43,333 bases of DNA, from positions 1-43,333 of the forward strand of contig JAAXXL010000017.1 in assembly GCA_013334485.1 (NCBI GenBank), read 5' to 3'. Each line of letters starts with the position of its first letter. The first letter of the stretch is position 1. Below the pieces are notes generated by a model, which was not told the origin of the DNA, did not search any database, and saw only the letters and a program-made list of their open reading frames with translations. Shown one piece after another: positions 1-43,333 of this stretch. The translations under genes and the position numbers were made by a program. This stretch comes from Chlorobiaceae bacterium. GTDB taxonomy: Bacteria; Bacteroidota; Chlorobiia; Chlorobiales; Chlorobiaceae.

Positions 1-2174
1 GCCTGGCCGACGGTCACTCCCGTGTCGGCTTCTGTGAGGGCAGGGGCATCATTGATTCCGTCTCCGACCATCATGACACACTCACCCCTCTCTTTCAGCT
101 CGCGGATAACCGCTGCCTTTTCAAGCGGACCCAGGCAGGCCTGAACATCGGTGATGCCACATTTTGCTGCGATATAGTCGGCCACTCCCCGGTTGTCGCC
201 GGTCAGGATCTTCAGTTTCATTCCCCTTTTGCGGAGCAGCTCAATCATGGGAAGGGCGTCGTCACGAAGGTCGTCAATCAGCCCGATCACTCCGGCAAGC
301 ATGCCGTTGCAGGCAACCATCACAACGGTTTTTCCTTCGGTGTCGAGCCGGGATGCAATTGCTTGCTGTTCAGGGGTGATCTCTATGGTTTCCTGCTTCA
401 TGAAGGCTTCTGATCCAGCCAGCCAGGAAATACCAGCGATAATGCCGGAAACTCCTCTGCCCGGAATTGCCCTGAATCGGTCAACCTTCAGCACTTCACC
501 TTGCCAGGTGCCAACGATTGCCTGAGCCGTCGGGTGTTCCGAAGAGGCTTCAAGCGATGCTGCATGCTGTTCCAGAGAAGGCGAAAGTGCGAAATCGTGA
601 AGATCGGTTATGGAGGGTTTTCCCCTGGTGATGGTGCCGGTTTTGTCGAGGACAATAGTAGTGGTTTTTGAAAGAGTTTCAAAAATATCTCCCCCCTTTA
701 CAAGAATGCCTTTTTTGCCTGCTGCGGTGGTTCCAACCAGAATAGCGAGCGGTGTGGCAAGACCGAGGGCGCAGGGGCAGGCGATTACGAGCACCGAGAC
801 GGCATTTAGAAGGGCGGTAACGTTGCTGCTGCTGGAGAGTTTCCAGTAGAGAAAGGTGGTGAGAGCAAGCAGAATGGTTACCGGTACGAAAAAGCCTGCG
901 GTTTTGTCGGCAATGTTCTGTATCGGTGCCTTGCGGGCCTGTGCCTCCTCGACGGTTTTGATGATCCGTGAGAGCAGGGTTGTGGACGCATTGCCGGTAA
1001 CCTTGATCGTGAGGCGTCCGTTCATGGAAAAACTTCCGGCAAATATGCTGCTGCCCGGCTCTTTCAGAACAGGACGAGACTCTCCCGTCAGCATTGATTC
1101 ATTCACCTCCGCTTCCCCCTCAATCACGACTCCGTCGAGAGGTATCCGGTCACCGGGGATCACCTCAATCCGGTCATCGGCATTGACCGCAGCAATCGGC
1201 ACCATGGTGGTTTGGCCGCTTTCGGAAAGAAGCAGGGCCTCCTGCGGCTGGAGTTCGGCAAGTTCAGCCATGGCGTTACCCGCCTTGAGACGTGAACCGG
1301 CCTCAAGGAATCGTCCGAGAAGGATGAAGGTGATGATCATGGCCGCACTGTCAAAAAAAACCTCTCCTCCGAGGGGGATCATCGCAATACTGTAAAGGTA
1401 TGCCGAGAGTGAACCGAGCGCTACAAGAACATCCATGTTGAGTGTGAGCCGCCTCAGCGAACACCATGCGTTTGAGAGGAATGGAAATCCGGCATAAAAG
1501 AGAACCGGGGAGGCAAGAGCCAAGGAGATGAGCTGAAACGCGACTCTGTAGCGGCTCTCCATGCCCTGGAAAAAACCGGCATAGAGCGCTGCCGTAAAGA
1601 GCATAAGCTGCATGGAGAAAAAACCGGCGGTGCCGAAGCGAAGGAGCAGGTCCTGCTTCTCCTCAGCAAAAACAGTGCTGCCAGCGTTCTGATGGCAGGG
1701 GTGTGGAAGATAGCCGATATCCCGAACAGCGTTCAGGATGGTGTCGAGCGTTGTTTTACGCCCACTCCAGGTGATGATGGCCTTGTGGGTTGCATAGTTG
1801 ACTCTTGCCGAAAGTACCCCTTCAATTTTTACGAGAAACTTTTCGATAAGCCATACACATGAAGCGCATCGTATGCCGGAGAGCAAAAGCTCAATGCGGT
1901 GCTCATCACCTGCAATGGTAACGGTATCGCTGAAGTGGCCACTCTGGAGCTTTACTCCGGTGGCCGGAGGGCCGGGCTGCCAGTCGCACCGCTGGCGGTA
2001 AAATGCTTCAAGCGAGCTGCTGTTGACAAGCTCGTAGACCCCGAGACAGCCATGGCAGCAGAAATATTTCGTCTGACCGTCGATTACTGCGGTTATGGCA
2101 GATTTTCTGCCGGTCTCCTGAAGGCAGTGATCGCATTGCACTCTTTCGGCAGCGGATGCTTCACTTTTTGACAT
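1..2174 (-). CDS. ccoI: CcoI/FixI-type copper P1B-ATPase for cbb3 oxidase assembly (3' end outside window)
   Basis: Copper-transporting P-type ATPase, thought to supply Cu for the CuB site of cbb3 oxidase. About 724 N-terminal codons are in the window and the C-terminus lies beyond position 1. The N-terminus has a Cys-rich metal site (C14/C17, C39/C40/C43, CDHC and CCHGC), followed by an HMA-like domain with GIRCASC near residue 100. Further on come the transmembrane CPC motif (ACPCALG), the phosphorylation motif DKTGT, SSEHP and GDGINDAP close to the left edge. The ATG at 2174 overlaps the end of the preceding gene by 14 nt, so translation is probably coupled. The N-terminal Cys-rich module plus the position behind ccoNOQPGH favour CcoI over a CopA-type detoxification pump. 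Confidence 0.93.
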   Translation of the reverse strand, partial: MSKSEASAAERVQCDHCLQETGRKSAITAVIDGQTKYFCCHGCLGVYELVNSSSLEAFYRQRCDWQPGPPATGVKLQSGHFSDTVTIAGDEHRIELLLSGIRCASCVWLIEKFLVKIEGVLSARVNYATHKAIITWSGRKTTLDTILNAVRDIGYLPHPCHQNAGSTVFAEEKQDLLLRFGTAGFFSMQLMLFTAALYAGFFQGMESRYRVAFQLISLALASPVLFYAGFPFLSNAWCSLRRLTLNMDVLVALGSLSAYLYSIAMIPLGGEVFFDSAAMIITFILLGRFLEAGSRLKAGNAMAELAELQPQEALLLSESGQTTMVPIAAVNADDRIEVIPGDRIPLDGVVIEGEAEVNESMLTGESRPVLKEPGSSIFAGSFSMNGRLTIKVTGNASTTLLSRIIKTVEEAQARKAPIQNIADKTAGFFVPVTILLALTTFLYWKLSSSSNVTALLNAVSVLVIACPCALGLATPLAILVGTTAAGKKGILVKGGDIFETLSKTTTIVLDKTGTITRGKPSITDLHDFALSPSLEQHAASLEASSEHPTAQAIVGTWQGEVLKVDRFRAIPGRGVSGIIAGISWLAGSEAFMKQETIEITPEQQAIASRLDTEGKTVVMVACNGMLAGVIGLIDDLRDDALPMIELLRKRGMKLKILTGDNRGVADYIAAKCGITDVQACLGPLEKAAVIRELKERGECVMMVGDGINDAPALTEADTGVTVGQ

Positions 2175-2589
2175 TGAAGATAAATGCCGGATTGTCAAGC
2201 TTGTCAGAGAGAATGGTTGCCTGCCAGAGTGTGCGTCCGCTCATGCATCGAACGATAACCCCTTTTCCCTTGTAGGTACAACCGGTTGTTCTCTGAAGGG
2301 TGACCTGGTTTTTGCCCATCATCATACCCGGCATGCTGAGATCGAGCAGCAGTTTATCGGGGAGGGTGTCGCATGGCGAAATGGTTACCGTGAAGCTGAG
2401 ATCCTGCATTGGACTTACCGGCTTGGGCTCAATGTTCAGCGTTACGCTTCGCTGGGCTGAGGTAAGCGTGCAGGGGCCATCATTGATGTTGCACTCCAGC
2501 TCTTTTGCAGGGAGTGGAGTTGCTGTGCTCAACAGCGATACAAAGAGCGCCAGAGCAGCCATGCCTTTTATCGTATGTCTGAAAACCAT
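2161..2589 (-). CDS. Exported YtkA/FixH-like protein, 142 aa, in the cbb3 operon
   Basis: Function not established. Residues 1-28 form a signal peptide (positive start, hydrophobic stretch, cleavage near PAKE), so the protein is probably periplasmic. The mature part is a small beta-rich domain with DLSMPGMMMGKN near residues 83-94, a Met-rich segment like those in YtkA/FixH-type domains. It has Cys residues at 33 and 40 and two more (TGCTYKG and VRCMSG). It starts inside the 3' end of ccoH (22-nt overlap) and ends inside the start of ccoI, so it is a bona fide member of the oxidase operon. A role in copper delivery or oxidase assembly is inferred from the Met/Cys content and the two neighbours. 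A degenerate FixH copy is an alternative. Confidence 0.75.
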   Translation of the reverse strand: MVFRHTIKGMAALALFVSLLSTATPLPAKELECNINDGPCTLTSAQRSVTLNIEPKPVSPMQDLSFTVTISPCDTLPDKLLLDLSMPGMMMGKNQVTLQRTTGCTYKGKGVIVRCMSGRTLWQATILSDKLDNPAFIFNVKK

Positions 2590-3008
2590 TTTTTACTGGT
2601 AATGAGTTGTTTTTGCTGCTTGAGGTCAATTCGTGTGAACCAGACCCCCTTGAATGGAATGTCAGCGGTTCCCTCGTAGATTCCAGGAGCCTCTTCAAGC
2701 ATGGCTATGGTAGAGTCATAACCGGCTGTAGAGAGGTTGCCGATAAAGAGCGTGATATCGGCTCGCTCAAGCGGCCTGCCCTGCGATGTGACGGTGACCT
2801 GGATCTTGTTCTCTCCCTTTTTCAGTGCTCCGGGTGTCGTGATTGCTATACCGAGCCGCTCTTCGGTTGCTTTTGCCTGAAAATAGCGTTTGCTGTTTTC
2901 ATAATAGTTGTTGTCCACCAGCCCTTCTGCATCCCTGAATGCCACATAGATCCCGCAGCCCATGGCGAAGAAAAAAAGCGGATAGATGATGTAGAAAAAA
3001 AGCTTCAT
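2568..3008 (-). CDS. ccoH: CcoH/FixH cbb3 oxidase assembly protein
   Basis: FixH family, a single-span membrane protein needed for cbb3 assembly or stability. Residues 4-24 are one hydrophobic segment (FFYIIYPLFFFAMGCGIYVA). It is followed by the family-typical VDNNYYE stretch near residue 31 and a periplasmic beta domain of about 110 residues ending in KKWFSDIR. Length (146 aa) is normal. The start codon overlaps the ccoG stop by 4 nt (ATGA), and the 3' end overlaps the next gene by 22 nt. The family assignment rests on the topology, the NYYE motif and the ccoG-ccoH-ccoI order. Confidence 0.88.
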   Translation of the reverse strand: MKLFFYIIYPLFFFAMGCGIYVAFRDAEGLVDNNYYENSKRYFQAKATEERLGIAITTPGALKKGENKIQVTVTSQGRPLERADITLFIGNLSTAGYDSTIAMLEEAPGIYEGTADIPFKGVWFTRIDLKQQKQLITSKKWFSDIR

Positions 3009-4105
3009 AGAAAACCGGCCTCCCTGATGATGACAATGCCGTTACCGGAAATTCCGAGATGGAGCTTCTCCAGTTTGCCGGTTGATTTAACCAGAATAGT
3101 GCCATGAAGAGCTGAAAATGGCTCCACCGTCAGGGAGTGCTCCCCAATAAGGGTAACGCCGGTGTCAGACGAGGAGAGTTCAAGCGTCAGTTTATCTCCT
3201 CCGTTATTGTGGATGGTGAATGAGTAGCGGTTGAGGCCCGGTGGTAGTGAAGCGTTGTCGCGGATGAGCAGAAAATCAACCGGCGGCCGGCTGAGGAGCA
3301 GCGCTATAAGAGCGATGGCTGCCAAGGTGGTTGCACCACCGAGCCAGAATGTTTTAGGGCGAATGATCCTGCCTTTATAGTTCGGGAAGGGAGGAATGTT
3401 TTTCTTTTTTGTCATGGTACGGCATGCGTCGATACATTCTGCGCAGGCAATGCAGGCGGAGCTTAACCCTTTTTTGATGTCGATGCCGACAGGGCAAACT
3501 TCAACGCAGGCATCACATTTCATACAGGTCGCATCCCGTGTAGCGTCATACTCAATAACAAGGGTCTCCTTGTCGAAAAGTACATTCTGAAGCATGGAGT
3601 AGGGGCATATCGATGTGCAGAACCCTCTTCCGAGAAAGGCCAGTTCAAGGTAGACGAGCAGCCAGAGAACAATGAAAAATGCCGTGACGGTTGGTTCAGC
3701 AAAGAGGGTTCTGAATGTCTCTGCAGGTGGAACAAAGTACCAGATCATGGTAATCGCAACGAGGGCAGAGAGCGGGATGAGTATCAGTTTTTGAAAGGGT
3801 TTCCGGTTTTTTTCTCCTCCGGCGATGTTTTCACTCAGGTCAAGAAGGACGGTCTGGGGGCAGAGCCAGCCGCACCAGACTCTGCCGAAAATGATGGTCA
3901 CAAAGCCGATGAAAAGCAGTAAAAAGAGGGAGGCGGCAAGAATGAGGTAAAACTCACGCATCCATATTAGCGATCCGAAAAAGTGAAGCTTGAGGGTCGG
4001 AATGTCAAAGCGGAGGGCACTCTGGCCATTTATCACAAGAAACGGCAGGCCTGTCAGGATGACGGCCTGCATGATTGCTATAACGGTTCTCTTGTTTTTC
4101 CACAA
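3005..4105 (-). CDS. ccoG: CcoG/RdxA/FixG polyferredoxin, cbb3 oxidase maturation
   Basis: Membrane iron-sulfur protein proposed to act as a cupric reductase in cbb3 maturation. Visible parts are N-terminal membrane spans, the family motif CGWLCPQT, and CTSICPYSM. Two cluster motifs follow, CMKCDACVEVCP and CIACAECIDAC, consistent with two 4Fe-4S clusters. A further membrane span lies near residues 260-275, with a C-terminal periplasmic Ig-like domain. At 366 aa it is shorter than the usual 450-480 aa, with the start of the family missing. The start is a TTG preceded by AGGAG at 9-nt spacing. The stop overlaps ccoH. It lies directly downstream of ccoP, as in many cco clusters. Confidence 0.9.
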   Translation of the reverse strand: MWKNKRTVIAIMQAVILTGLPFLVINGQSALRFDIPTLKLHFFGSLIWMREFYLILAASLFLLLFIGFVTIIFGRVWCGWLCPQTVLLDLSENIAGGEKNRKPFQKLILIPLSALVAITMIWYFVPPAETFRTLFAEPTVTAFFIVLWLLVYLELAFLGRGFCTSICPYSMLQNVLFDKETLVIEYDATRDATCMKCDACVEVCPVGIDIKKGLSSACIACAECIDACRTMTKKKNIPPFPNYKGRIIRPKTFWLGGATTLAAIALIALLLSRPPVDFLLIRDNASLPPGLNRYSFTIHNNGGDKLTLELSSSDTGVTLIGEHSLTVEPFSALHGTILVKSTGKLEKLHLGISGNGIVIIREAGFL

Positions 4106-4132
4106 AATGAGAGGCTCCTGAGTTTAGAGAGA

Positions 4133-4594
4133 TTATTTTTTTCTCAGGGTTTCCAGATATGCTATAACCTTGCTGATTTTCTCCGAGCCGATCTGCTGAA
4201 GGAAAGAGGGCATTCCGTTAGGCCGTCCTTTGGTAATCGTTTCGTAGAGAATAGTTCGAGTTGAGCCATATTTAAGTGTCGGTGCCGTCAGATTGGGGCC
4301 GATTCCACCAGTTGCATCAGCATTGTGGCATGGTGCGCAGGTGCTGGCAAAAATCTCCTTTCCATCCTCAATGGCATCTTCGTCACCGGTATACTCTTTG
4401 ACCGTATCTGTTTTTACTGTTTGAGCGGCAACAGCCATCTCCTGTTCATACTCTTTGTAGAATGACCATCCGGAGATGGCCGGGGTATAGAGGCTGATAT
4501 AACCGACGAGAAAGATAATTCCGCCGAAAAAAAACAGAAGCCACCCTTTTGGGATTTTGTTATGGCCATCCTGGGGCTCTCCGGAATCGTGCAT
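4133..4594 (-). CDS. ccoP: CcoP-like cbb3 oxidase subunit III with a single heme c
   Basis: Membrane-anchored cytochrome c subunit that passes electrons to CcoO/CcoN. One N-terminal membrane span covers residues 17-38. Residues 74-153 form a cytochrome c domain with one heme site, C86-A-P-C89-H90, and a probable Met ligand in GMPSF. Canonical CcoP is about 300 aa with two CxxCH motifs. This one is 153 aa with only one, and the ends are ordinary, so it is a short natural form and not a broken gene. A GGAG ribosome binding site lies 6 nt before the ATG. It sits between ccoQ and ccoG. Confidence 0.88.
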   Translation of the reverse strand: MHDSGEPQDGHNKIPKGWLLFFFGGIIFLVGYISLYTPAISGWSFYKEYEQEMAVAAQTVKTDTVKEYTGDEDAIEDGKEIFASTCAPCHNADATGGIGPNLTAPTLKYGSTRTILYETITKGRPNGMPSFLQQIGSEKISKVIAYLETLRKK

Positions 4595-4636
4595 TGAGGT
4601 CTCCTTTTAAAGATCTGTTATAGCGCTTTCGATGTT

Positions 4637-4780
4637 TTATTGATCGTCATCAAGCATTTTCTGTTTTGGCTCCTCTACCTTCTCTTTTCGCCTGGGATTG
4701 TAGTAGTAAAAAATTATTCCGGCAAGAACCGCGGCCAGAGCGATGGTGAAGAGGAGGTATGCTACTCCGGAAAAACTCAT
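4637..4780 (-). CDS. ccoQ: CcoQ-like small membrane subunit, 47 aa
   Basis: A 47-residue ORF that begins with ATG overlapping the ccoO stop codon (ATGA). It has one membrane span at about residues 5-26 (VAYLLFTIALAAVLAGIIFY), then YYNPRRKEK and a charged tail ending DDDQ. One span followed by an aromatic/NP/basic stretch and a charged tail is typical of CcoQ. So is the position between ccoO and ccoP. CcoQ is thought to stabilise the oxidase complex. There is no sequence signature beyond this, so the call rests on topology and context. Confidence 0.82.
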   Translation of the reverse strand: MSFSGVAYLLFTIALAAVLAGIIFYYYNPRRKEKVEEPKQKMLDDDQ

Positions 4781-5448
4781 TTTCCCGCCTCCATATTTTT
4801 CACATCCCTTCCAAGCTTCTGGATGTAGGCTACAAGAGCGTCCATCTCCGTCAGCTCCTTCCGTAGTTCGGATGGTGTTGACTTGTCGCGGCTCTCTTTT
4901 GATGGATAACTATCATTGGTTACGGTTGAACGGTACTGGTCGATCTGCTGTTGTACTTCTCTTTCCGAATAGCCGTAACCGAGAACCGATGTTTTTTTGA
5001 ATGAGTTTGAGGTGTCAAGCCGATTTTTTGCAAGCCAGGCGTAGGGCGGCATATTGGATTTTTGAAACATGGCTTGCGGGCTACGGAAGTGCGTGTAGTG
5101 CCAGGAATCGGGATACTTTCCACCAACCCTGTTCAAATCCGGCCCTGTGCGGCGCGATCCCCAGAGGAATGGACGGTCATAGGCAAACTCCTCAGGTTTT
5201 GAGTACTCGCCATACCGGAGAACCTCAGTTCGGAGTGGTCGGACGGTCTGGGTGTGGCAGTTGTTGCACCCCTCACGCATATAGATGTCACGCCCCTCCT
5301 GTTCAACAGCCGTATAGGGTTTGATATAGGCGCTTACCGGCTGTGTTGAGGGCATGAAGAGCGGAATAAAGACCGTTACAGTTGTACCGATCAGGATGAC
5401 AGCGGTTGAAATGAGTGCAAAAACAACCGGTTTTGAAGAGATCCCCAT
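4777..5448 (-). CDS. ccoO: CcoO, cbb3 oxidase monoheme cytochrome c subunit II
   Basis: Membrane-anchored cytochrome c subunit of cbb3 oxidase. One N-terminal membrane span (residues 7-31) is followed by the heme site C61-N-N-C64-H65 in REGCNNCHTQTVRPL, a strongly conserved CcoO segment. The conserved GSRRTGPDL and WHYTHFRSP segments follow. Length (223 aa) is normal. GGAG lies 8 nt before the ATG. It is 30 nt downstream of ccoN and overlaps ccoQ by 4 nt. Confidence 0.95.
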   Translation of the reverse strand: MGISSKPVVFALISTAVILIGTTVTVFIPLFMPSTQPVSAYIKPYTAVEQEGRDIYMREGCNNCHTQTVRPLRTEVLRYGEYSKPEEFAYDRPFLWGSRRTGPDLNRVGGKYPDSWHYTHFRSPQAMFQKSNMPPYAWLAKNRLDTSNSFKKTSVLGYGYSEREVQQQIDQYRSTVTNDSYPSKESRDKSTPSELRKELTEMDALVAYIQKLGRDVKNMEAGK

Positions 5449-5478
5449 GGTTACAGCTCCTGTTTGTTGATTTGTCGG

Positions 5479-6873
5479 TTATGCTTCAGCCTGGCGTGGT
5501 TGTTGACGTACAGTCATGAACAGATTCCAGACGAAGATCAGGATACCGATAAAGAAGATGAGCCCGGCGGCAAATCGCAGTTGGTAGTAAGGATAGAGCG
5601 ATGCGACGGTATCAAGAAAGTTGTACATCAGTGAACCGTCAGGGTTGGTTGCCTTCCACATTGCCCCCTGCTGAATTCCTGCAATCCACATGGCGGAGGT
5701 CCAGATAACCTGACCAACCAGCATCAGCCAGAACTGTATGTTTGCCAGTTTGATGCTGTAGATCACTGTGTTGGTGATGTTCGGAATCATATAGTAGAAT
5801 GATGCCGAGACAATCATGGTAACCCATCCCATGGTTCCCATGTGCACATGCCCTACAACCCAGTCGGTATAGTGGAAGAAGGCATTGATTGTTCTCAGCC
5901 CCTGTAGAGGTCCCTGGAGGGTCTGCAGGCCGTAGAAGGTAATGCCGGCGATGAAGAATTTGACCAGATAGTTTGAGCGCATCTGATCCCAGTTTCCCTG
6001 AAGGGTATAATAGCCATTGACTACTGAACCCCAGGAGGGGGCAATCATGAAGATGCTGAAGGCCATCGCTACCGTCTGAATCCACTCAGGCAGGGGGGTC
6101 AGCATCAGGTGGTGTGCTCCTGTCCAGAGATAGGCAAAATTCAGTGCCCAGAACGAGACTATGGAGAGGCGGTGGCTGTAGATAGGAAGACCCGTTGCCT
6201 TGGGCAGGAAATAGTAGAACATCGCCAGTATCGGAACCGTAAAGACGAAGCCTACAATGTTGTGGCCGTACCACCACTCTACATTGGCGTCGTTGGCACC
6301 GGCATAGACAGAGTAGGATTTGAAGAGTGTGACGGGTATTGCAAGGTTGTTGACAATGTAGAGGATGGCAATGGCAACCGTCATGGCGATGATGTACCAG
6401 AGCGAGATGTACATCTGTTTTTCGCGGCGCTTGATGAGTGTTCCAAAGACGTTGACAGCAAACATGACCCAGACAACTACAACACCGATATCGATGGGCC
6501 ACTCCAGTTCAGCATACTCCTTTGTGGTATTCATTCCAGCAAAGAGGCTAAGGGCAGCAAGAGCTATGATGGTATTGAAGAGGTAGAGGTGTGCCTGGGC
6601 GAGACGGGGAAAGGCAAGAGGCGATCTGGTCAGTCGCTGGAGCATGTAGTATGATGCAGAGAAAACACCGGCGAGAGCAAATCCAAGTCCCAGACCGTTG
6701 GTATGAACTACACGGAGACGGCCGAAGCTTAGCCAAGGTGTAATATTCAGTGCCGGATTGAAAAGTTCAAAGGCAATCCAAAGTCCGACAACCAGCCCGA
6801 TGACCAGCCAGAATACCGCTGACCAGGCAAAACCGCGCACCGGTTTGTAATTGTACACTACTGCTTCATTCAT
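5479..6873 (-). CDS. ccoN: CcoN, catalytic subunit I of cbb3 cytochrome c oxidase
   Basis: Heme-copper oxygen reductase catalytic subunit, C-type (cbb3), reducing O2 to water in the cytoplasmic membrane. About 12 membrane spans. Ligand-type His residues are visible: H57 (VVHTN), H204 in WWYGHN, the H254-H255 pair in WTGAHH, and H342/H344 in VGHVHMGTMGW. Length (464 aa) is normal for CcoN. First gene of the minus-strand cco operon, with a purine-rich GGAGTAAGG before the ATG. In a presumed anaerobic phototroph the likely role is oxygen detoxification or microaerobic respiration (inference). Confidence 0.96.
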   Translation of the reverse strand: MNEAVVYNYKPVRGFAWSAVFWLVIGLVVGLWIAFELFNPALNITPWLSFGRLRVVHTNGLGLGFALAGVFSASYYMLQRLTRSPLAFPRLAQAHLYLFNTIIALAALSLFAGMNTTKEYAELEWPIDIGVVVVWVMFAVNVFGTLIKRREKQMYISLWYIIAMTVAIAILYIVNNLAIPVTLFKSYSVYAGANDANVEWWYGHNIVGFVFTVPILAMFYYFLPKATGLPIYSHRLSIVSFWALNFAYLWTGAHHLMLTPLPEWIQTVAMAFSIFMIAPSWGSVVNGYYTLQGNWDQMRSNYLVKFFIAGITFYGLQTLQGPLQGLRTINAFFHYTDWVVGHVHMGTMGWVTMIVSASFYYMIPNITNTVIYSIKLANIQFWLMLVGQVIWTSAMWIAGIQQGAMWKATNPDGSLMYNFLDTVASLYPYYQLRFAAGLIFFIGILIFVWNLFMTVRQQPRQAEA

Positions 6874-7019
6874 GCCTTACTCCAGTTCTTTTAGGCGCCC
6901 CTGTTTATTGTTCTGCATCGTTGCAACAAAGTCGAAACGGACAGCAATCAAGAGTGGTGCTTTTTGTGAAAAGTTTAGAGAGGGAACGGGATGAACAATC
7001 TTCGATAGTTCACTTTAGG
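6874..7019 (-). promoter_or_regulatory. Leader/promoter region of the cco operon
   Basis: Non-coding DNA upstream of ccoN. It must hold the operon promoter unless transcription comes through the repeat further upstream. A GTTGCAAC palindrome lies at 6920-6927. I looked for an FNR/ANR-type site (TTGAT-N4-ATCAA) and did not find a convincing one. No -10/-35 pair is clear enough to report. Confidence 0.35.
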
Positions 7020-7157
7020 GCACCTCTATTTATTTGTTCCGAAACCCGATTACTGCGTTGGGTGGTGCTCGAAATCCTCATGTACTAAGTGTACACTCCG
7101 GTTTCTGTGCTCCATCCGCCTTGTCCTCGGGCTTCTCACGACAATAAATAGAGGCGC
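7020..7157. repeat. Palindromic intergenic repeat with terminal inverted repeats
   Basis: The ends match as inverted repeats: 7020-7037 (core CCTCTATTTATT) and 7141-7157 (core AATAAATAGAGG). Inside, CCCGA near 7048 and TCGGG near 7128 also face each other. The centre contains a GTAC-rich dyad around GTACTAAGTGTAC. The whole unit could fold into a long imperfect hairpin. There is no ORF. It resembles short dispersed palindromic units (REP/MITE-like), but the copy number cannot be judged from one window. Confidence 0.6.
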
Positions 7158-7208
7158 ACATTATATAGCAAATGTAAGGATAAACGAGGATTTAATCATG
7201 CGAGAAAT

Positions 7209-7241
7209 AAAAAATCCGGATTTTTATCATCCGGATTTTTT
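7209..7241 (-). terminator. Intrinsic terminator after mtnA
   Basis: Twelve-bp stem, AAAATCCGGAT and ATCCGGATTTT arms, with a 7-nt loop at 7222-7228. A U-tract follows in both directions, so it may act bidirectionally. It lies 32 nt past the mtnA stop. Confidence 0.85.
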
Positions 7242-7272
7242 ATTGAAGTGAGCTGTGTTGTGTGCAGTTGTG

Positions 7273-8337
7273 TTACTGTCCGAAGAGCGTTTTAAGTTCA
7301 TCGACATAGTTACCGACCACTGCCTTTTTATCGGTGATGATGCCACGGAGGAACTTGCCCGGCGTGACATCGAATGCATAGTTAAGCACCGGTGTGGTCG
7401 GTGTTGCTACCTGTGTGCCGAAAATGGTTCTCAGTTCATCAGCGTTCCGCTCCTCAATCGGAATGTGTGTTCCGTCAGGAATGGTAATGTCAATGGTTGA
7501 TACCGGCGCTGCGATGTAGAACGGCAGGTTGTGATGGTAGGCGCTGATTGCATGGGCACAAGTGCCGATTTTGTTAGCGGTGTCACCGTTGGCGGCAATC
7601 CGGTCTGCACCGACAATGCCGAAATCAATCATCCCTCTCTGCATCAGGAATGCCGATGAGGAGTCGGAAATAGAGACAAACGGGATGCCGTCGTGCTGAA
7701 GTTCCCAAGCGGTCAGACGAAGCCCCTGAAGGAGTGGACGGCTTTCGGAGGTGATGACGCGCTCAATCAGCCCTTCCTGCCACGCAAGCCTTATGACCCC
7801 AAGCGCTGAACCGGTTCCGCAGCAGGCAAGGGTGCCGGTGTTGCAGTGGGTCAGTACGTTGAGTTTGCGTGTTTTCAGGATATCAGCAAGGTCAATTTTG
7901 ATCTGGTCAACGCCGTGGCGTGACATGAGATCGCAGTTGGCGATTTCGTCAAGATGGATTTTCTTTGCTGCTTCATTCATTTTTGCAAAGAGTGCTTCAA
8001 TCGTATCGCTCTCAAAATTGTTGTCATAGACCTGTTTCAGACGGGCAGAGGCAAAAAAGAGGTTGACCGCAGTTGGCCTTGAAGCTTCTACATCAGCGAC
8101 GAGTGCATTGAAAAAAGCAGGGAACTCCTCCTTGCTTCCCTTGAAGCTGTTGATGCCGAGAATGATGGTATAGGCTGCTGCAACACCGATCAGGGGTGCA
8201 CCGCGAACGGCAAGAGTTTTTATGGCCTCAATGGCATCCTGATGGCTTTTTGTAGAAACATACTCCTCCCTGAGCGGAAGATATCGCTGGTCGAGGTAGT
8301 GAAGCGTGTCGTTACTGAACGAGATGGCGTCTATCAT
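7273..8337 (-). CDS. mtnA: Methylthioribose-1-phosphate isomerase
   Basis: Converts 5-methylthioribose-1-phosphate to methylthioribulose-1-phosphate in the methionine salvage pathway. It belongs to the eIF2B-related aldose-ketose isomerases. Family segments are visible: VRGAPLIG, HCNTGTLACCGTGSALG (catalytic Cys region), SRPLLQGLRLTAWEL, and VGADRIAANGDTANKIGT with the catalytic Asp. The C-terminal IPIEERNADE is also typical. I take the ATG at 8337 (MIDAISFS, about 354 aa). The longer reading begins with a TTG 9 nt upstream. It lies directly downstream of the phosphorylase gene, so the pair can carry out the first two steps of methylthioadenosine recycling. Confidence 0.93.
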   Translation of the reverse strand: MIDAISFSNDTLHYLDQRYLPLREEYVSTKSHQDAIEAIKTLAVRGAPLIGVAAAYTIILGINSFKGSKEEFPAFFNALVADVEASRPTAVNLFFASARLKQVYDNNFESDTIEALFAKMNEAAKKIHLDEIANCDLMSRHGVDQIKIDLADILKTRKLNVLTHCNTGTLACCGTGSALGVIRLAWQEGLIERVITSESRPLLQGLRLTAWELQHDGIPFVSISDSSSAFLMQRGMIDFGIVGADRIAANGDTANKIGTCAHAISAYHHNLPFYIAAPVSTIDITIPDGTHIPIEERNADELRTIFGTQVATPTTPVLNYAFDVTPGKFLRGIITDKKAVVGNYVDELKTLFGQ

Positions 8338-8352
8338 GATTATCAAAAAAGG

Positions 8353-9174
8353 TTAAAGATTTTCAACAACTGACTTGAAGATCGCGGTCATTTTCGGTTC
8401 AGCCTGGTTTGAAACTTCGATTATCTCTTCAATGCTGACCGATTTAAGGTTATCAGGGAAGCACTCGTCGGTGATGATGGACATGCCGAAAACCTCTGTG
8501 CCCTGGTGGACAGCAGCGATAACTTCCGGAACAGTGGACATGCCAACCACATCAGCGCCAAGGTTTCTCAGCATGCGGTACTCTGCACGGGTTTCAAGAC
8601 AGGGGCCGGAAAGAGCGATATAAACACCGCGCTGAACCTTGAGTTTAAGGTCAAGAGCTACTTTTTCTGCGAGGTCAAGAAGGCGCATGGAGTAGGGTGC
8701 ACACATGTCAGGGAAGCGTGAGCCGAGTTCAGGATCGTTGGGTCCGATGAGGGGATTGCCACCAAGCAGGTTGATATGGTCGTCAATCAGCATGATGTCA
8801 CCTTTTTTGTAGGAGGGGTTGAGTCCGCCGCAGGCGTTGGTGATGCCGAGAGTTTTAACGCCGAGATGTTTCATGACTCTGATCGGGAATGCAATCTGCT
8901 GCATGGAGTATCCTTCATAAAAATGGAAGCGGCCCTGCATGGCAACAACTTTTTTCCCGGCAAGGGTTCCGAAAATCAGTTTTCCATGATGGGTTTCAAC
9001 CGTGGAGATCGGGAAATTCGGGATGGTGCCGTAGTCCATCGAAAACTCTACCTTGATCTCTTTTGCCAGTGCTCCGAGTCCTGTTCCAAGAACAATACCA
9101 ACCGGATAGTTGTCCTGGGTTGTTTTTCTGATAAAGGCAACTGCTTCCTCGATTTTCACCTTCTGTGAGATCAT
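8353..9174 (-). CDS. Purine nucleoside phosphorylase family, possibly a methylthioadenosine phosphorylase
   Basis: Trimeric PNP/MTAP family. It cleaves a purine nucleoside with phosphate to base and ribose-1-phosphate. Visible motifs are GTGLGALA (phosphate site), GRFHFYEGY, NACGGLNPSYKKGDIMLIDDHINL, SGPCLETRAEYRMLR and GMSTVPEVIAA. At the base-binding position where inosine/guanosine-type PNPs have Asn in ITN, this protein has Asp (SIITDECFPDN), as in MTA phosphorylases that read a 6-amino group. With mtnA 15 nt downstream, MTA is a plausible substrate. Inosine/guanosine phosphorolysis (PunA) remains possible. Length (273 aa) is normal. Confidence 0.88.
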   Translation of the reverse strand: MISQKVKIEEAVAFIRKTTQDNYPVGIVLGTGLGALAKEIKVEFSMDYGTIPNFPISTVETHHGKLIFGTLAGKKVVAMQGRFHFYEGYSMQQIAFPIRVMKHLGVKTLGITNACGGLNPSYKKGDIMLIDDHINLLGGNPLIGPNDPELGSRFPDMCAPYSMRLLDLAEKVALDLKLKVQRGVYIALSGPCLETRAEYRMLRNLGADVVGMSTVPEVIAAVHQGTEVFGMSIITDECFPDNLKSVSIEEIIEVSNQAEPKMTAIFKSVVENL

Positions 9175-9392
9175 GATAGGTCAGGTTTACTGGTTAATTG
9201 ACATTATGGGCTAATTAAAAATCGTTGATTCCTCTATTCGAAACGGGAATAAATCCGAAGCAGGGAGAGAGGGTTCCTTTCCCTTGAGGTATCGTTCTAC
9301 AGGCTTTAACGGCCTCTAAAATTTGACTCGTAATATAATCTCTTCAGATGTCAGATAAAAATGCGCGAGAGTTTCTGCTGTGGATTTCCGGT

Positions 9393-10082
9393 TCAGCGCC
9401 AGCCGAAAATGGATGAACCAACGCGGATCATGGTGGCACCTTCCTCAATAGCTTCCTGAAAATCTCCGCTCATGCCCATGGAGAGTTCTGTCAGCTTCTC
9501 TGGATCAGGCGCGACTGTTTTCAGCGATTCGAGCAGCAGGCGCAGGTTGCGGAACTCCACGCGGGCCTTTTCGCTCTCGGGTGAGGCGATTGTCATCAGA
9601 CCCCGGAGGGTGATGTTTGGCAGTTTGAAGAGAGATTCAGCTCTTGAAAGTACCTCATCAGGCAGCATGCCGTACTTTGAAGATTCACCGGATGTATTGA
9701 CTTCGAGGAGATAGTCGATCTGCAGGTTGTGTTGCTGTGCCCGTTTTGAAAGCTCTTCTGCTGTTGAGAGCTTGTCGATTCCGTGAATGAGCCTCACTTT
9801 ATCGATGATAGAGCGAATCTTGTTTGACTGCAAGTGACCTATAAAGTGCCATGATATCGGGCTCTTTTCAAGCAGGGGATCTTTGGATTTCTCAAGAAAT
9901 TCCTGGACGTAACTCTCCCCGAATTCAACCTGACCGGCATCAAAAGCCTCTTTTATATGTGCTGCCGGTTTGGTTTTGGAAACCGCAATCAGACGAACCG
10001 TTTCAGGCTGCCTGCCTGCTTTGATGCAGGCAGCCTTTATCTCTTTGCGAATGTCCTCAAGATTGGCGGCTATGCTTTGCAT
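9393..10082 (-). CDS. YggS/PLPBP-family pyridoxal phosphate homeostasis protein
   Basis: Non-catalytic PLP-binding TIM-barrel protein that buffers PLP and affects amino-acid metabolism. The PLP lysine is in VSKTKP near residue 36. The family motifs FGESYVQE, WHFIGHLQSNK, LLEVNTSGESSKYG, GLMTIA, LSMGMSGDFQEAI and TMIRVGSSIFG are all present. Length (229 aa) is normal. Upstream and in the same direction is a cyclophilin gene, 14 nt away. Confidence 0.94.
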   Translation of the reverse strand: MQSIAANLEDIRKEIKAACIKAGRQPETVRLIAVSKTKPAAHIKEAFDAGQVEFGESYVQEFLEKSKDPLLEKSPISWHFIGHLQSNKIRSIIDKVRLIHGIDKLSTAEELSKRAQQHNLQIDYLLEVNTSGESSKYGMLPDEVLSRAESLFKLPNITLRGLMTIASPESEKARVEFRNLRLLLESLKTVAPDPEKLTELSMGMSGDFQEAIEEGATMIRVGSSIFGWR

Positions 10083-10096
10083 GAGTGGTTGCTGTG

Positions 10097-10588
10097 TTAT
10101 GACTGTGCAGCAGGAACAATGGTCTCTATAATGACCGGGACGAGCGGGTTGTCATTGGGATCGGTTTTGACAACAGCAATTTTATCCACTATGTCGATAC
10201 CATCTTCCACAATGCCGAATACGGTGTATTCTCCGTCAAGAAAACCGTTATCCTTATGGTTGATATAGAACTGGCTGCCGGACGATGCTTTCTGTGGATT
10301 GTTGTTGCGTGCTGCCGCAAGTGTTCCTTTTTTGTTTGGATGGCGGATTTCTGCAGGTATCTGCTGTGAAGGGCCTCCTGTTCCATGAAGTGCACGCTTC
10401 TCTTCATGGCGGGAGAGGGGATCGCCGGTCTGAATCATGAACCCTTCGATAACACGGTGAAAGCGGATGCCGTCATAGTAGTTTTCTGCGACAAGCTTGC
10501 TGAAGTTGTCGCGGTGAAGGGGGGTGTCGTCATAAAGAGCGATGGTGATATCTCCAAGGCTCGTTTTGATGGTAAATTTTTCGGCCAT
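10097..10588 (-). CDS. Cyclophilin-type peptidyl-prolyl cis-trans isomerase
   Basis: Protein-folding enzyme. The 163-aa domain shows the cyclophilin landmarks FHRVIEGFMIQTGDP (catalytic Arg in FHRV), the short insertion typical of bacterial forms (HGTGGPSQQIPAEI), ASSGSQFYI and TVFGIVEDG. There is no signal peptide, so it is cytoplasmic. It lies between a TPR gene and the yggS-like gene, all on the minus strand with short gaps. Confidence 0.95.
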   Translation of the reverse strand: MAEKFTIKTSLGDITIALYDDTPLHRDNFSKLVAENYYDGIRFHRVIEGFMIQTGDPLSRHEEKRALHGTGGPSQQIPAEIRHPNKKGTLAAARNNNPQKASSGSQFYINHKDNGFLDGEYTVFGIVEDGIDIVDKIAVVKTDPNDNPLVPVIIETIVPAAQS

Positions 10589-10616
10589 TGTTAACGGGGG
10601 TTAAGTAATATGTTAA

Positions 10617-11297
10617 TTAAATTTTTCCTGAAACCTGCCAGAGAGATCGCTGTGCAACAGCAGCGGCCGTTGAACCGGGATAATCTGCAACAATTTTCGT
10701 AAAGAGTTCGGAGGCTTTTTTAATCTGGTTTGTCTGCTGAAGACATTCTGCAGCCTTTACAAGATACTGGGCCTTGAGCACATCATTTTCCGCCTGTTTT
10801 GATGCCTCCTGATAGGTATCGGCTGCCTGGGCGAACTGATTCCTGTTGATGTAGCAGGCTCCGGCACCGGCAAGTGCTGCTGCCGATAGATCCTTATTGT
10901 CAATCGAGACTGTTTTGAAGAGATTCAGAGCAGCAGTGTAGTCACCTGATGAGTAATAAGCATTGGCCAGCAGAAGTGCGGCCATATTTCCGCTCGGAGT
11001 TCCTTTGTATTCAGCCGCAATTTTTTTCAGTCCGGGTATTTTCCCTTCACCGTTAATGGCTGAGCTGAGCCTGCCGCTGTCAAGAAATGGAGCAACTCTC
11101 GATAACTGCAACGAGGCTTCTTTTTCGTTCGCCTGACGCTGCTGCATCCAGAAATAGGTGCCACCGCCCAGACAGAGAAGCAGGACAACAGCTCCGATAA
11201 GGGCGTTTTTATATTTGATGGCAATGTAGAGAAGGTTCTCTTCTGCTTCCGGTTTTACCGTTAGCGGAGGCGTTTGAGTTGTTTTTATATCGTTCAT
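10617..11297 (-). CDS. Membrane-anchored TPR protein (YfgM-like)
   Basis: 226 aa. A cytoplasmic N-terminus of about 30 residues is followed by one membrane span (residues 33-50, ALIGAVVLLLCLGGGTYF) and a periplasmic helical domain with TPR-type repeats (NAYYSSGDYTAALNLF, GACYINRNQFAQAADTYQEA, CLQQTNQIKKASELFTKI). This architecture matches YfgM/tetratricopeptide proteins that assist envelope protein handling. The link to secretion is only family-based. Confidence 0.82.
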   Translation of the reverse strand: MNDIKTTQTPPLTVKPEAEENLLYIAIKYKNALIGAVVLLLCLGGGTYFWMQQRQANEKEASLQLSRVAPFLDSGRLSSAINGEGKIPGLKKIAAEYKGTPSGNMAALLLANAYYSSGDYTAALNLFKTVSIDNKDLSAAALAGAGACYINRNQFAQAADTYQEASKQAENDVLKAQYLVKAAECLQQTNQIKKASELFTKIVADYPGSTAAAVAQRSLWQVSGKI

Positions 11298-11444
11298 AAC
11301 TGGTTTTACTGTTGCTGCTTCGGCAGAGATAGGGAGAATTTATGTTTACTGTTCCGGACACAAACCTAAGCAAGTTTGCATCAAATTCAAAATAAAGGGC
11401 GCCGGCTTGAATCTCCTGCTGCTCGTGCATTGGCTCCGCACTCC

Positions 11445-12218
11445 TCAGTGTGACGCTAATCTAAACAATTCGATACTATTTTTCAGAATATGTTCCGCAG
11501 CGTTATGCAGTGTTATCTCGCGGATTTCGGCTATGGCTGTGGTCACGAAACGGACATAAGCCGGCTCGTTCCGTTTCCCCCGGAAAGGTACAGGTGCGAG
11601 GTATGGCGCATCGGTTTCAGTGAGGATATCATCAAGTGAAACAGCTCTGATCACCTCGGGCAGAAGGGATCGCTTGTAGGTCAGGGTACCGGGAATGGAG
11701 AGCTTGAAGCCGATTTTGATGCACTCTTTTGCAATAGCTGTATCGCCGGAAAAACAGTGCATCATGCCCCTTAGAGAAGAGTGACGCTCTTCATAAAGAA
11801 TTCGAAGCGTATCTTCCCAGGCATCCCGGCAGTGGATCACAACAGGCAGGTCAAGGGAACGGGCTACTCTGAGCATCTGGCGGAACGCATTCTGCTGGGC
11901 AGTTTTGTTGTGATCAGGGTAGTGATAGTCAAGCCCGATCTCGCCGATGGCGACAACTTTCGGTGATCGGGCAAGTATTTCCAGCTCCGCGAAGATCTCA
12001 TCAGCTACGGAAGCTGAAGCTTCATGAGGGTGCAGACCGACGTTGGCATAGATGAATTCATATTCAGCGGCAAGCTCAACTGATTTGCGGCTTGACGGAA
12101 CATCAATACCGGGGTCAATCAAGAGCCTGACACCTTCAGCGGTCATGCGCTTGATGATCTCCTTCCGGTCAGAGTCGAAATCCGGAAATGAGAGATGGCA
12201 GTGAGTATCAACCAGCAT
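11445..12218 (-). CDS. TatD-family metal-dependent DNase
   Basis: TatD/YcfH-type hydrolase. The metal ligands are recognisable in order: DTHCHLSF at the N-terminus, [31 protein letters not shown] and [12 protein letters not shown] choose the ATG at 12218 (MLVDTHCH, 257 aa). The longer version adds eight basic residues from 12242 inside lspA and has no family support. The 11-nt overlap with the lspA stop suggests co-translation. Role: 3'-5' DNase / DNA repair (family knowledge). Confidence 0.93.
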
Positions 12219-12717
12219 TATTTTTCTCTTTCGGTGTTGCATCAGGGAATAGCCTGTTGTAAAAAAGGATCAGCATGCAGGCTCCTGTGGTGATGGCTGA
12301 GTCGGCAACATTGAAAATAGGCCAAAGCGAGACCCATGTTCCGAAAATATATCCGTGATAGAGGTCGAAATAGAGAAAGTCGGTGACATGACCGATGCTT
12401 ACGCGGTCAATCATATTACCGATTCCTCCTCCTACAATGAGCCCGAAAGGGAGAAGAAAGAGTGGTTTTCTGATTTTGGCGTTGATGACATAGAATACAA
12501 CAGCAGCGGTAATCAGGGCGGTCAGAAGCAGAAGGACGGCAGGCGGCGCAAATTCAACACCGAAAGCCACCCCTCTGTTTTCAGCATAGGTCAGAGAGAA
12601 GAGATTCGGGATAATGGAGATAGAGCGATCACCATCTCTGAGCATGTTGACGGCCAGTTTTTTTGTTACTTGATCAGCCGTAATGACAAGAAGAATAATG
12701 GAGAAAAACAATTTCAT
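12208..12717 (-). CDS. lspA: Lipoprotein signal peptidase
   Basis: Aspartic protease of the inner membrane that removes signal peptides from prolipoproteins. Four membrane spans. Family motifs: [10 protein letters not shown] near the start, [19 protein letters not shown] with the first catalytic Asp, and FNVADSAI with the second. Length (169 aa) is normal. It lies between aroE (42 nt upstream) and tatD (overlapping). Confidence 0.96.
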
Positions 12718-12759
12718 CGGTTCGGAAAATAGTGGTGTCTGGTTGTGTTGATATCAGTT

Positions 12760-13632
12760 TTATTTGGTTTGCTTCCCTTTGATCTCCTCCATGATCACCG
12801 CTTTTACAGCGTCAACAGGCATTGACTCTCCTGTCCAGAGAGCAAAGGAGATGGCGGCCTGACCGATCAGCATTTCAATGCCTGATATGGTTGTTGCACC
12901 CTGGCGTTTTGCTTCAAGCAGCAGAGGTGTGTCAAGAGGATTGTAGACCATATCATAGATAATCTGCCTCTTGTGAATCAAATCATGATCAAGAGGAACA
13001 ATACTCTCTGCCTGATCATTATTGCGACCTTTTGTGCCGATCGGAGTGGCATTGACAACAACTGCGCAGTTCCGGAATCGGTCGTCGATCAAATTCTGAG
13101 GACAAAGGGTAACTATCTCTTTATGAGTATATTCTTCAAGCATTTCGTTTGCCTTTTCAGGATTTCTTGCATAGACAATGATCTCATCGGGAGCAAAAAA
13201 CAGCCTGAATGCTTCTATTGCAGCAAGTGCAGCGCCACCATTTCCAAAAACAGCGACCGGCTTTCCCTTTATCAGTTCAGCATATGGCTTGAGCGGTGTT
13301 GCAAATCCCTCAATGTCACTGTTATAGCCGGACATTTTCCCGTCACGAATAACTATGGTGTTGACTGCCCCGATTGCAGATGCCTCCGCAGAGAGTTCAT
13401 CAAGAAAGGGTACGACTGTTCTTTTGTAGGGGATGGTTACGTTGAATCCGGCTATTCCCTGATTCTCAGCATTGATGAGGAGGGTTTCAAGCTGATCGGC
13501 ATCGGCAATATTGAAGATCTTGTAGTCATACGGAAGGTCGAGCAGCCTGCATGCGGTGTTGTGAATGAGCGGAGAGTATGAATAATCAACTGCACGGCCG
13601 ATAAGACCGAGAATATTTCCTGTTTTCGTCAT
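12760..13632 (-). CDS. aroE: Shikimate 5-dehydrogenase
   Basis: NADPH-dependent reduction of 3-dehydroshikimate in aromatic amino-acid synthesis. Substrate-site motifs are YSPLIHN near residue 19, NVTIPYKR with the catalytic Lys, GAVNTIV and GYNSDIEGF. The NADP site reads [10 protein letters not shown]. Late motifs are [12 protein letters not shown] and [10 protein letters not shown]. Length (290 aa) is normal for AroE. It follows the large TPR gene after 24 nt, so it is likely in the same transcript. Confidence 0.96.
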
Positions 13633-13656
13633 GCAGATGTTCCGGTCTATACGTGA

Positions 13657-15054
13657 TCATGAAATGCCGAGCATCCGTCTGACGGAATCCTGCTGGTAAA
13701 GTTCAGGAAAGGTGCTCTGGAAAAGCAGTTTTTTATCCGGATCAATCTTGAATGCCTTGCTCAATGCTTTGAGGGTGCTGAGTTTGTCGCCCATGGCAAA
13801 ATAGGCGGCAGCAATTTCAAAATGGGCTTCGGCTGAAAATGGCTGAAGTTTCAAAGACTGCTGCAGTGCATCAATGGAGGCATTGACGTCACCGGCCTCT
13901 CTGAGTACCATGGCAAAATCAACCCATATCTGCGGGCTTTCAGGATCAATCATGATGATCTCCCTGTAGGTCGATATGGAGTTGTCAAGATCATCAAGAT
14001 TGTACTCGATCTCTGCCTTGAGCAGCAGAAACTCAATACTGTCCGGCAGAGCAGTCAATGCCTGTTCAATGGCAGCTATGGCAGCTTCATACTCTTCAAG
14101 CGCTTCATGGCAGCATGCAAGAGCAAACCACGCATCGGTAAATTCAGTGTTTATCTCAATACAGCGGCGGTAGCAGTGAACAGCTTCGGCATAATCCTCA
14201 AGTTCTTCATAGGCTATCCCGAGATTATAGAGTGCATTGATATCATCAGGCTCCTGTTCGAGAGTTTTCAGATAGCTTTCAGCAGCCTCCTCGATGCGAC
14301 CGGTAATGGCAAGAACATTGGCCCTGTTATACCATGCCGAGCTGAACTCCTCGGAGATCGCCAGACTCATATCATAGGAGTCAAGCGCTTCGTCGTAGCG
14401 CTTCATTTTGCTCAGTACAAGGCCGTTGTTATACCATGCATTGATATTATACGGATCCTGATCGACGGTTTTGCGGTAACAGGAGGTACTCTCCTCAAGC
14501 TTGCCAAGAATGTCCTTGCAGTAGGCAAGTTCATACCAGGCGTCTGAAAACTCGGCATCAAGTTCAAGAGCCTGTTCAAAGTCCAATTCGGCTTCAACAA
14601 AACGCTCAAGTCGTTGCAGAACTATTCCACGGTAGTAATGGTACTCTTTTTCGATAGAGGAGTCGATCATCATTCTTTCAAGCTCTTCAAGCGCTTCATC
14701 AAGATTACCGGTATTGAACCAGGCAAGGGCAAGATTGAGAGCCATTTCGCTGTCCGAAGGGCTGAGAACAACGGCTTTCTGAAAAGCTTCAAGAGCCTCT
14801 TCAAAAGATCCATTGAGCGTAAGGCAGTTTCCGAGGTGGAACCAGGTCTCTGTATTATAGGGGGTTATTTCTTCAAGACGACGTGCTACGGCAAGAGCCT
14901 CGATCAGGAAGCCATCCTCATTGTACTGATTGAGCCGGTCAACCAGCTCCTCTGAGTCAAACATCGCATCAAGACCTTCAAGGTCAGGCAACTCTTTTCC
15001 TGACGGACCCGTGTGGTTCTGGCGGTTCTCGTCAAAGAAATCAGGAAGATTCAT
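13657..15054 (-). CDS. Large tetratricopeptide-repeat protein, 465 aa
   Basis: Almost wholly built of 34-residue TPR units (about 11), for example [40 protein letters not shown] and [19 protein letters not shown]. It is very acidic at the N-terminus, with no signal peptide or membrane span, so it is a soluble protein-binding scaffold. No catalytic domain is present. Start taken at the ATG ([10 protein letters not shown]); a TTG lies two codons upstream. Its partners cannot be told from sequence. It is upstream of aroE. Confidence 0.85.
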
Positions 15055-15160
15055 AAGCAATCATAAGAGTTTCACAATCGTCAATCATATCATGGGTAAA
15101 TATAACAGAATTTTCTTAAGAAAATATATTGAGAGAAGGGACGATGCAGATCGACATCAC

Positions 15161-17044
15161 TCAGGAATGGTAATATCGATAGATGGTTTCAGCGCTTTTT
15201 GCTGCGATTGCAGCCTTGAGTTCTTCAAGTGTGGCTTTGGAAACGGCAGCAACCGAACCGAACTGTTTCAGCAGTTTGAAAGCGGTTTTTTCTCCAATTC
15301 CTTCTATTGCTGTGAGTTCCGTCTGAAGTGTGCGTTCCGTTCTGAGTTTTCGGTGATAGGTGATCGCAAACCGGTGCGCTTCATCGCGAAGCTGTTGCAG
15401 CAGTTTAAGTGCCGGTGAAGTTTTTGGCAGATTAAACGGGTCTCTGACATGAGGGGTAAAAATTTCTTCAATTCGTTTTGCCAGTCCGATCACAGGGACT
15501 GTTATTCCAAGAGTTTCAAGCATGGTAAAGGCGGTGTTGACCTGACCCTTTCCTCCATCAACAACAATGAGATCAGGCATAGGGAGATCTTTTGCCAGTG
15601 TGCCGCCATACCTGCGCTGGATCACCTCTTTCATTGCAGCATAGTCATCCGACCCGTCAAAACTTTTCAGTTTGAATTTTCGGTAATCGGACTTTTTTGG
15701 TTTACCCTTTTCAAAACAGACCATCGAACTGACATAATCACTCCCCTGAAGGTGTGAGTTATCGAAACACTCAATTCTTTGTGGCAGAACTGACAGATGC
15801 AGCAGCTCTTTGAGTGAAGCAAGACCGTAGTGCTCTCTGGCAGCTTCCCCCCTTTTCTGCTTCTCGATAAGGTACTCCTCAAGATGGTGACGCGCATTCT
15901 GGTGGCACATCTCCATCAGATGAGCTTTTTCTCCGATTTGCGGTACCAGAAAGCGGATCTGTTTTTTCTCCTGTTTCTCCTCTTTTTGTTTTTCTGCAAG
16001 AAGTGCCCTCACAGCGCTCTCCTCCTCTTCGGAAAGAGATTTTCGGAGCAGAATTTCATCAGGAATCAGCTCAAGCGTTTCCAGATAGTATTTTTCAAGC
16101 ACTCTTGACTGCAGAACCTCCTCTGTCTCTCCAGAGGTATTGTTCATATAGATTCGTTGTGAGCCAAGCAGTTTTCCCTCCCTGATTTTAAATACCACTC
16201 CGCAGGCATCATCCTCTCCGGAGGCAACGGCAAAAACATCCCGGTCGAGTGCATCTTCTGAGACAACTTTCTGCCTTTCAGCGTATCGTTTCAGGCTGTC
16301 AAGCTGTGCTTTCAGCTCTGCAGCTTGTTCAAACTTCAGTTCTGAAGCAAAGCGCTGCATGCGCTCAGTGAGCGTTCTGATCATTGCAGAGGTTCTCCCT
16401 TTAAGCAGGCGGATGATCTCCTCTATCATGATGAGGTACTCCTCTTCAGATTGAAGCCCTGCACATGCACCCTTGCATTTATGGATATGGTAGTCCAGAC
16501 AGAGCTTGAACTTTTGTGCGGCAATATTTTCCGGACTCAGACGATGTTTGCAGCTCCTGATAGGAAAGATAGAGCCGAGCAGGTCAAGAATGGTCCGAAG
16601 TTGACCCGCTTCAGTGTAGGGGCCGAACCATGTTGATCCGTCCCTTCTTACCTGTCTTGTCAGAAAGATTCTTGGGAATGGTTCGTTGGTGATGACAAGG
16701 TAGGGATAGGTTTTATCATCTTTCAGATTAACATTGTAGCGCGGTTTCAGTTCCTTGATCAGATTGTTCTCAAGAATCAGTGCTTCAACTTCAGAGGTGG
16801 TCATGATGACTTCAAAACTCTCGACATGCGAAACCAGCACCAGTGTTTTTCCGAAAAGTTGCTGAGGGTTTCTGAAATAGGAGCGCACCCTGTTCCGGAG
16901 GTTTTTAGCTTTTCCGACATAGATGACTCTCCCTTTGTCATTCATGAACTGATAGATTCCTGGCGAGGTGGGGAGTGTAGAGAGCTTCTCTTCCAGAGCT
17001 TTTTTTCTATCTGAAAGCAGTGTGGAGCTGTCAAGATTATCCAT
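15161..17044 (-). CDS. uvrC: UvrC, excinuclease ABC subunit C
   Basis: Makes both incisions in nucleotide excision repair. The GIY-YIG nuclease domain is at residues 20-110 (SPGIYQFMNDKGRVIYVGKA). A UVR segment is near 205-240. The C-terminal RNase H-like nuclease has IECFDNSHLQGSDYVSSM and DLIVVDGGKGQ. A helix-hairpin-helix end contains IEGIGEKTAFKLLKQFGSV. Length (627 aa) is normal. It is a single gene flanked by a terminator upstream and a TPR gene downstream. Confidence 0.97.
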   Translation of the reverse strand: MDNLDSSTLLSDRKKALEEKLSTLPTSPGIYQFMNDKGRVIYVGKAKNLRNRVRSYFRNPQQLFGKTLVLVSHVESFEVIMTTSEVEALILENNLIKELKPRYNVNLKDDKTYPYLVITNEPFPRIFLTRQVRRDGSTWFGPYTEAGQLRTILDLLGSIFPIRSCKHRLSPENIAAQKFKLCLDYHIHKCKGACAGLQSEEEYLIMIEEIIRLLKGRTSAMIRTLTERMQRFASELKFEQAAELKAQLDSLKRYAERQKVVSEDALDRDVFAVASGEDDACGVVFKIREGKLLGSQRIYMNNTSGETEEVLQSRVLEKYYLETLELIPDEILLRKSLSEEEESAVRALLAEKQKEEKQEKKQIRFLVPQIGEKAHLMEMCHQNARHHLEEYLIEKQKRGEAAREHYGLASLKELLHLSVLPQRIECFDNSHLQGSDYVSSMVCFEKGKPKKSDYRKFKLKSFDGSDDYAAMKEVIQRRYGGTLAKDLPMPDLIVVDGGKGQVNTAFTMLETLGITVPVIGLAKRIEEIFTPHVRDPFNLPKTSPALKLLQQLRDEAHRFAITYHRKLRTERTLQTELTAIEGIGEKTAFKLLKQFGSVAAVSKATLEELKAAIAAKSAETIYRYYHS

Positions 17045-17110
17045 TGAGGCAAATGGTGTTGGAAAGGTTGGATTATTTCTGATGCCCGGTTCTCAGAGAA
17101 CACTATAAAT

Positions 17111-17154
17111 AAAAAAAGGGAGAGCTGCATGCAAGATGCGGCTCTCCCTTTTAA
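17111..17154 (-). terminator. Strong intrinsic terminator after the transporter operon
   Basis: Sixteen-bp stem with one G-T pair (arms 17115-17130 and 17136-17151) and a 5-nt loop. On the minus strand it is followed by TTTTTTTATTTATA. It ends the usp - MFS - small membrane protein unit and insulates uvrC. Confidence 0.9.
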
Positions 17155-17182
17155 AAAAAGAACAGGCGGTTATTGGCTGACG

Positions 17183-17407
17183 CTATGCTATAACATCGTA
17201 TTCACCTTTCAGGGCAAAGATCCCGAAAGTAATGAGGCTGAATGCGATAATCGGCATAAGCACGACAATAACGATAGACCAGAATATCCAGTTCTCTTCA
17301 CTGGGTTTCGCCGCGATCTCTTTCATCGCCTGCATGATCACAAGGGGTATAATTCCCACTCCCATGATCGTCCAGAGCAGTCCGAAAATCCTTTTTATTG
17401 CTGACAT
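17183..17407 (-). CDS. Small two-span membrane protein, DUF6814-like
   Basis: 74 aa with two membrane spans (about residues 7-27 and 42-64), a short polar loop with KEIAAKPSEEN, and the ending FALKGEYDVIA. I recall the same layout and ending (YYALKGEYD) in the DUF6814 family, which sits next to MFS transporters in Bacteroidota/Chlorobiota. It lies 26 nt downstream of the MFS gene and just before the terminator, so it is probably an accessory to that transporter. Function unknown. Confidence 0.75.
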   Translation of the reverse strand: MSAIKRIFGLLWTIMGVGIIPLVIMQAMKEIAAKPSEENWIFWSIVIVVLMPIIAFSLITFGIFALKGEYDVIA

Positions 17408-17433
17408 AATAGATTGAATTTAAAGGTTCTTGA

Positions 17434-19008
17434 TTACTCTACGTCAAGGTTGTTTGTCTTGTTTGATATGTACAGCGAACCGATGACAAAGCTGACGCCG
17501 GCAATCAGGATCGGGTACCAGAGACCTGCAAGCGGGTCGGCAGGCGGAAGATCCGCAGCGGGACGGGTTGCTTCAACAAGACGGGTCGAGATAAGCGGGA
17601 CGAGACCGCCGAAGACGCCATTGCCGATATGGTAAGGCAGGGACATCGAGGTGTAGCGGATACGGGTCGGGAAAATCTCAACAAGGAATGCAGCAATCGG
17701 GCCGTAAACCATGGTGACAAAAATAACCTGGATAAGCACAAGGCCGATCATCTTGTAGTAAAGTGCCTGGGGAAGGGTTACTTCCTTCTTGGTTTCAGGT
17801 TTCAGCTTGTCTTTTGGCAGTGCAGCTTTCAGTGCGGGGTCAACCGGGAACTTGTGCTTGACCGTCTCCTTGAAACTGGTTCCATCGGTATAAAGTTTTG
17901 TGGTGACGGATGTGATCAGAGAGTCGGTGCCTTTAACTTCATACTTCATCTTGTTGACCGTTTTGTCTTCAATCACCTCTTTGGTTTTGAGATTTGCGTC
18001 ATTGTACATGATGGTATAGATCGGTCTGTAGGCAATAACGGCGATCAGCATACCTGCCATCATGATGTACTTGCGTCCAATCTTGTCAGAGAGCGCTCCG
18101 AAGACAATAAAGAATGGAGTTCCGATAAGCAGTGCGATAGAGATGATGATGTTGCTCTGTACAAACTCAATGTTACAGGCATTCTGCAGGAAGGAGAGTG
18201 CATAGAACTGACCGGTATACCAGACAACACCCTGACCGGCGGTTGCGCCAAGTAGTGCGATAAGCACCATCTTCAGGTTGTCCTTCTGTTTGAAGCTCTC
18301 AGCAAGCGGGTTCGCAGAAGTTTTACCCTCTTTTTTCATCTTGGCAAAGAGAGGCGACTCTGACATTCTCATGCGGATAAAGATCGAAACGCCCACAAGG
18401 AGTGCAGAAAGAATAAACGGAATACGCCATCCCCAGTCCGTAAAGGTCTCCACACCGAGCATCTGGCGGACGGTAAGAATGACACCAAGCGCAAGGAAGA
18501 GGCCAAGCGTTGCTGTTGTCTGGATAAAACTGGTCCAGAAACCACGTTTACCTTCAGGCGAGTGTTCAGCTACATAGGTTGCAGCACCGCCGTACTCACC
18601 TCCAAGAGCAAGACCCTGGAGCAAACGAAGGATAAAGACAATTGCCGGTGCAAAAAATCCGATTGTTTTATAACCGGGAACAAGACCGATAGCAAAGGTG
18701 GAACCACCCATGATCACCAGAGTAACAAGGAAGGTGTACTTTCTGCCGATAAGATCACCGAGGCGACCGAAGAAGAGCGCTCCGAATGGTCTGATAACAA
18801 AGCCGGCGGCAAAGGTTGCCAGAGTGGCCAGCAGCGCAGCAGTCGGGTTGTCTTTCGGGAAGAACTGTTCAGAAATGATTTTTGCAAGAGTACCGAAAAT
18901 ATAAAAGTCATACCACTCGATGAGTGTCCCTACCGAAGATGCAGCGATAACCCGCCGGGTGCTGGACACCTCTTCGGTATGGGAAACGTTTGTGACATTT
19001 TGTGCCAT
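17434..19008 (-). CDS. MFS transporter, metabolite:H+ symporter (MHS) type, with an inserted loop
   Basis: 524 aa, 12 membrane spans. MHS-family signatures are SSVGTLIEWYDFYIFG at the start, RPFGALFFGRLGDLIGRKYTF (loop 2-3), LRLLQGLALGGEYGGAATYV and SDKIGRKY (loop 8-9). The substrates of such carriers are small organic acids or osmolytes, and the exact substrate is not readable. A polar insertion of about 80 residues (from TIMYNDANLK to KKEVTLPQA) lies between two late spans, making the protein about 80 aa longer than ordinary MHS carriers. Its upstream neighbour is a universal stress protein gene, and a DUF6814-like gene is downstream. Confidence 0.88.
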   Translation of the reverse strand: MAQNVTNVSHTEEVSSTRRVIAASSVGTLIEWYDFYIFGTLAKIISEQFFPKDNPTAALLATLATFAAGFVIRPFGALFFGRLGDLIGRKYTFLVTLVIMGGSTFAIGLVPGYKTIGFFAPAIVFILRLLQGLALGGEYGGAATYVAEHSPEGKRGFWTSFIQTTATLGLFLALGVILTVRQMLGVETFTDWGWRIPFILSALLVGVSIFIRMRMSESPLFAKMKKEGKTSANPLAESFKQKDNLKMVLIALLGATAGQGVVWYTGQFYALSFLQNACNIEFVQSNIIISIALLIGTPFFIVFGALSDKIGRKYIMMAGMLIAVIAYRPIYTIMYNDANLKTKEVIEDKTVNKMKYEVKGTDSLITSVTTKLYTDGTSFKETVKHKFPVDPALKAALPKDKLKPETKKEVTLPQALYYKMIGLVLIQVIFVTMVYGPIAAFLVEIFPTRIRYTSMSLPYHIGNGVFGGLVPLISTRLVEATRPAADLPPADPLAGLWYPILIAGVSFVIGSLYISNKTNNLDVE

Positions 19009-19080
19009 AAAGGTTTTCTTTGAATGTTAAAAAATAGTAGTGAACTTTTTTTCTGCATACCAGCGGTACACAGTATCCTG

Positions 19081-19518
19081 TTACTTGATGAATTCGTGCT
19101 CGTTCTCCTTGACAATGAGTACCGGGCAGGGAGCGCGGCGAACCACGTGCTCGGCAACGCTTCCGAGAATCATGCGTTTTAGACCTCTGCGTCCATGAGA
19201 TCCCATGACTATAACATCGGCCTGCTGGCGTTTTGCATAGTCAATAATGCACTCTTCGGCAAATCCTTCATAAATCACATAGTCGGAAACAATACCGGCC
19301 ATCTGTTCTTCATCAATCAGCAGTGCGAGTTTTTTTTCAGCCTCGGCGCGTTCTGTTTCCAGACCATGGGAGTAATTGATGGTGGGATCGTTCTCAATAA
19401 CGCCGACCAGAAAGACCTCTCCGCCAGACAGTTTTGCGAATTCGTTGGCATATTGCAACGACTTGCGCGACAGTTCAGAGAAATCAATCGGGCAGATGAT
19501 TTTTTTAATAGTAATCAT
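19081..19518 (-). CDS. UspA-family universal stress protein
   Basis: 145-aa single Usp domain. The ATP-binding motif is present: VMGSHGRRGL then GSVAEHVVRRAPCPVLIV, and the N-terminal strand reads KIICPIDFSELS. Likely an ATP-binding cytoplasmic regulator of stress or transport. It is 72 nt upstream of the MFS gene in the same direction, a common pairing suggesting that it modulates the carrier (inference). Confidence 0.93.
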   Translation of the reverse strand: MITIKKIICPIDFSELSRKSLQYANEFAKLSGGEVFLVGVIENDPTINYSHGLETERAEAEKKLALLIDEEQMAGIVSDYVIYEGFAEECIIDYAKRQQADVIVMGSHGRRGLKRMILGSVAEHVVRRAPCPVLIVKENEHEFIK

Positions 19519-19852
19519 AGCTCCGCTGTAGTGGTTTAGTTATAGAAATACAAAAAATGATAGTAACAAGAACACATGAAAATCGTTGCCTGGGGTTTGA
19601 GTTCTCTTCAATAACCCTATGGCATTTAACATGAGAGATCGGACTCTCATTAAAAAAAATGAGGATATAGTTGTCGTTTCAGAACACAAAAGAGAGATAC
19701 TTGCATCCTTTTGATGCGATAAAAAAAGTGTATAGTTTTTGTTTCGGTACACTTTTTGTTCTGTTGACCAATTAATATCGTAAAAAAAAAACAACACCAC
19801 AATTGTTATCAGTTGTGGGTGTATCAAACATCAACCGGTGTTGTCCAGGGAA
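19519..19852. other. Non-coding gap upstream of the usp operon
   Basis: AT-rich, no convincing gene. A perfect 7-bp inverted repeat ATGAGAG/CTCTCAT with a 6-nt loop lies at 19631-19650, flanked on the plus strand by TAAAAAAAA. Neither strand gives a clean terminator from it, so an operator or a leader hairpin for usp is as likely. The usp promoter must be here. Confidence 0.4.
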
Positions 19853-19885
19853 GAAAAAAAAGCCGCAGTCGCCTGCGGCTTTTTA
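19853..19885 (-). terminator. Intrinsic terminator of the porin gene
   Basis: Perfect 8-bp G+C-rich stem AGCCGCAG/CTGCGGCT with a 4-nt loop. The minus-strand U-tract has eight U. It is 19 nt past the porin stop. A shorter T-run on the plus strand may make it bidirectional. Confidence 0.92.
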
Positions 19886-19903
19886 ACAGAAAAAGGTAAC
19901 AGC

Positions 19904-21004
19904 TTAGAAGGTCACTGTTGCATAGAGCTCAGTACGAAGCTGGTTGTTGTTTGTGGTTCCAGTAATACCCGCAACATCTCTTCCGCTTGCACGGTAGCGA
20001 ACTGTCGGAGTAAGGCTGAGTGTTCCTGTTGCTGACTCATGCACCTTGACATTGTACTGTGCCCATACAAAGACGTTGTTGTAGGTAACATCAGCAGCAG
20101 GTGATTTGTCTTTGGTGCGGTTGTAGTCAACCCACGCCGTTACAGGGCCGGATTCACCCTTTGCTCTGAGGAGGTAGCCATCGTAGTCGACATTGGTTGC
20201 AACAAGATTGCTTTCGCCTTTAGTGTCTCTGCACATGGTGTAGAATCCGCTGAGGCCGATTTTTGAGTTGCCGACAGGGATTGAAGCATTCGCACCAAAC
20301 GTGTTAGGTGAAACCTTTTGATAGGTAACGCCCCTGACATCGGTGAGTGAAACTATTGCCTGTGGCTCAATGGTAACATTACCTAAAGTTGTTTTGTAAG
20401 TCAAATGAAGAGCATAGCCGTCATTGAACAGGCCATCGCCGGTAGCAGGAGTGTTTTCAATGATTGAGTTGTTGTCGAAAACAACAAGCGTAGCATTCAA
20501 ATCACCATTGCCAACTTTGGTGCCGTAATTGAAACCGAAGACACGGTCGTAGTTCCATGTTGCAACCGGGATATCTACAGCATAGACTCCTGCAGAAGAA
20601 AATGCAGTCGGTACTGGATAAAGGGTTACATCAAAAATAGGGTTGTTGACACTGTTGAGCGGAAGACGACCAAGCATATAGTGGCAATCTTCAAGCATCC
20701 GTCCGAAGTAGAAGTTTGAGACTTCAAGCGGGTTTCTTTCGGAGTTATTTGCTGCAACAGTCTGCCATCCGCCGGCAACGCCTTCATTCTGGATCATGCT
20801 TTTGAAGAAATATCCGCTACCAAGATCGGCGGCAGCTTTCAGGCGAATACGGTACTGGGTTTTCAGATCTTTGTCAGTGGTTGAATTGTTCCACTGGCCT
20901 CTTTCGCGAACTGCTGCATCGCCACTGATTTTTAGTTCAGCGGATGCCGGTGATGCGTATGACAGTACTGCAAACATCGCAGCAAGTGATAGCATTTTTT
21001 TCAT
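19904..21004 (-). CDS. Outer membrane porin-like beta-barrel protein
   Basis: 366 aa. Signal peptide residues 1-22 (MKKMLSLAAMFAVLSYASPA then SA|E). The mature protein is rich in alternating hydrophobic beta strands and Gly/Asn/Thr turns, and ends in YATVTF, a C-terminal Phe typical of BAM-inserted barrels. SGDAAVRERGQW at the start resembles porins of Chlorobium-like bacteria. The ATG has GGAG six nt upstream. Single gene with its own terminator and a long upstream region, consistent with high expression. Specificity unknown. Confidence 0.82.
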   Translation of the reverse strand: MKKMLSLAAMFAVLSYASPASAELKISGDAAVRERGQWNNSTTDKDLKTQYRIRLKAAADLGSGYFFKSMIQNEGVAGGWQTVAANNSERNPLEVSNFYFGRMLEDCHYMLGRLPLNSVNNPIFDVTLYPVPTAFSSAGVYAVDIPVATWNYDRVFGFNYGTKVGNGDLNATLVVFDNNSIIENTPATGDGLFNDGYALHLTYKTTLGNVTIEPQAIVSLTDVRGVTYQKVSPNTFGANASIPVGNSKIGLSGFYTMCRDTKGESNLVATNVDYDGYLLRAKGESGPVTAWVDYNRTKDKSPAADVTYNNVFVWAQYNVKVHESATGTLSLTPTVRYRASGRDVAGITGTTNNNQLRTELYATVTF

Positions 21005-21317
21005 AAGTTTCTCCGTTAGGTTTGTGTGTGTGTGTGCTTTTTTTACAGAAAAAATCCATCAATCATAAACTCAATATACCGGCTTTGAACTTGTCAAAAG
21101 GTACTTTTTTGTATCCATAACATAAATAATAACAAAAATATTTATCAGGTTCAAATGTTGATATGTATGGAAATATAGGCCCATATTATTTTGTTTATAT
21201 GTTTTTTGATTTTGGTATAGATATTCGTTTATCTGCTTTTATTCATGTGAAGAGTTGATTGTATCAATGTAGTTTCCGGAATTATTTTTCGTTTTATAAC
21301 TTTGCAGTAATTATCGC
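21005..21317. promoter_or_regulatory. Divergent AT-rich promoter region, porin / NUDIX gene
   Basis: 313 bp without an ORF between divergent genes, strongly A+T rich, with a GT-dinucleotide run (TGTGTGTGTGTG) at 21023-21034 just upstream of the porin ribosome binding site. Several AT-rich -10-like hexamers exist, so no single promoter is chosen. Confidence 0.4.
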
Positions 21318-21824
21318 ATGTCACAGGTACGGCTGAGGGTCAGTGCATTATGTTTTCGGGATGACAAGGTGTTGCTTGTAGAGCACAAAAGCTTTGCTCC
21401 GGATGATCCGCGACTTCCACCCAGTTACTGGATTCTTCCTGGTGGTGCCGTTGAGCGGGGAGAGACGCTTGACGAGGCTGTTCAGAGAGAGATGATGGAA
21501 GAGACCGGGCTTGAGTGCAGGGTTCGGAACCTGCTCTTCATCAAGGAGCTCCTCTATCCCCATCCCGGTATTCAGGAGCAGGGTACTCTTCATCACTCGG
21601 TATCGCTCGGCTTTTATTGTGAGGTCACCGGTGGGGAGATGATGACCGGAAAGGATCCGGAGTATCCTGATGACCAGCAGGTTATATTGAGGGTGAACTG
21701 GCTTCCGATTGCAGATCTTGATCATTATGAACTCTATCCACCTTTTCTTGCAGACTATATTCGCAATAAGCCTGAAAAGGGATTTGCAAAGGTACTACCC
21801 GAGTTTTTTCCTTCACCGGAATAA
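21318..21824 (+). CDS. NUDIX hydrolase
   Basis: 168 aa. A full Nudix box at residues 42-65 (begins GGAVERGETLDEA, ends REMMEETGL) fits GX5EX7REUXEEXGU, so Mg-dependent pyrophosphohydrolase activity is expected. The substrate cannot be read from sequence. An unusual point is a short segment SFAPDDPRLPPSYWILPGG before the box. Stand-alone plus-strand gene, convergent with the DUF1207-like gene. Confidence 0.92.
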   Translation: MSQVRLRVSALCFRDDKVLLVEHKSFAPDDPRLPPSYWILPGGAVERGETLDEAVQREMMEETGLECRVRNLLFIKELLYPHPGIQEQGTLHHSVSLGFYCEVTGGEMMTGKDPEYPDDQQVILRVNWLPIADLDHYELYPPFLADYIRNKPEKGFAKVLPEFFPSPE

Positions 21825-21843
21825 GCAAGGAGCTTAAGATCTG

Positions 21844-21924
21844 TGGACAGAATGGACGAAGAAATTATGGACTGAGTGGACGTGGTGGACAAGAGAGAAG
21901 AGTTCTCGTTCACTACGTCCACTC
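21844..21924. repeat. Period-9 TGGAC repeats running into a ~22-bp inverted repeat
   Basis: TGGAC begins at 21844, 21853, 21868, 21877 and 21886 (steps 9, 15, 9, 9). The last units form the left arm of an imperfect hairpin: 21874-21895 pairs with 21903-21924 (GAGTGGACGT against ACGTCCACTC, few mismatches). It lies between two converging genes. There is no T-tract after the stem, only CTCTTCTTCTTC, so it is at best a weak terminator. Confidence 0.6.
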
Positions 21925-21990
21925 TCTTCTTCTTCAGGGCACCGCCCAACGAAGCACTCGAATCGCGGAATGAATTAATAGCGGAGCTCT

Positions 21991-22866
21991 TCAGAGATCT
22001 ATAATAATACCTGCGGTGCTGAAGCTTTCCGGACTGTAGAAATACATACCGTGGCGGCTCATACCTGAATAATAGTTATAAGCTACCCGAACTCTTTCAA
22101 GACCGAGGGCCTTAAGACGCATTCCAGCCTGGAGGTTCCATGTCCCGCGGTATCCTCTTGTTTCATTGAGCTGATTTTGCCAGATTGGCAGCAGTTTGAA
22201 GTCAGCAGCAAGCCAGGTATTCCCTGGAGTGAAGATCTCAGTCCCTGCCTGGAAGGAGTGAGGGTTGATACCACCGGGGATAGAGTGATAAAGAAACTGG
22301 TAACCGGCATAGACCCGGCTTTTCGGGGAGCTCAATGCGAAAATGAAATTCAGGAACTCCCTGCTGTAGGTAAAGGGGATGGGAAAAGGGCAGTCGCCCT
22401 GTATCCACTGGCCGGTGGCGGCATCGTAGTGGCCATCTTCAAAATGGGCGGAGATATGGCTGAACCGGGCCCTTGCACTGAATTCATCAAAGGGCAGCAG
22501 TTCACTGGTGAATGGCTTTTTCCAACTTGTGTTGAGACCGAAAATATAATCAATAGCATCAACAGGGAATTTGAAGTTATCGCTTCGCCGCAGGCGAGAG
22601 AATGTTCCGAAATCAACGCCAACAGCAAAATCCCTGTTTTTACTCTGGTAGAGATCTGCGGAGGATCCGATATCAAGCTGGAGGGTTCGGTCGCTTAACG
22701 AGGGCATCACAGCTATTCTCGGCTCCATTGGGTCGGCCTGGAGCGGGGTGAAGATTGTCTGGAAAGTCGGCTTAAGCAGCGGTTCAGTGTGAGCTGTTTT
22801 CAGAGAGATCAGGAGCAGTGTGACCAGAATGAGTAGTGATCTGTAAAGATGATCGGTGGTTTTCAT
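21991..22866 (-). CDS. DUF1207-like outer membrane protein
   Basis: 291 aa with a signal peptide (residues 1-27, hydrophobic SLLILVTLLLISL). The segment FQTIFTPLQADPMEPRIAV is the feature I associate with DUF1207 proteins. The remainder is aromatic/Gly-rich beta sequence and ends in AGIIIDL. Probably an outer-membrane barrel of unknown function. It is a single gene, 46 nt upstream of which pyrB ends. Confidence 0.7.
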   Translation of the reverse strand: MKTTDHLYRSLLILVTLLLISLKTAHTEPLLKPTFQTIFTPLQADPMEPRIAVMPSLSDRTLQLDIGSSADLYQSKNRDFAVGVDFGTFSRLRRSDNFKFPVDAIDYIFGLNTSWKKPFTSELLPFDEFSARARFSHISAHFEDGHYDAATGQWIQGDCPFPIPFTYSREFLNFIFALSSPKSRVYAGYQFLYHSIPGGINPHSFQAGTEIFTPGNTWLAADFKLLPIWQNQLNETRGYRGTWNLQAGMRLKALGLERVRVAYNYYSGMSRHGMYFYSPESFSTAGIIIDL

Positions 22867-22912
22867 TGCTGAATATTGTTGTGTGTGTTGGTAGTCATGT
22901 AAGGTAGCCGTG

Positions 22913-23842
22913 CTATGAGTGGGCTATCAGGGTATTCAGGACAGCCATTCTTACTGCAACGCCGTTTGTTACCTGTTCAAGCAGCATGCTTTTTGAATAT
23001 CCGGGGGGCTGTATACGGTCAGCGACATGGTTGGATATTTCAATTTCCCGGTTTATGGGGCCGGGATGCAGAACCAGAAGATGTTTCTGAATCCTCTCAA
23101 GACGCTCATCACTCAGTCCGTAATGGACGGAATACTCTTCAAGAGAGGGGAGATAGCCTCCGGTTGCCCGTTCAAGCTGAAGGCGAAGCACAATAGCCGT
23201 GTCTGCCCATGCAATTGCTTCATCAAGATCAGTGAAGAGGGTGACACCAAGTTTATCAGGATCCGGTGGCAGCAGGGTAACCGGGCTGCATAGTCCGACT
23301 TCTGCTCCAGCGGTCAGGAGCCCGTAGATGTTTGAACGCGCAACCCTGCTGTGCAGAACATCACCGATAATTATAACTTTTAGCCCGGCAAGGGAGCCGA
23401 AATACTCCCGGAGTGTAAACATGTCGAGCAGTGCCTGGGTGGGGTGTTCGTGTGAACCGTCACCGGCGTTGATGACATTTCTTGAGGTGATTCCGGTTAT
23501 AAGATCAGCAGCTCCTGAAGAGGGATGACGAAGGATAAAGGCATCCACCTGCATGGCTTCAAGGTTTCTGATCGTATCGCTCAGCGATTCTCCTTTGGTT
23601 ACGCTGCTCGACGATGCGCTGAAATTAAGTGTTCCTGCACCGAGGTGCCGTGCGGCTATTTCAAAGGAAAATCGGGTGCGTGTTGAATTTTCAAAAAAAA
23701 CCAGAGCAATGCGTTTGTTTTTGAGCGAAGCCTCAAAAGAGGGGGAACCGTTTATCAACTCTTTCTTGAACCCGGCAGCCATGTCGAGAAGTCCGGTAAT
23801 TTCAGAGGCCGGAACATTGCATAATCCAGTTAAGTGCTTCAA
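22913..23842 (-). CDS. pyrB: Aspartate carbamoyltransferase catalytic subunit
   Basis: Forms N-carbamoyl-aspartate in pyrimidine synthesis. Carbamoyl-phosphate site FENSTRTRFSFE, the loop SSSVTKGESLSDTIRNLEAM, HPSSGA, DGSHEHPTQALLDMFT, IGDVLHSRVARSN and LHPGPINREIEI are all present. The frame is open to an ATG at 23962 (349 aa), but the first 40 residues are not like PyrB. I therefore take the TTG at 23842, which gives 309 aa and begins KHLTGLCNVP after the initiator, matching the family's length. The ribosome binding site is weak for either start. Divergent from the hyp genes. Confidence 0.93.
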   Translation of the reverse strand: MKHLTGLCNVPASEITGLLDMAAGFKKELINGSPSFEASLKNKRIALVFFENSTRTRFSFEIAARHLGAGTLNFSASSSSVTKGESLSDTIRNLEAMQVDAFILRHPSSGAADLITGITSRNVINAGDGSHEHPTQALLDMFTLREYFGSLAGLKVIIIGDVLHSRVARSNIYGLLTAGAEVGLCSPVTLLPPDPDKLGVTLFTDLDEAIAWADTAIVLRLQLERATGGYLPSLEEYSVHYGLSDERLERIQKHLLVLHPGPINREIEISNHVADRIQPPGYSKSMLLEQVTNGVAVRMAVLNTLIAHS

Positions 23843-23996
23843 ATCCGACGCTTGTTTGTGGCTGTTCAAAAAGATTCTTTCCGCGAAGTTACAAAAAAAT
23901 TGATGATCAAGAACTACCTTACCTTTTGATGAGTTCCGGAATTTCTCTCCGGATGGCCTCATCTTTTTATTGAACGAACCATTCCTGAATGCCGTT
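23843..23996. promoter_or_regulatory. Divergent control region pyrB / hypA
   Basis: 154 bp between the preferred pyrB start and the hypA start. It is likely to contain promoters for both. No sigma-54 GG-N10-GC element or clear operator was recognised. Confidence 0.35.
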
Positions 23997-24362
23997 ATGC
24001 ACGAGATGAGTATTGCGCTTTCAATTGTCGAGGCTATAGAGACAAAAGCACGAGAAGAGGGGGCTGAGAGTATTTCAGGAATTGATCTTGTTGTCGGTAA
24101 ACTTGCGGGTATTCAGCCGGATTCGCTGCGTTTCTGTTTTTCGGCAGCCGCAAAAGGAACTCTTGCCGAATCAGCACTGCTTCATATTGAGGAGCCGGAA
24201 GGGGTGGGAAAGTGTATGGAGTGCTGTGCAAAGTTTCCGGTATCATTTTATTATGCAGAGTGTCCCGAATGCCGTTCTTTGAGGATTGAGATCGTGTCGG
24301 GTGAAGAGTTCAGGATTCAGACAATTACAATAGAAGAAGGGGAGATTAATAACAATGTGTGA
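23997..24362 (+). CDS. hypA: HypA, nickel metallochaperone for [NiFe]-hydrogenase
   Basis: Delivers Ni with HypB to the hydrogenase large subunit. The true start is the ATG giving MHEMSIALSIVEAI. Met1-His2-Glu3 form the Ni site, so the nine upstream in-frame codons are excluded. The structural Zn site is CMEC-x13-CPEC (residues about 72-92). Length (121 aa) is normal. The 3' end overlaps hypB by 8 nt. First gene of the plus-strand hypABFCDE unit. Confidence 0.95.
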   Translation: MHEMSIALSIVEAIETKAREEGAESISGIDLVVGKLAGIQPDSLRFCFSAAAKGTLAESALLHIEEPEGVGKCMECCAKFPVSFYYAECPECRSLRIEIVSGEEFRIQTITIEEGEINNNV

Positions 24363-25173
24363 GACCTGCGGTTGTTCAACAGATGGCGGGGCGGTGCTTC
24401 GTAAACCGGGTCAGACCGGTTACCATGTTCATATCAGCGAGAGCTGCGATGGAAGCGACTCCCATCACCATGGAGAGGGTCATCCTCATGATCACAGTCA
24501 TCATCATGAGGAGAGCAGCAGCCGTAAGGTGCTTCTTGAGCAGGATGTTTTACTGAAGAACAATCTTCTGGCTGAAAGAAACCGGGGTTTCTTTGAGGCA
24601 CGTAATATTTTTGCGCTTAATTTTCTGAGCTCTCCCGGTTCAGGAAAGACCACCCTGCTTGAAAAAACTATTCCATTGATTCTGTCGCACTTTCCGGTTG
24701 CTGTCATTGAGGGTGATCAGCAGACCACCAATGATGCTGATCGGATTCATATCCTCGGAGTACCGGTTATTCAGGTTAATACCGGATCAGGTTGCCATCT
24801 TGATGCTATGATGATAAACCGGGCACTCAAGGAGCTTGAGTTGCAGAATAATTCGCTGCTCTGCATCGAGAATGTCGGTAATCTTGTCTGTCCGGCAATG
24901 TTTGACCTTGGCGAAGCTCTGAAAGTGGTTGTGATCAGCGTCACCGAGGGTGATGACAAGCCTCTGAAGTACCCGAACATGTTTCATGAAGCGGATCTCT
25001 GCATTCTCAACAAGATTGATCTTCTTCCCTATGTTGATTTTGATGCCCGGAAGTGCAGGGAGAATGCCGTGCGGATCAATCACCATCTCGAATGGCTGGA
25101 AGTGTCAGCTAAAACCGGCGAAGGGCTTGATGTATGGCAGCAATGGATCGAAAACAAACTCAAACAGCGCTGA
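24355..25173 (+). CDS. hypB: HypB, GTPase for nickel insertion
   Basis: SIMIBI-class GTPase. The N-terminal high-affinity Ni motif MCETCGC is present, then a His-rich stretch (residues 37-51, SHHHGEGHPHDHSHHH) for Ni storage. Next come the P-loop SSPGSGKTTLLEK, the switch region EGDQQTTNDADR, the metal site GSGCHLDA, and the guanine motif NKIDLLPY. Length (272 aa) is normal. It carries both nickel elements, so it is probably able to store as well as transfer Ni. Confidence 0.97.
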   Translation: MCETCGCSTDGGAVLRKPGQTGYHVHISESCDGSDSHHHGEGHPHDHSHHHEESSSRKVLLEQDVLLKNNLLAERNRGFFEARNIFALNFLSSPGSGKTTLLEKTIPLILSHFPVAVIEGDQQTTNDADRIHILGVPVIQVNTGSGCHLDAMMINRALKELELQNNSLLCIENVGNLVCPAMFDLGEALKVVVISVTEGDDKPLKYPNMFHEADLCILNKIDLLPYVDFDARKCRENAVRINHHLEWLEVSAKTGEGLDVWQQWIENKLKQR

Positions 25174-27464
25174 GTGCCGGGAGTGCCGCCGCTGAAGAGC
25201 GGAGGCGTATCAGTGTCGGCGGTATTGTGCAGGGGGTAGGGTTTCGGCCTTTTGTCTTTCGACTCGCACTTTCGTTGGGACTGAAAGGGTTTATCCGCAA
25301 CACGCCTTCGGGTGTGTTGATCGAAGTGCAGGGGGCTTCGGTGCTTCTTGACCGGTTCAGCCATGTAGTGCAGCATGATGCGCCTCCTCTTTCGAGGATA
25401 GAAACAGTAGAGGAGATGCTCATTGATTCTCTATCGGAAGAGGGTTTTGTTATCCGATATTCCAGTTCCGGAAGTGAGGTTGAAACGCTCATTCCTCCGG
25501 ATATTGCCCTTTGCAGCGAATGCCACAGAGAGCTTTTTGATCCGGATAATCGCCGCTTTCGATACCCTTTCATAAACTGTACGAACTGCGGTCCCCGCTA
25601 TACCATAGTCAGTCAGCTTCCCTATGATCGTCAGTTTACCTCCATGCACACCTTTGCAATGTGTCCGGAGTGTGAGCGGGAGTATCATGACCCTCTTGAC
25701 CGCCGTTTTCACGCAGAACCGACAGCCTGTCCTGTTTGCGGCCCTGCCATCAGTCTGCTTGATGCATCAGGCAAACCCATTGATACTGCTGACGGTGTTA
25801 AAGAGGCCTCAATACAGCTCAGAAACGGAGGAATTGTTGCCCTGAAAGGTGTTGGTGGATTTCATCTGGCCGTTGATGCTTCAAATGAAGATGCTGTTCG
25901 GCGACTGAGAGCAAGAAAGGGGCGTGAAGCCAAGCCGTTTGCCGTGATGATGCGTGACATTTCACGTGCTGGCAGGTATTGCGAGCTTAGTGACGGAGAG
26001 CTTGCTGCTCTGAACTCTGCCGAAGCTCCGATTGTGCTCCTTAAAAAAAGAGAGGGTTCTGATCTTGCACCCTCAGTGGCTCCCGACAGTGACCGGCTTG
26101 GTGTAATGCGGCCTTATTCTCCCCTGCATGCGCTTCTGTTTGATGAGAGCCCGGAGGTTCTTGTGATGACCAGTGCGAATTTCAGCGAGGAACCGATTAC
26201 GAGCGAAAATGATGATGCGGTCACGAGACTTCAGGGTATTGCCGATGTTTTCCTTCTGCATAACCGGCCCATCTACCTGAAATGTGATGATTCAGTAACC
26301 ATTCACCTGTCAGGAAAGCTCCGTCAGTTACGCCGGAGTCGGGGGTATGTGCCCGCTCCGATATATCTGCAAGAGATTGGCCCCTCTGTGCTTGGAACCG
26401 GAGGTGAGCTGAAAAACACCATTGCTCTTTTGAAGGGATCTCATGCTCTACTGAGCCAGCACATTGGCGACATGAAAAACTTTGAGTCCTATCGCCATTA
26501 CGAGCATGTTGCACTTCATTTTCAGCATCTTTTTCAGGTTTCGCCTGAGCTTGTGGTGCATGACCTTCATCCCGATTATATGACAACACTCTGGGCCGCC
26601 CGGCAGGAACTACCCTTGCTTGGTGTTCAGCATCATCATGCACACCTTGCCTCCTGCCTTGCTGAACAGAGAGAGGAGGGGCCGGTAATCGGGCTTATCC
26701 TTGACGGAACAGGTTACGGAACTGACGGCAAGATCTGGGGTGGAGAGCTGCTCATTGGCGACGCAGGAGGAGCCGAACGGTTTGCCTCCTTTGAACCCAT
26801 GCCCCTGCCCGGTGGTGAAGCAGCCATCTTGCAGCCATGGAGGGCCGCGCTTGGTTATCTGTTCAGAAGTTGTTCCGATCTGCCGGAACTTCCCTTTATG
26901 AGCGGACGGAGTATTGAGCCGGTAGTCGAGCTGCTGCAAAAACAGGTGGGTCTCTATGAAACTTCGAGCTGCGGGAGGCTGTTCGACGCCGTTGCCGCCC
27001 TTTGTGGTTTAAGGGGGGAGATCAGCTATGAGGGAGAGGCCGCTGTTGCGCTGACGCATGCGGCAGGGGGCCGTGCAGGAGAGAGTGCTTTCAGTTACGG
27101 GCTTCAGGAGGAAAACGGGCACTGGATCATCCTTGTTTCACCGATTGTCCGGGATGCGGCTGAGGCGGTAATCAACGGCGTGAGTGTAGCTGCAATCAGC
27201 CGCTGCTTCCACCGGACTCTGCTCGACTGTTTTCAGGAGATCATCGGCAAGGCTTCTTCGGCAACCGGAATAAAAACAGTTGCCCTGAGCGGAGGGGTCT
27301 TCCAGAATGCGCTTCTTTTTGAAACTCTGCATCGGGAGCTTGAAGCCGGAGGGTACAGGGTGCTTGCCCACTCACTTGTTCCCTCAAATGACGGCGGCCT
27401 CTCCCTCGGACAGGCCATGATTGGCCGCGAATACCTCAAAGGCAACTATCGTGGAGTTTATTAG
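25134..27464 (+). CDS. hypF: HypF, carbamoyltransferase for hydrogenase cyanide ligands
   Basis: Makes the thiocarbamate on HypE that becomes the CN ligands of the NiFe site. Domains in order: acylphosphatase-like at about residues 25-115 (GIVQGVGFRPFVFRL); two Zn-finger modules with CSECHRELF/CTNCGPRYT and CPECEREYHD/CPVCGP; a YrdC-like domain with KGVGGFHLAVDA, RKGREAKPF and MTSANFSEEPI; and a Kae1-like C-terminal domain with QHHHAHLAS, LDGTGYGTDGKIWGGE and ALSGGVFQNALL. Length (776 aa) is normal. It begins about 40 nt inside hypB. The ATG at 25134 has AAGGG at a suitable distance, with a second ATG nine nt later. Confidence 0.96.
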   Translation: MAAMDRKQTQTALSAGSAAAEERRRISVGGIVQGVGFRPFVFRLALSLGLKGFIRNTPSGVLIEVQGASVLLDRFSHVVQHDAPPLSRIETVEEMLIDSLSEEGFVIRYSSSGSEVETLIPPDIALCSECHRELFDPDNRRFRYPFINCTNCGPRYTIVSQLPYDRQFTSMHTFAMCPECEREYHDPLDRRFHAEPTACPVCGPAISLLDASGKPIDTADGVKEASIQLRNGGIVALKGVGGFHLAVDASNEDAVRRLRARKGREAKPFAVMMRDISRAGRYCELSDGELAALNSAEAPIVLLKKREGSDLAPSVAPDSDRLGVMRPYSPLHALLFDESPEVLVMTSANFSEEPITSENDDAVTRLQGIADVFLLHNRPIYLKCDDSVTIHLSGKLRQLRRSRGYVPAPIYLQEIGPSVLGTGGELKNTIALLKGSHALLSQHIGDMKNFESYRHYEHVALHFQHLFQVSPELVVHDLHPDYMTTLWAARQELPLLGVQHHHAHLASCLAEQREEGPVIGLILDGTGYGTDGKIWGGELLIGDAGGAERFASFEPMPLPGGEAAILQPWRAALGYLFRSCSDLPELPFMSGRSIEPVVELLQKQVGLYETSSCGRLFDAVAALCGLRGEISYEGEAAVALTHAAGGRAGESAFSYGLQEENGHWIILVSPIVRDAAEAVINGVSVAAISRCFHRTLLDCFQEIIGKASSATGIKTVALSGGVFQNALLFETLHRELEAGGYRVLAHSLVPSNDGGLSLGQAMIGREYLKGNYRGVY

Positions 27465-27485
27465 AAATCTGATCTCGTATTATTC

Positions 27486-27530
27486 GTCCTTGCTGTCGTT
27501 GTAGTCCTTATTGTCCTTGTTTTTATTATT
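27486..27530. repeat. Period-9 GTC(C/G)TT tandem repeat in the hypF-hypC gap
   Basis: GTCCTT, GTCGTT, GTCCTT, GTCCTT begin at 27486, 27495, 27504 and 27513, exactly nine apart, followed by TTTATTATT. Read on the minus strand the core is GGAC, the same core and period as at 21844-21890. It occupies about half of the otherwise featureless 99-bp gap inside the hyp operon. Confidence 0.6.
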
Positions 27531-27563
27531 ATCTTTTCCAATTAAACCAAACAAACCACTGCA

Positions 27564-27836
27564 ATGTGCCTTGCCATTCCCGGAAAACTTCTTGAAATCA
27601 GTTCTGAAAATGGCCTGAAGATGGGCACTATTGATGTCAACGGTGCCAGGACAAGGGCGTGCCTTGAGTATGTGCCGGAGATTCAGGTTGGCAATTATAC
27701 CATTGTCCATGCAGGGTTTGCCCTGAAAATCATTGATGAGGAAGAAGCTGCCGAAAGCCTGAAACTCTGGGCGGAGCTGGTTGAGAAGGGGGCGTTCGAT
27801 CCTTTTGATGAGCTGCCTTCATCCGGGGCTGTTTAA
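27564..27836 (+). CDS. hypC: HypC, hydrogenase maturation chaperone
   Basis: Small chaperone that works with HypD to carry the Fe(CN)2CO unit. It starts [12 protein letters not shown] with the essential Cys2. It has the family segment [27 protein letters not shown]. Length (90 aa) is normal. There is no obvious Shine-Dalgarno before the ATG. hypD starts 12 nt downstream. Confidence 0.96.
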
Positions 27837-27847
27837 CGCAGGTTGCC

Positions 27848-28942
27848 ATGAAGTATATTGATGAATACCGCGATCCGCAGCTTGCCCGCAAACTTCTTGC
27901 CGAGATCCACAGAGTTACCACACGATCATGGACTATCATGGAGATTTGCGGTGGACAGACCCATTCGATTATCCGCAACGGCATTGATCAACTGCTGCCG
28001 GACGCCATAGAGCTGGTACACGGGCCGGGATGCCCGGTCTGTGTTACGCCGCTTGAGTCGATTGAGAGGGCGCTCGAAATTGCTGCTCAAAAAGAGGTGA
28101 TTTTTACCAGTTTCGGTGATATGCTCCGTGTTCCCGGAAGTTCACGGGATCTTTTTATGGTGCGCAGTGAAGGTGGTGACGTGCGCATACTCTTTTCACC
28201 GCTTGATTCCCTGCAGATAGCCCGCGATAATCCGGATAAAGAGGTGGTCTTTTTTGCGGTCGGCTTTGAGACTACGGCACCGGCAAATGCCATGGCGGTC
28301 TGGCAGGCTGTACGGGAAGGGATTCAAAACTTCAGCATCCTTGTAAGCCAGGTCATGGTGCCGCCGGCCATGCGGGCCATTCTCTCCTCTCCGGGAAACC
28401 GGGTTCAGGGGTTTCTTGCCGCCGGCCATGTCTGTGCTGTTATGGGTTATGAAGAGTATGAGCCTGTGGCGCAGGAGTTTCATGTGCCAATTGTTCCCAC
28501 AGGCTTTGAACCTGTTGACCTTCTTGCCGGAATTCTTGAAACTGTCGAACAGCTTGAAGAGGGGAGGGCGGAACTGGTCAACCGCTACGCCAGAGTGGTC
28601 AGCCGGGAAGGGAATAGAAAAGCGAAGGAGATTATCGAAAATGTGTTTGAGGTAACTGACCGTCAATGGCGCGGCATCGGGCTGATTCCGGGGAGCGGTC
28701 TTGGATTGAGAGAGGAGTTCGCACGTTTCGATGCTGAAAAAAAGTTCAATGTTTCCCATATCTGTGCCTCGGAATCACCGCTCTGTATGAGTGGTCAGGT
28801 TCTTCAGGGTGCATTGAAGCCTGACGCTTGTCCTGCATTTGCAAAAGAGTGCACCCCGGAGCACCCTCTCGGTGCGACCATGGTCTCTTCCGAAGGGGCG
28901 TGCGCCGCATATTATAACTATCACAGAAAATTCACTCCATGA
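27848..28942 (+). CDS. hypD: HypD, iron-sulfur scaffold for the Fe(CN)2CO cofactor
   Basis: Scaffold on which Fe, CO and CN are assembled. Cys motifs are seen in [22 protein letters not shown], and the C-terminal cluster region ([39 protein letters not shown]). The redox/ligand motif [13 protein letters not shown] and [14 protein letters not shown] are present. Length (364 aa) is normal. The stop overlaps the hypE ATG by 4 nt. Confidence 0.97.
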
Positions 28943-29982
28943 CCATTGAACCGGTCTGTCCGGCCCCCATTACGCAGCATGAATCAGTCCAGATGGCACA
29001 TGGCGCAGGCGGACGGTTGTCACAGGTACTCATGCAGCGGGTATTCATGCCGCACCTGCACAATCAATTTCTCGATCTGCTTGACGATCAGGCAAAGCTT
29101 GATCTGCCAACGGGCCGAACAGCATTTACAACCGATACCTACGTCGTGAGTCCGGTCTTTTTTCCGGGCGGCAATATCGGTGAACTTGCGGTTAATGGTA
29201 CGGTCAATGACCTGGCAGTCGGAGGTGCCAAGCCGCTCTATCTTAGCGCAGGCTTTGTGCTTGAGGAGGGGTTTCCGCTGGCTGATCTTGAAACCATTGT
29301 CATGAGTATGGCGGCAGCAGCCCTGAAAGCAGGAGTGATGATTGTCACCGGCGATACCAAGGTTGTCGGCAAAGGTCAGTGTGACAAAATTTTTATCAAT
29401 ACCACCGGGGTTGGCGCTATCAGGGAGGGTGTTGATCTCTCCTGCCGCAACCTGAAGCCGGGGGATGCCCTCATCCTTTCAGGAACAGTCGGAGATCATG
29501 GCATGGCTATCATGACCTCGCGTCAGGGTCTCTCATTTCAGTCAACGATCAAGAGCGATTGTGCGTCACTTAACCATATGATTGGAGCAGTTCTCGATGC
29601 GGTGCCCGCTGTCAGTGCCATGCGTGACCCGACAAGAGGGGGTGTGGCCGCAACGCTCAACGAACTTGCCGCAGCTTCATCAGTCGGTATTGAGATCAAT
29701 GAGACTGCAATTCCGGTAAAACCCGATGTCCGTGGTGCCTGTGAACTGCTCGGGATCGATCCCCTCCATGTTGCCAACGAAGGCAAGCTTGTTCTGGCGG
29801 TTGCCACCCGAGATGCTGACAAGGTTCTTGAGGTAATGCGAGCGACCGAAGAGGGTCGGGATGCCGTCATTATCGGCTCGGTTGTGGCTGATCATCCCGG
29901 TATGGTTGTTATGCGAACCGCTTTCGGCAGCCGCCGGATAGTCGATCTCCCTCTCGGTGAACAGCTACCGCGAATCTGCTGA
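28939..29982 (+). CDS. hypE: HypE, carbamoyl dehydratase
   Basis: ATP-dependent dehydration of the C-terminal Cys thiocarbamate to thiocyanate. AHGAGGRLS near residue 21, [28 protein letters not shown] and [11 protein letters not shown] form the ATP-binding part. [16 protein letters not shown] is the PurM-like hinge. The protein ends in LPRIC, with the required C-terminal Cys. Length (347 aa) is normal. It ends 11 nt from the convergent thiF stop with no visible terminator between them. Confidence 0.97.
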
Positions 29983-29993
29983 TTTTCAGGATT

Positions 29994-30743
29994 TTATCGT
30001 GTGCCGCAGATCGGGCAGTGGGGATCGCGGCTCAGTGGAACTTTGCGGATCTCTGTCGAGAGTGAGTCGTAGGTCAGGAGTGTGTTGACGAGAGGTTTGC
30101 CGATGGAGAGGATGTGTTTTATTGCTTCGATAGCCTGCATGGAGCCGATGACGCCGGGGAGTGCTCCGACCGGGCCTGATGGAGTGGAGGCAGCAGGGAC
30201 ACCCTCTTCATGGAATACGCAGTGGTAGCAGGCGGTTTTGCCGGGATGGACGGTCATCATCTGGCCATAGAACTGCCGGATTCCGGCGTGAGAATAGGGT
30301 TTTGCCGCATTGTGGCAGGCCTTGGCGATCAGAAATTTGGACTCAAAATTGTCGGTTGCGTCAATCACAAAGTCGTACCCGGCAAGCAGCTCAGGCGCGT
30401 TCTCTTCGGTTAACCGGAAGGGGTAGAGTGAGAGCCTGATGTCGGGGTCAAGAGCGTTAATTCTTTCGGCTGCCGAACTCACTTTCTCTTCTCCAAGAGC
30501 GGCTGTGGTGTGCAGGATCTGGCGCTGTAGATTGCTCAGTTCCACTGTGTCGCCATCCATAATCCCCAGCGTGCCGATTCCGGCCGCAGCGAGATAAAAA
30601 GCAGCCGGTGAGCCGAGCCCTCCGGCTCCGACTACGAGTACTTTAGCCTGTAACAGTTTCTCCTGCCCTGCTTCGCCAATCTCCTGAAGTGAGAGGTGGC
30701 GCAGGTAGCGCTGCCGCTGTTTGTCGTTCAATTTCAATGTCAT
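29994..30743 (-). CDS. thiF: ThiF/MoeB/HesA-family E1-like adenylyltransferase
   Basis: Activates the C-terminal Gly of ThiS by adenylation for sulfur loading. Nucleotide site VVGAGGLGSPAAFYLAAAG (residues 38-56), DGDTVELSNLQRQILH, and ATDNFESKFL. Zn ligands C172/C175 (CYHC) and C243/C246 (CPIC). The Cys that many ThiF/MoeB proteins carry just before the GALPGVIGSMQA helix is absent: residues 185-189 read ASTPS. Length (249 aa) is normal. The start overlaps the thiH stop by 4 nt, placing it last in thiSGHF. A MoeB role is possible, but the context favours thiamine. Confidence 0.9.
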   Translation of the reverse strand: MTLKLNDKQRQRYLRHLSLQEIGEAGQEKLLQAKVLVVGAGGLGSPAAFYLAAAGIGTLGIMDGDTVELSNLQRQILHTTAALGEEKVSSAAERINALDPDIRLSLYPFRLTEENAPELLAGYDFVIDATDNFESKFLIAKACHNAAKPYSHAGIRQFYGQMMTVHPGKTACYHCVFHEEGVPAASTPSGPVGALPGVIGSMQAIEAIKHILSIGKPLVNTLLTYDSLSTEIRKVPLSRDPHCPICGTR

Positions 30744-31828
30744 ACGTGCAGTTTCTTCCCTTTCATTTCGGCGCTTTGTTCAGAGGACGGGCCGTTGAAG
30801 ACCGGTTCCCAGTTTTTAAATACCGGTTCAATATCTTTTGCTCGAAGGGCCGCACAAAACTCTTCAGCAGAGCGGTCGTCAGAAACGTCAAACTGCCCTT
30901 TCTCGGTGCTGTTATCGTCATATCCGCCAACCGTGGTGCGGCTGGCAATGCTCATGCGGGTTATACCGAGGCCTGCCATGCCGTCACGGTAGGCCGCACT
31001 CTCTCTGGTTGAGAGTACCAGTTCAACATCCGGCAGTGCAATCCGGTATGCAAAGATCATCCGGGCAAGAAGATGGTCATCAACCGGAAAGGGAGGCTCG
31101 TAGCCTCCGGTTTGCGGCCTCATCCGGGGAAAGGAGACCGATATGCCTGCCCGCCAGTATGTTTTGCTGAGATGACGGACGTGGCGGTAGAGCATCAGGG
31201 CGTCTTCTACCGGTTCCGACAGCCCGAGCAGTACGCCGAGACCAACGGTTTTTATGCCCCCATCAAGTGCTCTTGCAGGGGTTTCAAGCCGGTCAAGAAA
31301 ATCCTTTTTTGGCCCCCAGCGGTGAAGCGCTTCGTAGCGCTCGCGGTTGTAGGTCTCTTGGTAGATGGTGATGCCGGTACAGCCGCACTCTGCGAGGGCG
31401 TGGTATTCTGCTACAGTCATGGGAAAAGCTTCGACCGAGACCCGCTGCGTGCTTCTGGCTGCGATTTCAACGGCCCGTCGCAGATAGTCGAAATCGGCCC
31501 TCTTGGTCCGTTCTCCGGTCAAAAGCAGTATGTCGCTGATTCCGAGTTTTTTCATGGCGAGCAGCTCCCGCTCAATCTCATCCTCTTCAAGCCGTCGGCG
31601 GAGGGTTGTTCTGTCTGAGGCAAAGCCGCAGTAGATACAGCCGCTTGAACAGTGGTTGGAGAGGTAGAGCGGTGCGTAGAGCGAGATGGTGCGTCCGAAA
31701 CGGCGCAGGGTGATCGCTTTTGACTCCTCTGCCAGTGATTCAAGTGAGAGTGGTGAAGAGGGCGAAAGCATGGCGGCAAGGGCTGCGGATTCCCGCTCGT
31801 CGGTCAGCCACTCCGGTGCACTACTCAT
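30740..31828 (-). CDS. thiH: ThiH, tyrosine lyase (radical SAM)
   Basis: Radical SAM enzyme that cleaves tyrosine to dehydroglycine for the thiazole ring. The cluster motif [10 protein letters not shown] (CX3CX2C) is near residue 61. ThiH-type segments are [50 protein letters not shown] and [12 protein letters not shown]-like [13 protein letters not shown]. Length (362 aa) is normal. ThiH, rather than ThiO, implies an anaerobic route to the glycine imine. Both ends overlap neighbours by 4 nt, so translation is tightly coupled. Confidence 0.95.
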
Positions 31829-32604
31829 GCTTTTGCTCCGAGAAAAGAGGTGAGCGGGCTTGTTGCAACGGCGGAGCCGCTTTTCTGCATCAGCCCGGCA
31901 TTGAACCCCGTTCTTCCGGCAATAACCGCACCGGCAAAGGCCTCTGCCATTTTCGGAGGGTCAGATGCAACCGCAACAGCGCTGTTGACCAGCACGGCAC
32001 CGCACCCCATCTCCATGGCTGCGGCTGCTTCGGACGGGGAGCGCAGACCTGCATCAACAATGACCGGAATGCCGCTTTCGCGGATGATGATATTGAGCAT
32101 CCCGGCGGTAGCAAGTCCCTGCCCGCTGCCGATAGCCGAACCGAGCGGCATGACCGATACGCAACCGACCTCCTCAAGGCGTTTGGCCAGAACCGGGTCA
32201 GCGGAAATATAGGGCATGACAAGAAATCCCTCTTTCGCCAGAATCCGGGCAGCCTCGTATGTTTCAATCGGGTCGGGCATCAGATGCTGGGGATTGGGAT
32301 GAATTTCCACCTTGATGAAGGGGCTTCCGGAGAGTTCCCGTGCAATATGGGCTGCCCGAACAGCTTCTGCAGCGGTTGATGCTCCCGATGTATTTGGCAT
32401 CAAGGTTATTCCTTGAATTTCCTTCAGCGGACCGAAAAGATCGTCTTCGAGTTGCTCGCGGTTGAAGCGGCGCAGTGCCACAGTGACGAGCTGGGTTCCG
32501 GAAGCCCGGACGGCTTCAAGCATAACCCTGGCGTTGCTGAATTTTCCTGTTCCGAGAATCAGGCGGGAGGTAAAACTGTAAGAGCCTAACTGCAATAAGT
32601 CCAT
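31825..32604 (-). CDS. thiG: ThiG, thiazole synthase
   Basis: Forms the thiazole phosphate from deoxyxylulose phosphate, dehydroglycine and ThiS thiocarboxylate. Segments: [12 protein letters not shown], the Schiff-base Lys in [46 protein letters not shown] and [13 protein letters not shown] use the ATG at 32604 (MDLLQLGSY, 259 aa). The frame is open to a TTG at 32646, which would overlap the thiS end, but that extension is not family-like. The 3' end overlaps thiH by 4 nt. Confidence 0.94.
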
Positions 32605-32629
32605 AACTGTTGTGTCTGTCTGAGGCAGG

Positions 32630-32842
32630 TTAGCCGCCGCCGGCAAAAATCAGTATCTCAACCCGGTCACCTTCCTGCAACTGGTGTGTTGATCGATTTT
32701 CAGGGCGGACGCTTCGGTCATTTACCAAAACTGCCACGTTTTTTCCGTCAGATCCGATGATTGAGAGAAGCCCGTTCAGGTCAGAACCCTTTGGGAGCTG
32801 CTCTTCCTTTCCATTCAGTTCAATAGTAATCATTTGTGACAT
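32630..32842 (-). CDS. thiS: ThiS, sulfur carrier protein
   Basis: Ubiquitin-like sulfur carrier ending FAGGG, so the terminal Gly-Gly needed for adenylation and thiocarboxylation is present (with one additional Gly). The fold elements [17 protein letters not shown] and [12 protein letters not shown] are typical. Several starts are possible (ATG at 32851, 32842, 32833). 32842 has GAAAGA just upstream and gives 70 aa. The frame begins practically on top of the preceding lyase stop at 32854, indicating one transcript. Confidence 0.92.
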
Positions 32843-32853
32843 TTCTTTCATCG

Positions 32854-34005
32854 TCAAATTGATATGGGGATATTGAGGGCGTTCAATATATCGGCCTCGA
32901 GATCTTCTGCATTTTCAAGACCAACCGAGAGCCTGACAAGGTTATCGGTACATCTTCTGCGTTTGCGTTCCTCCGCAGTAAGCGCTCCCAGCGTCATTTT
33001 CGGCGGTGAGGCAATGAGCGACTCCACTCCACCAAGACTGTCAGCCAGAATAAAGAGCTTCAGGTTTGCGGTCAGGGTTTTAACTGCCGGAAGCCCCCCT
33101 TTGAGTGCAAAGGTCAGCATGCCTCCGAAGCCGCTCATCTGTCGTTTCGCAAGTTCATGCTGCGGGTGAGAGGGGAGTCCGGGGTAAAAAACCCTTTCAA
33201 CAGCAGGGTGTCGCTCAAGAACCCCGGCAAGGTGCAGGGCATTGAGCTCATGCTCTTTCATGCGGATTTTCAGGGTTTTCAGTCCGCGCATGATAAGCCA
33301 GCAGTCCCAGGGAGCAGGTATCGCTCCGGCTGCCGCCTGATAGTTTTTAATGATGGTGTGGAGTGCAGGATTTGAGGTTACAACAGCTCCTCCAATCACA
33401 TCGCTGTGACCACCAAGGTATTTTGTGGTGCTGTGCACAACAATATCTGCGCCGAGGTCGAGCGGACGCTGGAAGTATGGGCTTGCAAAGGTATTGTCAA
33501 CAGCAACGATGATTCCCTGCTTTTTTCCGAGTTCGGCAAGGGCTGTGATGTCCGAAAGCTGGAGAAGGGGATTGGAGGGGGTTTCCAGCCAGATCAGCTT
33601 TGTTGCCGGTGTGATGCAGGCCGCATAGCTTTCGGTGGTTTCGTTCTCCGCATAGGTGGTTGATACTCCCCAGGGACGAAGAAGCTGTTCAAAGATGCGG
33701 TAGGAGCCGCCATAGAGATCGTTGCTTGCTACGACGTGGTCGCCGGGCTTGAGCACCTGTAGCGCGGCCATGGTTGCCGCAACTCCCGAGGCGAATGCAA
33801 GCCCGAATTTGCCATTTTCAAGCAGGGCAAGGGTTGTTTCAAGCGCTTTTCTGGTGGGATTGCCGATTCTTGAGTAGAAAAAATCACGATGGTGCTCAAG
33901 GTCTTCCCGCTCGAAGGTTGAGGTCTGGTAGACAGGAACAGTTACCGAACCGGTATGGGGGTCGGGAGCCTGACCGTCATGAATTGCTATGGTTTCAAAC
34001 TGCAT
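32854..34005 (-). CDS. Cystathionine gamma-lyase / gamma-synthase family PLP enzyme
   Basis: Cys/Met-metabolism PLP enzyme, 383 aa. PLP Lys in VVHSTTKYLGGHSDV near residue 200. Other family marks: YSRIGNPTRKALE, FASGVAATMAAL, DLYGGSYRIFEQ, WLETPSNPLL, VDNTFASPYFQRP and the Ser-containing SLGGVESLI. The family covers cystathionine gamma-synthase, gamma-lyase and methionine gamma-lyase, and the reaction cannot be settled by eye. Lying between the cysteine desulfurase and thiS, it likely takes part in transsulfuration or sulfide release. Confidence 0.9.
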   Translation of the reverse strand: MQFETIAIHDGQAPDPHTGSVTVPVYQTSTFEREDLEHHRDFFYSRIGNPTRKALETTLALLENGKFGLAFASGVAATMAALQVLKPGDHVVASNDLYGGSYRIFEQLLRPWGVSTTYAENETTESYAACITPATKLIWLETPSNPLLQLSDITALAELGKKQGIIVAVDNTFASPYFQRPLDLGADIVVHSTTKYLGGHSDVIGGAVVTSNPALHTIIKNYQAAAGAIPAPWDCWLIMRGLKTLKIRMKEHELNALHLAGVLERHPAVERVFYPGLPSHPQHELAKRQMSGFGGMLTFALKGGLPAVKTLTANLKLFILADSLGGVESLIASPPKMTLGALTAEERKRRRCTDNLVRLSVGLENAEDLEADILNALNIPISI

Positions 34006-34133
34006 GATACATTCTTGTCAACGATTATTTCTTGTGCACGGAGTTCGGTTCTTTCAATAATACCGGGAACAAAGATAACCGTTCTTTTCCTTTTTTACCG
34101 AAAACACTTTTGCTCACTTTTCTGATGTTCCTC

Positions 34134-36383
34134 TCATCGGCGCTGTATATGATTAATCACCTCCGCAAGCCGGTCGATCTCCTCTTTGGTGTTGTAGAAT
34201 GCCAGAGAGGGGCGAATGGTGCCTTCGACGCCGAAACGACGCAGTGAGGGTTGAGAGCAGTGGTGACCTGTTCTGACCGCAATGCCCTCCTGATCGAGCA
34301 GTTTGCCGACCTCTTCGTTTGGCATGTTGTTGAGTACAAAAGAGAGAACGCCGACCTTGTTGCGGGCGGTGCCAATCATGCGCAAGCCGGGAATGCCGAT
34401 CAGGCGCTCGGTACCATACTCAGTCAGTTCATGCTCATAACGGGCAATGTTGTCAAGTCCGATTTTACGAACATAGTCGAGTGCTGCACCAAGGCCTATG
34501 GCATCACCGATCGAGGGGGTTCCCGCTTCGAATTTAGCCGGTGGTTCATTGTAGATGGTCTCTTCAAACCGCACATCCTGAATCATATTCCCTCCTCCCT
34601 GCCAGGGAGGCATGAGTTCGAGCAGTTCACGTTTGCCGTAGACTACACCAATTCCTGTCGGTGCAAATATCTTGTGGCCTGAAAAGACAAAGAAATCGGC
34701 ATCAAGATCCTGAACGTTGACCGGAATATGGGCAACCGACTGGGCACCATCAATCAGCACTTTGGCGTCAAAGCGTTTGGCAAGCTGAATCATTTCTTTG
34801 ATGGGCAGTATCGTTCCAAGGCCGTTTGAGGCCTGTGTCAGCGAGACAAACTTTGTGCGCGGGCCGAGTAGTTTGGTGTACTCTTCCATGATAATCTCGC
34901 CACGGTCGTTGACCGGTACAACCTTGATGCGGGCACCACGTTCGTGCGCTACCATTTGCCATGGAACAATATTGGCATGGTGCTCAAGGATCGAGAGTAC
35001 AATCTCGTCACCCGGCTGGAGGAACTTGCGTCCCCAGGTCTGAGCCACCAGATTGATCCCTTCGGTGGTACCACGAACATAGATAATCTCGGAAGTTGAT
35101 CCGGCCCCGATAAACTGGCGGATCTTTTCGCGAGCGCCCTCATAGGCATCGGTAGCCCGAGCTGCAAGAGTGTGAGCACCCCGGTGGATATTTGAGTTGT
35201 CGGTGGCATAGAACTGTGCAACCGCATTGATGACGCTCAGCGGCTTCTGTGTTGTGGCAGCATTATCAAACCAGACAAGTTGCTTGCCGTGAATGTTCTG
35301 GTGCAGCACCGGAAAATCCTTGCGGATAGTCGCTACATTGAACCCTTCGGGCGTATGCAGCGGTGCTTTGGGTTCTCGAATAAAATAGTAGGGCTCAACA
35401 AAAGAAGATTCAGGAAAACTGAATGGCAGGTTTGTCGTTCCGGGAAGAGCACTCCCTCCGTTTGGTCTGACAGGTGCAGGTGCTTTTCCCGGCAGTTCAG
35501 GTCGGGATGCGGATGCAGAGCTGAAATTAGCCGGTATCACTGCACCTGGAATAGTCGGAAGTTCTGAAGCTGGTAGTCCATTGGCGCTGCGAATTGACTG
35601 AAAAACCGATGAGAGGTCAGGCGTACCCTGTTCAAATTCAAAGTTGCGGTAGAGCTTCTCAGCGTAGCATTGACCCTCCGGGGCTCCTGCCGGAGCAGCG
35701 GGCAGACCGGAAAGCTTTTGCTCTGGCCGATGGCCTGAAAAAGCAGCAGGAGTGACAGCCTGCGGGTTGACCTCCGAGCGGGCAGGAGATGCTGATTGTG
35801 GATCCTCTGCTGCGGCCAGAAGCAGATTGAATGAAAAATCATCCTCACCGGGAAGACCGCTGTTCAGAGTGGTGAAAAACGGTGCAATTCTCTCCGGGCT
35901 GGCTTCAGCAAAATCTTCAGCCCTCTCCGGTTTTGCAGGCAGGGTGCGTTTGATGAACTGATCAAGTCCGTATGAGCCGTTGCTGTTTTCAGAGTAGTTC
36001 TGTTGCTCGGTCAGTTTGTTTGCATGATGGCCAAGCGGTTCCTCTTTTTTTGACGGAGAGGTGGAGATAAAGTAAAGATCTTGCTCCGGCGAGGCGAGGG
36101 CATCATTTGAAAAATATGGGAGCTCCGGATATGCGGGTAACTCCTGCAGAGGTGAATCATCAGGGAAGCGCACTGCGTCATGTTCAGAGAGCGGCCCTCT
36201 TTTTTCACTGAGGCGACCGGGAAGGGAAGCCGGGGTTGATGTGATGTCGCTCTCATCTCTCGGGACACTTGAAGCCTCAGGCAGTTCATTGAAGAGCCTG
36301 CTTGCGATCTGTGCAATGAAGGTCGGGTTGAGTGCTTCACTCTCTATTCCCGGAATATTTGGTTGCGCGTGTTCTCTGGGCAT
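34134..36383 (-). CDS. SufS-like cysteine desulfurase with ~345-residue N-terminal extension; predicted encapsulin cargo
   Basis: PLP enzyme releasing sulfur from cysteine, 749 aa. Residues 350-749 are a complete SufS/CsdA-type domain: FDNAATTQKP, SILEHHANIVPW, LIDGAQSVAH, PLP lysine K571 in FSGHKIFAP, and catalytic persulfide Cys C709 in VRTGHHCSQP. Residues 1-345 are Pro/Ser/Ala/Glu-rich, probably disordered, broken by short hydrophobic islands (20-34, 182-192, 242-266, 318-336). Long disordered N-termini that direct cysteine desulfurases into family 2 encapsulins are established knowledge (SrpI system of Synechococcus). The shell gene is 82 nt upstream. Packaging by residues 1-345 is an inference. 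A weak AGGA precedes the ATG. Confidence 0.93.
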   Translation of the reverse strand: MPREHAQPNIPGIESEALNPTFIAQIASRLFNELPEASSVPRDESDITSTPASLPGRLSEKRGPLSEHDAVRFPDDSPLQELPAYPELPYFSNDALASPEQDLYFISTSPSKKEEPLGHHANKLTEQQNYSENSNGSYGLDQFIKRTLPAKPERAEDFAEASPERIAPFFTTLNSGLPGEDDFSFNLLLAAAEDPQSASPARSEVNPQAVTPAAFSGHRPEQKLSGLPAAPAGAPEGQCYAEKLYRNFEFEQGTPDLSSVFQSIRSANGLPASELPTIPGAVIPANFSSASASRPELPGKAPAPVRPNGGSALPGTTNLPFSFPESSFVEPYYFIREPKAPLHTPEGFNVATIRKDFPVLHQNIHGKQLVWFDNAATTQKPLSVINAVAQFYATDNSNIHRGAHTLAARATDAYEGAREKIRQFIGAGSTSEIIYVRGTTEGINLVAQTWGRKFLQPGDEIVLSILEHHANIVPWQMVAHERGARIKVVPVNDRGEIIMEEYTKLLGPRTKFVSLTQASNGLGTILPIKEMIQLAKRFDAKVLIDGAQSVAHIPVNVQDLDADFFVFSGHKIFAPTGIGVVYGKRELLELMPPWQGGGNMIQDVRFEETIYNEPPAKFEAGTPSIGDAIGLGAALDYVRKIGLDNIARYEHELTEYGTERLIGIPGLRMIGTARNKVGVLSFVLNNMPNEEVGKLLDQEGIAVRTGHHCSQPSLRRFGVEGTIRPSLAFYNTKEEIDRLAEVINHIQRR

Positions 36384-36402
36384 AAATCCTGTGGTAATCC
36401 GA

Positions 36403-36442
36403 GCCCGTCCGGATCTTCATAAATTGATCAATCCGGACGGGC
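36403..36442. promoter_or_regulatory. Perfect 12-bp stem-loop between shell and cargo genes
   Basis: GCCCGTCCGGAT at 36403-36414 and ATCCGGACGGGC at 36431-36442, with a 16-nt loop. On the transcribed minus strand no U-tract follows, so it is not a standard terminator. On the plus strand a TTTTT occurs eight nt later. It sits 20 nt before the desulfurase start and could act as an RNA processing or stability hairpin, or a partial terminator. Confidence 0.6.
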
Positions 36443-36465
36443 AGGGTGGTTTTTGTCGGTTCCCT

Positions 36466-37923
36466 TTACTTGGTTTTGGCGGCTGTTTTGCGATGTTCGT
36501 AATCGTGATAGTAGCCGACCTCGACATTTTCAAGTACGGCAAGCGCATCATCAGTGAGCACTGCCAGAGAGGAGTAGAGCGTCAGGAGATAGGATGCCAC
36601 ACCAAGCTTGTCGAGACCCATCAGCCTGGCAGAGAGGCTCGGGCTGATTTCGCCTGGAATGCCTGCCTGATGCAGTCCAACCACGCCCTGCTCATTTTCA
36701 CCGACACGAAGCAGGATAATGCTTGTCGTGCCATGGCCTGACTGATTGTTCTTATTGATTTCGATTTTGTCGGTTGGAATCAGCGGTACACCGCGCCAGG
36801 TAAGAACCGGAGTTCCGAAGAGGCTTATGGTTGCCGGAGGGACGCCGCGCCAGGTGCACTCGCGCTCGAATGCGGCGATGGCTTTCGGGTGTGCGATAAA
36901 GAATGCCGGTTTTTTCCACACCTTTGTGAGCAGATCGTCAAGGTCATCAGGTGTCGGGGTGCCGTAGCGTGTGCTGATGCGCTGACCGGGATCGACAGAG
37001 TGAAGCAGGCCGAAGTCGCGGTTGTTGATAAACTCCCACTCCTGCCGCTCCTTGATGCCCTCTATTGTCAGGCGCATCTGCTGCTCTATCTGGTTGTAGG
37101 GTTCATTATAGAGATCGGAAACCCGTGTATGGACTCGAACCACGGTCTGAATGGCCTGAAGGGAGTATTCACGGGGCTTGTTCGAGTAATCGACATAGGT
37201 TTCAGGGATTTCGACATCTTCAGCGAATCCTGAAACAAGGTCGATATGCTTTTCACCATGCGTGTTGACGGTGGAGCGTATTTTGAGGTACTCGGCAACC
37301 GTCTTCTGGAAAGAGGCCTTCAGCGAAGGGGACTGGCGGAAGAGCTTTTCGATATCGACACTCGAAAGCGAGAAAAACGAGCCGGGAGTGATGGTCCGGA
37401 TGGTAACCGATGATGGCTTTTCGGAGACCAGATCCTCAGCACCGAAGTACTCACCTTCAGACAGCAGGGCGATACGCAGCTCCTCGCCATGGAGTCCCTT
37501 GCTTAATATCTCTACCTGACCATGTGCGATAATGAAGAGTTTATGACGGTCTTCACCTTCCAAAATGAGGGTGCTTCCAAGTTCAGCTTCTTCAAGAACA
37601 AACTTTTTTGCGATCTGGCTGATGATATCATCTTCAAATGCTGAAAAGAGCGGTATGCTCTTCAGGGCTTCAGGGCGGAATGAAGCGCTTCCTTCCTGAA
37701 AGTTGATACCGATCCGTTCAGGCTTCTGGAGTTCGATTTTTGTGCGGTTTACCCGGTAGGTGCCGGATGAGACATGAACCCACGGGAGTAGCTTCAGGAG
37801 CCATCTCGGGGTTATCGACATCATCTGGGGAGCGGTTTTGGTCGTGTTCGCCAGATTTCTTGCTACAGTAGTGGTTACACTGCGCTGTAAGTGACTGTTT
37901 GATTCCCGTTGTGTGTTTGACAT
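36466..37923 (-). CDS. Family 2 encapsulin shell protein with cyclic-nucleotide-binding-like domain (2B-type)
   Basis: HK97-fold protein that self-assembles into a nanocompartment, 485 aa. Residues 1-85 form the N-arm and early shell segment. Residues 86-215 are a Crp/CAP-type cNMP-binding-like domain (IPLFSAFEDDIISQIAKKF, LILEGEDRHKLFIIAHGQVE, EGEYFGAEDLV). Residues 245-475 carry the shell core, with the conserved encapsulin features YNEPYNQIEQQMRLTIEGIK, WEFINN, DLDDLLTKVWKKPAFFIAHP, FGTPVLTWRGVPLIPTDKI, GVVGLHQAGIPGE and LTLYSSLAVLTDDALAVLE. Having this domain places it with family 2B shells. It precedes a cysteine desulfurase and follows serine acetyltransferase and cysteine synthase genes, so the compartment probably serves sulfur metabolism. 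In the cassette, Ser171 stands where the phosphate-binding Arg is expected. Confidence 0.92.
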   Translation of the reverse strand: MSNTQRESNSHLQRSVTTTVARNLANTTKTAPQMMSITPRWLLKLLPWVHVSSGTYRVNRTKIELQKPERIGINFQEGSASFRPEALKSIPLFSAFEDDIISQIAKKFVLEEAELGSTLILEGEDRHKLFIIAHGQVEILSKGLHGEELRIALLSEGEYFGAEDLVSEKPSSVTIRTITPGSFFSLSSVDIEKLFRQSPSLKASFQKTVAEYLKIRSTVNTHGEKHIDLVSGFAEDVEIPETYVDYSNKPREYSLQAIQTVVRVHTRVSDLYNEPYNQIEQQMRLTIEGIKERQEWEFINNRDFGLLHSVDPGQRISTRYGTPTPDDLDDLLTKVWKKPAFFIAHPKAIAAFERECTWRGVPPATISLFGTPVLTWRGVPLIPTDKIEINKNNQSGHGTTSIILLRVGENEQGVVGLHQAGIPGEISPSLSARLMGLDKLGVASYLLTLYSSLAVLTDDALAVLENVEVGYYHDYEHRKTAAKTK

Positions 37924-37972
37924 GAGCGGTCTGTTGGTTTAAATGTATTATTGGGTCAGTCGGCCTTTATGA

Positions 37973-38884
37973 TCAGATGCCGCCGCCGTCAGTAAAGCTG
38001 CTTTCTACAGCTTTCTGCTGCAGTACTCTTGAGTTTGGCGGGAGGCTTTTTGTCTGCCAGACGTTGCCTCCGATAATGGAGTTTTTGCCTATGGTTATTC
38101 TCCCGAGCACATTGGCGTTCGAGTAGATAACGACGTTGTCCTCAATAATCGGATGACGGGGAACATCCTTCGCAGGATTTCCATCGTTGTCGAGTGTGAA
38201 TTTTTTTGCCCCCAGTGTTACCCCCTGGTAGAGCCGCACATGGTTGCCGATGATGCAGGTCTCCCCGATGACCACACCGGTTCCGTGATCAATGCAGAAA
38301 TATTCCCCGATATGGGCACCCGGATGAATGTCTATACCGGTTTCCGAATGGGACATTTCGGAGATGATTCTCGGAATAAGCGGTACACCGAGTGAGAGCA
38401 GTGTATGTGCCGCCCGGTAGTTGATCATGGCCCGGATAGAGGGGTAGCAGAAGATGATTTCACCATAGTTTTTGGCGGCCGGATCGCCATCAAAGATCGC
38501 TTTTACATCAGTGCACAGTTTTCTGCGTATTTCCGGCACAATCCCGATAAACAGCTCCGCTATCCCCTCGGCATTTTCCCCTGAGGCGGCAGTGTGATTG
38601 TTCTTATGGTTGAACTGTTGAACGCTTCTGATCTGCTCGGAAAGCAGCAGGTAGAGTTTTTCCACACGGACACCAAGGATGTGGGGAAGAGAGTTCTGTC
38701 GCTGAATCGGCTCACCGAAATATCCGGGAAAGAGGATAGAACGCAGCAATTCAACGATCTCCTTGAGCTTTTCAATCGATGGATGCAGCCGCTCATGATC
38801 AGGCAGAAAGTCACATGCAGCACTGCCGGAACCGGCTAAAAGCTGTATGGTATTTTCAATGACACTGCTGCTTTTGGTTTCCAT
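37973..38884 (-). CDS. cysE: Serine O-acetyltransferase (EpsC/CysE type)
   Basis: Makes O-acetylserine for cysteine synthesis. An N-terminal helical domain (residues 1-185) precedes a left-handed beta-helix of hexapeptide repeats from about 187: IDIHPGAHIGEYFCIDHGTG, VVIGETCIIGNHVRLYQGVT, IEDNVVIYSNANVLGRITIG. The catalytic His/Asp are in FCIDHGTGVVIGE. The long N-terminus fits the EpsC form. The C-terminus ends DGGGI, like the GDGI tail with which E. coli CysE occupies the CysK active site. I take the second ATG (METKSS; GGAG six nt upstream). It lies 109 nt after cysK and 50 nt before the shell gene. Confidence 0.94.
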   Translation of the reverse strand: METKSSSVIENTIQLLAGSGSAACDFLPDHERLHPSIEKLKEIVELLRSILFPGYFGEPIQRQNSLPHILGVRVEKLYLLLSEQIRSVQQFNHKNNHTAASGENAEGIAELFIGIVPEIRRKLCTDVKAIFDGDPAAKNYGEIIFCYPSIRAMINYRAAHTLLSLGVPLIPRIISEMSHSETGIDIHPGAHIGEYFCIDHGTGVVIGETCIIGNHVRLYQGVTLGAKKFTLDNDGNPAKDVPRHPIIEDNVVIYSNANVLGRITIGKNSIIGGNVWQTKSLPPNSRVLQQKAVESSFTDGGGI

Positions 38885-38953
38885 GATCATCTCCTGGAGT
38901 CGGATTTTTTGCTGTTACTCTGTTTATAAAAAATTCAGGTCATCGGGATCGGA

Positions 38954-39025
38954 CGGCAGGAAGATTTCCGATCTCCTGCCGCAAATCCATTTCTGTTCCG
39001 GTGAATGGGGATAGTGCCGGAACAG
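38954..39025. promoter_or_regulatory. Two consecutive stem-loops between cysK and cysE
   Basis: Hairpin A at 38954-38981 has arms CGGCAGGAAGAT/ATCTCCTGCCG (11 bp, one bulge). Hairpin B at 38993-39025 has arms CTGTTCCGG/CCGGAACAG (9 bp perfect, 15-nt loop). Neither is followed by a U-tract on the minus strand. They fill most of the gap before the serine acetyltransferase gene and could be RNA stability or processing elements. Confidence 0.55.
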
Positions 39026-39033
39026 ATGCATGC

Positions 39034-39987
39034 TCAGATATTAACCTGCTCAGGTTCAAACTGGTAGAGAAGGGTTGAGAGGTAGCGTTCTCCGGTATCG
39101 GGCAGAATGACAACAATCTTTTTGCCTTTGTTCTCATCACGCTGGGCGAGTTGCAGGGCTGCGTAAGCGGCGGCTCCCGACGAGATGCCGACAATGAGTC
39201 CCTCTGTGCGGGCAAGTACCCGTCCTGTGCGAAGCGCATCCTCGTTCTTGACCTGGATGATCTCGTCAATAATGCCGGTGTTAAGGATATCCGGAATGAA
39301 GCCGGCACCAATGCCCTGTATTTTATGTGGTCCGGGTTTGCCACCGGAGATGACAGGGGAGTCAAAGGGCTCAACGGCTACAATTTTTACACCGGGATTT
39401 TTCTGTTTGAGCACCTCTCCGACACCGGTTATCGTACCGCCGGTACCAACACCGCTGACAAAAATATCGACCAATCCATCAGTGTCATTCCAGATCTCTT
39501 CTGCTGTGGTTCTGCGGTGGATATCCGGATTTGCAGGGTTTTTGAACTGCTGAGGCAGAAATGAGTTGGCATATTCAGCGTGCAGCTCTTCGGCTTTTCT
39601 GATCGCGCCGGGCATACCTTCAGGTCCGGGAGTAAGAACCAGTTCCGCACCCAGAGCCTTGAGCAGGTTGCGTCGTTCAATACTCATGGTTTCAGGCATG
39701 GTAAGAATCAGGCGGTACCCTTTGGCTGCTGCGATGAATGCAAGAGCAATACCGGTATTGCCGCTGGTTGGCTCAATGATTACGGTATCCTTGTTGAGCA
39801 ACCCCTTTTTCTCTGCATCTTCGATCATTGAGAAGCCTATGCGGTCCTTGACACTGCCGCCGGGATTGAAGTATTCAAGTTTGGCTATAATTGAGCCCAG
39901 AGCCTCATGTTCAAGGCCGAAATTGCCCAGTTCAAGTAGAGGGGTGTTACCGATCAGGTCGGTCAGTTTTTTTGCAATACGTCCCAT
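39034..39987 (-). CDS. cysK: Cysteine synthase A (O-acetylserine sulfhydrylase)
   Basis: PLP enzyme converting O-acetylserine and sulfide to cysteine. With the ATG at 39987 ([16 protein letters not shown], 317 aa) the PLP Lys is K47 in [22 protein letters not shown] binds substrate, [11 protein letters not shown] and [19 protein letters not shown] are typical, and [14 protein letters not shown] binds PLP phosphate. Late segments [10 protein letters not shown] and [11 protein letters not shown] fit. The frame is open 12 codons further to a TTG. It is just upstream of its partner serine acetyltransferase, so a cysteine synthase complex is likely. Confidence 0.95.
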
Positions 39988-40097
39988 GGATGTTGATTGT
40001 TTAAGCGTTGGTGAATAGTTCAAGATGGAGAATATGCCTTGTTTTGTAAATCCCCTGTAAAGGGCATCTTTTATACCGCAAACAGGGTATAGGTGCC

Positions 40098-40751
40098 TCA
40101 GATGTGGTATTCAATATTGTCGATCAGTCCGGCTTTAATGGCATACATCATAAGCTCCGGGCTGCTTGATACACACAGTTTCCGGAAAATGTTTTTTCGG
40201 TGTGTCATGACAGTATGAAAGCTGATATGTTTTTTGACTGCAATCTCCTTTGTTGACAAGCCTGCGGCGATCTGGCGGACTATTTCAATTTCTGAAGTTG
40301 TCAGAAGGCTCGCATCTTCCATCGGTCCGTCCTTTTTCAAAAGGATGTCAAGCACATCTCCTGAATAGTATTTTTTGCCTTTCAGTGCGGCTTCGATGGC
40401 ATGAAAGAGTTCATCGCCATCATCAGTTTTCAGTATGATATTTTTAATACCGCAGTCGTTCAGCTCTTTTATTTTGATGTGCGTTATGGCGTTGGTCAGG
40501 ATGATGATTCCTGTTTCAGGATACTGTTTTCTGATCTCACCGAGGTCGTTGACCGAGTCAAAGTCAAAGAGTGTGTGATCGGTAATGACCAGCGAGATCT
40601 TCTCCTGCTGCAGATAGAGCAAGAGGCCAGCCTTGGTTGAAACAAGGTGTACCGTCTGGTAAAGCGGTGACAGAATTGACTTGAGTGCTTCATTCGTCAA
40701 AAACTGTTTGTCAGCAACTACCAGAGAGCTGTTTCTTTTATGATTAGTCAT
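40098..40751 (-). CDS. NarL/FixJ-type response regulator
   Basis: 217 aa. Receiver domain at residues 8-128: acidic residue in VVADKQ, phospho-acceptor Asp in [11 protein letters not shown], a Thr-containing ILTN, and the conserved Lys in IILKTDD. Only one acidic residue replaces the usual pair at strand 1. The LuxR-type HTH is at residues 150-210 ([43 protein letters not shown]). Two nt after the HPr-like gene and 110 nt upstream of cysK, so it may control the sulfur genes (inference). No histidine kinase gene is in view. Confidence 0.9.
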
Positions 40752-40753
40752 TG

Positions 40754-41020
40754 TCAGATGCCTGCCCCGTTTTCAAAAACCTCTTCTATCATTGCAAGTG
40801 CTTTGCTTCCGTTTCGGCCTTCGGCTGTTACCTTGAGCCGTGTTCCGGAAATTGCGCAAAGGGTGAGCATCTCAAGTAAAGATTCAGCGTTGGCTGTTTC
40901 ACCATTTTTTTTCTCGATCAAAATGGAGCACTGCTGTTCCCTCGATATTCTCAGGATTTTCGCTGCTGCCCGGAAATGGAGGCCGTGAGGAGTCTTTACT
41001 GTGAGATGCTTCTGCACCAT
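40754..41020 (-). CDS. HPr-like phosphocarrier protein
   Basis: 88 aa from the ATG at 41020, which puts the active His at the canonical position 15 and the Arg at 17 (TPHGLHFRAAAKI); Pro18 is Ala. A Ser near position 47 (NAESLLEMLTL) matches the regulatory Ser46 region. It could relay phosphate or act as an HPr kinase-type regulator. No EI, EII or HPr kinase gene is visible. The C-terminus is NGAGI, resembling CysK-binding tails. It is probably translated with the response regulator two nt downstream. Confidence 0.88.
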   Translation of the reverse strand: MVQKHLTVKTPHGLHFRAAAKILRISREQQCSILIEKKNGETANAESLLEMLTLCAISGTRLKVTAEGRNGSKALAMIEEVFENGAGI

Positions 41021-41052
41021 GTTCATGTTGTTAATGGATATAAAATAGTGGG

Positions 41053-41088
41053 CAGCTCTATAAATTGCGTAATAGATTTATAGAGCTG
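41053..41088. terminator. 13-bp perfect inverted repeat between metY and the HPr gene
   Basis: CAGCTCTATAAAT at 41053-41065 and ATTTATAGAGCTG at 41076-41088, with a 10-nt loop. It starts nine nt after the metY stop. On the minus strand it is followed by CCCACTATTTTAT, a poor U-tract, so it is an inefficient terminator at best or an operator. On the plus strand TTATTTTTTG lies after a further 9 nt. Confidence 0.5.
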
Positions 41089-41096
41089 TCCGGGAT

Positions 41097-42428
41097 TTAT
41101 TTTTTGATCAGCTTCGACAACCACCCCTGTTTCTGCGACTCCTCAGTGTGCAGCACTTCATCGAGAGCCTCTATCAGGTCATCGGGATGTTCAAGGCCGA
41201 TGGAGAGGCGGATCAGGTCTGGTGAGAGACCACTCTCAAGCTGCTGTTCTGCCGACAATTGACTGTGCGAGGTGCTTGCAGGGTGAAGGATAAGGCTTTT
41301 GGCATCACCGACATTGGCGAGATGAGAGAAGAGTTTGATGGAGTCGATGATTTTTACGGCTGCATCATATCCCCCTTTCACACCGAACACCACAACACCG
41401 CCAAATCCGTTTTTCAGGTCCCGTGAGGCGAGGGGGTAGGACGGGTCGTTTTTAAGGCCGGGATAACGTACCCATGCCACTTCCGGATGCGCGGAAAGGT
41501 ATTCAGCAACCTTGAGTGCATTTTCACTGTGACGGACCATTCTGACGGGCAGGGTTTCGATACCCTGAAGAAAGATCCATGAATTATCGGGAGAGATGCT
41601 TGCGCCAAGATTTCTGAGCGGAACCGTACGCACTCTCAGGGCAAATGCAATCGGAGCCAGCGGTTCCGGGAGGTCAATGCCCCAGCGCAGCCCGTGATAG
41701 TTTTTGTCGGGTTCAGTAAAGAGCGGGTGTCGTCCTCCCTTCCAGTTAAAGCGCCCGGCATCAGTAACGATACCCCCGATTCCTGTGCCGTGGCCTCCAA
41801 GCCATTTGGTTAGGGAGTTGATGACAATGTCAGCGCCCAGATCAATGGTTTTGAGCAGATAGGGGGTTGTGAAGGTAGCATCAACAATAAGCGGCAGGCC
41901 GTTTCTGTGAGCTACCTCTGCAATAGCCTTCACATCGCTGTAATCAAGGACCGGATTGCCAATGGTTTCAATGTAAAGCGCTCTTGTTTTTTCGGTTATT
42001 GCGCGCTCGAAATTGGCGGGGTCCTTCGGGTCAACGAATTTGACGGTGATACCCAGTTTTGGAAGAATGGCATCGAACTGGGTGTAGGTTCCTCCGTAGA
42101 GATTGTTTGCCGAAACGATCTCATCTCCGGCTTCAGCAATGGTTATGATGGTATTGAAAATTGCGGCTGTGCCTGATGCGAGGGCTACGGATGCAGCGCC
42201 ACCTTCAAGCTGTGTTACCCGCTGCTCAAGCACATCGGTTGTCGGGTTCATCAGCCGGGTGTAGATGTTGCCCAGCTCTTTCAGGGCAAAGAGGTTTGCG
42301 GCATGTTCGGTGTTCTTGAAGAGATAGGAGCTGGTACGGTAGACCGGAACTCCTCTTGACTGGGTTGCATCGACACTCTGGCCTGCATGCAGTGCGAGTG
42401 TTTCAAAGCGGTAGTTTGCTGAACTCAT
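41097..42428 (-). CDS. metY: O-acetylhomoserine sulfhydrylase
   Basis: Makes homocysteine from O-acetylhomoserine and sulfide (direct sulfhydrylation). Some members also use O-acetylserine. 443 aa, the longer form of the Cys/Met PLP family. PLP Lys is K208 in INSLTKWLGGHGTGIGG. Family marks are RFETLALHAGQ, YTRLMNPTTDVLEQR, SGTAAIFNTI, NLYGGTYTQF, ETIGNP and FSHLANVGDAKSLILHPAST, the last characteristic of MetY. A strong GGAG is present upstream of the ATG. It follows the DUF4395 gene by 66 nt, so both would be under the leader at 43012-43179. Confidence 0.95.
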   Translation of the reverse strand: MSSANYRFETLALHAGQSVDATQSRGVPVYRTSSYLFKNTEHAANLFALKELGNIYTRLMNPTTDVLEQRVTQLEGGAASVALASGTAAIFNTIITIAEAGDEIVSANNLYGGTYTQFDAILPKLGITVKFVDPKDPANFERAITEKTRALYIETIGNPVLDYSDVKAIAEVAHRNGLPLIVDATFTTPYLLKTIDLGADIVINSLTKWLGGHGTGIGGIVTDAGRFNWKGGRHPLFTEPDKNYHGLRWGIDLPEPLAPIAFALRVRTVPLRNLGASISPDNSWIFLQGIETLPVRMVRHSENALKVAEYLSAHPEVAWVRYPGLKNDPSYPLASRDLKNGFGGVVVFGVKGGYDAAVKIIDSIKLFSHLANVGDAKSLILHPASTSHSQLSAEQQLESGLSPDLIRLSIGLEHPDDLIEALDEVLHTEESQKQGWLSKLIKK

Positions 42429-42494
42429 TGAAAAATTCTCCTTGATTAATTGATGATGCGATTGGATTTTTTAGAAACAGGATGATCGCAAAGG

Positions 42495-42968
42495 CTATTG
42501 TTGTTGTTTTGGACCGAAAAATTTGAAGCGTTGGAGGTTGAACTGATAGAAGAGGAAGCAGCCGAAGCAGAACCCTCCGAGGGCTACTGCCGCTGCCGTT
42601 GCAACGAATGCTGAAAGAATCCATCCTGTCAGTTCAGCACCAAGCAGGAATGCGATCTGGGCTCCTCCGAGCAATATTGCTGCTATGGAGTTATTGAAAC
42701 GCATGAGTTTCGGATCTTCCGTTTTAGCGCTCTTGTTTTGTTCTGCAAAAATTCTCGATCCGATAATGAAAATCAGGCTTCCTTTCTGCCCAAACACTAC
42801 AGCGCCGAGAATGATAACAAAGAGCAGTGTGGTGATAACCGGCTGCTGAGCGAGAATGGCGGTCACAATACCCGTGAGCAGCACAACCCGGTTCAGTTTC
42901 ACAATTGGAAGCGGTATTCCTGTGCACACTTTTGTTGCAGCAGTGTTTGACGGGGATAAATTGGACAT
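42495..42968 (-). CDS. DUF4395-family membrane protein, 157 aa
   Basis: Function unknown. Three or four membrane spans: about residues 24-50, 60-72, 92-112 and 115-140. The conserved DUF4395 features are the LNRVVLLTG start of the first span, a middle DPKLMRFNNSIA segment, and the Cys pair in GGFCFGCFLFYQF near the end. A TTG 14 codons upstream is possible, but the ATG at 42968 begins where similarity is expected. First gene after the cysteine-rich leader and upstream of metY. A role in sulfur transport or thiol chemistry is only suggested by this position and the Cys pair. Confidence 0.8.
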   Translation of the reverse strand: MSNLSPSNTAATKVCTGIPLPIVKLNRVVLLTGIVTAILAQQPVITTLLFVIILGAVVFGQKGSLIFIIGSRIFAEQNKSAKTEDPKLMRFNNSIAAILLGGAQIAFLLGAELTGWILSAFVATAAAVALGGFCFGCFLFYQFNLQRFKFFGPKQQQ

Positions 42969-43011
42969 GGTTGTTTGTTTTTTTTCGATTGTAAAAAAGT
43001 CGGGTGACAAT

Positions 43012-43045
43012 AAAAAAAGCCGGTACTGACAGTCAGTACCGGCTT
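43012..43045 (-). terminator. Attenuator-type intrinsic terminator in the metY leader
   Basis: Perfect 11-bp stem GCCGGTACTGA/TCAGTACCGGC with a 3-nt loop (CTG), extended by AA/TT and followed on the minus strand by TTTTTTTATTG. It stands between the leader peptide (43084-43179) and the DUF4395 start (42968). The upstream segments ACAGTCAG (43126-43119) and TACCGG (43101-43096) are exactly complementary to the 5' arm plus loop (43042-43029), giving a competing structure. Confidence 0.85.
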
Positions 43046-43083
43046 ATAATTCGAGTGTATGCACTTCATGAAATCATGTTGGG

Positions 43084-43179
43084 CTACCATCTCCTCCGGT
43101 AAGATCCTGTATCAGACGCTGACTGTTTTGCGCAACAGCAACAGCTTGTACAGATTATGTTGGAGGTCATTGCTTTCAT
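43084..43179 (-). CDS. Candidate cysteine-rich leader peptide, 31 aa
   Basis: Short ORF from an ATG at 43179 to TAG, with five Cys codons: C10, then C13-C16 in CTSCCCC. After the Cys run the next 30 nt contain ACAGTCAG and TACCGG, which can pair with the 5' half of the terminator at 43012-43045. The peptide continues AKQSASDTG and ends RRRW. A modest AAGAGACG stands upstream of the start. Ribosome stalling at the Cys codons when Cys-tRNA is short would favour the antiterminator and expression of the sulfur genes. The mechanism is inferred from the classical amino-acid attenuators. Confidence 0.65.
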   Translation of the reverse strand: MKAMTSNIICTSCCCCAKQSASDTGSYRRRW

Positions 43180-43333
43180 GAGTTCGTCTCTTGTTGTTTG
43201 CTTATTAACGATTGTTAACCATTTTTTCGGAGTTTTCCAAATAAAGTCTGTTTTTTCCTGACTTCCCCTGTCAGAAAAAATAGAGGAAGCCAGGATTGAA
43301 CGCCTGCACTATCACACTGTTTTTATTTCAGTT
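43180..43333 (-). promoter_or_regulatory. Upstream region of the sulfur operon leader
   Basis: No ORF. A possible -35 TTGGAA and -10 TAACAA with 17-nt spacing lie around 43243-43215. TTAAC-N4-GTTAA at 43204-43217 is an inverted repeat that could be an operator. A further stem-loop CTGAC-N7-GTCAG (43258-43274) is framed by T6 and A6 runs. None of these is certain. Confidence 0.35.

Follow-up and report, generated by a model that had tools for sequence, protein, structure and literature searches.

The stretch of DNA analysed here (the window) is a whole contig (C92:1-43333; 43,333 nt) of a 2.59 Mb Chlorobiaceae genome. Its minus strand carries a gene for a DUF4395 membrane protein followed by metY, and both lie behind a short open reading frame (ORF) and a hairpin. 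About 150 nt are present upstream of this leader. The features of the locus are as follows.

43211-43240, minus strand: promoter-like sequence, TTGGAA (43240-43235), 17 nt, TAACAAT (43217-43211), read from the sequence
43205-43218, minus strand: palindrome TTAACAATCGTTAA, probable operator over the -10 region, from its copy count in the genome and its conservation at leader loci
43084-43179, minus strand: putative leader peptide ORF MKAMTSNIICTSCCCCAKQSASDTGSYRRRW, ATG at 43179 to TAG at 43084, with orthologous Cys-run ORFs in relatives
43132-43152, minus strand: candidate regulatory Cys codons (segment 1), TGT at 43152-43150 and TGT TGC TGT TGC at 43143-43132
43110-43116, minus strand: segment 2, predicted outer antiterminator strand TCTGATA (consensus TTCTGACA), from a column scan and pair counts
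43096-43101, minus strand: segment 2, predicted inner antiterminator strand TACCGG (consensus ATATCGG), which pairs with CCGGT of the terminator
43017-43045, minus strand: intrinsic terminator hairpin (segments 3 and 4), AAGCCGGTACTGA-CTG-TCAGTACCGGCTT
43012-43018, minus strand: U7 tract of the terminator, read from the sequence; its first two T close the outermost hairpin pairs
42495-42968, minus strand: DUF4395 membrane protein gene, the first behind the attenuator (PF14340, 80.3 bits)
41097-42428, minus strand: metY, a PLP enzyme of the O-acetylhomoserine sulfhydrylase type (PF01053, E 3.9e-131)

The first-pass annotation of this DNA had described a 31-codon ORF with five Cys codons, four of them in tandem, then a perfect 11-bp terminator with U7, then sulfur-assimilation genes, and all three are present. 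The Cys codons form the motif CTSCCCC, with the tandem run at 43143-43132, and the terminator (43045-43017, with its T's at 43018-43012) reaches 13 bp if A/T pairs are counted. Folding of the whole leader is far better than that of shuffled sequences (z = -5.0), and an ATG-started ORF with CCCC arose by chance at a frequency of 5e-5 in 20,000 trials with dinucleotide-shuffled upstream regions. The four-Cys-codon pattern by itself was discarded as a genome search, as its 50 matches were uninformative.

The annotation had also predicted that the Cys run would be conserved in relatives, and a survey of the sequences upstream of every DUF4395 gene in 86 Chlorobiaceae genomes bears this out. DUF4395-metY adjacency is kept in 64 loci, and a Cys-codon leader with a terminator precedes 59 of these 64 metY-adjacent copies, compared with only one of the 16 other DUF4395 genes (Fisher p = 3.5e-11). 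Among the resulting 60 leaders, a count in which six low-Cys leaders were assigned by hand, 45 have a run of three to seven Cys, eight have CC and seven have CxC or a wider spacing; the Cys runs use TGC 133 times and TGT 84 times. The closest relative (G028) has a leader peptide identical to that of the window. Three genomes (G017, G026 and G030) have DUF4395-metY without the leader element. In G081 the terminator is kept and the leader is absent, at a site that adjoins a likely assembly break, and in G013 the terminator is kept with a one-Cys ORF.

In a structure alignment of 43 leaders (A1) the terminator is paired in 97.7% of cells, with five pairs changed on both sides, which is above all 500 shuffles. 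A blind column scan then gave, as the best-conserved helix other than the terminator, TTCTGACA with TGTCAGAG of the terminator loop and 3' arm. This outer antiterminator, (T)TCTGACA/CTGATA with TGTCAG(A), is paired in 92% of cells, and an inner one, ATCGG/TACCGG with CCGGT, in 84%; together, the two helices cover the terminator from its 5' arm through the loop and into part of the 3' arm. Sliding the antiterminator by one to three columns lowers its pairing from 89% to 23-40%. Within the main clade, changes fall on one strand at a time and preserve the pairing (A to G opposite U, C to U opposite G), with zero compensatory double changes, and shuffles of the 3' letters equal the scores of the antiterminator there. 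The divergent clades build the same mutual exclusion from different yet complementary sequences: GCAC..TGCCGG pairs with CCGGTT..GTGC in G046-G048, and GCTGT with ACAGC in G010 and G014. The last Cys codons can themselves pair with segment 2 (consensus TGTTG:TGACA) in 97.7% of cells, a helix of 5 bp only that shows zero double changes. The duplex energy between leader tail and terminator has a mean z of -1.6 relative to shuffles, and 24 of 60 leaders individually beat 95% of theirs; the GC-rich, palindromic terminator makes these individual scores weak. RNAalifold, applied to the alignment, returned the terminator alone, as expected where two structures exclude each other.

Two complementarities between the leader and the 5' side of the terminator had been named from the window alone, and both exist there: ACAGTCAG (43126-43119) with CTGACTGT, and TACCGG (43101-43096) with CCGGTA (43042-43037). 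The second belongs to the conserved inner helix. The first is not conserved and was rejected as a general antiterminator, as only the window species and its nearest relative have it, and G024 (Chlorobium ferrooxidans) lacks it. Thus the alternative pairing that was predicted in relatives is there, although its conserved outer part engages the terminator loop and 3' arm.

We also folded 49 leaders in silico with a ribosome placed on the Cys codons or at the stop codon and the RNA released to a given base, a calculation that describes equilibrium and not kinetics. With RNA released to 4 nt before the U tract, the antiterminator probability was 0.92 with a stalled ribosome and 0.10 with a ribosome at the stop codon. 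At 2 nt before the U tract, the corresponding values were 0.77 and 0.00 for the antiterminator, and 0.12 and 0.66 for the terminator. Shuffling the leader tail reduced the antiterminator in the stalled state to 0.33 (4 nt) and 0.13 (2 nt), and 36 of the 49 real leaders outscored all eight of their tail shuffles. The leader of the window is below the family average, with an antiterminator probability in the stalled state of 0.55 at 4 nt and 0.03 at 2 nt. Masking the Cys region, the folding check suggested with the original prediction, therefore favours the antiterminator across the family, and a ribosome at the stop codon favours the terminator.

By its anatomy, as far as this can be read from DNA, the metY leader is a member of the trp-type attenuator class. 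The proposal of trp/his-style attenuation with cysteine as the signal gains support from the conserved Cys run, the conserved alternative pairing and the mask folding. We consider it very probable that the leader attenuates transcription by way of the ribosome and senses cysteine as the charging of tRNA-Cys, and that it is one of a set found before sulfur-acquisition operons in Chlorobium-type genomes; leader translation, stalling, read-through and the cysteine response are the steps that we infer. With ample Cys-tRNA, the ribosome would pass the Cys codons and reach the stop codon, where it would cover segment 2 (TCTGATA..TACCGG), and the terminator would form before DUF4395-metY. With scarce Cys-tRNA, the ribosome would stall on the Cys codons and leave segment 2 free to pair with the terminator (5' arm, loop and part of the 3' arm), so that transcription would read through. 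Without translation, the Cys codons could pair with segment 2 and the terminator would again form. Tandem regulatory codons, segments 2:3 and 3:4 and an intrinsic terminator before a biosynthetic operon are features shared with the trp and his attenuators of enterobacteria, and the pairing of the Cys codons with segment 2 is a candidate for their 1:2 helix. Unlike these, the leader in Chlorobiota would sense cysteine, its segment 2 crosses the terminator loop into the 3' arm, and many operons per genome are involved.

Cysteine could instead act at the level of translation or through Rho, as in mycobacteria, with a stalled ribosome that exposes a ribosome-binding site or hinders Rho, the hairpin being of secondary importance. 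There is precedent for both: the poly-Cys upstream ORFs of mycobacteria are reported to work by translation attenuation (PMC13236596, citing Canestrari 2020), and an earlier study of Actinobacteria saw no terminators and proposed Rho (Seliverstov et al., 2005; PMC1262725). However, every well-aligned leader in our set carries a covarying hairpin, perfect or nearly so, together with a U tract, and it is this hairpin, not the start region of DUF4395, that the conserved complementarity targets. We regard control at translation or by Rho as unlikely at this locus.

A covariance model of the metY leaders (R1), run on the same genomes, gave additional full-length matches. Among the 64 further matches that were read, a Cys-run small ORF (sORF) with a terminator stands before genes for a sulfate-binding protein with cysTWA-type genes, a porin with an SsuA-like binding protein and ABC permeases, an outer-membrane porin, SsuB/TauB-like ABC proteins, an arylsulfotransferase, a BadF ATPase with double-cubane reductase-like proteins, variant radical SAM proteins, and an SDR with NifH/NifDK-like proteins (assignments by Pfam and NCBIfam). 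The NifH-like and NifD-like proteins have their best match in the MarDKH structure 9FMG, at 392 bits as against 284 for the next NifH; this structure is that of a methylthio-alkane reductase (PMC12552129). An RND efflux set (membrane fusion protein, pump and outer-membrane factor) was also seen with a Cys leader such as MKFLCCCYLEV (L210, L215, L221, L239, L244 and L289).

A second covariance model (R2), blind to frames and start codons, gave 23 matches outside its training set, and 20 of these have tandem Cys codons. In 19 of these 20 unseen matches the Cys frame holds an ATG-to-stop ORF, compared with 0 and 2 for the other frames. Starting from protein family alone, a Cys-rich leader ORF was found upstream of 26 of 30 genes for sulfate-binding proteins. 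Single genomes have up to 11 R2 matches at E <= 0.001. These regulon counts are lower bounds, as the models missed a leader of the window's own genome (C128) that was found through its tRNA-Cys gene, and a few of them are inflated by opposite-strand matches to the palindromic terminator. R1 and R2 gave no clear case outside the Chlorobiaceae, either over the order or among 296 genomes sampled from the phylum; R2 matches in six genomes of that sample that lie outside the genus, five of them at E > 5e-4, were taken as unproven. The window's own genome has seven Cys leaders, an under-counted set.

Leader 1, window, contig C92: metY (MKAMTSNIICTSCCCCAKQSASDTGSYRRRW)
Leader 2, contig C21: sbp (MDTFSYTPFCSEEHCCCQLKRDYDNTISGCCP)
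Leader 3, contig C95: porin-SsuA (MKSILFLNMSCRCLSYRILPDIQVVVSI)
Leader 4, contig C95: arylsulfotransferase (MECFYGMILLVVDHCCEQSD)
Leader 5, contig C66: radical SAM, SDR and mar-like genes (MKNFTCC)
Leader 6, contig C66: PNPOx-like and ABC genes (MAIIFIAETCCC)
Leader 7, contig C128: porin-tRNA-Cys-sulfite-reductase-like-cysH-cysD (MNTFGLSHYSTASSSCNCCCLLSGRLLHTTGFLI)

The genes that would be controlled in this way, among them metY, sbp, cysH, cysD and SsuA-like genes, fit the cysteine and sulfur pathway. Mask folding of the second-class leaders gave a weaker switch signal, 0.55 against 0.39 after shuffling, and 15 of 50 outscored all 10 of their shuffles. In nine of them the stop codon lies less than five codons past the Cys run, and the simple contrast between stall and stop fails. 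Seven loci (L199, L211, L219, L226, L236, L289 and L308) have the stop almost directly after the run, as in MAIIFIAETCCC. In such short-tail leaders the switch may rely on ribosome release.

The comparison across operons also bears on whether the metY sORF might be a functional Cys-rich small protein, for example a metal, sulfide or redox sensor, followed by an ordinary terminator that belongs to the sORF or to a transcript from further upstream. CCCC(C) motifs are capable of metal binding, and the C-terminal SDTGISG is conserved as a peptide. However, the codons of SDTGISG are exactly the bases that pair with the terminator, so its conservation is explained by RNA pairing and not by protein function. 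Furthermore, the N-terminal half is highly variable, as is the Cys count (2 to 7), no more than CxC or CC is left in divergent clades, and the leaders of different sulfur operons share little beyond the Cys run. A small protein is thus very unlikely to be what is conserved here. Least likely of all, with a very low probability, is a metabolite riboswitch or T-box that overlaps an ORF with incidental Cys codons: metY is elsewhere often under SAM riboswitches, but an Rfam scan gave no family at gathering score in the window leader and tRNA only in 20 related loci, and a riboswitch leaves unexplained the open, ATG-started Cys frame of the unseen matches.

Genes for tRNA-Cys are present inside two types of attenuated operon. 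In the metY operon, 13 relatives have an extra tRNA-Cys(GCA)-like gene between DUF4395 and metY (L002, L004, L008, L012, L017, L021, L026, L029, L031, L064, L067 and others), and a 14th genome has one with the anticodon ATA; the metY operon of the window genome is without it. This gene has G73, no encoded CCA, an imperfect anticodon stem and a class-II-like D loop. Bacterial tRNA-Cys carries U73. The ordinary tRNA-Cys gene (U73) lies behind the porin of an attenuated operon (L325, 3622-3696, minus strand; L326, L327, L190, L205, L208, L212, L213, L248 and L255). In the window's genome the order is leader, porin, tRNA-Cys, sulfite-reductase-like gene, cysH, cysD. The placement behind an attenuated porin recurs in many other genomes, and several genomes have a decayed second tRNA-Cys copy there, with other anticodons. 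The position of tRNA-Cys genes in controlled operons suggests a feedback loop, and to our knowledge no such loop inside attenuated operons has been described before.

Taken over the genome, we lean towards a cysteine attenuation network in the Chlorobium group of green sulfur bacteria. In each genome it would comprise about 5 to 10 operons that serve sulfur acquisition from sulfate, sulfonates, aryl-sulfates and methylthio-alkanes, all with a poly-Cys leader and a terminator switch of their own, and it would include a G73 tRNA-Cys-like gene in the metY operon of a subclade. On this reading, the tRNA-Cys genes inside some of the gated operons imply that the sensor tRNA would itself be under cysteine attenuation.

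The usual picture of leader-peptide attenuation is that of a device for single operons in proteobacteria and actinobacteria. Canestrari et al., in 2020, reportedly found a set of cysteine-responsive attenuators in mycobacteria, in which several loci per genome respond together. The leaderless poly-Cys sORFs of mycobacteria resemble the Chlorobiaceae leaders in that a Cys-run sORF precedes sulfur or cysteine genes. In contrast to those leaders, for which translational control and no conserved terminator are reported, the Chlorobiaceae leaders each have an intrinsic terminator, and those of the metY class differ further in that the Cys run lies in mid-ORF, with about 15 codons after it. Predicted Cys-codon runs upstream of the cys operons of Actinobacteria likewise precede sulfur genes, but they lie near the stop codon and without terminators, and their mechanism was left open (Seliverstov et al., 2005; PMC1262725). 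The uORFC-8-2 motif, a predicted attenuator before cysS in Rhodobacterales, combines tandem Cys codons in an upstream ORF with a terminator and U run (RNA Biol, 2021; PMC8632094). It is confined to cysS in Alphaproteobacteria and has two Cys codons near positions 14 and 15, unlike the four to five Cys before DUF4395-metY and other sulfur genes seen here, and no relation in sequence or target was seen. The literature that we searched held no cysteine attenuation for Chlorobi, in keeping with the original view that no case was known for this lineage or for metY, although the scope has proved wider than thought, with many operons beyond metY. The Chlorobium regulon, a terminator-based cysteine mechanism over many operons and the embedded tRNA-Cys genes all appear to be new.

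Cysteine attenuators with intrinsic terminators appear to be spread over the whole sulfur-scavenging programme of a deep-branching phototroph, where ribosome pausing would replace, or supplement, a sulfur-sensing transcription factor for a collective response. The regulon predicts roles in sulfur acquisition for the radical SAM proteins, the BadF/double-cubane reductase-like proteins, the porins, the nitrogenase-like genes and DUF4395. It also makes testable how assimilatory sulfur is sensed in an organism bathed in sulfide, or in a ferrotroph without sulfide.

Initiation at the metY operon may be regulated as well. Relatives conserve TTTGGAAA and the palindrome of the promoter region, and the palindrome TTAACAATYGTTAA, which overlaps the probable -10 region, is found at 53 of 59 leader loci if two variable positions are allowed. 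Only three copies of TTAACAATCGTTAA occur in the genome (window 43205-43218, minus strand; L112 1501-1514; L114 1501-1514), and the three sites are the leader -10 region, the position directly before a second cysK, and one before an unrelated-looking ORF. TTAACAATCGTTAA is probably the operator of a sulfur regulator, and its positions over the -10 region, before the second cysK and at most leader loci suggest that a transcription factor and the attenuator probably both control the metY operon. A GGGATTT box was rejected as a general signal, as two of its four genome copies fall inside genes and only two are of interest.

Further along the minus strand of the window, a lone HPr phosphocarrier gene (40754-41026) and a LuxR-type response regulator gene (40098-40751) lie between metY and cysK. 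A box like GGTATAAAAGATGCCCTTTACAGGGGATTTACAAA stands upstream of the cysK-encapsulin genes (40043-40054, minus strand) and again at G000:C66:11888-11899. It resembles one found upstream of several second-class Cys leaders (TTTATGGTAT..ATGCCGTTTAAACGGGATTTACAAA), and is maybe the site of another regulator. The genes behind it form a cluster of the sulfur-storage type (34134-39978, minus strand) with a type 2A encapsulin, a cysteine desulfurase, CysE and CysK. The encapsulin shell protein is SrpI with a cNMP domain (36466-37923), and the cysteine desulfurase, which at 749 aa has a long N-terminal extension, is likely to be the encapsulin cargo.
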